Origin: Pirellulales bacterium
GTDB taxonomy: Bacteria; Planctomycetota; Planctomycetia; Pirellulales; Lacipirellulaceae
DNA: 64,000 bases
NCBI GenBank assembly: GCA_019636345.1
Contig: JAHBXQ010000002.1
Location: 620,001 to 684,000 of the forward strand
Direction: 5' to 3'
The position numbers and the translations under genes were made by a program. Positions within the stretch are counted from its first letter, which is position 1; the number at the start of each line of letters is the position of its first letter. The notes beneath the pieces are model-generated. The model was not told the origin of the DNA, did not search any database, and saw only the letters and a list, made by a program, of their open reading frames with translations. Below, piece by piece: positions 1 to 64,000 of this stretch.

Positions 1-1
1 G

Positions 2-1747
2 GGTATGTTCGACATCAGCGGCACCATGTGGATGGTGTACCTGCTGTTCGTCTACGGATTGAAGAGCGTTTGGATCCCCTGGTTGTGGCCCGTATTCAAC
101 CAGGTGTTCATGATGGCGTTTCTGTCGATTTGGTTGCGCCGGTCAGGGGTGATGACTGGGGCCGAGTGGATTCGGTTTCGCTTCGGCGACGGCCCCGGGG
201 CGCAACTTGCCCATATGGCGGTCGTGTTGTTTGCCCTGGTCAACGTGGTCGGATTCCTGGCGTACGGGTTCATCGGCGTCGGCAAGAGCGCGGCCAACTT
301 CTTGCCTTGGGAACTTTCGATCGATCCGGCGACGAACGCGAATTACTACGGGCTTGCAATCACGTTGTTGACGACGGCGTACGTCGTGAAGGGAGGGATG
401 TTCAGCGTCGTGTTCACCGAGATCCTGCAGTTTGCGATCATGACGATCGCGTGCATTTGGGTCGGCGTGATTGCGATGCAGCAGGTCGCCCCGGAGACGT
501 TGGCGGCGGCGACGCCGGCAGGGTGGGGCGACTTGCGGTTTGGCGCCCGGCTCGATCTCGACTGGTCGAAGCTGCTTCCGGCCGCAGATGCAAAGATCGC
601 CTCCGACGGTTGGCAGCTGTTCGGCTGGTTCGTCGGGCTGATGCTCATCAAGGGAACGCTGCAAAGCATCGCCGGCCCGGCCCCGAATTACGACATGCAA
701 CGAGTCCTGTCGGCCCGTTCGCCGCGCGAGGCGGCCTATATGAGCGGCATCGTCAACGTCGTGCTGCTCGTGCCCCGGTACATGCTCGTAGCCGGGCTGA
801 CCGTGCTCGCGCTGGCGTTCTTTGCCGACGAGTTGCGGGCTAAGGGAGACGCCGTCGACTTCGAGACCGTCTTGCCGTTGGCGATGCGCGAGTTCATGCC
901 AAGCGGACTGCTTGGGCTGTTGGTCGCTGCGCTGTTGGCGGCGTTTATGTCGACCTACGCGGCCACCGTGAACGCGGCGCCGGCTTATGTGGTCAACGAC
1001 ATCTACAAGCGGTACGTGCGGCCGGACGGAACCGATCGTGAGTATGTGGCGATGAGCTATGCCGTGTCGATCGTCGTGGTGCTGATCGGCACGGCGATCG
1101 GGCTGTACGTCACCTCGCTCAGCGCGATCGTCCAATGGATCGTCACCGCACTGTACGGGGGCTACACGGCGGCGAACCTGCTGAAGTGGGTCTGGTGGAG
1201 GTTCAACAGCTACGGCTATTTCTGGGGGATGGCCGCGGGGATGGCGGCCGCGGGGATCGTGCCGAACGTCGCAGAGCGACTCGCCACGGCGGAGATCATC
1301 GGGCGCCACGCCGAGATCTACTGCTTTCCGCTTATCTTCGCCATTTCACTTGCCGGGTGCGTCGGCGGTTCGCTCGCAACGAGGCCGGACGATCTCGACG
1401 TGCTCAAGCGGTTTTACCTCAAAGTCCGTCCCTGGGGCTTCTGGGGGCCGATCCATGAATTGGTCGCCGACGACCGGCCGGGGGTGCAGCCGAACCGCGA
1501 CTTCGGCCGCGACATGCTCAACTCGGCGGTCGGCATCGCGTGGCAGACGGCGCTCACTGCGACCGGCGTCTTCATTGTCGTGCAAGATTGGCGAGGGCTC
1601 GCGTGGTCGTTGGCGACCGTCGCCTTGACCAGCTTGTTTCTGAAGATTTCCTGGTTGGACCGCATCGAGGACTATCCGCCCGACCTTGCGGCGATCGCCG
1701 GCGTCGAGACGCCCGTCGCCGCTCGGCAAGCGGCAGCAACGGGGTGA
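2..1747 (+). CDS. Sodium:solute symporter family transporter (5' end missing)
   Basis: Integral membrane transporter of the SSS (sodium/solute symporter) family, expected to couple Na+ entry to uptake of a sugar or other small solute. The visible part has about a dozen hydrophobic segments and the family-like pattern of small-residue helices (for example GLLGLLVAALLAAFMSTYAA, which resembles the conserved FMST region). The reading frame is open to the left edge: the first ATG visible, at base 5, lies just before what looks like the second transmembrane helix, so roughly 70-80 N-terminal residues are outside the window. The stop is followed after 5 bases by the start of a secreted GH5 glycosidase, which suggests co-transcription and a sugar substrate; the substrate itself is inference. 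Confidence 0.85.
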   Translation, partial: GMFDISGTMWMVYLLFVYGLKSVWIPWLWPVFNQVFMMAFLSIWLRRSGVMTGAEWIRFRFGDGPGAQLAHMAVVLFALVNVVGFLAYGFIGVGKSAANFLPWELSIDPATNANYYGLAITLLTTAYVVKGGMFSVVFTEILQFAIMTIACIWVGVIAMQQVAPETLAAATPAGWGDLRFGARLDLDWSKLLPAADAKIASDGWQLFGWFVGLMLIKGTLQSIAGPAPNYDMQRVLSARSPREAAYMSGIVNVVLLVPRYMLVAGLTVLALAFFADELRAKGDAVDFETVLPLAMREFMPSGLLGLLVAALLAAFMSTYAATVNAAPAYVVNDIYKRYVRPDGTDREYVAMSYAVSIVVVLIGTAIGLYVTSLSAIVQWIVTALYGGYTAANLLKWVWWRFNSYGYFWGMAAGMAAAGIVPNVAERLATAEIIGRHAEIYCFPLIFAISLAGCVGGSLATRPDDLDVLKRFYLKVRPWGFWGPIHELVADDRPGVQPNRDFGRDMLNSAVGIAWQTALTATGVFIVVQDWRGLAWSLATVALTSLFLKISWLDRIEDYPPDLAAIAGVETPVAARQAAATG

Positions 1748-1752
1748 GAGCC

Positions 1753-3684
1753 ATGGCTTGCGCGAGGCGAGGCGGCGACGGGCGGGGTCGGGGCGGTGCG
1801 AGGGGCATTGCCCGCATGGTTGCGGCCATGGCGACGATTGCGGTCGGGGCGATCTCGGCCTGCTTCGCGGTCCCGCGAGCGCAAGCGGCGGAGGGGCCGG
1901 AGTTCGAGCATTTCGTCACGGTCTGCGACGGCCGGTTCTTCGACGGCGAAAGACGACTGCGGTTCGTCTCCTGGAACATCCCCAACCTGATCGCGATCGA
2001 GGACGCCCTCGACTTTCTTGGCGAGTCCCCCTGGCGGTGGCCCGACGAGTTCGAGATCGCCGACGCGCTGGAGTCGGTCCGCCAACTGGGGGGCGGCGTG
2101 GCGCGGACGTACGTCGTCACCGTCCGCCGCCAAGGCTCCGACATGGGCGAGCACGTTCATGTCCTTGCCCCCGGGCGGTTCAACGAGGAAGCGTTCGTCG
2201 CGCTTGACCGGGCTCTTGCTATCGCCGCCGAGAAGCGCGTACGGATCATACTGCCGCTGGTCGACAACTGGCATTGGATGGGCGGGATCGACGAGTACGC
2301 CGCCTTTCGCGGGAAACAAAAGAAGGCGTTCTGGACCGATCGGCAGATCATCGACGACTTCAAAGCGACGATCCGCCACGTCGTGACTCGTCGCAACACG
2401 GTCAACGGCATCATGTATCGCAACGACAAAACGATCTTCGGCTGGGAGACAGGCAACGAGCTGGACGCGCCCCCGGAATGGACCGCCGAGATCGCGGCGT
2501 ATCTGAAGGAACTCGACCCGAATCACCTCGTGATCGACGGCCGGTCGCTGCACGGCGTGCCGGTCGGCTCGCTCGACGATCCGAACGTCGACGCGGTGAC
2601 GACCCACCACTACCCAGGCCCGGGAGTCGACATGGTCGAACAGATCCGCGCCGGCGCCGGGCTGGCGCGGGGGAAGAAAGCCTATTTCGTCGGCGAGATC
2701 GGATTCATCCCCGTCGGAGAGGCTCGCCGCGTGTTGGCGACGGTGATCGAGGAAGACGTCGCCGGGGCGCTCTACTGGAGTTTGCGGTTTCATCGCCGCG
2801 AGGGGGGCTTCTACTGGCACGACGAGCCGCTGGGGGCCAATCTGTTCAAGGCGTACCACTGGCCTGGGTTCGCGTCGGGCGATCTGTACGAGGAACGTCC
2901 GCTGCTGGAGACGCTTGCCGACGCGGCACGAAGGATCAGCGACGCCGACCTGCCCGCCCTCACGGCGCCGGCGGCGGCGCGGCTGCTGCCGATCGAGCAT
3001 CCCGGGCGGATCTCGTGGCAAGGTTCGGCCGGGGCCTCGGGGTACGACGTCCAGCGGTCCGCGGCGGCCGGGGGGCCTTGGCTGACGATTGGCGGGCACG
3101 TGAGCGACGCCGCCGTGCAATATCGCCCGCTCTTCTGCGACGCGACGATTCGCCCCGGGCGAGCCTACTACTACCGCGTGATCGCCCGCGGCGCCGGGGG
3201 GGAGTCGGCGCCCTCGAACATCGTCGGCCCCGTGCGGGTCGACCATCGGCTGCTTGTCGACGAACTGGCTGACGAGTCGCTCCGCGCGGGGACGACCGGG
3301 CCGGCGACCTTCCGATCCGATCGCGCTCGGCGGGCTCAAGAGGACATGCACCGCGTCGAACTCGGCCCCGATGGAGCGATCGAGTATCGGTTGCCGAACC
3401 CCGTCGAGAGCGTCGCGGCGTGGCTGTTCGCCGAATCGGCCGACCACGGGTGCGTGATCGAGGGATCGACCGACGGCGTCGAATTTGCGCCGCTCGCCGC
3501 CGCGAGCGAGAGCCGCCGCCGCGGCGCCGGCGACTACGCTTACCTGCAACCGATGCTGCTTCGGGCCAAGGCGGTCGATCCGGCCGTTCGCGTGGTGCGG
3601 ATTCGCAACGCGGCCGGGCAGGCGCCGGTGCAAGTCTCGCGAGTAGAAATCGCTTACGACCTCCTGGCACAGCGGCGGCCTTGA
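1753..3684 (+). CDS. Secreted GH5-like glycosidase with C-terminal FN3-like and discoidin-like regions
   Basis: Probable exported beta-glycosidase (mannanase/cellulase-like clan A fold), 643 residues. The N-terminus has a basic stretch and then a hydrophobic signal segment ending near PRAQA (about residue 45); an internal ATG at 1816 would give a tighter signal peptide. The catalytic region spans about 50-430. TGNE at 233-236 supplies the likely acid/base Glu236, HH at 285-286 fits the conserved substrate-site histidine, and FVGEIGF supplies the likely nucleophile Glu315. Residues about 470-560 look like a fibronectin type III module ([18 protein letters not shown]), and the last 80 residues resemble a beta-sandwich carbohydrate-binding or discoidin-like domain. 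It lies 5 bp after the symporter gene, so the two may form a hydrolase-plus-uptake pair. The family is fairly clear; the substrate is not known. Confidence 0.8.
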
Positions 3685-3791
3685 GATCGCAGGTCGAGAC
3701 AGACGGTCCCGGAATTTCGCCGCGGGGGGAGAGTCGCTATAATCCCGCCTTGCCGCTTACTTGGCGATCGTTCCCCCATTGCGAGACCGTC

Positions 3792-4901
3792 ATGCTGTCC
3801 GTCCCCACGCGTTATCTCCACGGCCCTGGGCCCTCGCCCGTTCCCGATTCGGTGCTCGAGGCGATGGCGTTGCCCTGCATCGGGCACATGGACCCCGAAT
3901 TCATGCGGATCATGAACGAAGTCCGCGAGATGCTGCAGGCGGTCTTCCTAACAAAGAACGAGATGACCCTTGCCTGCTCGGGGACCGGTTCGGCCGGGGC
4001 CGAGATGCTGATGGACAATCTCGTCGAGCCGGGGGACTCATGTCTCGTCGGGATCAACGGCGTGTTCGGCGGGCGGCTGACCGACAAGGCTCGTCGCGCC
4101 GGGGGGGAAGTCCACAACCTCACGGCCGACTGGGGGCAGGTGTTCGACCAGGACGCGGTGATCGACGAAGTGAACCGGCTGAAGCCAAAGGTCGTCGTGC
4201 TGGTGCATGCGGAAACTTCGACCGGCGCGTTGCAGCCGGTCGATCGAATCGGCGAAGCGGTCCGGCGGCACGGGGGGCTGTTCGTCATCGACTGCGTCAC
4301 GTCGCTCGGCGGGCTGCCGGTGAAGATCGACGAATGGCAGGTCGACGCGGCGTACTCGGGGACGCAGAAGTGCCTCTCCTGTCCGCCGGGGCTGGCGCCT
4401 GTGACGCTTGGGCCGCGGGCGATGGAGAAGGTCGCCAACCGCAAGACGCCGTGCAACTCGTGGTATCTCGATCTCAAACTGGTGGGCAACTACTGGTCGG
4501 GCAACCGGGCGTATCATCACACGGCGCCGATCAACATGAATTATGCGCTGCACGAGGCCCTGCGGCTGGCGCTCGACGAGGGGCTCGAAGCCCGCTTTGC
4601 GCGGCATCGCCGGGTGCACGAGCAACTCAAGGCGGCGCTCGTCGAGCGCGGGTTTACCTACGCGTCGGACCCCGACAACTCGTTGCCGATGCTGAATCTG
4701 GTGAACATCCCCTCCTACGTCGACGACGAAGCCGCGGTGCGGGGGCAGTTGCTGACGGATCGGCAGTTGGAAATCGGCGGCGGGCTCGGCGCCCTGGCGG
4801 GCAAATGCTGGCGGATCGGCCTCATGGGCCACGGGGCCACCGAGGAAAGCGTCGCGCGGATCCTTGCGGGGATCGACGCGTTGGCGCCCGCGACGGCGTG
4901 A
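3792..4901 (+). CDS. pucG: Class V aminotransferase, probable (S)-ureidoglycine-glyoxylate aminotransferase
   Basis: PLP enzyme of the alanine/serine-glyoxylate aminotransferase type, 369 residues. The N-terminus ([19 protein letters not shown]) has the GPGP substrate-site motif of this group, HAETSTG occurs near 139-145, DCVTSLGG near 167-174, and the PLP lysine is expected at Lys193 in [11 protein letters not shown]. By fold alone it could be a serine- or alanine-glyoxylate aminotransferase. The locus around it encodes every other step from xanthine to ureidoglycolate, so ureidoglycine-glyoxylate aminotransferase (ureidoglycine + glyoxylate to oxalurate + glycine) is the best call. It converges with xdhC on the opposite strand, with 86 bp between stops. 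The start ATG follows a 107-bp gap with no strong Shine-Dalgarno site. Confidence 0.8.
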
Positions 4902-4987
4902 GGCAGAGCGAGGACCATGGGACCGCGGACCACGTGAGTTGCTGGAGGCCTCGGAGCCCTGCCGGCCTTCGTGATTGTCTTGCCAGG

Positions 4988-5764
4988 CTACCGAATCGCC
5001 CCCTGCAGCGCATCTCGCACTTGCAGCAATTGGGCCGCGATGCTCACCGCGATCTCGGCCGGGTGGTTCGTCCCCAGGGGCAGACCGACCGGGCAGTGAA
5101 ATGTGATTCGCTCCGTCGGAACGCCGGCGGCGGCAAGATCTTTGCGGAGCACGGCGGCCTTGGCGTCGCTGCCGATGACTCCCACGAACGGCAGCGGTCG
5201 CTCGCGGCGGAAGATCTCCACGAGGACCGGCAGGTCGCTCGAGTGACCTTGCGTCATGCAAAGCACGAAGGCGTCGTCGGCGAGCTTTGCAACCTCGTCC
5301 GGCGGGTGCGCCGCGACAACCTTGGCGACGCCGTCGGGGAGCCGCTCGATCCACTCGCGGCGGGGGTCGATCACCGTGGCGGTGCAGGGGAGCGCCGCCA
5401 GCAGGGGGGCGAGCGCCTGCGTGACATGCCCGGCGCCGAACACAACGACCCGCCACGCGGCGACGTTCACGGCCTCGAAGTACAACCGCACGCGGCCGCC
5501 GCAGGTCATGCCGACGTCGGCTTTGAGGCTCCAGTCGCGAAACGCGGTCCGCTCCCCTGAGGCGAGCAGATCCTGGGCCACGCCGATCGCTTTGGCTTCG
5601 ACCTTCCCCCCGCCGACCGTGCCGTGATCGAGCCTCGCGGCGGTGACGAGCATTTTGCTGCCGGCGTCTTGCGGCGTGGACCCGGCGGCGTCGACGAGCG
5701 TTACGGCGACGAACGGCGTCCCCGCGGCGGCCAACTCGACATAGCGTTCGATGAACGTGGGCAT
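4988..5764 (-). CDS. xdhC: XdhC family protein (xanthine dehydrogenase maturation)
   Basis: XdhC/CoxI family accessory protein that binds and sulfurates the molybdenum cofactor before its insertion into xanthine dehydrogenase. The 258-residue product starts at MPTFIERYVEL; an upstream in-frame extension is possible but has no family similarity. Seen in the sequence are the N-terminal XdhC segment (VTLVDAAGSTPQDAGSKMLV, TVGGGKVEAKAI, and CGGRVRLYFE with the conserved Cys-Gly-Gly) and the C-terminal Rossmann-like domain (VVVFGAGHVTQAL, then DPRREW, FVGVIGSDAKAAVLR, and CPVGLPLGTNHPAEIAVSI). It is the last gene of the minus-strand xdhA-xdhB-xdhC set, 70 bp after xdhB. Confidence 0.92.
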   Translation of the reverse strand: MPTFIERYVELAAAGTPFVAVTLVDAAGSTPQDAGSKMLVTAARLDHGTVGGGKVEAKAIGVAQDLLASGERTAFRDWSLKADVGMTCGGRVRLYFEAVNVAAWRVVVFGAGHVTQALAPLLAALPCTATVIDPRREWIERLPDGVAKVVAAHPPDEVAKLADDAFVLCMTQGHSSDLPVLVEIFRRERPLPFVGVIGSDAKAAVLRKDLAAAGVPTERITFHCPVGLPLGTNHPAEIAVSIAAQLLQVRDALQGAIR

Positions 5765-5834
5765 GACGCGGGGCAAGTCGGACGCTTGAAGGCGAGTGGG
5801 CGACTTGGACGAGGAATCGATCGCCGTCAGTTCC

Positions 5835-8246
5835 TCAGCGGGATTCCGCGTCCATCTGCGGCGCTGGGATTCCCGGCACGGACCGGGGGCGGCCATTGGT
5901 CGGGGCGAGCGGCGTTTCCTTGGCGGCGAGCGCTTCGACCAGCCGCATGAGGCACTCCTCGTTGGTGGCCGGCAGGCGCAGCGGCGCCACGTGGGCCGGG
6001 TTGGCCTGCGACAAGGCGTGCTTCGCCGCCGCCCAGGCCGCGATGCCGAGCATCAGCGGCGGTTCGCCGACCGCCTTGCTGCGCGCCACGTTGACGGCGT
6101 GCTTGGGGTTGTCGATGAAGTCGACCGTGATCGTGCGCGGCAGGTCGGTGACGTTGGGGATCTTGTAGGTCGTCGGCCCGGTGGAGAGCAACGCGCCCTG
6201 GTCGTCGTATTTGAGCTCCTCGGTCGTGCACCAGCCGAGGCCCTGGACAAGTCCGCCGATCACTTGCCCGCGGTCGACGCCGGGATTGATCATGCGGCCG
6301 ACGTCCATCACCAGATCGAGCCGATCAAGCGTCAGATCGCCCGTGAAGCGGTCGATCGAAACCTCGACCACGGCGGCGCCGGTGGTGTAGTAGAAAAACG
6401 GCGAACCTTGACCCTGGTCCCAGTCCATCCCTGCGACCGGCGTGGCGAAGAATCCCCGGGCGCCGATGTCGATCCGCTCGCGCCGGGCCGCGTCGCAGAA
6501 GCGGTCGAAGGGGATCCGGTGAGCCGGGTCGGCGAGTCGCCGATCGACGACGAACCCGTCCACGAAGACGACGTCGGCCGCCGAGCGAGGCAGTTCCGGA
6601 TGTGCCGCGGCGAACCGATCGGCCGCGAACTCCGTCATGCGTTGCTTGATTTGCCGGCAGGCGTCGACCGCCGCGGCGCCGTTGAGGTCGGTCCCCGCGC
6701 TGGCGGCGGTGGGCGAGGTGTTGTGGTTCTTTTCGGTCGAGGCGGTCATCAGCCGCACGCGCTCGACCTCCAGGCCGAATTCGTCGGCCACGATCTGGCG
6801 GACTTTCGTGTTGAGCCCTTGGCCCATTTCAGTCCCGCCGGTCGAGACTTGGACCGTGCCGTCGGTGTAGACGTTGACCAGAGCGTTCCCCTGGTTGAGA
6901 AACTTGGCGGTGAACGAGATGCCGAACTTGACTGCGGTGAGGGCGAGCCCCTTCACCGTTCCCGCGCCCGGGGTCGCGTTGTGCCGCTCGACCTCGGCCA
7001 TTCGGCGGCGGTAGTCGCTGGACGTCTCCAGCCGATCGAACGTCTCGACCAGCACATGGTCGCGCACCACTTGGCCGTAGTGGGTCGTGTTGCGGGCGTC
7101 ATCGCCGTCGCGGTAGAGATTGGCCCGCCGGACGTCGAGGGCGTCGATCCCGAGCGTCTGGGCGACTTCCTGGAGGATGTTCTCAATGACGACGATCCCC
7201 TGCGGCCCGCCGAAACCGCGGAACGCCGTATTGGGGGGGAGGTTCGTCCGGCAGATATGCCCGGTGATCCGTGCCGCGGGGAGAAAGTACGCGTTGTCCG
7301 CGTGGAGCAAGGTTCGCTCCAGGACCGACGTACTCAGGTCGGCGAACGCCCCGCCGTTGGAGTAAAAGTCGATCGCCACGGCGAGCAGCCGCCCGTCGTC
7401 GTCGTACGCGACCTTGTACCAGCTCTTGTAGGCATGCCGTTTGCCGGTGACGCGCATGTCTTCGTCCTTGGTCAGGACGATTCGCGCAGGGCGGCCGGTC
7501 TTGACCGCCGCGAGCGCGACCATGGCGGCGGGGATCGCCGACTGGGTCTCCTTGCCGCCGAAGCCGCCCCCCATCCGCCGGCATTCGCAGACGACCTCGT
7601 GCAGCCCCAGCCCCAGCGCCTCGGCGACCATGGTCTGGGTCTCGGTGGGGTTTTGCGTCGAGCTGATCACCCGCACCCGCCCCTCTTCCTCGGGGATTGC
7701 CAGCGACGCTTGCGACTCGAAGTAGAACTGCTCCTGACCGTTGCTCTCGAACACCCCCTCCAGCACGTGGGGCGCTGCCGCGAATGCAGCGTTGACGTCC
7801 CCGCGTTCGATAACACGGCGGGGACCGATGAACGATTCGGCGGCAATCGACTGCTCGATCGACAGAATCGGCGCCTCGGCGTCGCACTCGATCGCGACCA
7901 GCTTCGCCGCGGTGCGGGCGGCGCGGCGCGATTCGGCTGCGATCGCCACGACCGGCTGGCCGAGGTAGCTGACTCGCTCGGAGGCCAAGAACGGCTCGTC
8001 GGGGATGATCGGCCCGAAGACGTTGTGTCCCGGAAGATCGTGGTGCGTATACGCCGCGACGACGCCGGGCGTCGCGACGGCGCGCTCGACATGTATTGCG
8101 CGGATCCTCCCCGCCGCGACAGGGGCGCCGACGAGCGTCACCCACAACTCGCCGACCGCGGCCGGCAGGTCTTCGATGTAGTGAGCCGACCCGGCGACAT
8201 GGCCGCGGGCGGAATCGTGAGGGAGCGAGCGTCCGATGGTTCCCAT
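5835..8246 (-). CDS. xdhB: Xanthine dehydrogenase, molybdopterin-binding subunit
   Basis: Large catalytic subunit of xanthine dehydrogenase (hypoxanthine/xanthine to urate), 803 residues, close to the usual 760-800 for the split bacterial enzyme. Family motifs are present in order: GSAHYIEDLP near the start, GGGFGGKETQ (molybdopterin contact, about residue 230), AFRGFGGPQG (about 345), TGGTEMGQGLNTKVRQ (about 465), and GEPPLMLGIAAWAA near the C-terminus, whose Glu corresponds to the catalytic glutamate of xanthine oxidases. The start is fixed by the neighbour: xdhA ends only 3 bases upstream, so translation is probably coupled. The enzyme is cytoplasmic and needs XdhA for electron transfer and XdhC for cofactor sulfuration. 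Confidence 0.95.
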   Translation of the reverse strand: MGTIGRSLPHDSARGHVAGSAHYIEDLPAAVGELWVTLVGAPVAAGRIRAIHVERAVATPGVVAAYTHHDLPGHNVFGPIIPDEPFLASERVSYLGQPVVAIAAESRRAARTAAKLVAIECDAEAPILSIEQSIAAESFIGPRRVIERGDVNAAFAAAPHVLEGVFESNGQEQFYFESQASLAIPEEEGRVRVISSTQNPTETQTMVAEALGLGLHEVVCECRRMGGGFGGKETQSAIPAAMVALAAVKTGRPARIVLTKDEDMRVTGKRHAYKSWYKVAYDDDGRLLAVAIDFYSNGGAFADLSTSVLERTLLHADNAYFLPAARITGHICRTNLPPNTAFRGFGGPQGIVVIENILQEVAQTLGIDALDVRRANLYRDGDDARNTTHYGQVVRDHVLVETFDRLETSSDYRRRMAEVERHNATPGAGTVKGLALTAVKFGISFTAKFLNQGNALVNVYTDGTVQVSTGGTEMGQGLNTKVRQIVADEFGLEVERVRLMTASTEKNHNTSPTAASAGTDLNGAAAVDACRQIKQRMTEFAADRFAAAHPELPRSAADVVFVDGFVVDRRLADPAHRIPFDRFCDAARRERIDIGARGFFATPVAGMDWDQGQGSPFFYYTTGAAVVEVSIDRFTGDLTLDRLDLVMDVGRMINPGVDRGQVIGGLVQGLGWCTTEELKYDDQGALLSTGPTTYKIPNVTDLPRTITVDFIDNPKHAVNVARSKAVGEPPLMLGIAAWAAAKHALSQANPAHVAPLRLPATNEECLMRLVEALAAKETPLAPTNGRPRSVPGIPAPQMDAESR

Positions 8247-8249
8247 GCG

Positions 8250-9731
8250 TCAGGCCTCCGTCAGGGCCAGAGCAAGTGCGAGTTCCCGACCCGCCTTGGC
8301 GAGCAGATTCTCGACCAACTGCGAACGATACGCCTCGCCGCCGCGAACGTCGGAGATTGGCGTCACTTCCCGGCGTGCGACGCCCCCGACGGTCCGCAGG
8401 GACTCCTCGCACAGGGGCCGGCCGATCGCCGCCGCTTCGGCCTGCCGGCAGCGAAGCACGACCGGTCCGACGCCCCCGAACGCAAATCGCGCTTCGGCGA
8501 TCACGTCGTCCTCGACCCGCAGCCAGACAGCCGAAGCGACCGTGCTGATGTCCATGTCGCGGCGTTTGGAGACCTTGTCGAGCCGCAGAAGCTCGCCCCG
8601 CTCGACCCGCGGCAGCGGGACGCGGACCTCGGTCAACAGCTCGTCAGGCATGAGATCGAGCTTCTTGTAGCCCAAATAGAATTGTGCGATCGGAACCGTG
8701 CGCACGCCCCGCAGGGAGGCGAGGTGCACCGTCGCCTCAAGCACGTAGAACGCCGGCAGCGAGTCGGCGATCGGCGAGGCGTTGACGAGGTTCCCCCCCA
8801 CGGTCCCCATGTTGCGGATCTGCGGGCTTCCGAACCGCGTGAGGACCCGCCACAACTCGGGGAGCGGCTCGCGGACGGCGCGCTCGACCTGCCGCCAAGT
8901 CGCCCCGGCGCCGAGGATCAATTGGTCGTCTTCGACAACGACCCGGTCGAACTCCGCTACGTGAGCGAGGCAAATCACGTCGCGAAGCTGGACGCGGCCG
9001 TGGTTGCGTTGCACCCCCAGGTCGGTGCCGCCGCAGATCAGTCGCGCATCGGGTCGGTTTGCGCGTTCGGCGACGGCTTCATCGAGCGCGGCGGGGAGAC
9101 TGACGCGGCAGGGGCCCTCGGGCCCCTCGAATTCAAACGCAACGCCTGTCGCAGCCAACTGAGCGAACTTGGCCACTATCGGCCGCGGGTCGTAGAGTTC
9201 TCCGATGCGTTTCACCGCAGCCGGGTCGACGGCCTGTCCGGCTTCCAAAATTTGCACGTAACCGGTGCAGCGACAAAGGTTCCCGGAGAGGCCGTAGCGC
9301 AGCTCTTCGTCGGCCAGGGGCGCGTCCGCGTCGGCGCTGACGCCGTCCCCCTCGAACAACCCGTGCAGCGTCGCCACGAAACCGGGGGTGCAGAACCCGC
9401 ACTGACTGCCGTGGCAGGCGACCATCGCCTCTTGCACCGGCGACAACTCGCCGCCGGGAGAGAGCCCCTCGACCGTGACGACGTGCGTCCGGTCAAGCTG
9501 ATACAGAAATGCGATGCAGGAATCGATCGCCCGATAGACGAGCCCCTCGCTTGCCGCGTCGAGCCGACCGACCAGCACGCTGCACGCCCCGCAGTCTCCT
9601 TCGGAGCAGACGACTTTCGTGGCGGTGAGGCCCTGCCGTTCGCGGAGCCATTCGGCAAGGGTCGCCGCGGCCCAGGCGTCGGCGATTTCGTGTCGCCGGC
9701 CGTTGAGAAAGAGGACAAGGCTGTCTCGCAT
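8250..9731 (-). CDS. xdhA: Xanthine dehydrogenase, iron-sulfur/FAD subunit
   Basis: Small subunit of xanthine dehydrogenase, 493 residues, joining the two-[2Fe-2S] domain to the FAD domain. The plant-type ferredoxin cluster ligands are Cys42, Cys47, Cys50 (CSEGDCGAC) and Cys72; the second cluster ligands are Cys111 and Cys114 (QCGFCTPG) and Cys153 and Cys155 (LCRCTG). The FAD region begins around 190 and includes ICGGTDLGVQ and the TVGGNLVNASPIADS loop that contacts FAD. I start the protein at MRDSLVLFLNGRRHE because this aligns with the ferredoxin fold; 15 more residues upstream are open but unlike the family. It is first in the minus-strand xdhABC operon and divergent from the allantoate operon. 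Confidence 0.95.
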   Translation of the reverse strand: MRDSLVLFLNGRRHEIADAWAAATLAEWLRERQGLTATKVVCSEGDCGACSVLVGRLDAASEGLVYRAIDSCIAFLYQLDRTHVVTVEGLSPGGELSPVQEAMVACHGSQCGFCTPGFVATLHGLFEGDGVSADADAPLADEELRYGLSGNLCRCTGYVQILEAGQAVDPAAVKRIGELYDPRPIVAKFAQLAATGVAFEFEGPEGPCRVSLPAALDEAVAERANRPDARLICGGTDLGVQRNHGRVQLRDVICLAHVAEFDRVVVEDDQLILGAGATWRQVERAVREPLPELWRVLTRFGSPQIRNMGTVGGNLVNASPIADSLPAFYVLEATVHLASLRGVRTVPIAQFYLGYKKLDLMPDELLTEVRVPLPRVERGELLRLDKVSKRRDMDISTVASAVWLRVEDDVIAEARFAFGGVGPVVLRCRQAEAAAIGRPLCEESLRTVGGVARREVTPISDVRGGEAYRSQLVENLLAKAGRELALALALTEA

Positions 9732-9795
9732 GGCAAGCCCGGGCAATCTATGCTGGCGCGGGGCGCGCGGGCGCACCCCGTCTTGCGTGAACCTG

Positions 9796-9827
9796 CCGCC
9801 TCTGGGTTACTCTAACCCGGCTGGCGG
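9796..9827. promoter_or_regulatory. Nested palindrome between xdhA and the allantoate operon, candidate operator
   Basis: The divergent intergenic region holds a perfect 6-bp inverted repeat GGGTTA-CTC-TAACCC (9804-9818), flanked by a second pair CCGCC (9796-9800) and GGCGG (9823-9827). It lies 65-96 bp upstream of xdhA and about 100 bp upstream of the divergent amidohydrolase gene, a suitable place for one regulator to control both arms. TTGCGT at 9783-9788, 18 bases before TTACTC, is a weak promoter match on the plus strand that would overlap the palindrome. No regulator gene is present in the window. The operator role is inference. Confidence 0.4.
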
Positions 9828-9926
9828 CGACGGGCAACGGGATTGCCCCGTCGGCCCGTCGCGAGCCCCGTCGTCGAGATCGTCCCCGAGACCGTCGAAT
9901 CGCCTCGAGGCGTCACCCCCTCGGAA

Positions 9927-11186
9927 TTGAAGTCCTTGACCGCAGCATCTCCCCGCCCCGTTGAGCTCGCCGCCACGCGCGTCATGCAGCGCTGCGAGGA
10001 ACTGGCGCTTTGCACGGAAGAGCCGGGCCGCGTCACGCGCCGGTATCTCTGTCCCGCGATTCGCGAGGTCCACGCCCTGATCGAGCGGTGGATGACCGAC
10101 GCGGGGATGACGGTCCGCGTCGACGCCGCAGGAAACATCGTCGGCCGTCGCCCCGGGCCGCCCGGCGCCAAGACGCTGCTCGTCGGCTCGCACCTCGATT
10201 CGGTCCCCAATGGCGGCAAGTACGACGGCGTACTCGGCGTGGTCCTGGCGATCGAGGCAGTTGCGCATCTTGCCGATGCGTTGCTTCCGTTTCACGTCGA
10301 CGTGATCGGTTTCAGCGAAGAGGAAGGCGTGCGGTTCGCGCAGCCGTACTTGGGGAGCGCCGCGGTTGCCGGCGTGTTCGACCCCGCTTGGCTCGAGCGG
10401 CGCGATGGCGCCGGCGCGACGCTTCGCCAGGCGATCACAACATATGGCCTCGATCCCGCCGAACTGCCGGCCGCAGCGTACCCGATTGACGCGGTGCTGG
10501 GGTACCTCGAACCTCACCTGGAACAGGGCCCCGTGCTCGAGGCTGCAGGTCGTTCGGTGGGGGTCGTCACCGGTATTGCGGGGCAGAGCCGGCTGCGGGT
10601 CGTCTTCCGGGGCAAGGCCGACCATGCCGGCACGACGCCGATGGACTTGCGGCACGACGCGCTGGCGGCGGCAGCCGAGTTGGTGCTCGAGACGAACCGG
10701 CTGGCCCGCGCGACCCCCGAGCTGAGAGCGACGGTCGGCTTCATCCGCGCCGAGCCAAACGCCTCGAACGTCGTCCCCGCGCGGGTCGAATTGTCGCTCG
10801 ACGTGCGGCATCTCGACGACGAGGTGCGCGAGGCCGCCGTCGATGCGCTGATCGCCTGCGGCGAGCAGATCGCGCACCGCGGGCTGGTGCGATTCGAGGT
10901 CGTCGATCGTCACGGCCACGCCGCGACGCGCGTCGATCCGCGGCTGTGCGAACTGCTGCGGCAAGCCTGCTGCGAGTGCGGGTACGATCCGCCGGCCTTG
11001 CCCAGCGGCGCCGGACACGACGCGGTGGTCTTGGCAAAGCGGTTTCCAACGGCGATGCTGTTTCTGCGTCATCCCGGCGGCGTGAGCCACCATCCCGACG
11101 AACGGGCCGACGTCGCCGACGTCGCCGCGGCGATCTTGGTGCTCCGTCGTTTCATCCTCAACTTGGCCGCCGCGCCGCTCGCATGA
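9927..11186 (+). CDS. allC: Allantoate amidohydrolase (M20 family)
   Basis: Binuclear metal amidohydrolase of the M20/AllC family, expected to convert allantoate to ureidoglycine, CO2 and ammonia. Family motifs: VGSHLDSVPNGGKYDGVLGV (first metal ligands and bridging Asp), FSEEEGVRFAQPYLGS (catalytic Glu pair), EPHLEQGPVLE (metal-binding His), VFRGKADHAGTTPM (dimerisation domain), and SGAGHDAV and GGVSHHPDE near the C-terminus. The start is uncertain: TTG at 9927 gives 419 residues, TTG at 9843 would add 28, and ATG at 9984 would cut into the conserved first helix. The stop overlaps the next start as ATGA. A second M20 enzyme lies two genes downstream; this copy is called the allantoate enzyme because it resembles AllC more closely, while the other resembles ureidoglycolate amidohydrolase. 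Confidence 0.85.
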   Translation: MKSLTAASPRPVELAATRVMQRCEELALCTEEPGRVTRRYLCPAIREVHALIERWMTDAGMTVRVDAAGNIVGRRPGPPGAKTLLVGSHLDSVPNGGKYDGVLGVVLAIEAVAHLADALLPFHVDVIGFSEEEGVRFAQPYLGSAAVAGVFDPAWLERRDGAGATLRQAITTYGLDPAELPAAAYPIDAVLGYLEPHLEQGPVLEAAGRSVGVVTGIAGQSRLRVVFRGKADHAGTTPMDLRHDALAAAAELVLETNRLARATPELRATVGFIRAEPNASNVVPARVELSLDVRHLDDEVREAAVDALIACGEQIAHRGLVRFEVVDRHGHAATRVDPRLCELLRQACCECGYDPPALPSGAGHDAVVLAKRFPTAMLFLRHPGGVSHHPDERADVADVAAAILVLRRFILNLAAAPLA

Positions 11187-11941
11187 ACCAGATCGCCTTC
11201 CCCTTCGGCTCGACACGAACCCGCGTCGCCGCGGATCATGCCCTGATTGCGCCCGACGGATACGTGGTCTCGCCGATCGTTGGATGGGACGCTGCCGAAG
11301 GGGTCGTGCAGATCAGCCCAGCGATGGGCGCTGGGCCGCGGTCGCCGAGGTTCTGCCAGTACTTGGTCCACGCCAAGCCCGGGGTCAGCTCGCTCCCCCT
11401 GCCGGTCGACCTGCAGCGGTTCGTCTACGTCTTGGAGGGGGAAGTCGAAGCGGCCGGCCAGACGCTCGGCGCCGCTCACTATGCGTATTTCCCGCCGGGC
11501 TCGACCGATGTCGTCCACTGCCGCGGCGAGGGAAAACTGCTGGTGTTCGAGAAACCGTACGTCCCGCTCCCCGGCGTCGCGCCGCCCCCGCGGGTGATCG
11601 GCGCCGTCGCCGACGCCCCGTGCGAACCGTTCCTGGGCGACCCCGACGCGATGCTCGCTACGCTGTTGCCGATCGCGCCGGCGTTCGACATGGCAGTCAA
11701 CGTGTTCACCTATCAGCCTGGCGCGACGTTGCCGTTCGTCGAGACCCACGTCATGGAGCACGGGTTGTACATGTCGGCAGGGCAGGGGGTTTACCGACTC
11801 GGCGAGTCGTGGCGCCCCGTGCAGAAGGGCGACGTTATCTGGATGGCCGCCTACTGCCCGCAGTGGTTCGTGGCGATGGGCAAAGAGCCGGCCCAGTACA
11901 TCTACTACAAGGACATTCATCGGAGCCCGCTCGCGCCATGA
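11183..11941 (+). CDS. allE: (S)-ureidoglycine aminohydrolase (bicupin)
   Basis: Mn2+-dependent bicupin that hydrolyses (S)-ureidoglycine to (S)-ureidoglycolate and ammonia, 252 residues, a typical length. Two cupin domains are visible: about 40-125 (RFVYVLEGEVEAAGQ) and about 170-245. The second carries the metal set expected for this family: Glu187, His189 and His193 in FVETHVMEHG, plus Gln227 in CPQWF. Both ends overlap neighbours by 4 bases (ATGA), which fixes the start and indicates translational coupling between the two M20 amidohydrolases. Its place between allantoate hydrolysis and ureidoglycolate hydrolysis follows the order of the reactions. Confidence 0.92.
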   Translation: MNQIAFPFGSTRTRVAADHALIAPDGYVVSPIVGWDAAEGVVQISPAMGAGPRSPRFCQYLVHAKPGVSSLPLPVDLQRFVYVLEGEVEAAGQTLGAAHYAYFPPGSTDVVHCRGEGKLLVFEKPYVPLPGVAPPPRVIGAVADAPCEPFLGDPDAMLATLLPIAPAFDMAVNVFTYQPGATLPFVETHVMEHGLYMSAGQGVYRLGESWRPVQKGDVIWMAAYCPQWFVAMGKEPAQYIYYKDIHRSPLAP

Positions 11942-13191
11942 ATCTCCAGAGGGTGGAAGTCGACGCGGCCCGACTGATCGGCGAGTTGGAATCGCTTGCC
12001 CGGTTCAGCGCCTGTCCCGAGCCCCCGCCGGCGGTGACGCGGGTCGTCTTCACGCCGACCGATCTCGCGGCGCGGAAGTACCTGCGCGGGTTGTACGAGG
12101 CGGCGGGACTGACGGTGCGCGTCGACCCGATCGGCAACACCTTCGCCCGGTGGCAGGGAACGGACCCCGCCGCGGCCGTCGTCGGCACGGGATCTCATTG
12201 CGACGCAATCCTCCACGCCGGCATGTACGACGGCACGGTCGGCGTGCTCGGCGCCCTGGAAGCGATCCGCGCCTTGCAGGCGGCGGGCTTCCGGCCGCGG
12301 CGTTCGATTGAACTGGTGATGTTCACCTCGGAGGAGCCGACACGCTTCGGCGTCGGCTGCACGGGGAGCCGGATGATGGCGGGCCAGCTCGACGGCTCCA
12401 AGCTCGCGATGCTCCGCGACGAGGACGAGATTGACTACGACGCCGCCCGCACCACGGCGGGGTTTGGCGGCTCGCTCGATGACGCCCGTTTGCCCGCGGG
12501 GTACTACGACGCGTTCGTCGAACTGCACATCGAGCAGGGCCCCGAGCTTGAGGCCGCGGAGTTGCCGATCGGCGTCGTCACGGCGATCGCCGCTCCCGCC
12601 CAGTTTCGGATCACGATCGTCGGCGAGGGAGGCCACGCCGGCGGGATGCTGATGCCGCGCCGCAGGGACGCCCTCTGCGCAGCGGCGGAGTTGACGCTGG
12701 CGATCGAGCGGATTGCTCGCGGCAGCGCCAGCCCCGACCTCGTGGCCACCGTCGGCCGGATGCACGTCCACCCGGGGGCAGTCAACTCGATCCCGTCGCG
12801 GGTCGAGCTGACGCTCGACCTGCGCGACATTGCGCTGGCGACGCGGCAAGCGGCGCTCGCAGCGATCCGCGCCGAAGCGGACGCGATTGCGTGCCGCCGC
12901 AGCGTCAGCGTCGCTGTCGAAACCGTGAATGCCGACCCGCCGGCGACGTGCGACCCACGGATTGTCGCGGCGGTCGAGAACGCCTGCACGCAACTCGGGC
13001 ACGCTTGGCAGCGGATGATCAGCCGGGCTTACCACGACTCGTTGTTCATCGCCCAGGTCGCCCCGACCGGGATGATCTTCATCCCCTGCCGCGGCGGCGT
13101 TTCGCATCGGCCGGACGAGTTCAGCACGCCGGAGCAAATCGCCGCGGGAGCGGCGACGCTCGCGCTGACCCTCGCCGAACTGGCGAGCTGA
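11938..13191 (+). CDS. Ureidoglycolate amidohydrolase-like M20 hydrolase
   Basis: M20 family metal hydrolase of 417 residues, probably ureidoglycolate amidohydrolase (ureidoglycolate to glyoxylate, CO2 and 2 NH3), the last step of the plant-type ureide route. Seen: VGTGSHCDAILHAGMYDGTV (metal His and bridging Asp), FTSEEPTRFGVGCTGSRMM (catalytic Glu pair), ELHIEQGPELE, GEGGHAGGMLMPRRRDAL, ISRAYHDSLF and CRGGVSHRPDE. The SEEPTRFGVGCTGSR signature, in place of SEEEGVRF with PYLGS in the gene two before it, is what I expect of the ureidoglycolate branch and argues against a second copy of AllC. An N-carbamoyl amino acid hydrolase remains possible. It overlaps the preceding gene by ATGA and is last in this three-gene operon. 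Confidence 0.8.
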   Translation: MNLQRVEVDAARLIGELESLARFSACPEPPPAVTRVVFTPTDLAARKYLRGLYEAAGLTVRVDPIGNTFARWQGTDPAAAVVGTGSHCDAILHAGMYDGTVGVLGALEAIRALQAAGFRPRRSIELVMFTSEEPTRFGVGCTGSRMMAGQLDGSKLAMLRDEDEIDYDAARTTAGFGGSLDDARLPAGYYDAFVELHIEQGPELEAAELPIGVVTAIAAPAQFRITIVGEGGHAGGMLMPRRRDALCAAAELTLAIERIARGSASPDLVATVGRMHVHPGAVNSIPSRVELTLDLRDIALATRQAALAAIRAEADAIACRRSVSVAVETVNADPPATCDPRIVAAVENACTQLGHAWQRMISRAYHDSLFIAQVAPTGMIFIPCRGGVSHRPDEFSTPEQIAAGAATLALTLAELAS

Positions 13192-13298
13192 CCGGTGGAC
13201 GCGGCTTCGTCCCCCGACAGGAGCCGCACGGCGCTCGCCGCGGGTGCGACGGATGAACCCGGAGGCCCGCGGCCCATGCCATGCCTTGGGACAGAGCA

Positions 13299-14156
13299 CT
13301 ATGTGCGTGTCACCGTCCCCGTGATCCAGCCGAACGGTTCGTCGGTCGCCACGAACACTTCGTTTTCGTTCGGTCGATCGCCGGGAACCAGCCGGGCGAG
13401 CAGGTGGTGCTTGTTGGGCATCGTGAGCGTGATCGCCGCGACTGCCTCGCACGCGTCGAGCGCCGCTTGGCCCATAAGCATCAACGTCTCTTGGACGCTC
13501 TTGCTGTAATGATCGATGAACCGTTTGAGGAGCGCCAGGCGCACGGCCTCCCGTGCTTGGGCGTAGTCAACGGCCGCCTCGGGGGCGTAGTCCCAACGGG
13601 CGGTCAACTCGGTCGCAAAGATCCGATCGGCCGTGTCGGGGAGCGTCCGGTATTCGTCGCGGTGGAAGTTTTCGAACCCCGTCTCGGTCGTCTTGGCGAT
13701 CACCAGCCCCTCGATCCCCGCCGAGACGCGCACCGGTTCGCCCCGCCGAGTCGTGACGACCGCGGTCGGGGTCTCGCCGTCGCTCCCCGAGAACGCGTGG
13801 GGACAGTCGAGCAGCCGATGCCAACGATGCTCAAGGAGGGTCGCCTTAGCCTGCGACACGTGGGCGTATTTCTTGATGAAGTGGGACGCCAGCGCCGTCC
13901 CGAACGATTCGATCGAGTCGAACGGGTCGTCCTTGGCGACTGCGTAGACGGTGTTCTTGCACGTGTCGGTGGCGACGACCTGCGTGTTGTCCCCCGCGGT
14001 GTACGCCGCGGCGAAATCCCCTTCCAGTTCGACGTCGACCGCGGCTTCGATGAACTCGTGCCGTTCCGTGTTCGGAGGCCCTTGGCGGGGGCGCTTGATC
14101 TTGCTCACTCGGACGCGGTGCTTGCCATAGGAGTTGTAGGTGAGTCGTACGCTCAT
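13299..14156 (-). CDS. Urate oxidase (uricase)
   Basis: Cofactor-free urate oxidase (urate + O2 to 5-hydroxyisourate and H2O2), 285 residues, a normal length. The T-fold signatures and active-site set are visible: Lys12 in SYGKHRV, Thr63/Asp64 in VVATDTCKNTVYAVAK, Gln222 in KSVQETL, and Asn248/His250 in LTMPNKHH, matching the Lys-Thr-His triad and the Gln and Asn that hold urate. The gene is on the minus strand, tail to tail with the amidohydrolase operon and divergent (151 bp) from the allantoinase gene. The C-terminus ends in TVTRT without a clear peroxisomal or export signal, so a cytoplasmic location is expected. Confidence 0.95.
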   Translation of the reverse strand: MSVRLTYNSYGKHRVRVSKIKRPRQGPPNTERHEFIEAAVDVELEGDFAAAYTAGDNTQVVATDTCKNTVYAVAKDDPFDSIESFGTALASHFIKKYAHVSQAKATLLEHRWHRLLDCPHAFSGSDGETPTAVVTTRRGEPVRVSAGIEGLVIAKTTETGFENFHRDEYRTLPDTADRIFATELTARWDYAPEAAVDYAQAREAVRLALLKRFIDHYSKSVQETLMLMGQAALDACEAVAAITLTMPNKHHLLARLVPGDRPNENEVFVATDEPFGWITGTVTRT

Positions 14157-14307
14157 TCAGTCCAACCTTCGCTCGGGATCGCTATGGGAAGAAGCCGCCC
14201 GCGGGTAAGATAGCACACCTCGCGGCGAGGCTGTAGCGCTGGGGCCGACGCTTCGCCCGTTGAGCGAATTCGCACATCCGCGCACTTTGACGACGCCACG
14301 CCGCACC

Positions 14308-15684
14308 ATGAACGACGATTCGGATGACGACGCCCGCGATGACGACCAACTCGGCGAAGCGTACGAATACGATGACGGGGACGAAGTCGCAGCAGGCGAA
14401 GAGGACGAGTTGGTTCTGAGCAGTTCGCGCGTCGTCTTGCCCGACGGCGAACGCCCCGCGACGATCGTCGTCCGCGACGGCGTCATCGCGGCGATCGAGC
14501 CGTACGGCCCCAAGCGGGGGATCGACTTCGGCAGTCGCGCGCTGCTGCCGGGGCTTGTCGATCCTCACGTCCATCTCAACGAACCGGGGCGGACCGAGTG
14601 GGAAGGATTCGCCTCCGGCACGGCCGCGGCCGCCGCCGGGGGGGTGACCACGGTCGTCGACATGCCGCTGAATTCCTCGCCCGTGACGACGACCGTCGCG
14701 GCTCTGGCGGTCAAACGGTCTGCGTCCGCGGGGCAGTTGTTCGTCGACGTGGCGTTCCACGCGGGGCTCGTCCCCGGCAACATCGGCGAGATCCTTCCGC
14801 TCCTCGACGCGGGAGTCCGCGGCGTGAAGGCGTTCTTGTGCCACAGCGGGATCGACGAGTTCCCCGCGGCGACGCGCGCTGAACTTGAGGCCGCGATGCC
14901 GCTGCTCGCCGAGCGCGGCGTGCCGCTGCTCGCCCATGCCGAGATCGCGACGCCGCAGCCGCCGCTCGCCGATCCGCGACGCTATGCGGACTACCTCGCC
15001 TCCCGGCCGCCGGAGTTCGAACGCAGGGCGATCGAGCTGTTGGTCGACCTGTGCCGCAAGACGGGCTGCCGGACGCACGTCGTGCATCTTGCCGACGCCG
15101 ACTGCCTGCCGTTGTTGGCCGACGCGAAGCGCGAAGGGCTGCCGCTGACCGTCGAGACGAGTCCGCATTATCTCTGCTTCGCGGCAGAGGAGATTGCCGA
15201 CGGGGCGACGGAGTTCAAGTGTGCCCCTCCGATTCGCTCTGCCGACAATCGCGAGCGGCTGTGGCAGGGCCTGCGCGACGGCGTGATCGATCTCGTGGCG
15301 AGCGATCACTCTCCCTGTCCGCCGACGATGAAGGCGCGCGACTCGGGGCGGTTCGACGAGGCGTGGGGAGGGATCAGCTCGTTGCAACTGGGGTTGCCGA
15401 TTATGGCGACCGAAGCGACACGCCGCGGGTTCGCGCTGGGCGACGTCGTTCGCTGGATGAGCGAGGCGCCAGGGCGATTGGCCGGCGTCGCGACGGGGCT
15501 CCGCGTCGGCGCCCCCGCCAACATCGTCGTCTTCGCCGCGGATCGGCAGTGGGACGTCGACGGGGCCGCGCTCGAACACCGTCATCCGCTCACTCCCTAC
15601 CACGGCCGGCGACTCCACGGGGTTGTGCAGAACACGTTCCTCCGCGGCACGCTGACCGGCATTCCCCGAGGACGCTGCGTATGA
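14308..15684 (+). CDS. allB: Allantoinase with acidic N-terminal extension
   Basis: Amidohydrolase-superfamily allantoinase (allantoin to allantoate), 458 residues. Metal and catalytic residues are in place: His87 and His89 in DPHVHLNEPGR, the lysine to be carboxylated at Lys174 in GVKAFLCHSG, His210 in LLAHAE, His260 in THVVHL, and Asp333 in ASDHSPC. A dihydroorotase or hydantoinase is less likely because the context is complete for urate breakdown. The first 34 residues are unusual: 18 are Asp or Glu, and they precede the beta-strand where related enzymes begin. I start at the ATG at 14308; a TTG at 14260 would only lengthen the extension. Its stop overlaps the next gene as ATGA. Confidence 0.92.
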   Translation: MNDDSDDDARDDDQLGEAYEYDDGDEVAAGEEDELVLSSSRVVLPDGERPATIVVRDGVIAAIEPYGPKRGIDFGSRALLPGLVDPHVHLNEPGRTEWEGFASGTAAAAAGGVTTVVDMPLNSSPVTTTVAALAVKRSASAGQLFVDVAFHAGLVPGNIGEILPLLDAGVRGVKAFLCHSGIDEFPAATRAELEAAMPLLAERGVPLLAHAEIATPQPPLADPRRYADYLASRPPEFERRAIELLVDLCRKTGCRTHVVHLADADCLPLLADAKREGLPLTVETSPHYLCFAAEEIADGATEFKCAPPIRSADNRERLWQGLRDGVIDLVASDHSPCPPTMKARDSGRFDEAWGGISSLQLGLPIMATEATRRGFALGDVVRWMSEAPGRLAGVATGLRVGAPANIVVFAADRQWDVDGAALEHRHPLTPYHGRRLHGVVQNTFLRGTLTGIPRGRCV

Positions 15685-16202
15685 GTCCCGAGTCCGTCGC
15701 CGCTCTCAACGCCGCCGACCCCGCCGCGGTCGCCGAGGAGTTTCGCAAGTGCTGCGGCGCCGAGGCGTGGATCCGCGCGATGACTGCTCGCCGCCCGTTT
15801 GCCGGTGCGGCGACAATCCACGCCGCCGCGGACGAGTGTTTCGACCAGTTGGCCGACGCCGATTGGTTGGAAGCGTTCGCGTGCCACCCCAAGATCGGCG
15901 ACATGAGCTCGCTGCGGATGAAGTTCGCCGGCAACGACCGCTGGAGCCGAGGCGAACAAGCCGGCGTCGACGCGGCGAGCGAGGATGTGATCCAAGCCCT
16001 GGCCGCGGGGAACGAGGCGTACTTGGCGCGGTTCGGCTATATATTCATCGTCTGCGCCACGGGGAAGAACGCCGCCGAGATGCTCGCGATCCTCGAGGGG
16101 CGACTCCAGAACGACCCGAACGACGAACTCCCGATCGCCGCGGCCGAACAACGGAAGATTACGCACCTGCGATTGGATAAACTTGGCTCCAGCCCCAGAT
16201 GA
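15681..16202 (+). CDS. 2-oxo-4-hydroxy-4-carboxy-5-ureidoimidazoline (OHCU) decarboxylase
   Basis: Decarboxylates OHCU to (S)-allantoin, the third step after uricase and hydroxyisourate hydrolase. The 173-residue all-helical protein has the catalytic His69 in CHPKIGDM, preceded by an acidic LADADWLEAFA helix, and the family segment YLARFGYIFIVCATGKNAAEML with a following LQNDPNDEL. Its start overlaps the allantoinase stop (ATGA), and hydroxyisourate hydrolase follows 63 bases after its stop, so the three are probably one transcript. In some bacteria this domain is fused to allantoinase or to the hydrolase; here the three are separate. Confidence 0.93.
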   Translation: MSPESVAALNAADPAAVAEEFRKCCGAEAWIRAMTARRPFAGAATIHAAADECFDQLADADWLEAFACHPKIGDMSSLRMKFAGNDRWSRGEQAGVDAASEDVIQALAAGNEAYLARFGYIFIVCATGKNAAEMLAILEGRLQNDPNDELPIAAAEQRKITHLRLDKLGSSPR

Positions 16203-16265
16203 GCCGCATCGCCTCGGCCTACGTAGCCTGTGACCTCTGCCTCTGCCCCCGCCTCTCCCTCAGCC

Positions 16266-16607
16266 ATGATCACGATCACGACGCACGTTCTCGATACGTC
16301 CTTGGGAAAGCCTGCCGCCGGGGTGCTCGTGGCACTGCAGGCGGTCGAGCCGACCGGCGTCCGCACGCTGTCGGCCGCGACGACCGACGCCGATGGTCGC
16401 GTGAAGCTGTGGCCCGGGCTGGACGACGGCGTCGCTCCGGGCTCGTTGCGGCTTGTCTTCGCGACGGGCGACTATTTCATCGCGACTGGCCGCGAGGCGT
16501 TCTTCCCGGCGGTGACGATCGATTTCCACCCCGCCGCCGACGATCAGCATTACCACGTGCCGCTCTTGTTGTCGCCGTTCGGGTATTCGACTTACCGCGG
16601 GAGCTGA
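16266..16607 (+). CDS. 5-hydroxyisourate hydrolase
   Basis: Transthyretin-related protein of 113 residues that hydrolyses 5-hydroxyisourate to OHCU. Both diagnostic ends are present: THVLDTSLGKPA at the N-terminus with catalytic His7, and the C-terminal tetrapeptide YRGS (HYHVPLLLSPFGYSTYRGS). The ATG at 16266 is chosen because the family begins at this beta-strand; a GTG at 16230 would add a Ser/Ala/Pro-rich leader. It has no signal peptide. It is the last gene of the allantoinase operon and is followed by a perfect hairpin at 16647. Confidence 0.95.
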   Translation: MITITTHVLDTSLGKPAAGVLVALQAVEPTGVRTLSAATTDADGRVKLWPGLDDGVAPGSLRLVFATGDYFIATGREAFFPAVTIDFHPAADDQHYHVPLLLSPFGYSTYRGS

Positions 16608-16646
16608 AGCCCCCGGGAGTGCGAGGCTCGCGGGTCGTCAAGCAAG

Positions 16647-16670
16647 AACAGGGGGCTTTCGCCCCCTGTT
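16647..16670. terminator. Hairpin between convergent genes, probable bidirectional terminator
   Basis: A perfect 10-bp stem (AACAGGGGGC / GCCCCCTGTT) with a TTTC loop lies 39 bases after the hydroxyisourate hydrolase stop and 36 bases before the stop of the convergent minus-strand gene. The downstream T content is poor on both strands, so termination is inferred from stem strength and position. Confidence 0.5.
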
Positions 16671-16705
16671 CGCTCATTCAAGTTTTCGCGACGGTTTGCA
16701 GCGGC

Positions 16706-18418
16706 CTACGGCACTTGGTCGACGAACATCCAGCCGTTGTCAGCTACGCTGAACAGCGGTTGGTAGGGGCTGCCGCAGTTGGCCTTGGCTCGGGCGCCCC
16801 AGTGCCAGAAGACGTTGATGCCGATGTTCCACGATTCTTCCCGCGAGCCGTTCACGCCGGCGTTCTTGTCGGTGATGAGGTAATTGAACCCCGACTGGAC
16901 GCTCCAACGTCCGGAGCAAGGGTACCAGAACTCGGCCCCGAAGATCCCTTCGCTGTCGTTGGTGCCGCCGCCCCAGATGCGGAAGTTGCCGCCGTGGTTG
17001 TAGGTCCAGCGGAGGAACCCGACGTACTGGTCGACGGTCTGGTAAGTGATGGCGCCGACCGTGGCCGTGTCGAGGTGCGTGGCGCCCATGAAGCCGATCT
17101 CTCGGCCGCGGGGGCTCTTCAGGCTGATCTCGTAGCGGACCTGCTGCAAGCTGGCGTCGGCGATGAAATCGTCGTTCATGTAGTCCCACACGGCGCCGAA
17201 CTGCAGGCCGCTGTGAACGCGACGGAACAAACCGGCGGTGACGAACTGTTGCGAGCGATCGGACGTGCTGCCGCTGGAGCTTCCGGAGAGTTGGCTCTGC
17301 ACGCCCTGGTAGCCCAACTGGTAGCTGATCCCCGGGAAGAGGTGGTGGATGATCGGCGCCTTGCCGGCGATGTTGATCCCTTGCTGGAAGCCGAAGTTGC
17401 CGTCGCCGGCGCCGCCGAAGGCGGGAGCGTCGCGGGGACCCTTGAAGCCGTGCACGCCGCCCCAGACTCGCAGCTCCTTGAGCCGCGGCAGGCAGACCGG
17501 GAAGCACCAGTAATCGGGCCCCTCGACGCAACTGCCGCACCCGACGTCGCAGCCGCAGTCGGGTTCGGCGATGCCGCAACCGGGTTCGTAAATTCCGCAC
17601 CCCGGTTCCACGATGCCGCAGCCGGGTTCCATGATCCCGCAACTCGGCTCGGTGCAGCCGCAGGCCGGCTCCATGATGCCGCAACCGGGCTCGACGATGC
17701 CGCAACCGGGTTCCATGATCCCGCAGCTAGGTTCGCCGCAGCCGCAGGTCGGCTCCATGACGCCGCACCCGGGTTCGGCGAACGCGCACCCAGGGTCGAG
17801 CATGCTGCGACGACGGAGGAAGGTCGCCTGCTGCACTTGGCTGGACTGCGGAGCGCTGGCGGCGAATCGGCCTTGGTTCGTGCCGATCGCCTGCAGATCG
17901 CGATGCATGGCGACCCGCTGAGTCGGCGCCGGATCGCTGACATACGAGGGGCGCGGGGCCTGCCGAACGGCGGAGCGATCCGCGACCGGTTCGATGTTCA
18001 CGGCCGTCCGCACGGCTGGGGCGGTCTGTTGCTGAGGCGCGTCATTGAATGCAGCCCGGACGACGGCGTCGTTCGCGGCGGTCTTAGCCGGGGCGGGGGC
18101 CTTGGCGGTCCGCAGCGGGTTGACCCCCGCGGCTGGACGCTGCGTCGTCGACGGGCGCTGGGATGACGCCGTCGTCGAGGCCTTGGCCGCAGGCTTCGTC
18201 GGTTCGACGGGCTCGGCCTGCTCGGTCTCGGCGGCCGAGACGCTGCGGAACTGCACGCCCGCAGTCGAGGCGGTCGCCGTGCGTTGCGGTTTCTGGAAGT
18301 GGACGTGCTGGGCGCCCGTCTCATGGGCCGGCGTCGACGACCCGACGCCAAGCGTCAGGGCGAGAGCCGCCGCGGTCACGAGGCCGAATCGCGCGAGTTC
18401 GACACGGATGCGTCGCAT
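16706..18418 (-). CDS. Exported protein with cysteine heptad repeats and C-terminal beta-rich (barrel-like) domain
   Basis: Unrecognised exported protein of 570 residues. A signal segment (FGLVTAAALALTLGVGSSTPAHE) is followed by a low-complexity Ala/Thr/Pro/Gln region to about residue 205. Then come eleven perfect-length heptads of the form EPxCGxx (residues about 215-291), four of them with an extra Cys (CGC), ending in a CDVGCGSC cluster. The C-terminal 270 residues are rich in alternating aromatic and small residues (GISYQLGYQGVQ, FGAVWDYMNDDF, GGNFRIWGGGTNDSEG, WNIGINVFWHWG) and look like an outer-membrane beta-barrel or beta-helix domain. The heptads could form a disulfide-linked stalk or a metal-binding surface. 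The start is the ATG at 18418; a GTG 12 bases upstream is possible. The gene is monocistronic, with a 1.1-kb gap upstream. Confidence 0.75.
   Translation of the reverse strand: MRRIRVELARFGLVTAAALALTLGVGSSTPAHETGAQHVHFQKPQRTATASTAGVQFRSVSAAETEQAEPVEPTKPAAKASTTASSQRPSTTQRPAAGVNPLRTAKAPAPAKTAANDAVVRAAFNDAPQQQTAPAVRTAVNIEPVADRSAVRQAPRPSYVSDPAPTQRVAMHRDLQAIGTNQGRFAASAPQSSQVQQATFLRRRSMLDPGCAFAEPGCGVMEPTCGCGEPSCGIMEPGCGIVEPGCGIMEPACGCTEPSCGIMEPGCGIVEPGCGIYEPGCGIAEPDCGCDVGCGSCVEGPDYWCFPVCLPRLKELRVWGGVHGFKGPRDAPAFGGAGDGNFGFQQGINIAGKAPIIHHLFPGISYQLGYQGVQSQLSGSSSGSTSDRSQQFVTAGLFRRVHSGLQFGAVWDYMNDDFIADASLQQVRYEISLKSPRGREIGFMGATHLDTATVGAITYQTVDQYVGFLRWTYNHGGNFRIWGGGTNDSEGIFGAEFWYPCSGRWSVQSGFNYLITDKNAGVNGSREESWNIGINVFWHWGARAKANCGSPYQPLFSVADNGWMFVDQVP
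17546..17776 (-). repeat. Eleven in-frame 21-bp repeats encoding EPxCGxx heptads
   Basis: Tandem coding repeat, period 21 bp, inside the exported cysteine-rich protein. The heptads run in order GVM, GCG, GIM, GIV, GIM, GCT, GIM, GIV, GIY, GIA and GCD (last three residues of each), with EP and C fixed. Codons vary between copies, so the array is not a very recent expansion. Its antisense strand is also open, which explains a repetitive plus-strand reading frame here that should not be annotated. Confidence 0.9.
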
Positions 18419-19533
18419 AGTTTGTCCCACGGGGGAGAGCCGTCGAGGCTCGACCGCCGCCTTGGTGCTCGACGCTGGCGATCTTCGCGATTTGGCCCGG
18501 CTTTTCTACGGCCTGCGGCTGCGTCGCGAATGCTCGCTGCGTCTGGTAGCCCCCCCGGGAACCAACACGTTAGTGGTGGTATCGGAGCCCCCCAGGGCCG
18601 CACTTGCGGAAAAATCCGCGCAACCGGCAAATTTTAACGACGGCGCCAGCAGTGCCGGCTTGGGCCGGATCATGATCGCGGGTCGGAATGATGCCGTTGC
18701 TTCGAAATCCCGTTGCGCTCGTCGTATCGTCGTGGCTCAACGCGCGTTGATGCGACTGCAACCGCGTTTCCTGTTCCCACGCGGGAGCGGGCGCAAGGAG
18801 GACGTCGGCCCGCCTGTGGATTGCCTTGTCCGAGTTCCGGTTTCCGCATTTTTCCTGCGGAGGCGCCCGTCGCGCCACGCTGCAAATTCAACGGGGCGGA
18901 CTGTCTAGCAACTTTTGCGCCATCAGCCCGCGCACTGCGAATTCCAGGGAAACGCCGGTCGCCTCGGCCCGCGAATTCCCAAAATCCTGGCCGATCGCGG
19001 CGAAACGCGCAACGACTCTCGCGCCGACCGGGCCGGCGCAAAGCGTCCCTTCGGGCAAAGTCGATGTTGCCTCGTCCGAAAGTTGTGCTGATACTTGAAA
19101 TGTACGCGATGCAGGCGACTCTCCGGCCGCGGTCGGTTCCTTGGCGAGCGGGCCACGGGGGCGAGTTGCTGCGGCGTCACGGGCGAACTCGTTCGCCCCC
19201 CGTCCCGCGCCCGAGCGACGCCCCCGCTCTTTGCCAACTTCGCAGCGGTTCGTGCCATCCCCGGCTCGGACTTTGTCGGCGACTCTTTCGCTGGGAACAG
19301 AATCGGTTCCCGCGTCTCTCCCGCGACCGCCTCTGTGCGGCGGTCTCGCTTAGCCAAGTTTCCTTGCCCGATCATGGCAACGGAGCACGGTCGATTGTCG
19401 TCGAACTGCTGCGAACGCGATGAAGTCCGGCGGCGTGGAACGCGGCGCGAACCGTCCCGCCTGAATCCCGCCGTTCGAGTCAGAGAGCAACCCCCTCGCT
19501 TGCGCGAGGTCCCCGCCGTGAGGAACAAAGGAC
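18419..19533. other. Long intergenic region (1.1 kb) without a supported gene
   Basis: Between two divergent genes. Several reading frames are open because of the high GC, but none gives a recognisable protein, plausible composition or start signal. Frames across 18.7-19.4 kb are Arg/Pro-rich, as expected of non-coding GC-rich DNA. It may hold long untranslated leaders and promoters for both flanking genes; only one weak promoter match (19067-19095) is reported. Confidence 0.6.
19067..19095 (+). promoter_or_regulatory. Weak promoter match upstream of prkA
   Basis: TTGCCT, a 17-base spacer and GATACT, with TG one base before the -10 element. It is about 440 bp upstream of the prkA start, so it would imply a long leader. 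Confidence 0.22.
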
Positions 19534-21579
19534 ATGGCCCGCGGAATTGATATCGTCAGCCTCGTTTCCGATCGCCAGGACCGCGACCAGTTTCGTCGCA
19601 AGAACTGGGTCGGCACGTTCGAGCAATACCTCGACATCGTCGCCGGCAACCCGCAGGTGACGCGCACCGCGTACCAACGGCTGTACGACATGATCTTGTC
19701 GTACGGAGTCGAGGTCGAGGAGAAGGGACGCGAGAAGCGCTACCGTTACAGGTTCTTCGAGGATCCCGACAACGAGGGGCGCGACGCAGTGTTCGGGCTG
19801 CGCGGGCCGCTGCACAACTTGGTCAACGCGCTGAAGAGCGCCGCTCACGAGTACGGGATTGAAAAGCGGGTGCTGCTCTTGCACGGCCCCGTGGGGAGCA
19901 GCAAGAGCACGATCGTGCGGCTCCTGAAGCAGGGGCTGCAGCGGTACAGCGCCACCGACGAGGGCGCCCTGTACACCCTCGGCTGGGTCGACGAGCAGGA
20001 CCCCGAGGAGGTCCACTGGTGCCCGATGAACGAGGAGCCGCTGCACCTCATCCCCGCGCGGTTCCGCCCCGACGTCGAGGCCCAGCTCAACGCGGGCCGC
20101 GGCGAGGACGACGTCAAGGTTCGCATCCGCGGCGATCTCGATCCGTTCTGCCGGTTCATGTACCAGAACCGGCTCAAAAAGTACGACGGCGACTGGACTC
20201 GGGTGGTCCAGGACGTGCGAATCAAGCGCGTCATCCTCAGCGAGCAGGACCGCGTGGGGATCGGCACGTTCCAGCCCAAGGACGAGAAGAACCAGGATGC
20301 GACCGAGCTGACCGGCGACATCAACTACCGCAAGATCGCGGTTTACGGCAGCGAGAGCGACCCTCGGGCGTTCAACTTCGACGGCGAGTTCAACATCGCC
20401 AACCGGGGCATTATCGAGTTCGTCGAGGTGCTCAAACTCGACGTGGCGTTCTTGTACGACCTCTTGGGGGCGAGCCAGGAGCATCGCATCAAGCCGAAGA
20501 AGTTCGCCCAGACCGACATCGACGAGGTGATCCTAGGCCACACGAACGAGCCGGAATACAAACGGCTGCAGAACAACGAGTTCATGGAGGCCCTGCGCGA
20601 TCGGACGGTGAAGATCGACATCCCGTACGTGACGACGCTGGCGGACGAAATCCAGATCTACGAGAAGGACTACAACCCGCGCACGGTGCCGAAGCACATC
20701 GCCCCGCACACGATCGAAATGGCCGCGATGTGGGCGGTTCTCACGCGGCTAGAGGAGCCGAAGCACGCCGGACTGTCGCGGCTGCAGAAGCTGAAGCTCT
20801 ACAACGGCAAGACCTTGCCCGGGTTCACTCGGGACAACATCAACGAACTCCGCGACGAAGCGCACAACGAAGGACTCATCGGCATCTCGCCGCGGTACGT
20901 GCAGGACAAGATCTCTAACGCGCTCGTGAACCATCCCGAGAGCTCGTCGATCAACCCCTTCATGGTCCTTAACGAACTCGAAACGGGCCTCAAGCATCAC
21001 AGTCTCATCAACAGCGAGGAGACCAAGGGCGAGTACCGCGAACTGCTTTCGGTGGTGAAGGAGGAGTACGCCAACATCGTGAAGAACGAGGTGCAACGCG
21101 CAATCGCCGCCGACGAGGCCGCCCTCGCCCGGCTGTGCGGCAATTACATCGACAATATCAAGGCCTATACGCAGCGCGAGAAGGTCAAGAACCCCTACAC
21201 CGGCCAGTACGACGAGCCGGACGAGCGGCTCATGCGCTCGGTCGAAGAAAAAATCGACATCCCCGAGAGCCGCAAGGACGATTTCCGCCGGGAAATTATG
21301 AATTACATCGGCGCCCTGGCGATCGACGGCAAGCGGTTCGATTACAAGACCAACGAACGCTTGCACAAGGCGCTGGAGTTGAAGCTGTTCGAAGACCAGA
21401 AGGACTCAATCAAGCTCACGAGCCTCGTCTCGAACGTCGTCGACGCCGAGACGCAGCAGAAGATCGACGTGGTGAAAGGCCGCCTCATCCGCGACTACGG
21501 CTACGACGAAGAGAGCGCGACCGACGTTTTGAACTACGTGGCGAGCATCTTCGCCCGAGGCGATGCCAAGGAGAAGTAG
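19534..21579 (+). CDS. prkA: PrkA family serine protein kinase
   Basis: PrkA AAA-type ATPase/serine kinase, 681 residues, close to the usual 630-690. The N-terminal AAA domain begins at about residue 25 ([12 protein letters not shown]) and has the Walker [10 protein letters not shown] near 111-119. The C-terminal PrkA domain includes [22 protein letters not shown] and the conserved [20 protein letters not shown] region. GAGGA lies 10 bases before the ATG. It heads a set with yeaH and spoVR in the same order as in many bacteria, where the three act in stress or stationary-phase adaptation. In Bacillus, PrkA and SpoVR are linked to sporulation; no sporulation is expected here. Confidence 0.95.
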
Positions 21580-21581
21580 AC

Positions 21582-21656
21582 TTCAGCCCCGGGCTCTGCC
21601 CGGGGGTTAGAAGCGGTCCCTGAAAGTAGACCCCCCGGGCAGAGCCCGGGGCTGAA
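21582..21656. repeat. Nested palindrome: perfect 25-bp inverted repeat whose arms are themselves hairpins
   Basis: Left arm 21582-21606 and right arm 21632-21656 are exact reverse complements separated by 25 bases. Each arm contains its own near-perfect palindrome CCCCGGGC-TCT-GCCCGGGG (right arm with AGA). The element fills nearly all of the 99-bp gap between prkA and yeaH, starting 2 bases after the prkA stop. It could be a dispersed repeat (REP-like), or an attenuator or processing hairpin that sets the prkA:yeaH ratio. Confidence 0.9.
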
Positions 21657-21678
21657 TGTTGTCAACTTACGATTGAGC

Positions 21679-22782
21679 ATGGAAATCAACCGCGACAACC
21701 GCCGGTTTAAGCAAATCGTCCGGGGACGGATTCGGGAGAATCTGCGCAAGTACATCACCCACGGCGAGATGATCGGCCGGAAGGGGCGCGACTTGGTGAG
21801 CATCCCGGTGCCGCAGCTTGACGTGCCGAAGTTTCGGTTCGGCAAGAACGGCTCCGGCGGGGTGGGGCAGGGGGACGGCAAAGTCGGCGATCCGATCGGA
21901 CAACCGGGCGACGGCGACGGCGGACAAGGAGGCGCCGGCAGCGAGCCGGGGTCGGGCCACCTGTTGGAAGTCGACGTTTCGCTCGACGAGTTGGCCGAAA
22001 TGCTGGGCGATGAATTGGAACTTCCCCGCATTCAGCCCAAGGGCGCCGCGAACATCGAAGCCGAGAAGTCGAAGTACAACAGCATCCGCCAGACGGGGCC
22101 CGAGTCGCTCCGCCATCGTCGCCGGACCTACTTGCGGGCCCTGCGGAGGCAGATCAGCACCGGGTCGTACGAGATTGACGATCCCCGGGTCGTGCCGATT
22201 CGGGCCGACCACCAGTATCGCTCGTGGAACGACGTTCCCGCGCCGCAAGTGAACGCCGCGGCGATCTACCTGATGGACGTCTCGGGGTCGATGACCGACG
22301 AGCAGAAACAGATTGTCCGCACCGAGGCGTTCTGGATCGACGCTTGGCTCGCCAAGCAGTATCAGGGAGTCGAGCGGCGGTACGTCATCCACGACGCGGT
22401 GGCCAAGGAGGTCGACGAGCACACCTTCTACCACACTCGCGAGAGCGGAGGCACGCGGATTTCCAGCGCGTACAAAGAGGCGGCCGAGTTGATCGACCGG
22501 GCTTTCCCCGTCGATCAGTGGAACATTTACTGCTTCCAGTTTTCGGACGGCGACAACTGGGGGGACGACAACCGCCGAGCGTTCGAGCTCTTGCGCGAGC
22601 GGATCCTGCCGGCGGTCAATATGTTCTGCTACGGCCAAGTCGAGAGCCCTTACGGCAGCGGCGACTTCATCGACGCCCTGACGAAGGAGTTTGGCGACCA
22701 CGAGAAGATCATCACCTCGGAAATCGCCGATCGCGACGCGATCTACGAGTCGATTCGGACGTTTCTCGGCAAAGGCAAATAG
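21679..22782 (+). CDS. yeaH: YeaH/YhbH family protein (DUF444, VWA-like)
   Basis: UPF0229/DUF444 protein of 367 residues, partner of PrkA and SpoVR. The N-terminus ([21 protein letters not shown]) is typical, followed by a Gly-rich linker (about 54-92) and a segment with [16 protein letters not shown]. The C-terminal half is a von Willebrand A-like domain with a MIDAS-like DVSGSMTD at about 201-208 and later [11 protein letters not shown]. The ATG at 21679 is preferred to a TTG 6 bases upstream. The prkA-yeaH gap is almost entirely the nested palindrome. Confidence 0.93.
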
Positions 22783-22888
22783 ATTATCGGCTTACCTCTT
22801 TCGCCGCAGAGGTCACAGGGGACACAGTGCAATGCAAATGATCAATGAACAAATTCCAATGACCAATGGAGAGAACTGCTTTCTGCAT

Positions 22889-22954
22889 CGCTTGGTCATT
22901 GACGCTTGGTCATTGACGCTTGGTCATTGACGCTTGGTCATTGACGCTTGGTCA
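22889..22954. repeat. Tandem 14-bp repeat (CGCTTGGTCATTGA), four copies plus a partial, with an inverted copy upstream
   Basis: Four exact copies at 22889-22944 and ten more bases of a fifth (to 22954), in the 227-bp gap between yeaH and spoVR. The inverted sequence CAATGACCAA occurs at 22857-22866 and can pair with TTGGTCATTG in each copy, so alternative hairpins can form. There are no spacers, so this is not a CRISPR array. Confidence 0.92.
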
Positions 22955-23009
22955 ATCCCTCCGTGTCTCTCTGTCCTCCGGGGTGAAGTAACTTCTCGAT
23001 CCAGCCGCC

Positions 23010-24557
23010 ATGCCTGCCTCCCTCGGCAATCTGACGCCCGAACTCGCCGCGTTGCAGGTGGAGATCGAGGAGTATGCGCGCTCGCACGGGCTGGATTTCT
23101 TCCCGACGATCTTCGAGCTGATCGACGCCGACGAGTTGAACTCCATCGCGGCCCGGGGGGGGTTCCCCACGCGGTATCCCCACTGGCGGTTCGGCATGGA
23201 GTACGAGCAGCTCCAAAAGAGCTACAGCTACGGTCTCTCGAAAATCTACGAGATGGTCATCAACAACAACCCGTGCTACGCCTATCTGATGCGGTCGAAC
23301 GACCTGATCGACCAGAAGCTGGTGATGGCTCACGTCTACGGGCATTGCGACTTTTTCAAGAACAACGCCTGCTTCGCCCCCACCGATCGCAAGATGATGG
23401 ACACGATGGCGAACCACGGCACGCGGGTCAGCCGGTATGTGGACGAAATCGGCGTGGAGCCGGTCGAGCAGTTCATCGACGCTTGCTTAAGTCTTGAGGA
23501 TTTGATCGATATTCACTCCCCCTTTATTCAGCGGCGCGAGCGGCAGGACCGATACAACTTTCAGGAGGACCGCCGCGAAGACGAGCGAACCGGCGCTCCG
23601 CGGTTCCGGTCCAAGGACTACATGGACTCGTTCATCAACCCGCGCTCCGTCGTCGGGGGGATCGACGATCGCCTGCAGGAGTCCTCCGACGAGCCGCCGC
23701 AGTTTCCTAAACAGCCCGAGCGCGACGTGCTGTTGTTCCTGCTGGAGCATGCTCCGCTCTCGGCTTGGCAGGCCGACGTGTTGTCGATCATTCGCGACGA
23801 GGCGTATTACTTTGCACCCCAGGCTCAAACCAAGATCATGAACGAGGGTTGGGCCAGCTACTGGCACTCGACGATCATGCTCCGCCAGGGCCTCGATCCC
23901 TCCGAAGTCGTCCACTACTGCGACCACCACAGCGGCACGCTGGCCAGCAGCCCGACGCAGCTCAATCCGTACAAGCTGGGGATCGAGCTGTTTCGCGACA
24001 TCGAGGATCGCTGGAACCGGGGCGCTTTCGGCCGCGAGTACGACGAGTGCGACGACCACGAATTGCGCCGTCGCTGGGACCGTCAAGCCGGGCTGGGCCG
24101 CGACAAGATCTTCGAAGTTCGCCGGATTCACAATGATCTGACGTTCATCGACGAGTTTCTCACGCTCGATTTCGTCCGCGAGCAGCGGCTGTTCCAGTTT
24201 GGCTACAACGCCGACGCCGAGAGCTACGAAATCGAAAGCCGCGAGTTCCCCAAGGTCAAGCGGCAGCTCTTGGAGATGCTGACCAACCGCGGCCGGCCGA
24301 TCATCGAGGTCGTCGACGGCAACCACAAGAACCGCGGCGAGATGTATCTCAAGCACCAGTACTCCGGGGTCGAGGTCAAGCTCGACGAGGCGGCCGACAC
24401 CCTGGAAAGTCTGCAAAAATTGTGGAAACGCCCCGTCCACCTGGAAACAATAGTAGAGGGGCGCGTCACGGTTCTCTCCTACGACGGCTGCGACCACGCC
24501 CTGGAAACGCAAGGGGACTACGACGTCGGCGATGACGACGACGAGGACCGCACATGA
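23010..24557 (+). CDS. spoVR: SpoVR family protein
   Basis: SpoVR/YcgB family protein of 515 residues, the usual length. Seen: SHGLDFFPTIFELIDADELN near the N-terminus, RYPHWRFGMEYEQLQKSYSYG, NNPCYAYLMRSNDL, HVYGHCDFFKNN, AQTKIMNEGWASYWHST and YKLGIELFRDIEDRWN. The protein is cytoplasmic; its molecular role is not established, but it belongs to the widespread PrkA-YeaH-SpoVR stress set. The start is the ATG at MPASLGNLTPEL, after the tandem-repeat gap. The stop overlaps the next start as ATGA, so a fourth small protein is made with it. Confidence 0.95.
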   Translation: MPASLGNLTPELAALQVEIEEYARSHGLDFFPTIFELIDADELNSIAARGGFPTRYPHWRFGMEYEQLQKSYSYGLSKIYEMVINNNPCYAYLMRSNDLIDQKLVMAHVYGHCDFFKNNACFAPTDRKMMDTMANHGTRVSRYVDEIGVEPVEQFIDACLSLEDLIDIHSPFIQRRERQDRYNFQEDRREDERTGAPRFRSKDYMDSFINPRSVVGGIDDRLQESSDEPPQFPKQPERDVLLFLLEHAPLSAWQADVLSIIRDEAYYFAPQAQTKIMNEGWASYWHSTIMLRQGLDPSEVVHYCDHHSGTLASSPTQLNPYKLGIELFRDIEDRWNRGAFGREYDECDDHELRRRWDRQAGLGRDKIFEVRRIHNDLTFIDEFLTLDFVREQRLFQFGYNADAESYEIESREFPKVKRQLLEMLTNRGRPIIEVVDGNHKNRGEMYLKHQYSGVEVKLDEAADTLESLQKLWKRPVHLETIVEGRVTVLSYDGCDHALETQGDYDVGDDDDEDRT

Positions 24558-25033
24558 CCCTTTCCGCTCGACTCCGCTCGGAACTCTCCGCAACGGTCGG
24601 TCAGACCGGCCGCACGGTTCGCCTCGTCGATGGCCGGCGGACGCTCCGGTGCGAGGTCGAACGCTGCGATCCGCTGGCTGTGACCGCGGTCGAACTTCTG
24701 CTGGAGACTCCCGAACTCGCCTCGGCGTCGCTGTTCCAGTTGCAGGCCGCCAGTGCGGCGCTGGCCCAACGGGTCAATTACCTGCTCGAACCGATCGCCC
24801 CGATCGAAACCGACGCGCAGGGGTGCCACGTCCAGATGCGCTCGAACCCGCCGCAGCGCGACGACAACGGCCGGCGATACTACGAACTGCTCCTCCGCCG
24901 GGGAGGGGCGATCGAGCTCTGCCGCTACGAAAAACAACCCGGTCAACCCCGCACCCGCGTCCCCGCGGTGCTCACTCACGAGGTCGTCTGCCGGCTGGTC
25001 GCCGACTTCGTCGCTACAGTGGAATCGATTTGA
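24554..25033 (+). CDS. Small protein of unknown function, coupled to spoVR
   Basis: Unrecognised 159-residue protein. Its ATG overlaps the spoVR stop by 4 bases, which supports both the start and co-expression. The sequence looks soluble, with no signal peptide or membrane segment: an N-terminal beta-rich part (RTVRLVDGRRTLRCEVERCDP), a central helix (FQLQAASAALAQRVNYLLEPI), a strand-rich segment (YYELLLRRGGAIELCRYEK) and a C-terminal helix (LTHEVVCRLVADFVATV). The layout suggests a small two-domain alpha/beta protein. As a fourth gene of the prkA-yeaH-spoVR unit it is a candidate accessory protein; no function is assigned. Confidence 0.75.
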   Translation: MTLSARLRSELSATVGQTGRTVRLVDGRRTLRCEVERCDPLAVTAVELLLETPELASASLFQLQAASAALAQRVNYLLEPIAPIETDAQGCHVQMRSNPPQRDDNGRRYYELLLRRGGAIELCRYEKQPGQPRTRVPAVLTHEVVCRLVADFVATVESI

Positions 25034-25273
25034 CGCGACTTCCCTTGTCCATCGACCTGACGCCCCAGCTCAAGGCAGGCGACGTACCGCTTGCACGTCC
25101 TGGACGTTGGGACTTGATCGACGGACGTTCTCTCGTGCCGCATCTGCGGCGTTTTCTCTTTGCGGGCGCGTCCCTCCGGCCGGCCCCGCGCCCCTGACCC
25201 TGAAAGGACGATTCTGATACCATGCGAACTGAGTTCTTGCTGCTCCGCCTGTTCTTCCAGCATCTCGCTCGCC

Positions 25274-26125
25274 ATGAATCGTCCTACCGCCGGCCCGGCC
25301 GTCCCGATCACCCGCATCCCCGCCGACGGGGCCTGGCATTGTTCGCACCTGTACTACAGTTGGAACCGTGCCCGGCTTGCGACGCTCTCCCCCAGCGAGA
25401 TCGCCTCGGGCCGAGCCGCGGTCATCGCTGCACTCGATCCCAGTGCTGAGGGACAGCCCCTGCGGCTGCAGACCTCGATCGTCAGCGGGCACAAGGCCGA
25501 CTTCGGCCTGATGCTGATGGATCCCGACCCGCTCGTCGTCGACCGCGTTCACCAGCGGCTGATGGCGGGCCCCCTGGGGCCGGCGCTCGTGCCCGGCTAC
25601 TCGTTCGTCTCGATCACGGAGATCAGCGAGTACGTCATGACCCCCGAGCAGTTCGGCGAGCGGCTCGTCGCCGAGGGGGAGGACCCGGCCGGCGAAACCT
25701 ACGCGATGAAGGTCCAGGCGTACGCCGATCGGTTGGTCGGCATGAATCGCCAGCGGCTCACCCCCGACTTTCCCGCGTACACGAACACGTGCTTCTACCC
25801 CATGAACAAAATTCGCGACCCGCATGCGAACTGGTTCACGCTCCCCAAGGCCGAGCGGATGCGGATGATGAGCGAACATGCCCGCAGCGGCATCGCGTTC
25901 GCCGGCAAGGTGTCGCAACTGATCACGGTGGGGGTCGGCCTGGACGACTGGGAATGGGGAGTCACGCTATGGGCCGCCAACCCGCAATATCTCAAAGAGA
26001 TCGTTTACCAGATGCGGTTCGACGAAGCGAGCGCGAAATACGCCCAGTTCGGTCCGTTTCTCACGAGTTACGTTTGCTCCCCAGAGGAGATGCTGGAGCA
26101 TTGCCGCGTCGGCGGGCAGGCTTAG
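25274..26125 (+). CDS. hemQ: Coproheme decarboxylase HemQ (chlorite dismutase family)
   Basis: Heme synthesis enzyme of the coproporphyrin-dependent route (coproheme III to heme b), 283 residues. The C-terminal half closely follows Gram-positive HemQ: Tyr175 in CFYPMNK matches the catalytic tyrosine, NWFTLPKAERMRMMSEH provides the proximal ligand His202, and VGLDDWEWGVTLWA and YQMRFDEASAKYAQFGPF are family blocks. It lacks the arginine-bearing distal motif expected of true chlorite dismutases, so HemQ is the better call. The start is ATG 25274; the open frame upstream has no similarity. A hemL gene for an early step of the same pathway lies 14 kb away. Confidence 0.9.
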   Translation: MNRPTAGPAVPITRIPADGAWHCSHLYYSWNRARLATLSPSEIASGRAAVIAALDPSAEGQPLRLQTSIVSGHKADFGLMLMDPDPLVVDRVHQRLMAGPLGPALVPGYSFVSITEISEYVMTPEQFGERLVAEGEDPAGETYAMKVQAYADRLVGMNRQRLTPDFPAYTNTCFYPMNKIRDPHANWFTLPKAERMRMMSEHARSGIAFAGKVSQLITVGVGLDDWEWGVTLWAANPQYLKEIVYQMRFDEASAKYAQFGPFLTSYVCSPEEMLEHCRVGGQA

Positions 26126-26144
26126 GCTGCGTCGCCGACGCAGC
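26126..26144 (+). terminator. Hairpin directly after hemQ stop
   Basis: Perfect 8-bp stem GCTGCGTC / GACGCAGC with a GCC loop, beginning one base after the stop. No T-run follows, so a factor-independent terminator is doubtful; it may protect the 3' end. Confidence 0.25.
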
Positions 26145-26230
26145 GGCGCTCCGCCAGTCGGAGCAATCGAGCGCGGCGAGAGGCGGGTTCCCGGCGGACC
26201 TGGGATCCGTCCTGCCGGCATGCATGTAGT

Positions 26231-27013
26231 ATGACTCACGACGAACCATCGCGCTCGCCCGGTCGGCTCGCCCTGTCGCTGTTGGGGTTGGCGGGGATGA
26301 TTGCTTGTTTGGTCGGGGCCGGCGGCGCGTGGTTCGGCAAGGCGCAATTGCAGCGGGCCGTCGATGGCATGGGGGCGCGCGTCGACGAGTCGCTGGGTCG
26401 GGTCGAGGGCCGGGTCGAGCGGATTCGGAAGTTGGCGGACGAGGCGAAGCTCGACCTGCAGGACCTTGAACAGCGACTCGCCGACTGGTCGCGGCGAGAA
26501 GCCGGCGACCGGGTCGCGGAGCGGCTCGACTTGGCCGAGCGAAGCGCGCGACTTGCCGACGGCGCGCGGCAGCAACAGTCGCTCCTGGCCGGGTGTCGCG
26601 ACGCGCTGTTGTTGGTACACCAGTCGTTGGAACTGGGCGCCCGATTCGGTCTGGCGGTCGACGCCGACGTGGTCGACGAACTGCTCGACCGGCTGGCGAA
26701 ACTGGATGAGCGCCTAGAGGACGCGGTCGCGTCTGCGACGTCGCTGGGGGCGCGATTCGGCGACGAGGGACCCGACGTGCTCGACGAAGATCGACTGCGG
26801 CAAGCCGGCACGATCGCCGCGAAGTTGCTGGCGACCAGCGGGGCGGTCGACGAGGGATTGGCCGCGTTCAGCGAGCGGCTCGACCGCTGCCGTGAAGCCG
26901 TCGCCGGCTTGAGCGGGCAGGTCAATCGGCGGCTGACGGCCGCGGCGGTTGCCGCGACGCTGCTGTTGGCATGGATGGCCGCGGGGCAGTTCTCGCTGTG
27001 GCGGCGGGCCTGA
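26231..27013 (+). CDS. Two-TM protein with long coiled-coil middle, unknown function
   Basis: Unrecognised 260-residue membrane protein. One transmembrane segment lies near each end (about 13-36 and 234-256), and the roughly 195 residues between are charged, heptad-patterned and probably coiled coil (ERIRKLADEAKLDLQDLEQR, DEERLEDAVASAT-type stretches). The middle part has few aromatic residues and no catalytic motif. The architecture resembles a membrane-tethered spacer, like a methyl-accepting helix bundle without a signalling tip. The ATG at 26231 lies about 100 bp after hemQ; the gene ends 22 bp from the convergent GH25 gene. Confidence 0.7.
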   Translation: MTHDEPSRSPGRLALSLLGLAGMIACLVGAGGAWFGKAQLQRAVDGMGARVDESLGRVEGRVERIRKLADEAKLDLQDLEQRLADWSRREAGDRVAERLDLAERSARLADGARQQQSLLAGCRDALLLVHQSLELGARFGLAVDADVVDELLDRLAKLDERLEDAVASATSLGARFGDEGPDVLDEDRLRQAGTIAAKLLATSGAVDEGLAAFSERLDRCREAVAGLSGQVNRRLTAAAVAATLLLAWMAAGQFSLWRRA

Positions 27014-27035
27014 GCGAGTCGAACAGCGAGGTTCG

Positions 27036-28619
27036 TTACGACCATCGGCGACGAACGCCGCCTGCGAATCCCGCCGCCAACAGCGCGAGCGTCGCCGGTT
27101 CGGGGACGGCGGTCGCCGCCGCCGAGGCCGCCAGACCGGAGTGGTTGCGTTGCCACAGCAGAAAGTCGCCTCCTGCCGCGCCGCTTGTGCCGAAGTTCGC
27201 TTGCCAGACGGCCAAGTCGCCCCCGTCGACGCGCAGGTCGCCGTTGAAGTCGCCGGGCGGGGGGAGGAGGCTGCCGTCGGGATTGTAACTGAGCGCGTCG
27301 AGAAACAGCGTCACGTCGCCGGAGCCGGTAAAGCGGATCGAGTCGATCGTCACGGCGCTGCCGGTGATCGCCCCGTTGCCGCCGCCGGCGTAGTTGTTCC
27401 ACTGGGCGGCGTCTTGAAACGCCCACTCGTACAGGCGCCACTCGCCGTCGGCGATCACCGGGCGGAGCACGCCCCCCTCGATCGCCGAGGGAGTCGCCGG
27501 CGTGGGATCGTCGATCAGGATTTGCACCGAGACGCCGGGATCGGTCGTCTTGAGCCAGAACCCCACGGATCCGGTCGCCTCCAGCGGCAGGTTCGTCGCC
27601 GGGTTGGCGGGGATGAACGGCGGCGCGCCGATCCCCGACACCATCCGCAACGCCCATGAGCCGCCGCCGGTCTTGATCGAGTACTGCTGCGAGCCGGTCC
27701 CCTCGTACGCTTCGCTCGATGTCAACTCGACGGTGGTCGCGGGGAGGATGTTCACGTTCGAGCCCGAGTAGGTCGGCGCGAACCCCAGATACCCCTCGGT
27801 GCTGTTGAAGTCGGACAGCATCAGCCGACCCGTCGGCAAGCCTCCCAGCGGCCCGTTGCCGTGCAACAGTTGCTCAAGCTGTGCTCTCGTGCCGTTGAAC
27901 AGGTCGCCGTCCACGGCGCCGACGATCCCCGGCACGGACCAGTCGTCGGTCCACTGCCAAAACGTCCAGTCGTCCCATACGTTCAGATCGGCGGGGACCG
28001 GCGGATTGGCCGTGCCGCTGGCCTTCCACCATGCGAGCCACAAGTCGTGCTGGCTGGCGACGGCGGGGGTGTAGTAGTTGTTCGAGACCCAGAGGCTGTT
28101 GTAAATCAGCGGTCGCACGCCGAGCGAAGCGTGGATCGTGTCAGAGAAGATCTGCACCCAGTTCGAGGTGAACGCGCGAGCCTCGGCGGTCGAACCGAAC
28201 GTGGGGAAGCCCTCGACGTCGGCGACCGGCGGCAGCAGCATGCCGGCGTCGTAGTACGGCTTGATGACGCTCAGAAAGTGGTTCGCCTCGTTGACCGGGT
28301 CAAGCGGATTGCCCGTGTCGGTCTCGAGCCGGCAGAAGTGGTAAGGCCCGACGAGCACCCCCGCGGCGGTCGCCTGGCGCATATTGGCCAGGAACAGCGG
28401 ATCGACGTAGGCCTCGCCGCGAGTGGCGCGGACGAAGGCGAACTCCACTCCATTGGCCAGCACCGTCGGCCAATCGACCGTGTCCTGGAACAGCGAGACG
28501 TCGACCCCCTGGACGAACGGCTGAGCGGCCGCCCGCGACGGTCCGTAGGCAGCGATCGCGGCGAGGGGACCGGCCGCGAGCAGGAGTAGTCGGGCGAGGG
28601 AGCGGATGCGGCAAGACAT
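27036..28619 (-). CDS. GH25 lysozyme-like protein with dockerin-like repeats and PEP-CTERM anchor
   Basis: Exported 527-residue protein. The signal peptide (LLLLAAGPLAAIAAYGPSRAAAQ) is followed by a glycoside hydrolase 25 (N-acetylmuramidase) domain, about 34-260: GVDVSLFQDTVDWPTV with the first acidic residue, FAFVRATRGEAYVDP, and VADVEGFPTF supplying the Asp-x-Glu catalytic pair. A beta-sandwich domain (about 280-450, resembling a carbohydrate-binding module) comes next. A dockerin-like calcium motif (DFNGDLRVDGGDLAVWQANF, then GGDFLLWQRN) precedes a PEP-CTERM sorting tail (AVPEPATLALLAAGF with RRRWS at the end). It may remodel the cell's own wall or lyse other bacteria. I use the ATG at 28619; an ATG 90 bases upstream would add a non-signal-like leader. 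Confidence 0.88.
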   Translation of the reverse strand: MSCRIRSLARLLLLAAGPLAAIAAYGPSRAAAQPFVQGVDVSLFQDTVDWPTVLANGVEFAFVRATRGEAYVDPLFLANMRQATAAGVLVGPYHFCRLETDTGNPLDPVNEANHFLSVIKPYYDAGMLLPPVADVEGFPTFGSTAEARAFTSNWVQIFSDTIHASLGVRPLIYNSLWVSNNYYTPAVASQHDLWLAWWKASGTANPPVPADLNVWDDWTFWQWTDDWSVPGIVGAVDGDLFNGTRAQLEQLLHGNGPLGGLPTGRLMLSDFNSTEGYLGFAPTYSGSNVNILPATTVELTSSEAYEGTGSQQYSIKTGGGSWALRMVSGIGAPPFIPANPATNLPLEATGSVGFWLKTTDPGVSVQILIDDPTPATPSAIEGGVLRPVIADGEWRLYEWAFQDAAQWNNYAGGGNGAITGSAVTIDSIRFTGSGDVTLFLDALSYNPDGSLLPPPGDFNGDLRVDGGDLAVWQANFGTSGAAGGDFLLWQRNHSGLAASAAATAVPEPATLALLAAGFAGGVRRRWS

Positions 28620-28894
28620 GGGACGGGCGAGCCTGCAAGCGGTGCGGGTCGGCAGGGAAGTCCGAGTGAGCAAAAAGCAGGACGAAGCGGCCTCGCCCTG
28701 CCGATTCATTGTGACCTACGGGGACGAACGACGCGAGCGACAGGTCGGGAAAACGAGAACCTGTCTCCAGAAGCCAGTTGAAGAAGGAACTGGCTCGCGG
28801 ATCAAAACCAAGAACGCCCAAGAAATAGCTTCCGAGAGCCTGCCTGTCCCCATGTTCAACATAAGGGAAATGTGGGTTCACGGCGGTGGGAGAT

Positions 28895-30247
28895 TTACCC
28901 CACGACGACGTCTTCGTCAGGATAGCTCCACGTGATTTGCTGCGGTTTGAACAGCGACATCCCCATCACCACCGGTCCGACGCGCCCCAGGAACATCAGC
29001 GCGATGATCACCCCCTTGCCCGGCGCGGTCAAGTCGCCGGTGATGCCGCGACTGAGGCCGACCGTGCCGAGCGCCGAGGCGCACTCGAACATTTGGTCGG
29101 GCCAAGAGGAGGAATCGAAAAGCGACAGGAGGTAGATCCCCGTGGCGAGGACGAACAGATAGAATGTGGCGCTGGCGGTCGCGGCGCGTAACCGTGATTC
29201 AGGGATGGCCCGCCGGGCGAACGTGGTGCTCTCGCGTCGCCGGGCGACGCTCGCCATTTGGGCCCACAGGATGCTAATCGTGGTCGTTTTCAATCCGCCC
29301 CCCGTGCCGGAGGGGGACGCTCCGATGATCATGATCACCGTCAGCAACACCAGCGAACTGGCTCCTATGCTTCCGATCGGCAGAGTATTGAAACCGACCG
29401 TCGTGCTCGCGGTCATAACCTGAAAGCAGGCCGTCAGCCAGCGCTCGCCGAGCGGCAACTCGCGGATCGACGGTTCGTCGAAGAAAAACAGGATCGACCC
29501 CGCCACGCCGATCCACAGCGTACTCCACAGGATGATCTTGCTAGTCAGGGTGATCCGGCGCGCGCGGTTCGTCGCCGCGTGGTAGAAATCGTGCAGCACG
29601 ATAAACCCAATGGCGCCAAGATAGCTCAGCACCGCGACGACGAAATTGAGCCACATGTTCCCGCGAAGATCCTCGAAGCTGTTGTTGAACAGCGAGAATC
29701 CGGCCGTGCAGAAAGCGCTGATGCTGTGAAACACGGCTTGCCAGAATGGCCGCGGCGATTCGGCCAAGGCGAACACGGGATACAAGGCCGCGGCGCCGAC
29801 CAGCTCGATGACCGCCGTGAACACGACGATCATCTTGAGATACCGGCGAAGAATGTACGGTTGGGGAGGGCCGAGAGCCGATTCGGAGACCTTCTTTCGC
29901 GCGTGCGACAAGTCGCCGGTGGCCGACAACATGATGAACGAAGTGATCGTCAAATATCCAAGCCCGCCGAATTGAATCAGCAACAGTATGACCGCCTCGC
30001 CAAGCCCGCTGTACGTGTCGGCGGTGCCGACGGTCGCCAGCCCGGTCGTCGACACGGCCGAAGCGGCGGTGAAGAGGTGGTCGAGGATCGATCCATCGGA
30101 GCTCTCGCGACATACGGGCAGGCACAACAGCAGCCAACCCACAAGGATGTACAAGGCGTACCCCTTGACGATCGTTCGCAGCGGGTCGAGGGCGGGGCGA
30201 TGACGGACGGGATGTCGCAAGTGCGTCCCGAACGAAAAGAGGCTCAT
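28895..30247 (-). CDS. ktrB: TrkH/KtrB-type potassium uptake channel subunit
   Basis: Membrane subunit of a K+ uptake system, 450 residues with four M1-P-M2 repeats. The selectivity-filter glycine of each repeat is visible: AVSTTGLAT, SAFCTAGFSLF, TASTTVGFNT and SALGTVGLSRG. The intramembrane gate loop is recognisable in MIIGASPSGTGGGLKTTTI. The length suits KtrB better than TrkH (about 480). No gene for the cytosolic nucleotide-binding partner (KtrA/TrkA) is seen next to it. The start is the ATG at MSLFSFGTHL. It is on the same strand as and upstream of the GH25 gene, with a 275-bp gap, so co-transcription is not clear. Confidence 0.92.
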   Translation of the reverse strand: MSLFSFGTHLRHPVRHRPALDPLRTIVKGYALYILVGWLLLCLPVCRESSDGSILDHLFTAASAVSTTGLATVGTADTYSGLGEAVILLLIQFGGLGYLTITSFIMLSATGDLSHARKKVSESALGPPQPYILRRYLKMIVVFTAVIELVGAAALYPVFALAESPRPFWQAVFHSISAFCTAGFSLFNNSFEDLRGNMWLNFVVAVLSYLGAIGFIVLHDFYHAATNRARRITLTSKIILWSTLWIGVAGSILFFFDEPSIRELPLGERWLTACFQVMTASTTVGFNTLPIGSIGASSLVLLTVIMIIGASPSGTGGGLKTTTISILWAQMASVARRRESTTFARRAIPESRLRAATASATFYLFVLATGIYLLSLFDSSSWPDQMFECASALGTVGLSRGITGDLTAPGKGVIIALMFLGRVGPVVMGMSLFKPQQITWSYPDEDVVVG

Positions 30248-30690
30248 GGCAGACTCCCGGCATGCTCGCCCCGGTCCGCGACGCAGGTCGCAGGGACGGG
30301 GCTCCCAAATCGCGGGAGAGGGAGCCGTGCAAGTTGCACGGCGCGACGACTCCCTTCCAACTGCTTACGGGGTTAGCTGTCGGGCTAGGCCTTGGAAGTG
30401 GCCCGGCCGGCGGTCGCCCGTCGGCCTGCGCCCCGTCTTCGCTTCGGACGAAGAGGGCGGGTCCCCCGCGTCGCCGGATGGATGGGCGGCGACCTCAGCG
30501 GTGCAAGAACGTCTTCTATCGTCAGGAACTGGGCCGTGGCTGTCAATCGGGACCTGGAATCGGCCGGGCGCTGGCGACCGGGGGCCTGTCCGCGATTCGC
30601 TTTGCGCTCGGGCGTGAGCGCAATTATGATAAATCTCTCTCCTGCAGTTGGTCGGATCAGTCTGTGCCGGAAAACAAGGCAGGCGCCTGG
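30248..30690. other. Divergent intergenic region, 443 bp
   Basis: Lies between ktrB (minus) and a four-TM protein gene (plus). No gene is supported: the open frames have no start signal or family likeness. One good promoter match for the plus-strand gene is reported at 30602-30630. Nothing else recognisable is seen. Confidence 0.6.
30602..30630 (+). promoter_or_regulatory. Promoter match upstream of the four-TM protein gene
   Basis: TTGCGC, a 17-base spacer and TATGAT, about 60 bases upstream of the ATG at 30691. The fit to a sigma-70 type site is good for GC-rich DNA; no experimental support. Confidence 0.4.
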
Positions 30691-31428
30691 ATGAGTCGCA
30701 ATCACCCCGACCACGTTCATCGATCGAGCCGAGGTCGATTCGCAACGCTGCTGCTGCTGGGGCTGCTGCTGGCGGGGTTGGCCTTGTTGTTCGCCGGGTT
30801 GCTGGCGAGCAAGGAACTTGGCGCCGCGATCATTCTGCTGGTGGTGCTCGGAACGCCCGGGGCGCTGTTTGCGTGCATGGGGTTTGCCTATCTCAAGCTG
30901 CGCGTCGAACTGAACGACGACGCGGTTGCGCTGACGTTGCCGCGGGCCGGAAGAACGCCGCTTTTCCCGTGGCAGGTTATGCGGACAGTCGTTCCGTACG
31001 GGGCGGTCCGCGCGATTGACGTCAAGTCGCGGGCCAACCCCTATGCGCCGCAGGGGCTCGAGCGGCTCGTCTTCGTGCGGCTCGAGCAGGGGGATCGCTA
31101 CTTCAACTCGATCTGGTTCCCCCGGTTCGACGATCTGCTGGCGGAGTTCGTTGCGCGGACCGGGGCCGCGGTCGGCGAGGAGAATCTCGACGCACCGCCG
31201 GCGCCGCTGCCTGACGGATCGATCCCGCCGCTGGCGACGAGCGAAAAGCTCGCCCGCGGCTGCGGCTGGACGTTGGTTACCGTCTCGGCGGCGCTGATGG
31301 CGCTCACGGGCATCGCCTTGGCGTTCGGCAAGCCGGACGATCGCCCGGCGTTGATCAAGGCGCTGTTGTTTCTCACGCTCGGCTACCCGGCGGCCGGTTT
31401 CCTGCTGCGCTACCGCCGTCCCAGGTGA
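30691..31428 (+). CDS. Four-TM membrane protein, unknown function
   Basis: Unrecognised 245-residue membrane protein. Two transmembrane segments near the N-terminus (about 17-39 and 44-68) and two near the C-terminus (about 190-212 and 219-238) flank a roughly 115-residue soluble part that begins right after the second helix (YLKLRVELNDDAVALTLPR) and looks beta-rich, possibly PH-like (AVRAIDVKSR, LVFVRLEQGDRYFNSIWFP). No catalytic motif is seen. A GTG at 30664 would add nine residues. It has no obvious operon partner; the next gene starts 189 bp downstream. Confidence 0.75.
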   Translation: MSRNHPDHVHRSSRGRFATLLLLGLLLAGLALLFAGLLASKELGAAIILLVVLGTPGALFACMGFAYLKLRVELNDDAVALTLPRAGRTPLFPWQVMRTVVPYGAVRAIDVKSRANPYAPQGLERLVFVRLEQGDRYFNSIWFPRFDDLLAEFVARTGAAVGEENLDAPPAPLPDGSIPPLATSEKLARGCGWTLVTVSAALMALTGIALAFGKPDDRPALIKALLFLTLGYPAAGFLLRYRRPR

Positions 31429-31617
31429 CACGACGGCGTTTGCACGAACCGCGCGAAACGGTGGCGAGTGACTGGGGGCGAGCATAGCGAGCCTCCAGCC
31501 AAGCCCTCAGCGGCGAGGCATTGCCACGACCGGCTCGCCGCGACGGTTGCCCGATCGTCGCCGGTCGCGTTAAGCTGGTCGACTCGTGCCCGCATTCTCG
31601 TCTCCAGGAATCTCACC

Positions 31618-33342
31618 ATGTCTTGCCGCCGTGGTTCGCTCCTTGCTCGCCTCCTTGCCCCGACTCTTCTCGCCGCGACGCTGGCGGGGAGCGTTGCACC
31701 AGCCGCGGGCGAAGCGTTTCCCGTAGCGATTCGCGTCGACGCCGACGAGTCGCTCGGTCCGTTGCCGCCGATGTGGCGGTTCTTCGGGGCCGACGAGCCG
31801 AACTACGCGACGATGCCGCACGGGCGCAAGCTCCTGGGCGAGTTGGGAGAGCTGGCTCCGCAGCACGTGTATTTCCGCGCCCACAACCTGCTGACCAGCG
31901 GCGACGGCACGCCGGCGCTCAAATGGGGCTCGACCGGGGTCTATTCCGAGGATGCGTCCGGCAACCCCCGGTACGACTGGACCATTCTCGACGAGATCTT
32001 CGACGCCTACCTTGCCGCGGGGGTGCGGCCGTATGTGCAGATCGGCTTCATGCCGCGCGATCTCTCGACGAAGCCCGACCCGTATCAGCACCAATGGCAT
32101 CCGGGGTTGCGGTACGAGGAGATCTTCACCGGCTGGGCCTATCCGCCCAAGGACTACGCCAAGTGGGGAGAACTGGCCTACCAGTGGGCCAAGCATTGCC
32201 GCGAGCGCTACGGTCTGGAGGAGGTCGAGTCCTGGTACTGGCAAACCTGGAACGAAGCGAACGCCGGCTACTGGCAGGGGACTCCCGAAGAGTTCTGCAA
32301 ACTGCACGATTACGCCGTCGACGGCGTGCGGCGGGCGATCCCGCGGGCGCGCGTCGGCGGGCCCGACACGGCTGGGCCGGGGGGCGATTTCACGTATCGC
32401 TTCCTCGACCACTGCGTCTCGGGAACCAACTACGCGACCGGCGAGGTTGGCACGCCGCTCGATTTCGTCTCGTTCCACGCCAAGGGATCGCCGCGGTTCG
32501 TCGAGGGACGGGTCCAAATGGGGATCGCCGCCCACTTGCAGGAAATCGAGCGGGGGTTTCGCATCGTCGCCTCGCACCCTGCTGTCCGGTCGCTGCCGAT
32601 CGTGATCGGCGAGTCGGATCCCGAGGGGTGCGCCGCCTGCCAGGGGCCGCAATTCGGCTACCGCAACGGGACGATGTACTCGAGCTACACCGCGGCCAGC
32701 TTCGCCCGCAAGTGGGACTTGGCGCGTAAATACGAGGTGAACCTCGAGGGCGCCCTCACCTGGGCCTTTGAGTTCGAAGGGCATCCGCTGTTCGCGGGAT
32801 TCCGCTCGCTGGCGACCGGCGGGATCGACAAGCCGGTGTTGGGGGTGTTTCGCATGTTCAGCCGCATGAGCGGCGAGCGCGTCGCTGCGACGAGCGACCA
32901 TGCCGTGCCGCTGGGCGAGATCGTCGCCCACGGCGTCCGCCGCGGCGCCGACGTGGGAGCCCTGGCGACGCGCGACGCGGGCAAGCTTTGCGTCATGGTC
33001 TGGCATTACCACGACGACGACCTGCCTGGAGACGACGCAGCCGTGATGTTGACGTTGGAGAAATTGTCGGCCGACGCCGTGCGGCGCTCGCGCATGCGGC
33101 ACTATCGCATCGACCGTCGCCACAGCAACGCCTATGCCGCGTGGCAGGCGATGGGCTCGCCGGCCGAGCCGACCGAGGCGCAATTGGCCGAGTTGCGGCA
33201 GGCTGCGGATCTGGCCGAGGTCGCCGATGGCGGCGCGCTCGAACCGCAAGGCGACGGGGCCGTGCTGCGTTTCGATTTGCCGCGACAGGGCGTGTCGCTG
33301 GTGGTCGTCGAGTGGGAGGAAGAGGGCGCGACGGGGGGCTGA
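31618..33342 (+). CDS. Exported GH39-like glycosidase
   Basis: Clan A glycosidase of the GH39 (beta-xylosidase/iduronidase) type, 574 residues. Signal peptide to about residue 31 (LLAPTLLAATLAGSVAPAAGEA). TWNEAN gives the likely acid/base Glu213, and PIVIGESDPEG the likely nucleophile Glu332. The barrel is followed by a beta-rich C-terminal domain (about 440-574) with GKLCVMVWHYHDDD, as in GH39 enzymes where such a domain packs against the barrel. The start ATG is 18 bases into an A/T-poor leader with no clear Shine-Dalgarno site. Substrate (xylan, glycosaminoglycan or another polysaccharide) is not decidable. Confidence 0.82.
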   Translation: MSCRRGSLLARLLAPTLLAATLAGSVAPAAGEAFPVAIRVDADESLGPLPPMWRFFGADEPNYATMPHGRKLLGELGELAPQHVYFRAHNLLTSGDGTPALKWGSTGVYSEDASGNPRYDWTILDEIFDAYLAAGVRPYVQIGFMPRDLSTKPDPYQHQWHPGLRYEEIFTGWAYPPKDYAKWGELAYQWAKHCRERYGLEEVESWYWQTWNEANAGYWQGTPEEFCKLHDYAVDGVRRAIPRARVGGPDTAGPGGDFTYRFLDHCVSGTNYATGEVGTPLDFVSFHAKGSPRFVEGRVQMGIAAHLQEIERGFRIVASHPAVRSLPIVIGESDPEGCAACQGPQFGYRNGTMYSSYTAASFARKWDLARKYEVNLEGALTWAFEFEGHPLFAGFRSLATGGIDKPVLGVFRMFSRMSGERVAATSDHAVPLGEIVAHGVRRGADVGALATRDAGKLCVMVWHYHDDDLPGDDAAVMLTLEKLSADAVRRSRMRHYRIDRRHSNAYAAWQAMGSPAEPTEAQLAELRQAADLAEVADGGALEPQGDGAVLRFDLPRQGVSLVVVEWEEEGATGG

Positions 33343-33441
33343 GCCGTAGGTACCTTGCGGAACGAGAGGATTGGGTCGCGCGCGATCGGAAATGCTGTCG
33401 CCGGCACGCCTCGGGAGCCGGCGACCTTGTTCCTCAGGTTG

Positions 33442-34560
33442 TCAGCCGACGACGACTCCTTCGGGATACGACCCCAACACCGTGAGCCGGAGGGCCTTCT
33501 TCCCCAGCGCTGCCAGTGCCCGGCGCGGGTGAAGCTCGCTGGCGTGACCCTGGAACTCGACGAAGAACGAGTACCGCCCCCGAGCTCCCGGCACGGGGAA
33601 CGATTCGATCCAGGTCAGATTGAGCTTCTGCCGTTTGAAGATCGCCATCGCGTCGGCCAGCGCCCCCGGTTGGTGGGGCGCCTCGAACACGATCGCCGTT
33701 TTGTCGCGGCCCGTCTTCGCGGCGCTGTGCCGGCCGATCACCGCGAAGCGAGTCACGTTCTCGACGTTGTCTTCGATGTGCTTGGCGAGGATCGGCAGAC
33801 CGTGATGAACCCCGGCTTGTTCGCTGGCGATCGCCGCCGTGTCATGCTCGGCCAGGGCGAGCCGCGCCGCTTCGGTCGTGCTGCCAGTGGGGATCAACTC
33901 GGCCTGGGGCAGGTGAGCCGCCAGCCAGTTGCGACACTGCGAAATCGCCTGCGGTTTGCTGCACACCCGCCGCACCGCGGAGCGCGGCCCGCGCCCCAGC
34001 AGACAATGGCGAATCCGCAGCGGCAGCTCCGCGCTGATCTGCACTGCGTGCTCGCCATGCGACGCTTCCGCAAGGCAATGTAGCGCGTCGGCGACCCGGC
34101 CGTCGGTCGAGTTCTCGATCGGCACGACGCCGTAGTCGGAGTTTCCCTGGCGGACTTCGTCGAACACCGCCGCGATCGTCGCCACCGGGGCCAGTTCGCA
34201 GCTCTGGCCGAAGTGCTCGATCGCCGCGAGGTGGCTGTAGGTGAATTCGGGACCCAGGTAGGCGACGCGGGTGGCGTGGGCCGCGGCGGAGATCCCGCCG
34301 TGCAACTCGCGGAAGATCGCCCGGACCGCCGTCTCGGGGAGCGGCCCCGACGGAGACTTTGCCGCCGCGGCAATCGACTCGTCGATCGCCGCGGACAACG
34401 ACGCAACGTCGTCGCAGTCGGCGCCGGCGTCGCTGGCGCCCCGGGCAAGGGTCAGCTCGGCTCGGCGCGTCAACAGCTCGGCGATCTCGCGATCCAGCTT
34501 GCGAAGCTGGGCCCGAGAGGGGTTCCGCGGGGGCGTGGTCTCGTCCGGCTTGCGGCTCAT
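33442..34560 (-). CDS. pheA: Chorismate mutase/prephenate dehydratase (P-protein)
   Basis: Bifunctional phenylalanine biosynthesis enzyme, 372 residues. The N-terminal chorismate-mutase type helix (AQLRKLDREIAELLTRRAEL) is followed by an interrupted acidic segment (about 50-75). The prephenate dehydratase domain has VAYLGPEFTYSHLAAIEHFG, GVVPIENSTDGRV, SKPQAISQCRNWLAAHLP and the catalytic ENVTRFAVIG. A C-terminal ACT domain follows (KTAIVFEAPHQPGALADAM). The ACT motif that is ESRP in characterised Phe-regulated enzymes is ESFP here (TWIESFPVPGARG), so feedback behaviour may differ. The ATG at 34560 is used because the mutase helix begins about 15 residues after it; an upstream extension is Arg/Pro-rich and unlike the family. 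Confidence 0.9.
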   Translation of the reverse strand: MSRKPDETTPPRNPSRAQLRKLDREIAELLTRRAELTLARGASDAGADCDDVASLSAAIDESIAAAAKSPSGPLPETAVRAIFRELHGGISAAAHATRVAYLGPEFTYSHLAAIEHFGQSCELAPVATIAAVFDEVRQGNSDYGVVPIENSTDGRVADALHCLAEASHGEHAVQISAELPLRIRHCLLGRGPRSAVRRVCSKPQAISQCRNWLAAHLPQAELIPTGSTTEAARLALAEHDTAAIASEQAGVHHGLPILAKHIEDNVENVTRFAVIGRHSAAKTGRDKTAIVFEAPHQPGALADAMAIFKRQKLNLTWIESFPVPGARGRYSFFVEFQGHASELHPRRALAALGKKALRLTVLGSYPEGVVVG

Positions 34561-34819
34561 GGCCAGGGGTTTCGTCAGCGTGTTGAATTCGGGGTCGCGG
34601 CGAAGCAACCCGCTGGCAGGACGACTGGGGCCCTCCCCACGGCCGGCTCGCGGCCGGGGGACGAACTGCCAGTATGATCGCAGCGGGCGGAAATGGGGAA
34701 TGGGGATCTCCAGGGGGCGCTCGTCGGGGAGCGAAGGCCGGGCATTGACCTTGTCTCGGAGGGGCGATTTTCGCGACAATCCGCGGCCTTTTTCCCCGAA
34801 CTCCCCGGAATGCGATCCC

Positions 34820-36139
34820 ATGACCGTGCCGAGTTCCGAGAATCCCGCGCGGTGGCCGTGGGCCCTCGGGTCGCGCGTCCTCGCCGTGGCCGGGGCGGCG
34901 ACCATTGTGGGGTGGGGGGGGTACCGGCTTCAGAACGACTGGTTCCGAGAGGCCCAGGCCCATCGGTTCGCTCAGCAGGCCTACCGCTCGCCGCCCGGCG
35001 CCGCCCGCCCGCCCGTCGACGCCCTGGCCGATTTGGGAGCGAGCGGCGTTCAGCGGCTCGCCTGGCTCGCGACCGAACCGAGGCACGATCTGGCCCAGGC
35101 GGCACGGAACGCGCTGAACGATCGGCTAGCGACATGGCTGGCCGAGTGGCGCGACTCGGGCAACGCCGAGCCGCTCGTCGAACAACTGGCGCCCGCGGTC
35201 GAAGTGCTGCGGAGCCGGGCCAACGCCCTGCCGGCCGAGGATTGCCGATGGTGCGAATCATTCATCCTGATCGCGCTCGAGGCGACCGCCGCGATGCCCC
35301 CCCGCGACGCGGCAGGGCTGATCGGCAAGTGCGACGCAGTGCTGACAGCGCTGCCACGACGCTCGGCGCGCCCTCGCTCGGCCGACCCGGCCAACGTCGG
35401 AGCGTCAAACCAGTTTGCGGCCCCGGCGGTCGATCCCAGCGCCGTGGAGAGCGGCAGTGATTTACGCGCTCGCTCTCGAACGTCGCCCCCTGGTCTCTCC
35501 CCTGTGACGACCCTTGAGCGCGCTCCGCGGGGATTGAACGACGTTCCCGAGGCAACGACGGCGGCCGACGGGTGGGCGTCTCGAATCACGACCGCGCCGA
35601 CTCCGTCACGTCCGGACCGGGAACCTCGTTCCGCAAGCGACCTTGACCCCGCTGCACGGCCGGTTCCCCGAACTCCGACAGCGGCGTCAGGGCCCCAAGC
35701 CACCGCGTCGTCCTCCCGATTGACGCCGGTCCCCTCGCCGACGGACATGCGGCAGTTGCTCCGCACGTTGCCGACGACTGCGACCTCGACGCTTATCGCC
35801 CGTCTGCCGCAGGCGGATTCGTACGAATCGGCGGCGATTCGCCGCGAATTGGCCGCCCGGGGCGTCGATGCCGCTGCAGCCGACGCGGTGCTCGACGACA
35901 ATTCGCCCGCGTCGAGCCTGGCCGATCGCCTCAGCACGCTGCCGACCTCCGAGGCGAGATCGCTGCTTCGCGAGTTGGCCGAGCGAGGCGCCCCCGAGCA
36001 GCGCCTCGAGGCCCTCACGCTGCTGGCGACGATGCGCGACGTGCAACTCGGCGACATCGCCCGTCGCCGCGTCGCCGCCGATGAAGATCCCCGCGTCGCC
36101 GACCGGGCCGCGGCGATCCTCGACCAACTGCGCCGCTAG
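34820..36139 (+). CDS. Membrane-anchored protein with HEAT-like C-terminus, unknown function
   Basis: Unrecognised 439-residue protein. It begins with a single transmembrane segment (WPWALGSRVLAVAGAATIVGWGG), then a helical part (about 40-175: SGVQRLAWLATEPRHDLAQA, a HEAT-like helix), a Ser/Pro/Thr/Ala-rich disordered linker (about 180-300), and a C-terminal stack of short helices (LLRTLPTTATSTLIARLP, ARSLLRELAERGAPEQRLEALTLL) that also looks HEAT/armadillo-like. This is typical of an envelope-facing scaffold rather than an enzyme. The ATG at 34820 precedes the transmembrane segment. The gene converges with the SH3 protein gene, 29 bp between stops. Confidence 0.7.
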   Translation: MTVPSSENPARWPWALGSRVLAVAGAATIVGWGGYRLQNDWFREAQAHRFAQQAYRSPPGAARPPVDALADLGASGVQRLAWLATEPRHDLAQAARNALNDRLATWLAEWRDSGNAEPLVEQLAPAVEVLRSRANALPAEDCRWCESFILIALEATAAMPPRDAAGLIGKCDAVLTALPRRSARPRSADPANVGASNQFAAPAVDPSAVESGSDLRARSRTSPPGLSPVTTLERAPRGLNDVPEATTAADGWASRITTAPTPSRPDREPRSASDLDPAARPVPRTPTAASGPQATASSSRLTPVPSPTDMRQLLRTLPTTATSTLIARLPQADSYESAAIRRELAARGVDAAAADAVLDDNSPASSLADRLSTLPTSEARSLLRELAERGAPEQRLEALTLLATMRDVQLGDIARRRVAADEDPRVADRAAAILDQLRR

Positions 36140-36168
36140 AGAGCGAGCGAACGTCAGACGCCTGCACT

Positions 36169-37815
36169 CTAACGCAGCGTCGTCCCGCCCTCCGAAAGCG
36201 GCGTGATCCGCTCGGCAGTGACGTGGGGGCGGCGGTATTCGGGCATGAAGCCCCGCGAGCCGGCCACGCCGATCCGCTGCCCGACGAGTCCCTGTAGATT
36301 GACGTGCGGCCCGGGGGTCAGCAGCGTGACGACGTCGCCGTCGTCGTCGATCAGCGCATACTGCGGAGCGCCGCCGCGGCGCGAGACGACCGGCTTGAGC
36401 GTCCCCACCGCGTCGTACCGGGCTTCGGTTCCCGTGAACTGTGCGGGCGGCTGTTCGGCGCCGGTCGATGCAGCGCCTTCGCCGGCGAGCCCCAGATCGC
36501 GTCGGACCAGCTCGCGGATCGTTTCGGTTTGGCCCGTAATCCCTTGCCGGGCGTCGGTCGCGGCTTGCTCCGCAGCGTCGAATACGTCGAGCTTGGCGTC
36601 GGTCGGCGTCGAAGCGGAACCGACGGTCCCGCTCGCCGGGGCTTGAGCCGGCCGCGGAGCGAGGTTCGCGGCCGCCAGCCGCGCTCGTCCCGCAGCGAGT
36701 TCCTCGAACAGCACGATCCGTTCCAGCAGCGTGCGGAGTTGCTCGCGTTCGACGGGGGACGCGGCGCTCGCCAGCAGGGTCGCGGTTTCTTCGCGGAGCC
36801 CGCCGAGGCGCCATTGGTCGGGGCTGACGACGACGGCTCGCGAGAGTTCCAGTTGCAGCTCGGCGATCCGCGTCGTGGCCGGCGGCGTCGAAGGCCCGGC
36901 CTCTCCGCCGCGCCTCGGAAATCGAACTCGCGGAGTACCGCTAGCCGCGATTCCCGGTCCGCTCGCCCCGGCTGCGGTCGATTCTTCGACCAGCGGAGGC
37001 GCCGCGGCGGTCGTGCCAGGAATCGGTTGCGCCGGCGCCGCCTCGCGCCCCGCTTCCTCCGCTTCGTACCGCGTCGCCTGCACCGCGGCCGGCGATCCCG
37101 GGACGTATTCCAGCGGTTCGTCGTAAATCGCCGTCGCGGCAGTCGGCGGTTGCAGGTGACTGAAGTCCGAGCGATGCTCCGCGGAGCCGCCGGCAGCGGC
37201 GAGGGATGCCGTACCCGCTTCGCTGTTCAACCCGCGTCGGGCCCCGTAGGCCCGCCATTGCGAGGCCGCAGGAAGCGGCAGCGGCGTGCTTTCGGTCGGC
37301 GGCTGCCGTGACAAACTCCGCGCCGCGATCCACCGAAACTCTCCCGCCGGCGGGGCGATCTTCACCCACGGCGAACCCGGCGTTGCGGGGGCGAGCACTT
37401 CCACGCGCTCGCCGTGTTGCAGTTGCACCTGCACCGCGCTGCGATTGTCGCCGAGGGCGCTGGCGACGCGCACCGGGGCGCCATCGACGACCGCCTCGGC
37501 GACGCGCGGGTCGAGCAGCCGAAGCGCCTCGGCCGGCACAAGGCTGACGCTCCCTTCGGGGGGGCGCACGGCGCACCAGCCGTCGCCGTCGTGGCGGTAG
37601 ACCTCGATCGCGGCGCCGCGCGGCAGTTCGCTCGTTGCGTAGTACCGTTCGGCCGGCCCGCTGCGGACCAAGGCGGTCGACTCGACGACGTACGCCACAT
37701 AGGGAAACTGCGGCGGTTGTCCGGCGAAGAGCTTCGTCGCCGCCAGCGCAACGACAAAGCCCGGCACGAATGCGACCGACATCGGCAGCTTGGAAAGCGA
37801 GGCTAAGTGTTTCAC
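36169..37815 (-). CDS. Exported protein with two bacterial SH3 domains
   Basis: Probable exported, peptidoglycan-associated protein of 548 residues. An N-terminal hydrophobic segment (MSVAFVPGFVVALAATKLFAG) follows a Lys/His-containing leader, and two SH3b-like domains lie at about 40-97 and 100-170. The middle is Pro/Ala/Thr-rich with a helical stretch (VVSPDQWRLGGLREETATLL). The C-terminus ends with a beta-rich module (PQYALIDDDGDVVTLLTPG, GQRIGVAGSRGFMPEYRRPH). The start is a GTG supported by GAGGTGA 8-9 bases upstream; an ATG 33 bases later is the alternative. The function, by SH3b analogy, is binding cell wall peptides. Confidence 0.75.
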   Translation of the reverse strand: MKHLASLSKLPMSVAFVPGFVVALAATKLFAGQPPQFPYVAYVVESTALVRSGPAERYYATSELPRGAAIEVYRHDGDGWCAVRPPEGSVSLVPAEALRLLDPRVAEAVVDGAPVRVASALGDNRSAVQVQLQHGERVEVLAPATPGSPWVKIAPPAGEFRWIAARSLSRQPPTESTPLPLPAASQWRAYGARRGLNSEAGTASLAAAGGSAEHRSDFSHLQPPTAATAIYDEPLEYVPGSPAAVQATRYEAEEAGREAAPAQPIPGTTAAAPPLVEESTAAGASGPGIAASGTPRVRFPRRGGEAGPSTPPATTRIAELQLELSRAVVVSPDQWRLGGLREETATLLASAASPVEREQLRTLLERIVLFEELAAGRARLAAANLAPRPAQAPASGTVGSASTPTDAKLDVFDAAEQAATDARQGITGQTETIRELVRRDLGLAGEGAASTGAEQPPAQFTGTEARYDAVGTLKPVVSRRGGAPQYALIDDDGDVVTLLTPGPHVNLQGLVGQRIGVAGSRGFMPEYRRPHVTAERITPLSEGGTTLR

Positions 37816-38082
37816 GACCGTTCACCTCAATCGCAGGGGGCGCCCGAAGCGCGGCGCGATGGAGCCGCTGATCGCGCCCCGCGGGGCGGCGCATTCGCTT
37901 CGGGCACACGAAGACTCGGGACTCGGACGGAGGCTTATAGGACATCCGCGCCAGCCGCTCAAGGTCGCTGGCGTTGCTAGCTGGGGCCCCGGCGGGCTGA
38001 TACGATTGAAGGGATGGGCGGCGCTGCGAGAATCGTCCCTGCCCCGTCCGCTGGCAGTCATCCTCAACCGACCCCCGCTCCC

Positions 38083-39939
38083 ATGCAGCCGCAGCAACTT
38101 GGCCCGTACCGCATCGGCGCCCGCATCGGCAAAGGGGGGATGGGAGCGGTTTACGCCGGAGTTGACGAAACAACCGGCCAAGCCGTGGCCGTGAAGGCTC
38201 TGAGCCCTCATCTGGCCCTTGCCGAAGGGTTCCGCGAACGGTTCGAGGCCGAGATCGAATCGCTCAAGAAGCTGCAACATGATTCGATTGTGCGGATGTA
38301 CGGCTACGGCGAGGACGCGGGGGTCCTCTTCTACTCGATGGAACGGGTCGACGGCCCGAGTCTCGAGGACGAGCTCCGCGACGGGCGGCGGTTCGACTGG
38401 CGCGAGACGCTGTCGATCGCCGTGCAACTGTGCCGAGCGCTCAAGCACGCGCACGATCACGGCGTCGTGCATCGCGATATTAAGCCGGCCAACATCCTGG
38501 TTTGCGGCGACGGGCGCGTGAAGCTGGCCGACTTCGGGATTGCGCGGCTGTTCGGGGCCTCGCAGCTGACGACCGCCGGCGGCGTCCTCGGGACCGCCGA
38601 CTACATGTCGCCCGAGCAGGCCGACGGCCGGCCAGTGACCGACAAGTGCGATCAGTACAGCCTGGGTTGCGTCATGTACGCGCTGTTGGCGGGGCGTCCG
38701 CCGTTCCGAGCGAAGACGATGCCCGAAATGCTGCAGTTGCAGCGCTACGCCGATCCCGAGCCGGTTCGTCGCTACGCCCCCGAAACGCCGCAGCAGCTCA
38801 ACGACCTCATCCTGCAACTGTTGAGCAAAGAGCCCGAGGACCGGTTCCCCAACGTACGCGTTTTGGGGCGGCACATGGAGGCGATGGTTTTTGCCTTGTC
38901 GCGTTCCAAGGCCGACTCCGTTCCGGCGACTTCCGAACAACCTGCGGCTGGGGCGCCCCGCGACGCGACCTCAGCGGGGGGCCAGGACGCGACGCTGGCC
39001 GGCGAGGCGATCTCGCTGATCACCGTCGACACCGGCGCCGAAGGGTTGTACGACGCCCCGACGCTCGCCGAGGACGACAAGTCCCTCGCGCCGCCGCCGA
39101 CCACGTCCGCGCCGACGACGCCGCGGCCGAGCCGGTTTACCACCGTTGACGAGGAAGCCCGCCGTGCGGCCCGCGTTCCCGAGGAGGCCTCGTGGATGCA
39201 CTGGGCGTCGCTCGCCGGATTGGTCGCGGCGTTGGCGGCGATCGGCTACGTCGGGTGGCGGATTACGCGCCCCCCGTCTGCCGACGAGTTGTACGGGCGG
39301 GTCGTCGCGGCGATCAGCGAAGACCGCGCCGCCGGAATGCGGGACCATCGCGACGATGTCGCCGCGTTCCTCAAGCGGTATCCCGACGATCCTCGCGCGG
39401 GCGAGTTCGCGAAGCTGCAGGAAGAAATCGACGTGCGGCGCGAAGCGTCGCGGCTGCGGGTCGGGGCCCGGCTGGGGGGAGGGGACGACCTGCCGGCGAG
39501 CCGCTGGTTCGCCGCGGCGATGGCCGCCGCCTCGACCGACCCCGCCGGCGCCGCGGCGACGCTGGAGAACGCCCTGCGGCTGTACGGCGTCGACCCCCGC
39601 GACGACGACAACGCCCGGTTCGACGATCCGGAGTTGTCTCTCGACCCCGCGGAGCGCAAATGGCTGCGGGTGATCGACCTTGAACTTCGCCGTCTGAGAG
39701 AATCGCTCGACGAGACGGTCGAGTTGCAACGCCCGCTCGTTGCCGAACGATTGTCCGCCGCGCGGAAACTCGCCGCGACGCATCCCGAGGAGGCGCAACG
39801 CATCTACCAGGGGATCGTCGGCCTGTACGCCGCGCACGAGTGGGCCGAGGAGGCTGTTCGCGAGGCGACGCAGGCGTTAGAGTCGCTCGGCGCTTCCGGC
39901 GCTTTGCCTCGCACACCCAGGTCCCGCACCAAGGAGTAA
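38083..39939 (+). CDS. Receptor-type serine/threonine protein kinase
   Basis: Hanks-type kinase of 618 residues (ATG at 38083; an ATG at 38014 would add 23 residues). Kinase domain about 8-265: glycine loop IGKGGMGAVYAG, ATP-binding Lys38 (VAVKAL), catalytic loop HRDIKPAN with Asp132, DFG at 150-152 and the PEQADG activation segment near 177-182. A Pro/Thr-rich linker (about 280-350) leads to one transmembrane helix (about 374-394), and the C-terminal 220 residues are helical, probably extracytoplasmic, with TPR-like helices. The stop lies in the sequence AGGAGTAA that also acts as the ribosome site for hemL, 4 bases downstream, so kinase and HemL are translationally coupled. The ligand is unknown. 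Confidence 0.92.
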   Translation: MQPQQLGPYRIGARIGKGGMGAVYAGVDETTGQAVAVKALSPHLALAEGFRERFEAEIESLKKLQHDSIVRMYGYGEDAGVLFYSMERVDGPSLEDELRDGRRFDWRETLSIAVQLCRALKHAHDHGVVHRDIKPANILVCGDGRVKLADFGIARLFGASQLTTAGGVLGTADYMSPEQADGRPVTDKCDQYSLGCVMYALLAGRPPFRAKTMPEMLQLQRYADPEPVRRYAPETPQQLNDLILQLLSKEPEDRFPNVRVLGRHMEAMVFALSRSKADSVPATSEQPAAGAPRDATSAGGQDATLAGEAISLITVDTGAEGLYDAPTLAEDDKSLAPPPTTSAPTTPRPSRFTTVDEEARRAARVPEEASWMHWASLAGLVAALAAIGYVGWRITRPPSADELYGRVVAAISEDRAAGMRDHRDDVAAFLKRYPDDPRAGEFAKLQEEIDVRREASRLRVGARLGGGDDLPASRWFAAAMAAASTDPAGAAATLENALRLYGVDPRDDDNARFDDPELSLDPAERKWLRVIDLELRRLRESLDETVELQRPLVAERLSAARKLAATHPEEAQRIYQGIVGLYAAHEWAEEAVREATQALESLGASGALPRTPRSRTKE

Positions 39940-39943
39940 TGGG

Positions 39944-41239
39944 ATGGATCGCAATCGCAGCGTGGCCGCGTTCCAGCGTGCTCGCCGACTGATGCCAGGG
40001 GGCGTGAACAGCCCGGCGCGGGCCTTCGGCGCCGTCGGCGGGACCCCGGTGTTCATCGACCGCGCCGCAGGGGCCTATCTGTGGGACGTCGACGGCAACC
40101 GCTACGTCGATTACATCGGGTCGTGGGGGCCGATGATCCTGGGCCATCGGCACCCGGCGGTCGTCGCGGCGCTCGAAGAGGCGATCCACAGGGGGACCAG
40201 CTACGGCGCCCCGACGGAGGCCGAGAGCGAACTCGCCGAGTTGATCATCGAGGCCGTGCCGTCCGTCGAGATGGTGCGGCTGGTGAACTCGGGAACCGAG
40301 GCGACGATGAGCGCCATCCGGCTCGCGCGGGGATTCACCGGCCGCGACGTCGTCGTGAAGTTCGCCGGCAATTACCACGGCCATGTCGACTGCCTGCTTG
40401 TGTCGGCTGGCAGTTCAGCCGCGACATTGGGCGTTCCCACGTCGCCTGGCGTGACGCCGGGGGCGGCCCAGGACACGATCGTCGCCGAATACAACGACGT
40501 GGCGAACCTGGAAGCCGTCTTCGCCGAGCACGGCCCGCGGATTGCGGCGGTCATCTTCGAGCCGGTCGTCGGGAACATGGGAGTCGTCGTTCCGCGGCCC
40601 GAGTTCGTCGCGGCGCTCAACACGCTCCCCAAGCGTCATGGGGCGCTGGTGGTGTGCGACGAGGTGATGACTGGGTTTCGGTTGTCGTTGGGCGGGGCGC
40701 AGCAGGCGTTCGGCATCGAACCCGACCTGACGACGATGGGCAAGATCGTCGGCGGCGGGCTCCCCGTGGGCGCCTACGGCGGGCGACGCGAGATCATGGA
40801 GAACGTCCTTCCCGCGGGGAAAGTGTTCCAAGCGGGGACGCTCAGCGGCAATCCGCTCGCCACCGCCGCGGGGGCGACGACGCTGCGCCTGCTCCGCGAC
40901 GACCCCCCCTACGAGCGACTCGAGACGATCACGGCGAAGCTCGAGGCCGGCTTGCACGAAGCCGCCCAGCGGCATGGAATCGTCCACACGATCGCCCGGG
41001 TCGGCAGCATGATGACGCTGTTTTTCCGCCAAGGCTCCGTCGCCGGCTGGCGCGAGGCGAGCGCTGCCGATACGAAGATGTTCGCGGCCTACTTTTGGGA
41101 ACTGATGAACCGCGGCGTCTACATGCCGTGCAGCCAGTTCGAGGCGCTGTTCGTCTCGGCGGCGCACACCGACGAGGACGTCGAGGAGACGATCGCATCG
41201 GCGGAGGGGGCGTTTGCGGCGCTGGCGGCGTCGCGCTAA
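39944..41239 (+). CDS. hemL: Glutamate-1-semialdehyde 2,1-aminomutase
   Basis: PLP enzyme making 5-aminolevulinate from glutamate-1-semialdehyde (C5 tetrapyrrole route), 431 residues. The N-terminal SVAAFQRARRLMPGGVNSPARAF is diagnostic. PLP contacts include SGTEATMSAIRLAR and CDEVMTGFR, and the PLP lysine is Lys267 in TTMGKIVGGGLPVGAYGGR. AGGAG, seven bases before the ATG, lies within the stop region of the kinase gene, giving coupled translation. HemQ at 25.3 kb uses the product of this pathway. The cell is thus expected to make heme by the C5/coproporphyrin route. Confidence 0.95.
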   Translation: MDRNRSVAAFQRARRLMPGGVNSPARAFGAVGGTPVFIDRAAGAYLWDVDGNRYVDYIGSWGPMILGHRHPAVVAALEEAIHRGTSYGAPTEAESELAELIIEAVPSVEMVRLVNSGTEATMSAIRLARGFTGRDVVVKFAGNYHGHVDCLLVSAGSSAATLGVPTSPGVTPGAAQDTIVAEYNDVANLEAVFAEHGPRIAAVIFEPVVGNMGVVVPRPEFVAALNTLPKRHGALVVCDEVMTGFRLSLGGAQQAFGIEPDLTTMGKIVGGGLPVGAYGGRREIMENVLPAGKVFQAGTLSGNPLATAAGATTLRLLRDDPPYERLETITAKLEAGLHEAAQRHGIVHTIARVGSMMTLFFRQGSVAGWREASAADTKMFAAYFWELMNRGVYMPCSQFEALFVSAAHTDEDVEETIASAEGAFAALAASR

Positions 41240-41321
41240 GGCTCCAGCGTGCGGTAGCGCAGCTCGCTCATGGCAACTCCATCCGCTGTCGCCAACCGCT
41301 TGCGGCTTGGCGCCGAGCGAA

Positions 41322-41996
41322 TCAGAGCGCTTTCTCCTCGGCCGCGCTGCGCCGATGATACCACGGCACAAGCTGCAGCGGATCGACGGTGCGTCCTGCA
41401 CGCCACAAGGCGCCCCCGAGCGTCGCCACCGCCGTCGGCGTCGGGCCGTCGTCCCGTGCGACGAGCTCGACCCCCGCGGGGAGGCGATCGGCGAGCTTGC
41501 CGGCCGCCGGGGTCGCGACCGCTTCGCCCGGCTCGACGAGCGACAGCCACGCCTCGATCGGCAGGACTTGGCACTCGTCGCGCGCCTCGCCCCCGGGATC
41601 GCTCGTGAATCTGGCGGCGAAGACCTCGTCCCGTTGGGCGTCGAGCACGCCCCACACGGGCCGGCGGTCCGTGTGACTCCCCCAGGCCAGAGCGGCCAGC
41701 GTAGGGACCGCCGCCAGTTCGGCCCCCGTGGCGAAGGCCAAGGTTTTGGCGGTCGTCACTCCCAGCCTGAGCCCCGTGAACGACCCCGGCCCCGCGGTGA
41801 CGGCCACGACTCCCACGTCGTCAGGGATCCAGGCGTGCTCGGCAAGGAGCTGCCGCAATGTCGGCAGCAGGGATTGAGCGGCTCGAGGAACTGCGGGGAG
41901 GCGGGCCTCGGCGACAATCCGACACGCATCTGCCGCGATTTCGGCCAGGGCGAGGCTCCCCCGGCGGCCGCTGGTGTCGAGAGCAAGGAGTTTCAC
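41322..41996 (-). CDS. tsaB: TsaB, tRNA threonylcarbamoyladenosine biosynthesis protein
   Basis: Partner of TsaD in formation of threonylcarbamoyladenosine at tRNA position 37. The 224-residue product starts at a GTG (KLLALDTSGRRGSLALAE), chosen because the ASKHA fold begins with that strand; a longer frame upstream is Pro/Arg-rich. The signature AVTAGPGSFTGLRLGVTTAKTLAFATG is present, followed by LAALAWG. TsaD and the other partners are not next to it. The gene is tail to tail with hemL (82 bp) and divergent from the phosphodiesterase gene. Confidence 0.92.
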   Translation of the reverse strand: MKLLALDTSGRRGSLALAEIAADACRIVAEARLPAVPRAAQSLLPTLRQLLAEHAWIPDDVGVVAVTAGPGSFTGLRLGVTTAKTLAFATGAELAAVPTLAALAWGSHTDRRPVWGVLDAQRDEVFAARFTSDPGGEARDECQVLPIEAWLSLVEPGEAVATPAAGKLADRLPAGVELVARDDGPTPTAVATLGGALWRAGRTVDPLQLVPWYHRRSAAEEKAL

Positions 41997-42251
41997 GGCC
42001 GCGAGCTCCGGCAATGGTCGAGCGCGGCTGAGGGCGCGAATCCTTGACCCCGCACTAGGGGCCACCTAAACTGCGAAATTACCAAGTTTTAGGGCGGATT
42101 TCACTCCCTTCGCCCGAGTGCTTTGACAACTCTGGTTTCTGGGACCAATGGCGGCGCAACCGTTCGTCGGGCAAGAGGTTGCGTCGCCGCCGATCCCCAA
42201 GTCCCGAGTTGACGAAGCGCGAGTCCGAAAAGGCCCGAGATTGGCATTCCG

Positions 42252-43004
42252 GTGAAGCGCGCGATCATCAGCGACATCCACGGCAATCTCGAGGCCCTCA
42301 AGTCGGTCCTCGCGCATATCGCCCCCCAGTCGGTTGACGAAATCTACTGCTTGGGGGACGTCGTCGGCTACGGACCCAACCCCTGCGAGTGTCTTGATCT
42401 GGTGATCGAGTCGTGCAAGGTCGGTCTCCTGGGCAATCACGACCAGGGCGCCATGTTCGACCCCGAAGGGTTCAACAGCGGGGCTGAGCGGGCCATTTTC
42501 TGGACCCGCAACCAGTTGGAAAATTCCGGCGGACCCCGCGACAAGATTGACCGCCGCTGGGATTACCTCGGCACGCTCCCCCGGATCCAACGGGACGACC
42601 CGTGGCTGTACGTTCACGGCTCGCCCCGGAACCCGGTCAACGAGTACGTGTTTCCCGAGGACATCTACAACCAGAAGAAGATGGAGAAACTGTTCGGACT
42701 GATTACCAAGGGGTGCTTCCAGGGGCACACGCACGTCCCAGGCGTGTTCCTGGAAAGTCTGGAGTTCATCTCCCCCGATCAGTGCGACCACGCCTTCCAG
42801 ATCGGCGGCGAGCGGTTCATGGTGAACGTCGGCTCGGTCGGCCAGCCTCGCGACGGGGACCCTCGGGCCTGCTACGTGATTCAGGAAGACGCGAAGATCA
42901 CCTTCCACCGCGTCGATTACGACGTGAACGTCACCGCCGAGCGGATTTACCAGACGCCCGATCTCGACAATTTTTTGGGCGATCGGCTCAAAGAAGGGCG
43001 ATAG
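42252..43004 (+). CDS. YfcE-like metallophosphoesterase
   Basis: Calcineurin-like metallophosphoesterase of 250 residues. Metal motifs in order: [13 protein letters not shown] (Asp-x-His), [11 protein letters not shown] (Gly-Asp), [10 protein letters not shown] (Asn-His-Asp), [13 protein letters not shown] (Gly-His-x-His) and [14 protein letters not shown]. Such enzymes act on phosphodiesters or dinucleoside polyphosphates, but the substrate cannot be read from sequence. The start is a GTG after AAAAGGC-rich sequence; a TTGACA at 42123 lacks a matching -10. The gene ends 190 bp upstream of yidC. Confidence 0.88.
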
Positions 43005-43194
43005 GCGGGCGAATTCCTCTGTTTGCGGCCTCTTCGCCGGGGGCCGATCCGGGTAGACTAGCCCGCTTGGCCCGGGGCGATTCGACTCTGCCGGGCGCTT
43101 CGCGGCGGTTGGCGCCGCAGGTCGGTCGGAGCGTCGCCAGGGGGCGCCGCTCGCCGAGTCGCGGGGCTTCCCCTGACACGAAGGATTTGCCGGC

Positions 43195-45585
43195 GTGGAA
43201 CGTCGCTTTGTTCTGTTCTTGACCGTCGCGATGTTCATCCTCCTAGCGAACGCTTGGTGGACGATCTCGCACATGCCGCCCCCCCAGGAGAAGCTGCCGG
43301 TCGACGCCCAAGCGGACGCCGCCCCCAAAGGCGCGGACAAGCGACTCGCCGCGGTCGAGAAGGGCGCAGGCGCTGAGGACGAACCGGCGGAGCAGGCCCC
43401 GGCCGCTGGGGAGCCGGAAGACGTTCACCCCCGCCAGTACGTGACGCTGGGTTCGCTCGACCCGAAAAGTCCCTACCGCATGCTCGCCACCCTCACGAAC
43501 GAGGGCGCCGGGGTGCGGCGAATTGAACTGGCCAGTTCCCGGTATCTCGACCTCTACAGCCTGGAACAGCGCATCGGCTATCTCGGCCATTTGGAGCTCG
43601 CCCCCGAGCGAGGAGGGCTGCGAGTCGGCGCCGTCGGCCTCGGGACCCCGGCCGCCGCTGCGGGGCTCCTGCCGGGCGACCTCGTCGTCGCGGCGGGGAC
43701 GAAGGAGGTCAAGCCGGTCGCCTCGCTGAAGGAATTCGTCGACGCGACCCGCGGCCGGTCCAAGGCGGAAGTCACCTTGCGAATCGACCGCGCCGGCGTC
43801 GAGCAGGAACTCAAGGTCAGGCTGGTGCGGCGCCCGCTCGAGGTCGTGCGCCCCGAGTCGGAGAACGTCCGACTGTGGAAGGACGACGTGCCGGCGGACT
43901 ACGCCCAGCCCCCCTCGTTCCGCGTGACGACCCCCCAGATCGGCGACGAGACGCTGGCGGATCTCCACAAGCAGATTCTCAAACAGGCCGAGCAGCGCGG
44001 CGTGGCCCCCGGCGAACTGCCCGCCGAACTCCCCGGCGTCGATTTGATGAACGCCAACTGGCGGCTCGTCGAGCATTCCGAGGAGTCCGCGACGTTCGAG
44101 CGGCGTCTGCCCAAGCATGGCCTGACGGTGGTGAAGCGTTATCGGCTGGCGAAGCTTCCCGCACAGGGCGAGGGGGCGCCGGCGGGATCGTCGTCGCTCG
44201 ACGCGCCGGCGTATCACCTGATGCTTGAACTGTCGATCCGCAACGACGGCCCCGCCGAGCGGAAGATCGCCTACGCGCTCGACGGCCCGAACGGATTGCC
44301 GATCGAAGGGTGGTGGTACGCCAACAAGACGAGCCGCAACTGGGACGCCGCCGGTTTGCGCGACGTGATCGGCCGGTTCTACCGCGATCGTTCGCCGCTC
44401 GCCCCGCAAATGGTCGCCCCGGCGACGATCGCCGAGGGGAAGGCCCAAGACTTCCAGGGGGGGTCGATCGATTACATGGGGGTCGACGCCCAGTACTTTT
44501 CGGTGGCGCTCATCCCGCAGAAGAAGTTGCCTGACGAAATCTGGATCGAACGGGTCCAGCCGCTGCTGTTGGGCCCGCGCCCGGTCAAGGGATCGGTCGA
44601 GTCGCGGTACGCCAACGTGTCGTGCCGGATGTTCAGCGAGGCTGAGTCGGTCGCCCCAGGCGACTCGATCTCGCACGAATACCAAGTCTTCGCCGGCCCC
44701 AAGCGCCCCGATCTCCTCACGGAGTACAAGACGGCCGGCGGCAAGGCCCCTTCGCTCGGAGACCTAGTCTACTACGGGTGGTACAGCGGCATCGCCCGCG
44801 CGATGTTGGGCATTCTCCACTTCTTCTACGGCATCGTCGGCAACTACGGCCTGGCGATTATCATGCTCACCGTGCTGGTGCGCGGGTTGATGTTCCCCAT
44901 CAGCCGCAGCCAAGCCAAGAGCATGGCGAACATGCAGCTCCTCAAGCCCGAGATGGATCGGATCAAGGAGCGGTACAAGGGGGACCAGCAGAAGCAAGCC
45001 GCGGCGATGCAGGATTTGTATCGCAAGCACGGCGTGAACCCGCTGGCCGGGTGTTTGCCGATGCTCATTCAGTTGCCGGTGTTCGTCGGGCTGTACAAGG
45101 GTCTGTCGGTCGACATTGAACTGCGGCAGGCCCCGCTGTTCGGTTCCTGGACCCGGTGGTGCTCGAACCTGGCGGCGCCCGACATGCTGCTCGACTGGTC
45201 CGGCTTCATGCCCGACGCGGTCAACCGAGGCGAGGCGTTCATCATCGGCTTGGGGCCCTACCTGAACGTGCTGCCGCTGGTGACGATGGGTCTGTTTCTG
45301 CTGCAGCAGAAGATGTTCATGCCCGAGCCGACCAACGAGCAGGCCGCGTTGCAGCAGAAGATGATGAAGTACATGATGGTTTTCATGGGGCTCATGTTCT
45401 ACAAGGTCCCGAGCGGGTTGTGCCTGTACTTCATCGCTTCGAGCCTGTGGGGGATCGCCGAGCGGAAGTTGATCGGCCAGTCGACGCCACCCGAGCCCGG
45501 CAAATCCGGCGAACCAGCCAAGAGCGAAGCCCCGCCGCGAGACCGTAAGCGACCCGCGGGCAAAACGAGCAAGAAGCGGCGTTAG
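43195..45585 (+). CDS. yidC: YidC membrane protein insertase with PDZ domain in the periplasmic region
   Basis: YidC/Oxa1 insertase of 796 residues (E. coli about 550), GTG start, MERRFVLFLTVAMFILLANAW. The N-terminal anchor is followed by a low-complexity stretch (about 30-78), then a PDZ-like domain at about 141-212 (LRVGAVGLGTPAAAAGLLPGDLVVAAG, FVDATRGRSKAEVTLRIDRAGV) within the periplasmic region, and then the usual P1 domain. The C-terminal membrane domain begins at about 520 (DLVYYGWYSGIARAML), with MLTVLVRGLMFPISRSQ, LQQKMMKYMMVFMG and a basic tail. The PDZ domain could help the insertase bind unfolded or C-terminal peptide segments. The mnmE gene follows 90 bp downstream, the classical yidC-mnmE order, but rpmH and rnpA are absent. 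Confidence 0.93.
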   Translation: MERRFVLFLTVAMFILLANAWWTISHMPPPQEKLPVDAQADAAPKGADKRLAAVEKGAGAEDEPAEQAPAAGEPEDVHPRQYVTLGSLDPKSPYRMLATLTNEGAGVRRIELASSRYLDLYSLEQRIGYLGHLELAPERGGLRVGAVGLGTPAAAAGLLPGDLVVAAGTKEVKPVASLKEFVDATRGRSKAEVTLRIDRAGVEQELKVRLVRRPLEVVRPESENVRLWKDDVPADYAQPPSFRVTTPQIGDETLADLHKQILKQAEQRGVAPGELPAELPGVDLMNANWRLVEHSEESATFERRLPKHGLTVVKRYRLAKLPAQGEGAPAGSSSLDAPAYHLMLELSIRNDGPAERKIAYALDGPNGLPIEGWWYANKTSRNWDAAGLRDVIGRFYRDRSPLAPQMVAPATIAEGKAQDFQGGSIDYMGVDAQYFSVALIPQKKLPDEIWIERVQPLLLGPRPVKGSVESRYANVSCRMFSEAESVAPGDSISHEYQVFAGPKRPDLLTEYKTAGGKAPSLGDLVYYGWYSGIARAMLGILHFFYGIVGNYGLAIIMLTVLVRGLMFPISRSQAKSMANMQLLKPEMDRIKERYKGDQQKQAAAMQDLYRKHGVNPLAGCLPMLIQLPVFVGLYKGLSVDIELRQAPLFGSWTRWCSNLAAPDMLLDWSGFMPDAVNRGEAFIIGLGPYLNVLPLVTMGLFLLQQKMFMPEPTNEQAALQQKMMKYMMVFMGLMFYKVPSGLCLYFIASSLWGIAERKLIGQSTPPEPGKSGEPAKSEAPPRDRKRPAGKTSKKRR

Positions 45586-45674
45586 CCCTGCAAGTCCGCG
45601 ACCCGTCCAGCCTCGCACTCCCGAAATCGGGGGCCTGAGCTTGTCGCGCCGACTTCCCTCGACGAGCGCGGGAC

Positions 45675-47069
45675 GTGCAACTCGACCTTGACGACACGAT
45701 CGTAGCGGCAGCAAGCGCTCCCGGAGGCGCGGCGCGAGGCATCGTTCGCCTCAGCGGCCCTGCGGCGCGCGAACATTGCGCTGAGCTGTTCATCCCCGAC
45801 GCCGGCGGGGAGATCCCGGCGTCCGGCTTGCCCTGCGTGCTCGCGGGCAGTTTGCGCGCGGCGGGAACCTCGATCCCTGCTGCGCTTCACTGGTGGCCGA
45901 CCGCGCGGTCCTACACGCGACAACCGGTCGGCGAGTTTCACCTTCCCGGTTCCCCCCCGCTGGTGCAGGCGGCGGTCGACGCGCTGTGCGTCGCGGGGGC
46001 TCGTCCCGCACGGCCGGGGGAGTTCACCTTGCGGGCCTTTCTCGCCGGCCGGCTCGACCTGACCCAGGCCGAGGCGGTGCTCGGGGTCATCGACGCACGC
46101 AGCGCGGGCGATTTGCACACGGCCCTGGCGCAACTCGCCGGCGGGTTGTCGGGACCGCTGGCTGCGCTCCGCGGCGATTTGCTCGACCTGCTGGCCGAGT
46201 TGGAAGCGGGGCTCGACTTTGCGGAAGAAGACGTTGTGTTCGTCGCCGCGGAGGAGCTGCAGCGACGTCTTGCTGCGGCGAACGCCGAAGTTCAGCAGAT
46301 CGGCGCACAATTGCAGGCCCGCGGCGAGTCGACGACCTGTCCGCGGGCAGTGCTTGTCGGGCTTCCCAACGCGGGCAAGAGCAGCCTGTTCAACCTGCTC
46401 GTCGCCCGCTTCGGCGCCGCAGCCGACACGGCCCCGGCGATCGTCTCCGCGGTCGCCGGCACGACCCGCGACTATCTCACGGCCCGGCTGTCGATCGACG
46501 GCGTGACCTTGGAATTGGTCGACACCGCGGGGGAAAGCGACGCGGCGGTCGACGCGATCGATCGTTCGGCTCAGGACGCGACCTCGGGCCAACGTCGCGC
46601 CGCGGACATTCGTTTGGAGTGCGTCGAGGCGACGAGCCTCTTTCGCCCACAGGCCGAGGCAACGTCTGTCGAGTCGCCGGCGATCACCCTGCTCGCCAAG
46701 GCGGACCTCGTGTCCGAATCGCAGCAAGCCCGACTGCGGACCGAGTTTCCCGACGCTGTCCTCGTCAGCAGTCGCCGCGAGACGGGCGTCCGCGAATTGG
46801 CGAGCCGACTGGCGACCGTGGCGATCGAGGCGAACGCCGAGACGGGCCGCGGCGCCGTGGCGTCGACGGCGGTTCGCACCGCCGACAGCCTGCGGCGCGC
46901 AGCCGACGCCCTGACCGCCGCCGCCGAGCGGGCTCGCGCCGCGGGGGCCGAGGAGCTGGTCGCTGCGGAACTTCGCGCCGCATTGTCCGCACTGGGAGAA
47001 GTCGTCGGCGCCGTTTACGTCGACGACGTGCTCGACCGCATCTTCAGCCGGTTCTGCATCGGCAAGTAG
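45675..47069 (+). CDS. mnmE: MnmE/TrmE tRNA modification GTPase, divergent
   Basis: GTPase of the MnmE family for 5-carboxymethylaminomethyl modification of U34, 464 residues with a GTG start. N-terminal tetrahydrofolate-binding-type region, G1 GLPNAGKSS at about 229-237, G2 GTTRDY at 262-267 and G3 DTAGE at 283-287 are present, and the C-terminal FCIGK (460-464) is the classical ending. Three departures stand out: the G4 motif is AKAD (341-344) instead of NKxD; the region after G3 does not read as DTAGLRxT; and the N-terminal motif after YT lacks the usual EIxCHGG (here VGEFHLPGSPP). Guanine specificity may therefore be weaker. The partner mnmG is not in the window. Confidence 0.85.
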   Translation: MQLDLDDTIVAAASAPGGAARGIVRLSGPAAREHCAELFIPDAGGEIPASGLPCVLAGSLRAAGTSIPAALHWWPTARSYTRQPVGEFHLPGSPPLVQAAVDALCVAGARPARPGEFTLRAFLAGRLDLTQAEAVLGVIDARSAGDLHTALAQLAGGLSGPLAALRGDLLDLLAELEAGLDFAEEDVVFVAAEELQRRLAAANAEVQQIGAQLQARGESTTCPRAVLVGLPNAGKSSLFNLLVARFGAAADTAPAIVSAVAGTTRDYLTARLSIDGVTLELVDTAGESDAAVDAIDRSAQDATSGQRRAADIRLECVEATSLFRPQAEATSVESPAITLLAKADLVSESQQARLRTEFPDAVLVSSRRETGVRELASRLATVAIEANAETGRGAVASTAVRTADSLRRAADALTAAAERARAAGAEELVAAELRAALSALGEVVGAVYVDDVLDRIFSRFCIGK

Positions 47070-47211
47070 CCCGTCTGGGGTGCTAGCACGTGCGGTTCGA
47101 GTTCTCGCATGATCCGGCTCACGACCGTACGGCGGGTTTGCCGACTTTGACGATGCCCGGCGTTTCGCCGGCGCTTGCTCCCGCGTCACAAGTCCCCGTT
47201 GGCATGCCTGT

Positions 47212-48828
47212 ATGCGGATAGCTTGGTTCGGCAAGTGGAGAGGTCGCGGGGCGCGGTTCGTGATTGTCGCGCTGGCGGCGACGAACTGGTTGGCGACGTG
47301 GTCGGCGTCCTGCGTCCGCGCCGCCGATGCGCGCGAGGCGGCCCTTTCCGCGGCGGTGGCGACTGTTACCGACGGCGAACTGCTTGGCCACGCCGGCACG
47401 CTGGCCGACGACGCGCTCGAAGGACGCGAGGCCGGAAGCCGCGGCGGGCTGGCGGCGGCGCGCTACATCGAGGGCCGCCTCTCCGCAGCTCGGCTCCGTC
47501 CGGCCGGCGAGGCGGGCGCCTTCGCCCAGCGGTTCAACGGCAATATGCAGAACCTGCTGGCCGTCTTGCCCGGCAGCGACCCGCAGTTGGCCGACGAGGT
47601 CGTCCTCGTCGGCGCCCACTACGATCACGTCGGCTACGGCTCGCGGGCCAACAGCAACGGCCCGATCGGTTACATCCACAACGGCGCCGACGACAACGCC
47701 AGCGGCGTGGCGGCGGTGCTCGAGATTGTCGACGCCCTGGTCACGATCGACTATCGCCCCCGGCGGACGATCCTGTTCGCATTCTGGGACGGCGAGGAAA
47801 AGAATCTGCTCGGGTCGCGGCACTGGGTCCGCCGACCGACGTTGCCGCTGAAAAGCGTGAAGACGGCGGTCAACGTCGACATGGTCGGCCGCCTGCGGGA
47901 CGGCGTGCTGACCGTCGGCGGCACGCGAACCGGGTACGGCAGTCGCCGCCTGACGAGCAGCGAGCGACTTCCCGCGGGGATGCGACTCGACTACTCGTGG
48001 GAGTTCAAAGAAAACAGCGACCATTGGCCGTTGTTCGAGGCGGGCGTCCCCTCGCTGGTGATCAACACGGGACTGCACGACGATTATCATCGTCCCAGCG
48101 ACGACGTCGAGAAGCTGAACGTCGCCGGAATGCGGCTGGTGTCGCAGTATCTGGTCGAAGTCGTCATGCGCCTGGCCGACGCCGACGAGCTCCCCAAATA
48201 CCGAGCGGCGGGCCGCGGCGAGACCCCGTCGCTGGCCGTCGTGCGCGAGGCGCCGTTGCCGCCGTTCCCCGCGCGGGCGCCCGTCGAGTGGGCCGCTCGC
48301 GCCGCCGGCGACCCCGCGGGGGTGCTGGTCGTCGCCGTGCGAACGACCGCCGGGGCCGAACCGCTCGACCTCCGACCCGGCGACCGCGTGATCGGTTGCG
48401 ACGGCCGGCCGATCGCTGCGCTCGGCGAGCTCGAGTCGCACCTGCTGGTCGCCGCCAAAGCGGTGCTGCTGCAAGTCGTCGGCCGCGAGGCCGACCAGCC
48501 GCGCGAGGTCCTGCTGCCGCTCGCCGGCAAGCCGCTCCGCTTCGGCGCTTCCTGGCGCGCCGACGAGTCGGAACCGGGCACGGTCTTCTTGACGCGAGTC
48601 GTCCCGTACTCGGCCGCAGCCCGCGCGGGCTTGGCCGTCGGCGACCGGATCGACGCCGTCGACGGCGCCCCGTTCGCCGACGCGGCCGAACTGCTGGCCC
48701 GATTGCAGGAGTCGCTCGACTCCGGGGCCCGCGAGCTCGCCCTCCGCGTCGAACGCCAAGGCCGCGTTCGCACGCTGGCGGTCGATCTGACCTCGCCCAC
48801 CGAGCCATCGCGCGACGCGACGCTGTAG
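47212..48828 (+). CDS. M28-family peptidase with C-terminal PDZ domains
   Basis: Exported zinc peptidase-like protein of 538 residues. The N-terminal signal-like segment (GARFVIVALAATNWLATWSASCVRA) is followed by the M28 domain (about 90-320). Zinc-ligand motifs in order: GAHYDHVG, NGADDNASG, FWDGEEKNLLGS (catalytic Glu-Glu pair), VNVDMVG and DDYHRPSDD. Two PDZ-like modules follow, at about 345-430 (GDRVIGCDGRPIAALGEL) and 440-530 (AAARAGLAVGDRIDAVDGAPF). Only the second has a clear peptide-binding loop. The protein probably acts in the periplasm on peptides. The start ATG is 142 bp after mnmE. Confidence 0.88.
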   Translation: MRIAWFGKWRGRGARFVIVALAATNWLATWSASCVRAADAREAALSAAVATVTDGELLGHAGTLADDALEGREAGSRGGLAAARYIEGRLSAARLRPAGEAGAFAQRFNGNMQNLLAVLPGSDPQLADEVVLVGAHYDHVGYGSRANSNGPIGYIHNGADDNASGVAAVLEIVDALVTIDYRPRRTILFAFWDGEEKNLLGSRHWVRRPTLPLKSVKTAVNVDMVGRLRDGVLTVGGTRTGYGSRRLTSSERLPAGMRLDYSWEFKENSDHWPLFEAGVPSLVINTGLHDDYHRPSDDVEKLNVAGMRLVSQYLVEVVMRLADADELPKYRAAGRGETPSLAVVREAPLPPFPARAPVEWAARAAGDPAGVLVVAVRTTAGAEPLDLRPGDRVIGCDGRPIAALGELESHLLVAAKAVLLQVVGREADQPREVLLPLAGKPLRFGASWRADESEPGTVFLTRVVPYSAAARAGLAVGDRIDAVDGAPFADAAELLARLQESLDSGARELALRVERQGRVRTLAVDLTSPTEPSRDATL

Positions 48829-48931
48829 AGCTCTCCGTGGGCGACGTTCTCCGAAAATCGCTCGCCGGTTTCAGAGAAATCGGCCGCCGTAAACGGGCGG
48901 TGACGTGTCGGGCTGGGCGAAGCGTCGGGCC

Positions 48932-48949
48932 AGTTCGCTTTGTGTGAAC
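48932..48949 (+). promoter_or_regulatory. Upstream operator copy, candidate HigA site 1
   Basis: AGTTCGCTTTGTGTGAAC, an 18-base near-palindrome (GTTC, 9 bases, GAAC). It matches 16 of 18 bases with the site at 48963, exactly 31 bp (three helical turns) downstream. It lies on the same face of the DNA as the second site. It is inferred to be bound by the HigA antitoxin. Confidence 0.55.
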
Positions 48950-48957
48950 GACTTTCC

Positions 48958-48986
48958 TTGATAGTTCGCTTATTGTGAACTATCAT
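48958..48986 (+). promoter_or_regulatory. Promoter of higBA
   Basis: TTGATA (48958-48963), a 17-base spacer and TATCAT (48981-48986), with about 50 bases to the higB GTG. The spacer is itself the operator at 48963-48980, so binding there would block RNA polymerase. The inverted repeat GATAGTTC/GAACTATC (48960-48984) extends over the -35 and -10 edges. Confidence 0.6.
48963..48980 (+). promoter_or_regulatory. Downstream operator copy in the promoter spacer, candidate HigA site 2
   Basis: AGTTCGCTTATTGTGAAC, the same near-palindrome as the site 31 bp upstream, filling the spacer of the higBA promoter. Typical of HigBA autoregulation, where the antitoxin's helix-turn-helix binds operators overlapping the promoter. 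Confidence 0.6.
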
Positions 48987-49035
48987 TCTCTTAAATGGCG
49001 ATGAAATCCCTGGAATCGGCGCCGGAGCAGTATGG

Positions 49036-49440
49036 GTGCGCGTGCTAGCCAAGCCGATGTTGCGGAACTTCTGGGAATCGCCTGAGCGGGGCGACTCGGA
49101 AGGTCCATTGCAGGCTTGGTACAGTCATGTGAGCAACAAGAAGACCGATTGGACCTGCTTCGCCGACGTCAAGAAGGCGTACGGCTCGGCCGACTTGGTG
49201 GGAAAGTGCGTCGTCTTCAATATCGCCGGCAACAAGTACCGACTCGTCGTGAAGATCGAGTACAAGAAACGCTTTGTGTTCGTCAAGAAAGTGATGACGC
49301 ACGAGGAGTACGACTTGGGACGCTGGAAGTCCGACTGTTCCTGCTTTCCCCCGCCGACTGGGGCAGGGGACCGAGCTGTTCGGGCAGCGACGCCGAAGCG
49401 GCTTGCAGGAAAACGCAATCGCCCCACGAGAGGAAACTGA
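49036..49440 (+). CDS. higB: HigB-type toxin (mRNA interferase)
   Basis: HigB-like RelE-superfamily toxin of 134 residues, expected to cleave ribosome-bound mRNA. It starts at a GTG (MRVLAKPMLRNFWE), as expected for the family. The toxin body follows: PLQAWYSHVSNKKTDWTCFA, KKAYGSADLVGKCVVFNI, NKYRLVVKIEYKKRFVFVKK and VMTHEEYDLGRWK. The usual protein ends about here (100-105 residues); about 30 further residues (rich in Pro, Arg and Cys) follow, so the tail is atypical. The stop is 1 base before the antitoxin ATG. Toxin-first order matches HigBA. Confidence 0.88.
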   Translation: MRVLAKPMLRNFWESPERGDSEGPLQAWYSHVSNKKTDWTCFADVKKAYGSADLVGKCVVFNIAGNKYRLVVKIEYKKRFVFVKKVMTHEEYDLGRWKSDCSCFPPPTGAGDRAVRAATPKRLAGKRNRPTRGN

Positions 49441-49441
49441 C

Positions 49442-49873
49442 ATGGCCGCAGCCGCTTCGTTTCGCTTCAAGGGGCCGACCGGCGACGCTTACTTGGAGTG
49501 CGTGAAGAGCTTTCCGCTCCGCACGATCTCTTCCGACGAGCACCTCGCAGCGGCGCATGAGGTGATCGATCGGTTGCTTGACAAGGAGCGTCTCAACGAC
49601 GGGGAGAGCGCGTACCTGGATGCGTTGGTCGAACTGGCAGCCCGTTACGAAGACGAGCACCACCAAATTCCGCCCGCCTCGGACGCGGAGATGCTCCGGC
49701 ATTTGCTGGAGGCCAAGGACGTCACGGCGGCCCTCCTGAGCCGCGAAACCGGCGTCCACAAGTCCGCAATCTCGGAAGTGCTTTCAGGCAAGAAGGATTT
49801 CAGCAAAGCGATGATTCGCAAGTTCGCGGAGTACTTCGAGGTCGACGTCAGCGTGTTGGCTGCGAATATTTGA
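49442..49873 (+). CDS. higA: HigA-type antitoxin with helix-turn-helix
   Basis: XRE-family antitoxin of 143 residues. The N-terminus (about 1-75) is toxin-binding and helical (LRTISSDEHLAAAHEVIDRL). The C-terminal HTH about 85-135 is clear: KDVTAALLSRETGVHKSAIS, EVLSGKKDFSKAMIRKFAE. The ATG at 49442, 1 base after the toxin stop, is used; a TTG 39 bases earlier overlaps higB. It probably represses its own promoter through the two matching operators at 48932 and 48963. Confidence 0.9.
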   Translation: MAAAASFRFKGPTGDAYLECVKSFPLRTISSDEHLAAAHEVIDRLLDKERLNDGESAYLDALVELAARYEDEHHQIPPASDAEMLRHLLEAKDVTAALLSRETGVHKSAISEVLSGKKDFSKAMIRKFAEYFEVDVSVLAANI

Positions 49874-50042
49874 CGGCGCAGGGCGAATCGTCTCGGACCA
49901 AGTTGGGCGAGCGACTCCTGCAACGGCGTCCTCCGCAAGCTGCCCCTGATGTGTGATTCCGTTCGCGCCGCGCCCCGGACAAGCGGAGATGCCGCCCCGG
50001 GCAGCCCGCACTTGGCCGTTGCGGCATTCGAATGCGTGCGGA

Positions 50043-50354
50043 CTAATCGCCCGCCGGCAACAACGCCCGCAGTCGCTCCCACGTGAACAGTCCGCTGTCG
50101 TGGCCGTCGGACCAGCGAACCCGTAGGGCGTAGTTGCCGACCAGTTCCATCGCTTTGATCGCGATGTCGGCGGGGATCGTCGCGGGGTCGAGGATCCGCT
50201 CGCCCGTCCATTCGTTGACGCACTGGGCGCACTCGCATTGGCCGCGGAGCTCGCGTAGCGGGAACTCGTGCGTGCGGTCGGCCCACGCGACGCGCAGCAC
50301 GCCCTGATCGCGACGGGCCTGGAGGTCGATCGGAACGAGAACGGGCGAAGTCAT
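50043..50354 (-). CDS. DUF971 family small protein
   Basis: Small protein of 103 residues with the DUF971 (gamma-butyrobetaine hydroxylase N-terminal-like) fold. The family pattern is present: GVLRVAWADRTHEFPLRELR, a CECAQC cysteine pair in the middle, ERILDPATIPADIAIKAMELV and NYALRVRWSDGHDSGLFTWERLRAL near the C-terminus. The two cysteines and histidine could bind zinc or an Fe-S cluster. The start is the ATG at 50354; 46 more upstream residues are open but Arg/Pro-rich. The gene is alone on the minus strand, between higA and the tRNA pair. Confidence 0.88.
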   Translation of the reverse strand: MTSPVLVPIDLQARRDQGVLRVAWADRTHEFPLRELRGQCECAQCVNEWTGERILDPATIPADIAIKAMELVGNYALRVRWSDGHDSGLFTWERLRALLPAGD

Positions 50355-50550
50355 AGCGAAGGTTCGAGTCGCGCCGACGGGAAGCCGCGGTGACAAGCTC
50401 ACCGGCATTGCGGTTCCCGCAGCATCTCGCGGCGGGCGTGAGTTGGCAACCCGCCCCGGGGCGTGAATTCTCCTGAGTGTCCGTGAAAACAAGGCTGCGC
50501 CGAACCTCGCGCTCGCCTGTCGGCTCCTAGTCGGTAGGACCGCAGGCGGC

Positions 50551-50556
50551 TATACT
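50551..50556 (+). promoter_or_regulatory. Possible -10 element of the tRNA pair
   Basis: TATACT, 34 bases upstream of the tRNA-Leu gene. No matching -35 is seen at 16-18 bases, so this is weak. Confidence 0.2.
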
Positions 50557-50589
50557 TGCCCAACGACCGCCTGGGAGCCGGGCGCTCGC

Positions 50590-50671
<82 letters not shown>

Positions 50672-50774
50672 CACGAAGACCAGGACGCAACGGGGGAAGG
50701 CGGACGGTCGAAAGGGGGCGGTCGCCGACCACGCCCTTTCCGCCCTCCGTCTTCCCCCTTCGTCCTTGGCAATC

Positions 50775-50847
<73 letters not shown>

Positions 50848-50914
50848 CTTTTTGTTAGTCGGCGGCCAAGTCCCGGGGCGGATGCTCGTGCGGGGCGCGT
50901 TTGGCGAGACGGCG

Positions 50915-53467
50915 ATGAGCGGCTCAGTGCGAACCAACTCCCGGCCGCTCGCCCCCGAACTGCTCGCCCCGGCGGGGGATTGGGACTGCGCCCGGGCCGC
51001 CGTCGCCAACGGGGCCGACGCGATCTACTTCGGGCTCGACGCGGGGTTCAACGCCCGGCATCGGGCGACGAATTTCTCGCTGGAGACGCTTCCCGAGTTG
51101 CTGGCCGAGTTGCGGCTCAGCGGCGTGAAGGGCTATCTCACGCTCAACACGCTGGCGTTCACCGACGAACTGCCGCGGCTTGAGGAGCATGTGCGGCGGG
51201 TCGCGGCGGCCGGGATCGATGCGCTGCTGGTGCAGGACCTGGGGGTCGCTCGGCTGGTGCGAGAGATCTGCCCCGAATTGCCGCTGCACGCCAGCACACA
51301 GATGACGATGACCTCGGCGGCGACGATCGCCCAGATCGAGTCGCTGGGGATCAGCCGCGTCGTGTTGGCTCGGGAGTTGTCGTTGGCCGAGATCCGCAAG
51401 ATCGCCGCGGCGACGCCAATGCCGCTCGAAGCGTTCGTCCACGGCGCCCTGTGCGTGGCGTACAGCGGGCAGTGTCTCACAAGCGAATCGCTGGGCGGTC
51501 GCAGTGCGAATCGGGGGCAGTGCGCCCAGGCGTGCCGGCTCGATTACCAATTGATCTGCGACGGCGCCGACGTCGATCTGGGGGACGTGAAATACCTGCT
51601 CAGCCCGCAGGATCTGGCGGCGATCGAACTTGTGCCCGAGCTGGTCGCCGCGGGGATCGCATCGCTGAAGATCGAGGGGCGACTCAAGGCGCCCGAGTAC
51701 GTCGCGGCGATCACGGCCCAGTATCGGCAGGCGATTGACGCGGCGCTGGCGGGCGAGGCGGTGCGGCTGTCGGCCGCGGCCCGACGCGACATGGAGCTGA
51801 CCTTCTCGCGCGGGTTGTCGCCGGGGTGGCTCGCGGGGAACGACCACAAGCGGCTTGTCCCGGGGCTCTCCAGCGCGAAACGGGGGCTGCGCGTCGGCAC
51901 GCTCCGCGGGCGGCGCGGGGATCGGCTTGTCGCGGACCTCGTCGAGCCGCTCGTCAAAGGGGACGGCATCGTCCTGGCCGGCGATCGCGCCGCGGGGGCT
52001 GAGATCGGGAGCCGGGTCTATCAGGTGTTTCGCAACGGCGAGCCGCAGGACGAGCCCGCGACCGGTCGGGTCGAATTGCTGCTGGCCCCGGGGACGCTGG
52101 AGGGGGGCTCGCCCGCGCCGGGGACGGCGATTTGGCAGACCGACGATCCGCGGCTGTCGAAGCGGCTGCGGGCGACCTTTGCGAGCGCCGACCCGCACCG
52201 CCGCGCGGCGATCGACTTGCACGTGCGGGCCGTGGTCGGCCAGCCGATTCGGCTGCGGGCGAAGTCTGAGGACGGCGTCGTCGTCGCGTTCGACGGCGAC
52301 CATCGCCCCGAAGTCGCGCGCCGCCATGCCGCCGACGTCGGACTGCTCCGCGAGCAGTTTTCGCGGCTGGGAGGAACGCACTATGTACTGGGCGAGCTGA
52401 CGGCCGAACTTGCGGGCGAGCCGATGATCCCGCTAAGCGTGCTGGGGCGGTTGCGCAAGGACCTTGTGGCGGCGCTCGACGCGGCTCGCGTCTCCCCCCC
52501 GCAGCGGCGGATCGAGGAGCCCGGGGTCGCGGCTCGGATGCTGGCGTCCGCGTCGACGACATTTGCCGCGGACGGCCGTACTGCAGGACCCGCGGCCCGA
52601 AGCTCGCCGCAACTGCTCGTCTTGTGTCGCTCGCTGCGGCAGGTGCATGACGCGCTCGACGCCGGGGTGACGTCGCTCTACGCCGATCTGCACGACCCGC
52701 GCGACTACGCCCCGGCGGTTCGCGACGCGCACTCCGCAGGGGCGTCGCTGTGGCTGGCGTCGCTGCGGATCCATAAGCCGGGCGAAGACGGCCTGTTTCG
52801 CGCGCTGGACAAGGCGGGCGCCGACGGTTGGTTGGTGCGAAATCTCGCCGCGCTCGCCGAGGCGCGACGGCTGGGGGTTCCCTGCGTCGCCGACTTCTCG
52901 CTCAACGCGGCCAACCCGCTTTCCGTCGAGTGGCTCCTGGCGCAGGGCGCCGCGCGGGCGACCGTTTCCTACGATCTCAATCGCGACCAGTTGCTCGATC
53001 TGGTCGCTGCCGTTCCGACGGCGCCGCTCGAAGTGGTCGTCCACCAACACATGCCGATGTTCCACATGGAGCACTGCGTGTTTTGCGCCGTGCTCTCTCC
53101 CGGGCGGAACAAAACCGATTGCGGCCGGCCGTGCGATCGGCACGAGGTGAAGCTCCGCGATCGGGTCGGGGCCGAGCACGTGCTGCAGGCCGACATCGCA
53201 TGTCGCAATACGCTGTACAACGCCTCGGCGCAAAGCGGAGCCGAGGCGGTGGCGCCGCTGGTGGCGGGGGGCGTGCGGCACTTTCGCGTCGAGCTGCTGG
53301 CCGACGCCCCGGCGCGCGAGACGCGGCGGATCACGGAGCTGTACCGCCAATTGCTCGCCGGCGAGATCGCGGGGGCCCAGGTCTGGCAGACCTTGCGGGC
53401 CGACAGCCGCGTCGGCGTCACCCGGGGCACGCTGGAGACGCCCCGCAACCCGCTGGCGATTCTGTAG
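50915..53467 (+). CDS. U32 peptidase family protein with two cysteine-bearing modules (RlhA/YegQ-like)
   Basis: Large U32 family protein of 850 residues (relatives such as E. coli RlhA about 650). Members act in tRNA or rRNA hydroxylation or in ubiquinone synthesis and carry a 4Fe-4S cluster rather than being true peptidases. The N-terminal U32 block (LLAPAGDWDCARAAVANGADA) is followed by EAFVHGALCVAYSGQCLTSE and the NRGQCAQACRLDY cysteine motif, with SLKIEGRLKAPEYVAAITAQ after it. A second U32-like module in the C-terminal third has MFHMEHCVFCAVLSPG, DCGRPCDRHEVKL and GVRHFRVELLAD, so the protein may hold two cluster sites. I start at the ATG at 50915; ATG 50882 is possible. Confidence 0.85.
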   Translation: MSGSVRTNSRPLAPELLAPAGDWDCARAAVANGADAIYFGLDAGFNARHRATNFSLETLPELLAELRLSGVKGYLTLNTLAFTDELPRLEEHVRRVAAAGIDALLVQDLGVARLVREICPELPLHASTQMTMTSAATIAQIESLGISRVVLARELSLAEIRKIAAATPMPLEAFVHGALCVAYSGQCLTSESLGGRSANRGQCAQACRLDYQLICDGADVDLGDVKYLLSPQDLAAIELVPELVAAGIASLKIEGRLKAPEYVAAITAQYRQAIDAALAGEAVRLSAAARRDMELTFSRGLSPGWLAGNDHKRLVPGLSSAKRGLRVGTLRGRRGDRLVADLVEPLVKGDGIVLAGDRAAGAEIGSRVYQVFRNGEPQDEPATGRVELLLAPGTLEGGSPAPGTAIWQTDDPRLSKRLRATFASADPHRRAAIDLHVRAVVGQPIRLRAKSEDGVVVAFDGDHRPEVARRHAADVGLLREQFSRLGGTHYVLGELTAELAGEPMIPLSVLGRLRKDLVAALDAARVSPPQRRIEEPGVAARMLASASTTFAADGRTAGPAARSSPQLLVLCRSLRQVHDALDAGVTSLYADLHDPRDYAPAVRDAHSAGASLWLASLRIHKPGEDGLFRALDKAGADGWLVRNLAALAEARRLGVPCVADFSLNAANPLSVEWLLAQGAARATVSYDLNRDQLLDLVAAVPTAPLEVVVHQHMPMFHMEHCVFCAVLSPGRNKTDCGRPCDRHEVKLRDRVGAEHVLQADIACRNTLYNASAQSGAEAVAPLVAGGVRHFRVELLADAPARETRRITELYRQLLAGEIAGAQVWQTLRADSRVGVTRGTLETPRNPLAIL

Positions 53468-54103
53468 CGGGCCGTAGGCGGCTGATGCGTCGGTCGCCCG
53501 ACAGCTCGCGCACGGGCGCCTATTGTCCAGTCGGCGGCCGATGCCGCTGGCCCCCAGCGACTCGCCTCCTATGTCCGGGGCGAGTTTTGCACGGGCCTTT
53601 GAGACTGTTTTCACGCAGCAAAAAGGGGCGAGCGAGACTGTGTTTTCAGGCATTTTCCGCGGGATTATGCCTGCAAAATGGGAACGAGGGCCCGGCGGGC
53701 TGACGGCTGGCGACAGGTTTTTCGCAGATCTCCCAGAAGTTGCGACTTTTCAATGCCGGAATGCAAAATAGTGGATGTTGTCTCTTGTTATGATGAATTA
53801 ACGCACGACGGCAGGCGGGCTGTCTCCTGGCGTCGCCAAACCTCGGGGCTGAGCCTCGGGGGCCGCGGCTGCTAGGCGTGGATCCCCGGAGGGAACCGCT
53901 TGTCCGGGACTTGTTTGCTTATCCGCTTCGCCGCGTCAGGCGACCCAACCCATCACCTCCGCGACGAATCGAGATTGGTTCGGTTGTGTTTCGCCTCCCT
54001 GCGACCGGGGCGAGTCAGCACGAGGACCGTCTTGCCCGTCAGGGCCGGCGACCGCGGCGATCCGTCGCACTTGGAGACGATCCTCTTGGAGTCAAACGGA
54101 ATC
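53468..54103. other. Intergenic region, 636 bp, between the U32 gene and the DUF1559 gene
   Basis: No supported gene. A more AT-rich stretch around 53751-53810 contains TATGAT at 53789-53794 without a matching -35. GAGACTGTTTTCA (53601-53613) recurs imperfectly at 53634-53648. The section nearest the next gene (53.9-54.1 kb) is open in its frame but has no recognisable domain and is more likely leader. Confidence 0.5.
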
Positions 54104-55150
54104 ATGGCCAACCTCAATCGTCCCCGTCGGCCCCGACACGGTTTTACCTTGGTGGAACTCTTGGTGGTGATCGCCATCATCGGGGTGCTCGTGGCGCTGC
54201 TTCTGCCGGCGATCCAGGCGGCGCGAGAGGCGGCGCGACGGATGCAATGCACGAACAATTTGAAGCAACTTGGACTGGCGACGCTGAATTACGAAAGTGC
54301 TCGAAAGAAGTTGCCGCCATCGAGAGTCGCCGACGGGCACCTCACCTATTTGTCGTTACTGCTCGACTACATGGAGCAGTCGCAAGTCCGCGGGCTATGG
54401 GATCTTAAGCGGGGAAATCACGGTTGTTTCTACGATCAAGCGCTGACGACGAGGCAGGCCGTCGTCGACGCCTTCTTCTGCCCGTCCCAGCAGCATGAAT
54501 CGACGAGCATATTGATCGCGATCGTCCCTGGCGACGGGTCGACTCACGGACGGAGCGATCCGGAGGTGCCCGGCACTCCCGTCGGCTATTACGGTTCGTT
54601 GTCCGATTACCGACCGGTCGGAAGTTCGACCTGCAACATCCCTTACAGCGCCGCCAACGGTTCGGCGGCGATCCTGCTGTACAACAGCTTCGACTGGTCA
54701 AACTCGCATCTGTCGGATGGCGCGGCGGTGCAGGTTAATCGCGAAACGAATCTTCGCTACGAAGGCTCGACGAAGCGGGTGATCGGCTGGACCGAAGAAA
54801 TTGGGATCAAAGACGTGACCGACGGGACCAGCAATACGTTTCTGGCCGGCGAGGTTGGGAAGGCTTGGTCGGAGCGGGGACATGCCTTCAACGGCGATCA
54901 CTACCCGACGTTCGGCGCTGCAGGGCGCGAGCAGCCGTTCTGTCAACGTTGTGACAAGAATGACACCGAGGGGGGCGACGCGGGCTTTGGCGGCAACCAC
55001 CCGGGGGTCGTGAATTTCGTGATGGTCGACGGCAGCGTCAAACCGGTTTCCCGCGACACGGAACTGTACGTTCTCGATCAGATGTGTACGCGGGCCGGCG
55101 GTGAAATGATTGGCGGCGGCCCCATCTGCCCGACTAGGAACAATCCGTGA
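54104..55150 (+). CDS. DUF1559 prepilin-like protein
   Basis: Planctomycete-type DUF1559 protein of 348 residues. Type IV pilin-like N-terminus: [13 protein letters not shown] then [19 protein letters not shown], with the cleavage site after Gly13 and Glu at +5, followed by [25 protein letters not shown]. The C-terminus contains [20 protein letters not shown], the usual ending of this family. It is probably exported and assembled or surface-displayed; the role is unknown. The ATG at 54104 is firm because the prepilin motif begins directly after it. A small lipoprotein gene follows 67 bp downstream, a common pairing in planctomycetes. Confidence 0.93.
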
Positions 55151-55217
55151 TTGCCGGCGGACGGCTGATGGAGTCGCGACGTATCGGGAATAGCTGAGTG
55201 CGGGAGCCAAGCGGACT

Positions 55218-55631
55218 ATGTACTTCCAAGCTGGCAGGTCTGCTTCGCTGCTTCGCTGCTGCGTGGCAATTGTCTTGGTGGCCGCGGGTTGCGGAGGAAG
55301 AAACACGGGTAAGGTGACTGGTCGGGTGATCGGTCCCGACGGAGCCCCGCTTGTTCGGGCTCGCGTCACGGCGGCGCCCGTCGGAGAAGGCAAAACGGTT
55401 TACGGAACGACGGACGCCGAGGGGCGATATTCGCTGTCGACGGGCAACCCGGACGAAGGGGTGCCGGCCGGCGAATACCGCGTAGGAGTGGTGGAGGATC
55501 TCGGCGACCCTGAACTGCATAAGCAGCCGACGATTCCGCGCCGGTACGGCAACCCCGCCATGTCGGGCATCGGTTTCGAAGTGGCCGCGGGCGAATCAAA
55601 AACCCTTGAAATTACGCTGGAATCGCGGTGA
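55218..55631 (+). CDS. Small lipoprotein with carboxypeptidase-regulatory-like domain
   Basis: Probable exported lipoprotein of 137 residues. The signal peptide LLRCCVAIVLVAAGCGG ends at lipobox Cys25. The remainder is one beta-sandwich domain (VTGRVIGPDGAPLVRARVTAA, VYGTTDAEGRYSLSTGNPDE, GVPAGEYRVGVVED) of the carboxypeptidase-regulatory-like type that planctomycetes often encode after a DUF1559 gene. Its function is unknown; a surface scaffold is plausible. The start ATG follows a short gap with no strong ribosome site. Confidence 0.85.
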   Translation: MYFQAGRSASLLRCCVAIVLVAAGCGGRNTGKVTGRVIGPDGAPLVRARVTAAPVGEGKTVYGTTDAEGRYSLSTGNPDEGVPAGEYRVGVVEDLGDPELHKQPTIPRRYGNPAMSGIGFEVAAGESKTLEITLESR

Positions 55632-55833
55632 ATGCGGCGATTCCTTGCAAACTGTTGCGAATTGTTTGGCGAGAACCACGAGGGAATTAGGATCGGTTTA
55701 GAGGGGCGTTTCCCGCCCTGCGCGATTGATCCGGCGCGTTCTTCTCTGGTCTGAGCTCATCGTCGCGTCGAGGAGGCGGTTCCTCGATCGATATTTTCCG
55801 GAACTCGATTACTCATCGCAGGAGACGGCAACG

Positions 55834-57324
55834 ATGTCGCGTCTACGGCATGCTTTCTTTTCAGCCTCGGCGCTCATCGCCCTGGCGAGTTCGACGGCCT
55901 TCGGGGCGAACTCTTGGGACGGCCAAGGGAACAGCAATTGGTGGTTCGACTACGTCAACTGGAGCTTAGCGGGCCCCGACACGGCGGTTGACCCGCTGGT
56001 CAACGGGTTGCTCCCGCCGAACAACGCGTTCGCGACGCTTGAATTCAACGACACCCAGATCAACGTCGGCACGGGCGCCTGGGACGTCACCGGCGAAGGG
56101 GTCGTCTTCGATCCAGACAACGATCCCTTTTATTCCAATCCCGACGTCGTGGACGACAATCTCGTCGACGGCGCCGATTTTCTCGCGCTGCAGCGGCAAG
56201 GCAAATCGCCTGCCAACTGGCAGCGGCAGTACGGCGGGACCGGGTACGGCGCGGAGGATATGGCCTATCCGGCCGGCACCGTGAACATCGGCAGCGAGAC
56301 GCGCAACTACGGCGCGCAGACGTTGTATCGTCTCTACGTGTCTCGAAATACGACGAATTCGAACACGATCACGATCAAGAGCGGCGATCTCTCGATCGGC
56401 AGCACGACCATCATCGGCCGCTCGGGCAGTTCGATCGGCAATCAGAATCTTGGTCGGATCGTCCAAACCGGCGGGATCTTTCGTCTGCCGGCAACCACCC
56501 TCGACCTCGGGCAAGCCGAGGCCTCGGGCTGGGGGAACGGCACGTACGATTATCGCGGCGGCATTCTGGAAGTGCAGCAGGTGGGCGGGACTCAAGGAAT
56601 CCGCTTGTCGGCCGGCAGCGCGAGCACCGGCGCCGGGGGCGTCGGCACGTTCATCATGCACAATCCCGCTAGCGGCGGTTACGTGCGGACGTTCGATTTC
56701 ACCTCGGCCTCGATCGCGAACGACGCCGACGGCGTGACCCGCGGCGTGGGGATCGTCGAATTCCATTTCGAGAACGGCGGGACCCGCCCGATCCAGGTCC
56801 AGCGCAATCTGTCGATCAACAACGGCGTCGACGCCACGATCACCACCGCAACGCGGTCGTCGCGACTGAATCTCGTGTTGAACGCAGCGCCGACGTTGAA
56901 CGCCGGAGTTCCGCAGAACTTGGGGCTGTTCGACGTCAACTTCGGGGGGATTTTTAGCGGGATCATCACCGGGACCGGCGATCTGGGGCTCGACAACGAT
57001 CCGCTGGTGCATACCAACAACCGCATCTTCTCCGACCTCGCAGGAACGGTCCACTATCAGGAAGGCGACCTCGTTTCGGCCGTGTTCGGCGGCACCCAGT
57101 ACAACTGGACGATCAGCTACACAGGCGACATCTCGTGGACCGACGCCGACAACAGCGTCGTCGATCAGATTCTCGGTTCGGGCAGCGGGACCGACGTTGT
57201 GCTGATCGGCCATAGCACGCAACCGGCCCCGGCGAACGTCGCCGCCGTTCCTGAGCCGGCTTCGGTTGCGTTGGGTTTGTTGGCCGTGCTGGCGGTCCCG
57301 ACGCTGCGGCGTCGGCTGCGTTGA
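55834..57324 (+). CDS. PEP-CTERM protein with internal dockerin-like motif
   Basis: Exported 496-residue protein. A signal peptide (MSRLRHAFFSASALIALASSTAFG) is supported by GGAG nine bases before the ATG. Early in the mature part (about 105-135) a dockerin-like calcium motif DDNLVDGADFLALQRQGK appears, unusual because it usually lies at the C-terminus. The middle is a Gly/Asn/Thr-rich beta-solenoid-like repeat region (TTIIGRSGSS, GQAEASGWGNGTYDY, GGVGTFIMHN). The C-terminus has the PEP-CTERM tail (AAVPEPASVALGLLAVLAV, RRRLR). An autotransporter-like adhesin or binding role is guessed. An inverted repeat follows the stop. Confidence 0.88.
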   Translation: MSRLRHAFFSASALIALASSTAFGANSWDGQGNSNWWFDYVNWSLAGPDTAVDPLVNGLLPPNNAFATLEFNDTQINVGTGAWDVTGEGVVFDPDNDPFYSNPDVVDDNLVDGADFLALQRQGKSPANWQRQYGGTGYGAEDMAYPAGTVNIGSETRNYGAQTLYRLYVSRNTTNSNTITIKSGDLSIGSTTIIGRSGSSIGNQNLGRIVQTGGIFRLPATTLDLGQAEASGWGNGTYDYRGGILEVQQVGGTQGIRLSAGSASTGAGGVGTFIMHNPASGGYVRTFDFTSASIANDADGVTRGVGIVEFHFENGGTRPIQVQRNLSINNGVDATITTATRSSRLNLVLNAAPTLNAGVPQNLGLFDVNFGGIFSGIITGTGDLGLDNDPLVHTNNRIFSDLAGTVHYQEGDLVSAVFGGTQYNWTISYTGDISWTDADNSVVDQILGSGSGTDVVLIGHSTQPAPANVAAVPEPASVALGLLAVLAVPTLRRRLR

Positions 57325-57333
57325 GTTTACGTT

Positions 57334-57375
57334 CGATTCGCACAGTGGGTCGGCGGCGACAGACTGTGCGAATCG
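57334..57375 (+). terminator. Perfect 13-bp hairpin after the PEP-CTERM gene
   Basis: CGATTCGCACAGT (57334-57346) pairs with ACTGTGCGAATCG (57363-57375) around a 16-base loop. The following sequence CTTGTCACCTTT is modestly T-rich. Probable terminator or 3'-end hairpin. Confidence 0.5.
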
Positions 57376-57430
57376 CTTGTCACCTTTGCACCTTCCGTGA
57401 GTGCACCTTTTGTCCTGGAGGAATCGTCTC

Positions 57431-58390
57431 ATGAAGCAATCTATTCTGAGAACGGCGCTGCTGCCGTCTCGAGTGCGTCCATGGACGCGCAGACTCGTCT
57501 CTGGCCTGGCGGCCGGGGCGTTGTGCGCGGTCGTCGCGTCGCCGAGTTTCGGCGCGATCTTGCTCAACGACACCTGGGCCGACGGGTCGCGCACCGAGAG
57601 CAATCTTCCGACTGAGTCTCCCGTCTATGCGTCGGCCGCCGGGTCGGTGACGATGGCGACCGGTTCGTTGTCCTACGCCCAAAGCGCCAGCAGCCAACGG
57701 CTTCACACGTATTTTGCGCCTGTGGGAAGTCCCGTCTCGCTCGCCGTGGGCGATATGTTGACCGCGAAGATCGACTTCGTCCCCAAGGGCACGATCACTG
57801 ACGTAAGCAACCGGAATTTCCGATTCGGATTGTTCTACGATCCTGACGGGCAACTGCCCAACGACGGACTCAATGACAGCGGCGGTTCAGGCAGCCCCTG
57901 GACCAACGCCGAAGGGTACGCCGTCTTCATGCCGATTCAGAACGGCGCCACCGTGAGCACGGCTCCTACCCAGATTCACAAGCGCACCAATCTGACCAAC
58001 ACGAGTCTCCTGGGCTCTGGCGCAGCTTACACGGCGGCCACTGCCGGCGGCACGCCGATCGCATGGGTCGCGGACAACCAGTACACGTTGATCCTGGAGC
58101 TTTGCAAGATCTCCGACACTCAGATGGACATCACCGCTTCGGTGTTGGATTCGGCCGGCGGCGTCTTGTCGACGCAAACCGTGAGCGACGACGGCACGAC
58201 GTTCGGCGCCGCGGCGATCTACAGCAACTTCGACATGCTCGCCTTCCGCTTCTCCTCGGCGAGCGGCACCGCCGACGTCTTGGAGTTCCGGAATTTCCGC
58301 ATCGAAGCCGGCGCGAAGATCCCCGAGCCGAGCACGATCGTCCTCGCGTCGCTCGCGGCGATTGGTTTCGTCGCGCGGCGGCGTAAGTAA
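57431..58390 (+). CDS. PEP-CTERM protein, unknown function
   Basis: Exported 319-residue protein with no enzyme motif. The signal segment (LVSGLAAGALCAVVASPSFGA) follows a basic N-terminus (MKQSILRTALLPSRVRPWTR). The body is a beta-sandwich-like domain (SGSPWTNAEGYAVFMPIQNG, YTLILELCKISDTQMDITAS, FDMLAFRFSSASGTADVLEF). The end, IPEPSTIVLASLAAIGFVARRRK, is the PEP-CTERM sorting tail. GGAGG nine bases before the ATG (57431) supports this start. It lies between the solenoid-like PEP-CTERM gene and the pectate lyase genes and may help display or bind polysaccharide. Confidence 0.9.
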   Translation: MKQSILRTALLPSRVRPWTRRLVSGLAAGALCAVVASPSFGAILLNDTWADGSRTESNLPTESPVYASAAGSVTMATGSLSYAQSASSQRLHTYFAPVGSPVSLAVGDMLTAKIDFVPKGTITDVSNRNFRFGLFYDPDGQLPNDGLNDSGGSGSPWTNAEGYAVFMPIQNGATVSTAPTQIHKRTNLTNTSLLGSGAAYTAATAGGTPIAWVADNQYTLILELCKISDTQMDITASVLDSAGGVLSTQTVSDDGTTFGAAAIYSNFDMLAFRFSSASGTADVLEFRNFRIEAGAKIPEPSTIVLASLAAIGFVARRRK

Positions 58391-58421
58391 CGGCGGCGAA
58401 CGATTTTCTTCGTTCTCCACG

Positions 58422-58454
58422 AGCGGCGTCCTGGGGGCAGGGCGCCGCTTTTTT
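58422..58454 (+). terminator. Strong intrinsic terminator
   Basis: A 12-bp stem (AGCGGCGTCCTG / CAGGGCGCCGCT, one G-T pair) with a GGGG loop is followed by six T. It lies 32 bases after the PEP-CTERM gene stop and separates it from the pectate lyase gene at 58491. Confidence 0.8.
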
Positions 58455-58490
58455 CGACACATTGCGAACCCGGCGAAGAGAAGCAGCGGC

Positions 58491-60092
58491 ATGATCGGCC
58501 GGTCGATCAATCTGACGCAGCGGTTGCGGCTCCGGCCCGGACGGAGTTGGCGGAGCGCTGTCGTCGCCAGTGCGATCGTCATGGCGCCCGCCGGCGCGGG
58601 GGGTGCGGAGCTTGCCGCGTTTCCTGGCGCCGTGGGACAGGGCGCCGCCGCGGTCGGCGGGCGGGGGGGAGACGTCTACCACGTCACGACATTGGACGAT
58701 TACCATCCCCGCCGGGACGAGAAGATTCCCGGCAGCCTGCGGGATGCGATCCGCTCGGCCGACGGGCCGCGGACGATCGTGTTCGACGTCGGCGGGACGA
58801 TCGCACTGAAGGCCCCGCTGCCGATTGAACGCGACAGGCTGACCATCGCCGGGCAAACCGCCCCGGGGCCGGGGGTCACGCTGTGGGGCTATCCGGTCGA
58901 GATCGACGACGCGGCTGACGTGGTCGTTCGGTATCTGCGGATTCGACTGGGCGATTTCCATGCGCGCGAGTATCCAGGCAGCAAGCGACAAACGTTCCCC
59001 GGCAACAAGGATCTCGACGCGGGGAGCGCCAACGCCCTCGATATTGGCCAGAGTCGCCGGGTGATCGTCGACCATGTGTCGACCAGTTGGGGCATGGACG
59101 AAACGCTGTCGGTGACGCGCAGCCGCGACGTGACCGTGCAGCACTGCATCATCGCCGCCAGCCTGAACGATTCGTTTCATCCGAAAGGGCCGCACGGCTT
59201 CGGCACGCTGATTCGCGGCGTGTTGACGCCGGAGGATCAACAGCAAAACGCGGGAGGATACTCGTTCGTCGGCAATCTGTGGGCCCACCATCGGGCCCGC
59301 AATCCGTCGGTCGGGGGCGAGCAGCATCTGGCACCGGGCAAGAGCGAAGACGAGCGGCGGCGGTGCGACGTCAACTTGGTGAACAACGTCGTGTTCGACT
59401 GGGGGGACGGAGCGACCCACCGCAGCGAACTGGGGCAGGTGCGGATCAACCTCGTCGGCAACTACTACGTCTGCGGGCCGGCCAAGGGATCGCGAACCGT
59501 CTTCCGCGGCGATCCGAAGGCGCCGACGCAACTGTTTCACTCGGGCAACTACTTGGACGACGATCAAAACGCGAAACACGACGGCAGCTTGCTCGCCGGG
59601 GCCGGGGCGGTGCGGTCGTTCGATCGGCTGGAGGACAAGGATCGGTTGGTCGATGGCGAGGGCGGCAGTCCGTTCGGGTTTTACGGCGATCTGGCGAAAT
59701 CAGCCGTCGCCGCCCCCGCCGCGTATCGCGGAGTCGTCGTCGGCGCCGGCTGCTCGCTGAACCGAGACGCGGTCGATCGGCGCCTGATTGCCGAACTCAG
59801 GCGTCGGCAAGGGACCCTGCTCGACTCGCAAGAAGAACTGCGCGGGGCCGACGGCCTGCTGGCGGGGATCGACGATGTCGAGCCGGCGCGCCGACCGGCC
59901 GGCTTCGACACGGACGGAGACGGCATGCCGGACGAATTTGAACGCCGCTACGGTCTCGACCTTCGCGACCCGGCCGACGGCGCCAAGCGAACCCTCAACT
60001 CCGAGGGGTATACGAACCTGGAGGTTTACCTCCACGAACTGGTCGACCGCTCGACGGGAGAGGCGAAATTGTCGGTGCGGCACAGCGACTGA
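58491..60092 (+). CDS. Pectate lyase-like exported protein (PL1-type beta-helix)
   Basis: Probable extracellular pectate lyase of 533 residues. The signal peptide ends near GAGGA (about 38). FPGAVGQGAAAVGGRGGDVYHVTTLDD, GSLRDAIRSADGPRTIVFDVGGTI, IAGQTAPGPGVTLWG and VDHVSTSWGMDETLSVTRS form the PL1/pectate lyase superfamily blocks. The later part carries DTDGDGMPDEFERRYGLD, a calcium motif of the thrombospondin type-3/EF-hand sort, and it ends without PEP-CTERM. ATG 58491 follows a GAAGAGAAG-like site. A terminator just upstream indicates its own promoter. Confidence 0.88.
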   Translation: MIGRSINLTQRLRLRPGRSWRSAVVASAIVMAPAGAGGAELAAFPGAVGQGAAAVGGRGGDVYHVTTLDDYHPRRDEKIPGSLRDAIRSADGPRTIVFDVGGTIALKAPLPIERDRLTIAGQTAPGPGVTLWGYPVEIDDAADVVVRYLRIRLGDFHAREYPGSKRQTFPGNKDLDAGSANALDIGQSRRVIVDHVSTSWGMDETLSVTRSRDVTVQHCIIAASLNDSFHPKGPHGFGTLIRGVLTPEDQQQNAGGYSFVGNLWAHHRARNPSVGGEQHLAPGKSEDERRRCDVNLVNNVVFDWGDGATHRSELGQVRINLVGNYYVCGPAKGSRTVFRGDPKAPTQLFHSGNYLDDDQNAKHDGSLLAGAGAVRSFDRLEDKDRLVDGEGGSPFGFYGDLAKSAVAAPAAYRGVVVGAGCSLNRDAVDRRLIAELRRRQGTLLDSQEELRGADGLLAGIDDVEPARRPAGFDTDGDGMPDEFERRYGLDLRDPADGAKRTLNSEGYTNLEVYLHELVDRSTGEAKLSVRHSD

Positions 60093-60145
60093 GCGAGACT
60101 TTTTTGCGGAACAGAGATTTGCGGAACAACCGAGGCGATCGACGC

Positions 60146-61723
60146 ATGGTACGACTTGCGGCCAGAATGCGCGCGTGGGGAGCGGTGTTGACGCTGTGTG
60201 CGGCGGCGCCCGCGGGGACGCACTGCGCCGAGTTCTACATCTCGCCCGCCGGGAGCGACGCCAACGCCGGCTCGCTGGGGAGTCCGTGGGGGACGTTTCA
60301 GTACGCGATCAGCCAAATCAACGCCGGCGATACGCTGCTGGTGCGCGGCGGCACGTACAACTTGTCGTCGCGAATCCGGATTCAAAAGGGGGGAACGGCC
60401 GGGGCGCCGATCACGATGCAGGCCTATCCCGGCGAATCTCCGGTGCTTGACTTCGCGGCAAACCCTTCGACGACCGACCGGGGGATTCAACTCGAGCGGG
60501 ACTGGTGGCATTTCAAGGGGCTGACCGTCCAGAACGCCCCCGACAACGGCATGTGGGTTTCAGGCTCGAACAACGTGTTCGAGCAGCTCGTGTTTCGGTG
60601 GAACAAGGACTCCGGGTTTCAACTCTCGGGCGATTCAAGTCGCCAGCCGACGAACAATCTCATCCTCAACTGCGATTCCTACGAGAACTACGACCCGCTG
60701 AACCACGGCGAGAACGCCGACGGATTCGCGGCCAAGTTTCGCGAACTGGGGCCGGGAAACGTCTTTCGCGGCAATCGGGCATGGGGCAATTCGGACGACG
60801 GCTGGGACTTTTGGGCCGCGGCGCACGGGATCGTCGTCGACAACTGTTGGGCGTTCAAGAACGGCTTCAACATCTGGGGCGATACGTCGTTTCAAGGCGA
60901 CGGCAACGGCATCAAGCTCGGCCAGGACAGCGGCACGCACGTCGTGACCAACAGTCTCGTCTGGGGCAATCCGGCCAACGGGATCGACGTCAACGGCAAC
61001 GCGACCCCTAACTCGTCGATCAGCCCGCCCCATGTCCCGCACGGGGTGGTCGTCGACAACAACACCGCGTTCGCCAACGGCAGCCGGAACTTTCGCTTCG
61101 ACGAGAACTATCCCCACCTCGTGCGGAACAACGTGTCGTTGTCGGGCAGCGTGACGATGTTCGGGCCGGTCGAGGACTCGTTCAACACCTGGAACAGCAT
61201 CCCCGCGACTGCCGCCGATTTCTTGTCGCTCGACGACTCAGGCGCCACGGGGCCTCGGCAGGCGGACGGCAGTTTGCCGGTGCTCGATTTCTTGCGACTC
61301 GCCCCGACCAGCGGTCTGATCGACGCCGGGATCGACGTCGGGCTGACGTTCTACGGAGCGGCGCCCGATTTGGGGGCCTTCGAGACGGGGGGGCCTGCCT
61401 ACTCGCCCGCTGATTTCAACCAGAGCGGCGCCGTCGACGGCGCCGACTTGGCGATATGGTCAGGCAACTACGGCCAGGGGCCGGGCGCGGGACGAACTGA
61501 CGGCGATGCAAATGACGACGGCGTCGTCGACGGCGGCGACTTTCTTGCTTGGCAGCGGGAGTTCGTCGGGACGTCCCCCGCCTTGGCGATGGTCCCCGAG
61601 TCGCCGTCGAACACGCTCTTGCTCGCCGGAATCGTGGCGTGCGCGACTCTGCTTTCCCGGTCCCGCCTGGGAGTGACTTGCGCGACCGACGCGGGGGCAA
61701 GCGATGCCTGCTCCCATTCGTGA
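60146..61723 (+). CDS. PL9-like right-handed beta-helix pectate lyase with dockerin-like motif and unusual C-terminal tail
   Basis: Exported 525-residue parallel beta-helix protein resembling family 9 polysaccharide lyases. Signal segment (AWGAVLTLCAAAPAGTHCAE) then EFYISPAGSDANAGSLGSPW, GGTAGAPITMQAYPGE, GENADGFAAKF, and SDDGWDFWAAAHG. The dockerin-like stretch DFNQSGAVDGADLAIWSGNY, then DANDDGVVDGGDFLAWQREF, lies near residue 430-475. The C-terminus is MVPESPSNTLLLAGIVACAT and RSRL, similar to a PEP-CTERM tail (PES for PEP), but about 16 more residues follow the basic residues. The ATG at 60146 is preferred to a TTG 42 bases upstream. Only 53 bp separate it from the previous gene. Confidence 0.85.
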   Translation: MVRLAARMRAWGAVLTLCAAAPAGTHCAEFYISPAGSDANAGSLGSPWGTFQYAISQINAGDTLLVRGGTYNLSSRIRIQKGGTAGAPITMQAYPGESPVLDFAANPSTTDRGIQLERDWWHFKGLTVQNAPDNGMWVSGSNNVFEQLVFRWNKDSGFQLSGDSSRQPTNNLILNCDSYENYDPLNHGENADGFAAKFRELGPGNVFRGNRAWGNSDDGWDFWAAAHGIVVDNCWAFKNGFNIWGDTSFQGDGNGIKLGQDSGTHVVTNSLVWGNPANGIDVNGNATPNSSISPPHVPHGVVVDNNTAFANGSRNFRFDENYPHLVRNNVSLSGSVTMFGPVEDSFNTWNSIPATAADFLSLDDSGATGPRQADGSLPVLDFLRLAPTSGLIDAGIDVGLTFYGAAPDLGAFETGGPAYSPADFNQSGAVDGADLAIWSGNYGQGPGAGRTDGDANDDGVVDGGDFLAWQREFVGTSPALAMVPESPSNTLLLAGIVACATLLSRSRLGVTCATDAGASDACSHS

Positions 61724-61755
61724 ACGATGTGAACCGAGATTTGAGGCACTTCGAG

Positions 61756-64000
61756 ATGACTGAACGTATTCTTGCCGTAACCGCTCGGGCGTACTGCTGC
61801 CGGGCGTTGGTCGCCGTTGCGATCGGCGCCGCACTTGCGGGGTCCGTCCGCGCTCAACTTCCCTTCTTCCCAGGAGCCGAAGGATACGGCGGGTCCTTTT
61901 CCGGGACCGCTCCCGCGGCAGGGTGGTTTTCGAACGCGACCGTTTACCGCGTGACGAATCTGAACGACAGCGGCGCCGGATCGCTGCGCGGGGCGTTCGT
62001 CGAAAACAGCTCGAACAAGATCATCATTTTCGACGTCGCCGGAACGATCAATTTGACCTCCGACAATCTCGACATCAAGAATGTGTCGAACTACTACTTA
62101 GCCGGCCAAACGGCGCCCGGGCCGGTGACGGTGTACGGCGACATGGTTCAATTGACGCACAGCTCCGGCAAGGAAAACCGCAACATCGTCGTCCGCTATA
62201 TGTCGTTTCGCAAAGGGACCGGCGACAACAGCGACTCGATCACTTTCGCCGGCAGCGGGTTGGGAACGCACATGATTCTCGATCACGTCTCGGCCTCGTG
62301 GTCGGAGGACGAGATCCTGTCGGTCGCCAACAACAATACGAACGTCACGGTGCAGTACTCGCTGATTCACGACGCACTGGTCAACAACCACGCCTACGGC
62401 TCGCTCATTCGGCCGCGGATCAGCTCGCAAGTGACGTTTCACCACAACCTGTACGTGAACAACGCCAGCCGGCAGGCCCGGTTCGGCACCTACAACGGCG
62501 AAACGCTGACCGCCGATTTCCGCAACAACGTCGTCTACAATTATCGCGACCGCGCCAGTTACGCTGGCGGCAGCAGCGAGTCGGACCGCGAGAAGGCCGA
62601 CATCAACTACGTGGGCAATTACATCGTCTCCGGCCCGGGAACCCTGAGCAACTCGACGATCGCCTTCACGGTCGACAAGAACATCGATGCACGCGTTTAT
62701 CAATCGGGCAATTACATCGATCCCGACGACGCCCCCGGCGGTCCGCCGGCCGACGGCGTGCTGGACGGGACGAACACCGGTTGGGGAATGTTCCAAGTGA
62801 ACCCCTCCGGCAACGGGGTGCTGATCCAGCAGGCGACCCCCTTCAACACCCCGCCCGTCACGACGCAGACGGCGCCCGACGCGTACCAGCAGGTCGTCAA
62901 TCACGTCGGAAACTGGTGGTGGGACCGCGACGCGATCGACACGCGCGTGATTGGCAACGTGACGAATTTCACGGGCGTGCCGCTGGCTGCGGCGGCGCCC
63001 CTCGCCGGCGAACTCAACGGGCTTCTCAATGCTCCGACGCTGACCCACCCGGCCGATTACGACGTCGATCTCGACGGCATGGCCGACGCCTGGGAGGCGA
63101 TGCACGGCGGCAATCTCGTCTGGAATGAAGACTTCGACAACGACGGCTACATCAACCTCATCGAGTTCATCAACGATCTGGGGGCGTTTCCCGCTCCGGC
63201 GCCGATCGTCTTTACCGGCGGGCTCAGCAACCGTTACGCCCGCATCGAAAACTGGCGCACCGACGACGGCGGCGTCACCGCCGGCTCGATGTGGCAGCCG
63301 TCGCGGTTCGATTTGGCCGTCATCCAGGATACGAGCGTCGTGGTCGACGCGGTCGGCCAGCACGCCGGCATGTTGCTCGTCGGCGGGCAGGTCGGCCAGT
63401 CGGCGACGCTGAGCATCACCAACGGCTGGCTCCGCGTGGCCGAGGAGGCCGTCATCGGATCGCCCACGGGCGCCGGGACGCTCGTGCTTCATTCGGCCGG
63501 CAAGCTGATCGCTCCGCTGGTGATGGTCGAAGCCGAAGGGGTCGTCACCGGCAGCGGATTGATCGAGGGGACGCTTGCCAACTCGGGCCTCGTTTCCCCT
63601 GGCAACTCGTCCGGCACGATCCAGGTGACCGGCGACTATCTCCAGGACGCCCTGGGAACGCTGTCGATGAGCATCGCCTCGGCGAGTTCGTACGACCGGC
63701 TCGTGGTCGGCGGCGAGTTGATCGTCCAAGGAACGCTGCGGGTTGAGCTGGACGGGTACGTGCCCCAAGCAGGCGACTCGTTCGACCTCCTTGATTTCAG
63801 CTCGGCCCTCGGCGAATTCTTCCTCGATCTGCCGACGCTCGGCGGCGGGTTGACGTGGAATCCCAATTCGTTGTTCACGACCGGCGAGTTGTCGGTTGCG
63901 GACGGGGGGCTGGAGAACGCCGACTTCAACAATGACGGAACTGTCGACGGGTCCGACTTCCTCATCTGGCAGCGGGGAGCCGGGGCCGCAGGGGGGCTGG
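61756..64000 (+). CDS. Pectate lyase-like protein with dockerin-like motif (3' end outside window)
   Basis: Open reading frame of 748 codons to the right edge, so the end is missing. The signal peptide (RALVAVAIGAALAGSVRAQ) is followed by PL1-type blocks: PFFPGAEGYGGSFSG, RVTNLNDSGAGSLRGAFVE, AGQTAPGPVTVYGDMVQ, ILDHVSASWSEDEILSVAN and VTFHHNLYVNNASRQARFG. After about 430 residues come two calcium motifs (DVDLDGMADAWEAMHGG, DFDNDGYINLIEFIND), then a beta-sandwich region and NADFNNDGTVDGSDFLIWQR, a dockerin-like repeat, close to the edge. A PEP-CTERM tail is likely just beyond. The start follows PL9 by 32 bp. Confidence 0.88.
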   Translation, partial: MTERILAVTARAYCCRALVAVAIGAALAGSVRAQLPFFPGAEGYGGSFSGTAPAAGWFSNATVYRVTNLNDSGAGSLRGAFVENSSNKIIIFDVAGTINLTSDNLDIKNVSNYYLAGQTAPGPVTVYGDMVQLTHSSGKENRNIVVRYMSFRKGTGDNSDSITFAGSGLGTHMILDHVSASWSEDEILSVANNNTNVTVQYSLIHDALVNNHAYGSLIRPRISSQVTFHHNLYVNNASRQARFGTYNGETLTADFRNNVVYNYRDRASYAGGSSESDREKADINYVGNYIVSGPGTLSNSTIAFTVDKNIDARVYQSGNYIDPDDAPGGPPADGVLDGTNTGWGMFQVNPSGNGVLIQQATPFNTPPVTTQTAPDAYQQVVNHVGNWWWDRDAIDTRVIGNVTNFTGVPLAAAAPLAGELNGLLNAPTLTHPADYDVDLDGMADAWEAMHGGNLVWNEDFDNDGYINLIEFINDLGAFPAPAPIVFTGGLSNRYARIENWRTDDGGVTAGSMWQPSRFDLAVIQDTSVVVDAVGQHAGMLLVGGQVGQSATLSITNGWLRVAEEAVIGSPTGAGTLVLHSAGKLIAPLVMVEAEGVVTGSGLIEGTLANSGLVSPGNSSGTIQVTGDYLQDALGTLSMSIASASSYDRLVVGGELIVQGTLRVELDGYVPQAGDSFDLLDFSSALGEFFLDLPTLGGGLTWNPNSLFTTGELSVADGGLENADFNNDGTVDGSDFLIWQRGAGAAGGL

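Follow-up and report, generated by a model that had tools for sequence, protein, structure and literature searches.

A predicted DUF6666 outer-membrane barrel with a ladder of cysteine-bearing EPxCG units, and its possible connection to the planctomycete protein wall

One gene in the window, meaning the whole 64,000-nucleotide stretch of planctomycete DNA that was analysed, encodes a candidate outer-membrane barrel whose ladder of thiols, probably periplasmic, might join the barrel to a disulfide-stabilised protein wall. This reading is put forward tentatively, as somewhat short of probable. The protein would be exported and anchored in the outer membrane by a C-terminal barrel that matches the Pfam family DUF6666 (PF20371). 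The Cys-rich linker before the barrel, expanded here into a ladder of EPxCG units, would present one thiol on each acidic Pro/Gly-turn unit and hang in the periplasm. There, the ladder thiols could form intermolecular disulfides with other Cys-rich proteins that bear EPxCG, and the barrel would then staple the outer membrane to the wall. The gene and its parts, in window coordinates, are as follows.

16706-18430, minus strand: whole frame of the DUF6666 protein, from its translation and the starts of relatives
18326-18418, minus strand: Sec-type signal peptide (MRRIRVELARFGLVTAAALALTLGVGSSTPA), assigned by eye from the translation and from relatives
17798-18325, minus strand: segment rich in Pro, Ala, Ser and Thr, probably disordered, assigned by eye from the translation
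17777-17797, minus strand: degenerate first unit DPGCAFA, from its in-register sequence
17546-17776, minus strand: eleven EPxCGxx heptads with 14 Cys, from repeat counts, codons and shuffles
17483-17545, minus strand: Cys-containing connector VGCGSCVEGPDYWCFPVCLPR, up to the first barrel strand, from the translation
16802-17482, minus strand: predicted 12-stranded outer-membrane beta-barrel, strands from residues 317-330 to 533-543, from the model and structure matches
16709-16801, minus strand: conserved C-terminal tail that follows strand 12 (...PLFSVADNGWMFVDQVP), from a motif in relatives

The frame yields 574 residues from a GTG codon and 570 from an ATG at 18418. The latter position is the start common to relatives (L038, ...QSMRRSRVE; L041, ...TMKLSD) and is likely to be the true one. 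A preliminary description of the region had proposed an exported protein in which a disordered segment, a Cys array and a barrel-like domain follow one another. That order was right, with the signal peptide and the disorder both recognised by eye.

The same description located eleven in-register EPxCGxx heptads at 17546-17776, and these coordinates proved exact. Residues 219-295 are eleven consecutive EPxCG units with a period of 7, running from 17776 down to 17546 on the minus strand, and a twelfth, degenerate unit stands in register before them. When the DUF6666 protein was shuffled 5000 times, the longest run was a single unit, reached in 40 shuffles, and the remaining 4960 contained none. 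The trailing CDVGCGSC that had been pointed out is present, whereas the second Cys attributed to four units occurs in just three, namely units 2, 6 and 11, which read CGCG, CGCT and CGCD. In composition, the 77 residues of the array include 14 Cys, 11 Pro, 11 Glu and 2 Asp, with no Lys or Arg and, by translation, no His. A total of 19 Cys lie between DPGCAFA and the first barrel strand, and in a three-row alignment the connector has invariant CGS.V and DYWCFP.CLPR elements.

Read as DNA, the array repeats in tandem every 21 bp with only 67% matches, and above this period lies an 84-bp, four-unit repeat with 85% matches. The difference suggests a more recent duplication of four-unit blocks. The four-unit level spans window positions 17595-17781, and units 2 and 6, both with two Cys, are likewise spaced four units apart. 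Codon usage varies among the units (GAA 7 and GAG 4; CCC 6, CCG 4 and CCT 1; GGC 8, GGG 2 and GGA 1), and Cys is encoded by TGC throughout. Because synonymous changes affect the Glu, Pro and Gly codons and leave these positions unaltered in the protein, selection on the protein looks to have kept these residues in place.

The array matched no Pfam, NCBIfam or PHROGs profile and no PDB sequence, which rules it out as a known repeat domain in those collections, and NCBIfam and PHROGs gave nothing for the whole protein. The earlier remark that no domain with this heptad is known agrees with this, and was incomplete in that the domain after the array carries a name. The DUF6666 match covers residues 289-570 (16721-17566; E 3e-87, 293.3 bits against a gathering score of 27 bits) and profile positions 8-301 of 301. 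It begins at array unit 11; apart from this unit, the ladder is not covered by the profile. The barrel domain and tail form a clear member of the Pfam family, and a Cys-rich linker is placed in the same way in most relatives. The Pfam entry line gives no function.

A search of 296 genomes from the order, which we take to be Pirellulales, turned up members of this family in 263. Among 294 genomes drawn from the phylum there were seven with the domain, five of the same order (including the genome under study) and two of the same class. These last two, from another order, carry divergent copies, one with a single Cys in its linker (L082, genome G400) and one whose frame has two internal stops (L083, genome G574). 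The genome under study has one copy, and by eye one match per genome is usual across the order. Six or seven matches were present in each of the genomes G052, G029 and G061, which suggests local expansion of the family. Taken with the model described below, this distribution supports a gene product that would be an outer-membrane protein characteristic of this order of planctomycetes. A motif of the form [AG][DN]N[GSNT] occurs within the last 25 residues of 98 of 101 relatives, and in the protein itself the tail at 16709-16801 (minus strand) reads PLF.VADNG..FVD. An N-terminal F/W-[QRK]-x-P/S pattern, which by eye had seemed conserved, was present in 62 of 100 relatives and was set aside as a conserved motif, since the pattern is too loose to claim.

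The case for a barrel comes from structure prediction. When the barrel and tail were modelled alone with AlphaFold, the result was twelve long strands followed by the C-terminal tail, with pLDDT 71.8 and pTM 0.70. One of the five models was good and the next reached pLDDT 45.5, and the alignment used held three sequences, so the prediction should be regarded as good rather than certain. The best VIA matches were NalP (Z 18.6, rmsd 2.6, 206 residues aligned), a COG4313 channel (Z 18.1) and KdgM (Z 17.9), all of which we take to be 12-stranded outer-membrane barrels, and a weaker first model agrees with this result (NalP, Z 19.2). Ordered by Foldseek E-value, porins of the OmpC and OmpG types ranked above the 12-stranded barrels and superposed poorly (rmsd 8-11); these types presumably have 16 and 14 strands, respectively. 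Given this porin-first order, the class of barrel is firmer than the number of strands. Overall, the prediction supports assignment of the DUF6666 domain as a 12-stranded outer-membrane beta-barrel: it describes an even-stranded, antiparallel barrel in an exported protein, as is expected of outer-membrane barrels, with the signal peptide judged by eye, and the proteins it matches are outer-membrane barrels of solved structure. The predicted fold resembles those of KdgM/NanC, the COG4313 channel, autotransporter translocators and FapF (VIA Z about 16.5-18.6), whereas identity in the structural alignments is about 4-11%. We know of no Cys ladder in any of these proteins.

Modelling of the array together with the barrel gave a pLDDT of only 47, and the array itself was unstructured (pLDDT 22-26). 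Structure prediction had been suggested as a check on the preliminary description, and it returned the barrel-like domain and no structure for the array, which with three aligned sequences is a negative of low weight. In the barrel model the odd loops are long at the first, fourth and last positions (14, 15 and 13 residues) and short at the other three (6, 5 and 4), and the turns opposite have 4, 4, 4, 5 and 10 residues. The even strand number and the three long odd loops fit weakly with a periplasmic N-terminus in this model. When a barrel has 12 strands, an N-terminus outside the barrel is generally periplasmic. Since the array precedes strand 1 of such a barrel, it would face the periplasm, provided that it is not threaded to the outside.

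Comparisons across the family indicate which part of the ladder is retained. The relatives comprised 71 distinct DUF6666 proteins and 34 further loci, 105 in all; the set of 71 leans toward the same taxonomic family and toward high DUF6666 scores, 30 genomes were hand-chosen to spread over families, and membership of the same taxonomic family (the f1 group) follows a hand list made from kinship data. Two partial frames (L116 and L083) were set aside for linker counts, and these two together with L131 and L084 were left out of the tree and of the counts of tails and Cys fractions, which use 101 barrels. Within the 130 residues before strand 1, at least eight Cys were present in all 42 members of the same family, and at least four in 52 of 61 relatives outside it. 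The other nine had fewer than four, and three of them (L081, L105 and L122) had none, so the barrel does not depend on Cys. In these 130 residues the median Cys fraction was 11.5%; within the barrel it was 0.8%, and the linker value was the higher of the two in 98 of 101 proteins.

Among the 42 family members, 33 have ladders of at least three EPxCG units, as do 15 of the 61 others. Unit numbers range from 0 to 12 among DUF6666 relatives, so that eleven is near the top. A near-canonical unit was defined as one with at least three of its four features, such that each feature was equally able to be missing. In 259 such units from 43 proteins, Cys was retained in 258, Gly in 249, Glu or Asp in 248 and Pro in 221. 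Loss of Cys in close relatives would have counted against the proposed array, and the relatives instead keep it almost without exception. The period of 7 fared differently as a general feature. Considering spacings of 6 or 7, 97 of 111 were 7 in the f1 clade, whereas 24 of 25 were 6 in the f15 subclade, which refutes the heptad pitch as essential and argues against a rod of fixed geometry, a disulfide-rich surface rod being one of the forms that had been suggested for the array. Because Cys is kept while unit number and pitch vary, it is the thiol-bearing EPxCG unit that matters, and the conserved element is a thiol on an acidic turn rather than heptad geometry.

The same unit recurs in other Cys-rich proteins of these bacteria. 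The YTV domain (PF07639) was found in all 40 genomes tested, and the genome under study has 13 YTV domain matches in three frames, the most Cys-rich of which (70 Cys) ends ...CCPCDPSCGCATEPSCGCTE. One best frame per genome, and all three from this genome, were surveyed, which gave 34 stretches that come mostly from best-match genomes and are a non-random sample. Three open-ended frames and one masked frame were then left out, and the resulting set of 30 includes L161, which is complete, and L162, which has an odd tail. In nine of these 30 proteins, with the genome under study represented among them, the last 40 residues contain [ED]PxCG units, 12 in all; in L149 this is just DPCCGG. Shuffled tails held a mean of 0.14 units and did not exceed 2 in any of 2000 rounds. 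Outside the tails, the YTV proteins (17,413 residues with 1866 Cys) contained no unit at all. The other 21 tails lack the unit. Co-occurrence of a ladder (at least three units) with a YTV tail was tabulated by hand for 27 genomes and was not significant (6/13 versus 2/14; Fisher p 0.10).

A composite search of the same genome uncovered a further protein (G000:C2:32307-32819; L169 1078-1590, plus strand), for which the match alone was weak (E 0.06). It has 170 residues, a signal-like start, 47 Cys, two LFAKxKARRAARKACC blocks and seven EPxCGC units, where shuffles reached at most 2 in 5000. It matched nothing in Pfam, and in NCBIfam matches were at chance level (E 0.09). Another locus of this genome (L170 1208-1699, plus strand, G000:C3) encodes an exported-looking protein of 163 residues, 27 of them Cys; this protein has AP.CGC repeats, which are related to the unit, and one block GLFARLKARK, but no [ED]PxCG. 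Blocks resembling GLFARLKARK appear as GGLLKKLFGG in the YTV tails of L151 and L152. Two weak matches to the array elsewhere in the genome (L005 and L007) were discarded, as the listed frames show no EPxCG units, and in the window a single [ED]PxCG occurs in only one other frame of 318. At the level of sequence, the EPxCG unit is common to the DUF6666 barrel protein, to some YTV C-termini and to the 47-Cys protein. YTV proteins are exported, extremely Cys-rich and restricted in lineage according to the excerpted text of PMC8567305, and in this they are like the DUF6666 protein, with some sharing the [ED]PxCG end. In contrast, the DUF6666 protein has no YTV domain by Pfam, and its architecture differs by eye.

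The ladder might have no partner at all. Slippage could expand the units of a low-complexity, Cys-rich spacer in which Cys is kept because internal disulfides stiffen the linker, and such an origin is possible, though we consider it unlikely. It would account for the wide variation in unit number, for an array state that changes at least nine times on the tree of 101 barrels, and for the recently duplicated look of the 84-bp blocks. Even numbers of linker Cys are also slightly more common in the same family (28 of 42 members; p 0.04, with related rows) and are not clearly favoured among all linkers (60 of 103; p 0.11). Against it are the presence of Cys in all but one of the 259 units, the synonymous drift between units and the presence of EPxCG in two unrelated kinds of exported protein, YTV and the 47-Cys protein.

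A less probable alternative, and a doubtful one, is that the protein resembles an autotransporter, in which the N-terminal 280 residues would be threaded through the barrel and the ladder would form a cross-linked fibre or adhesin outside the cell. The order of parts agrees with this proposal (a signal peptide, an N-terminal non-barrel region and, in the model, a C-terminal 12-stranded barrel), and the NalP translocator is the top VIA match with either model. Chlamydial Pmps, presumably autotransporters, offer a precedent of sorts. The excerpted text of PMC7589890 names them among the members of an outer-membrane complex linked by disulfides. However, no autotransporter profile was matched in Pfam, where only DUF6666 appeared at E up to 1 with HMMER filters that drop most weaker matches. 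No helix is predicted before strand 1, at low confidence in that region (pLDDT below 50), and the chain continues past strand 12 into a conserved 31-residue tail whose motif is nearly universal in relatives. An oxidised Cys-rich stretch is awkward to thread through a barrel, and the 19 Cys before the barrel would, if oxidised, pose this difficulty. Exposure of the array at the surface, as in the rod once suggested, is a possibility and not the likelier side.

Least probable of the three, and improbable on balance, is a metallothionein-like array that would buffer or deliver zinc, copper or cadmium at the barrel. In its favour, 14 Cys and 13 acidic residues are packed into 77 positions, with CGC occurring three times, and the thiols might stay reduced in a genome where DsbB and VKOR were not found. 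It is opposed by the lack of any His, of a match to metallothionein or another profile and of metal genes among five profiled neighbours, by Cys that mostly occur once per 7 residues rather than in clusters, and by a unit common to YTV wall proteins, which points to structure rather than metal trafficking.

The matter of oxidation also bears on the staple itself. No match to DsbB or VKOR was found in the genome under study, which is 95.9% complete, so a DsbA would lack its customary re-oxidising partner or depend on another one. This same genome encodes exported-looking proteins with 47-70 Cys. Along with the DsbB and VKOR that were not found, several observations count against a staple, whose disulfides and partner we infer: the patchy occurrence of the unit in YTV tails, the non-significant co-occurrence, the relatives with few or no linker Cys, the lack of a clear preference for even numbers of linker Cys, and the lack of wall genes among the five neighbours profiled.

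Several reports bear on a disulfide-based attachment. The envelope of Planctomyces was described as a disulfide-stabilised protein layer rich in Pro and Cys (PMC3035269), and planctomycete envelopes more broadly as protein walls rich in these residues and held by disulfides (PMC3035269; PMC8567305). YTV proteins are reported as major constituents of SDS-boiled walls of Gemmata (PMC5287468), as top-scoring in a wall preparation of Tuwongella (PMC8567305) and, as cited in the latter source, as cysteine-rich components of wall preparations of Rhodopirellula baltica. In Planctopirus limnophila, a YTV protein belongs to an essential set that is nearly exclusive to planctomycetes (PMC10632474). Apart from the Rhodopirellula citation, the papers on disulfide walls concern other orders, which also weighs against the staple. 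YTV proteins are thus named as Cys-rich wall components, and the excerpts of PMC3035269 and PMC8567305 contain nothing on how the wall is attached to the outer membrane. A DUF6666 protein present across the order would be a candidate for that role, and the EPxCG unit offers a concrete sequence handle.

Chlamydiae and Planctomycetes are both PVC bacteria, and a chlamydial system provides a likeness in working principle. The chlamydial outer-membrane complex (MOMP, OmcB, OmcA and Pmps) gains rigidity from intermolecular disulfides among Cys-rich proteins that include a barrel, and interchangeable 'cysteine-rich pockets' in the MOMP barrel have been proposed to link it into a disulfide mesh (PMC7589890, in excerpt). 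The present case differs in that the thiols belong to a repeat ladder before a predicted barrel and not within one. If the ladder of the proposed staple offers many equivalent thiols to which the pairing partner is indifferent, unit number would be free to drift while Cys is kept.

A broader and more speculative proposal, to be considered unlikely yet ahead of the partnerless spacer, is that EPxCG constitutes a shared module for envelope cross-linking, in which like pairs with like and the outer membrane is fastened to a covalent wall. With the same degree of doubt, the module would extend over the barrel, the YTV wall proteins and the 47-Cys protein with its basic KARRAARK stretches, all joined by interchangeable disulfides. 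Should this be true, copy number, free to expand or contract, would tune the density of staples.

In the open-licence literature no mention of DUF6666 was found, and the same holds for the predicted fold, the ladder and the occurrence of its unit in YTV and the 47-Cys protein. Mentions of EPGCG, EPSCG, EPxCG or PF20371 were unrelated by title and start of abstract among the open-licence matches listed. The family of the barrel already has a name, as a DUF.

The gene context gave few clues. No operon context was found for the barrel gene, no promoter-like site was found at it, and a single terminator was found versus 3.0 in shuffles, which is not meaningful. The five neighbours profiled are a uricase, an amidohydrolase, an HIUase/transthyretin-family protein, PrkA and DUF444, with no wall or metal genes among them. 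None of the five was shared at L039 when tested there. The uricase, amidohydrolase and HIUase/transthyretin-family genes lie together at window positions 13299-16607, beside the barrel gene, in what looks like a urate-degradation cluster. On the other side, a gene for a PrkA kinase and, after it, one for a DUF444 protein (19534-22782) are divergent from the barrel gene, and PrkA also adjoins the barrel gene in a relative of the same genus (L038).
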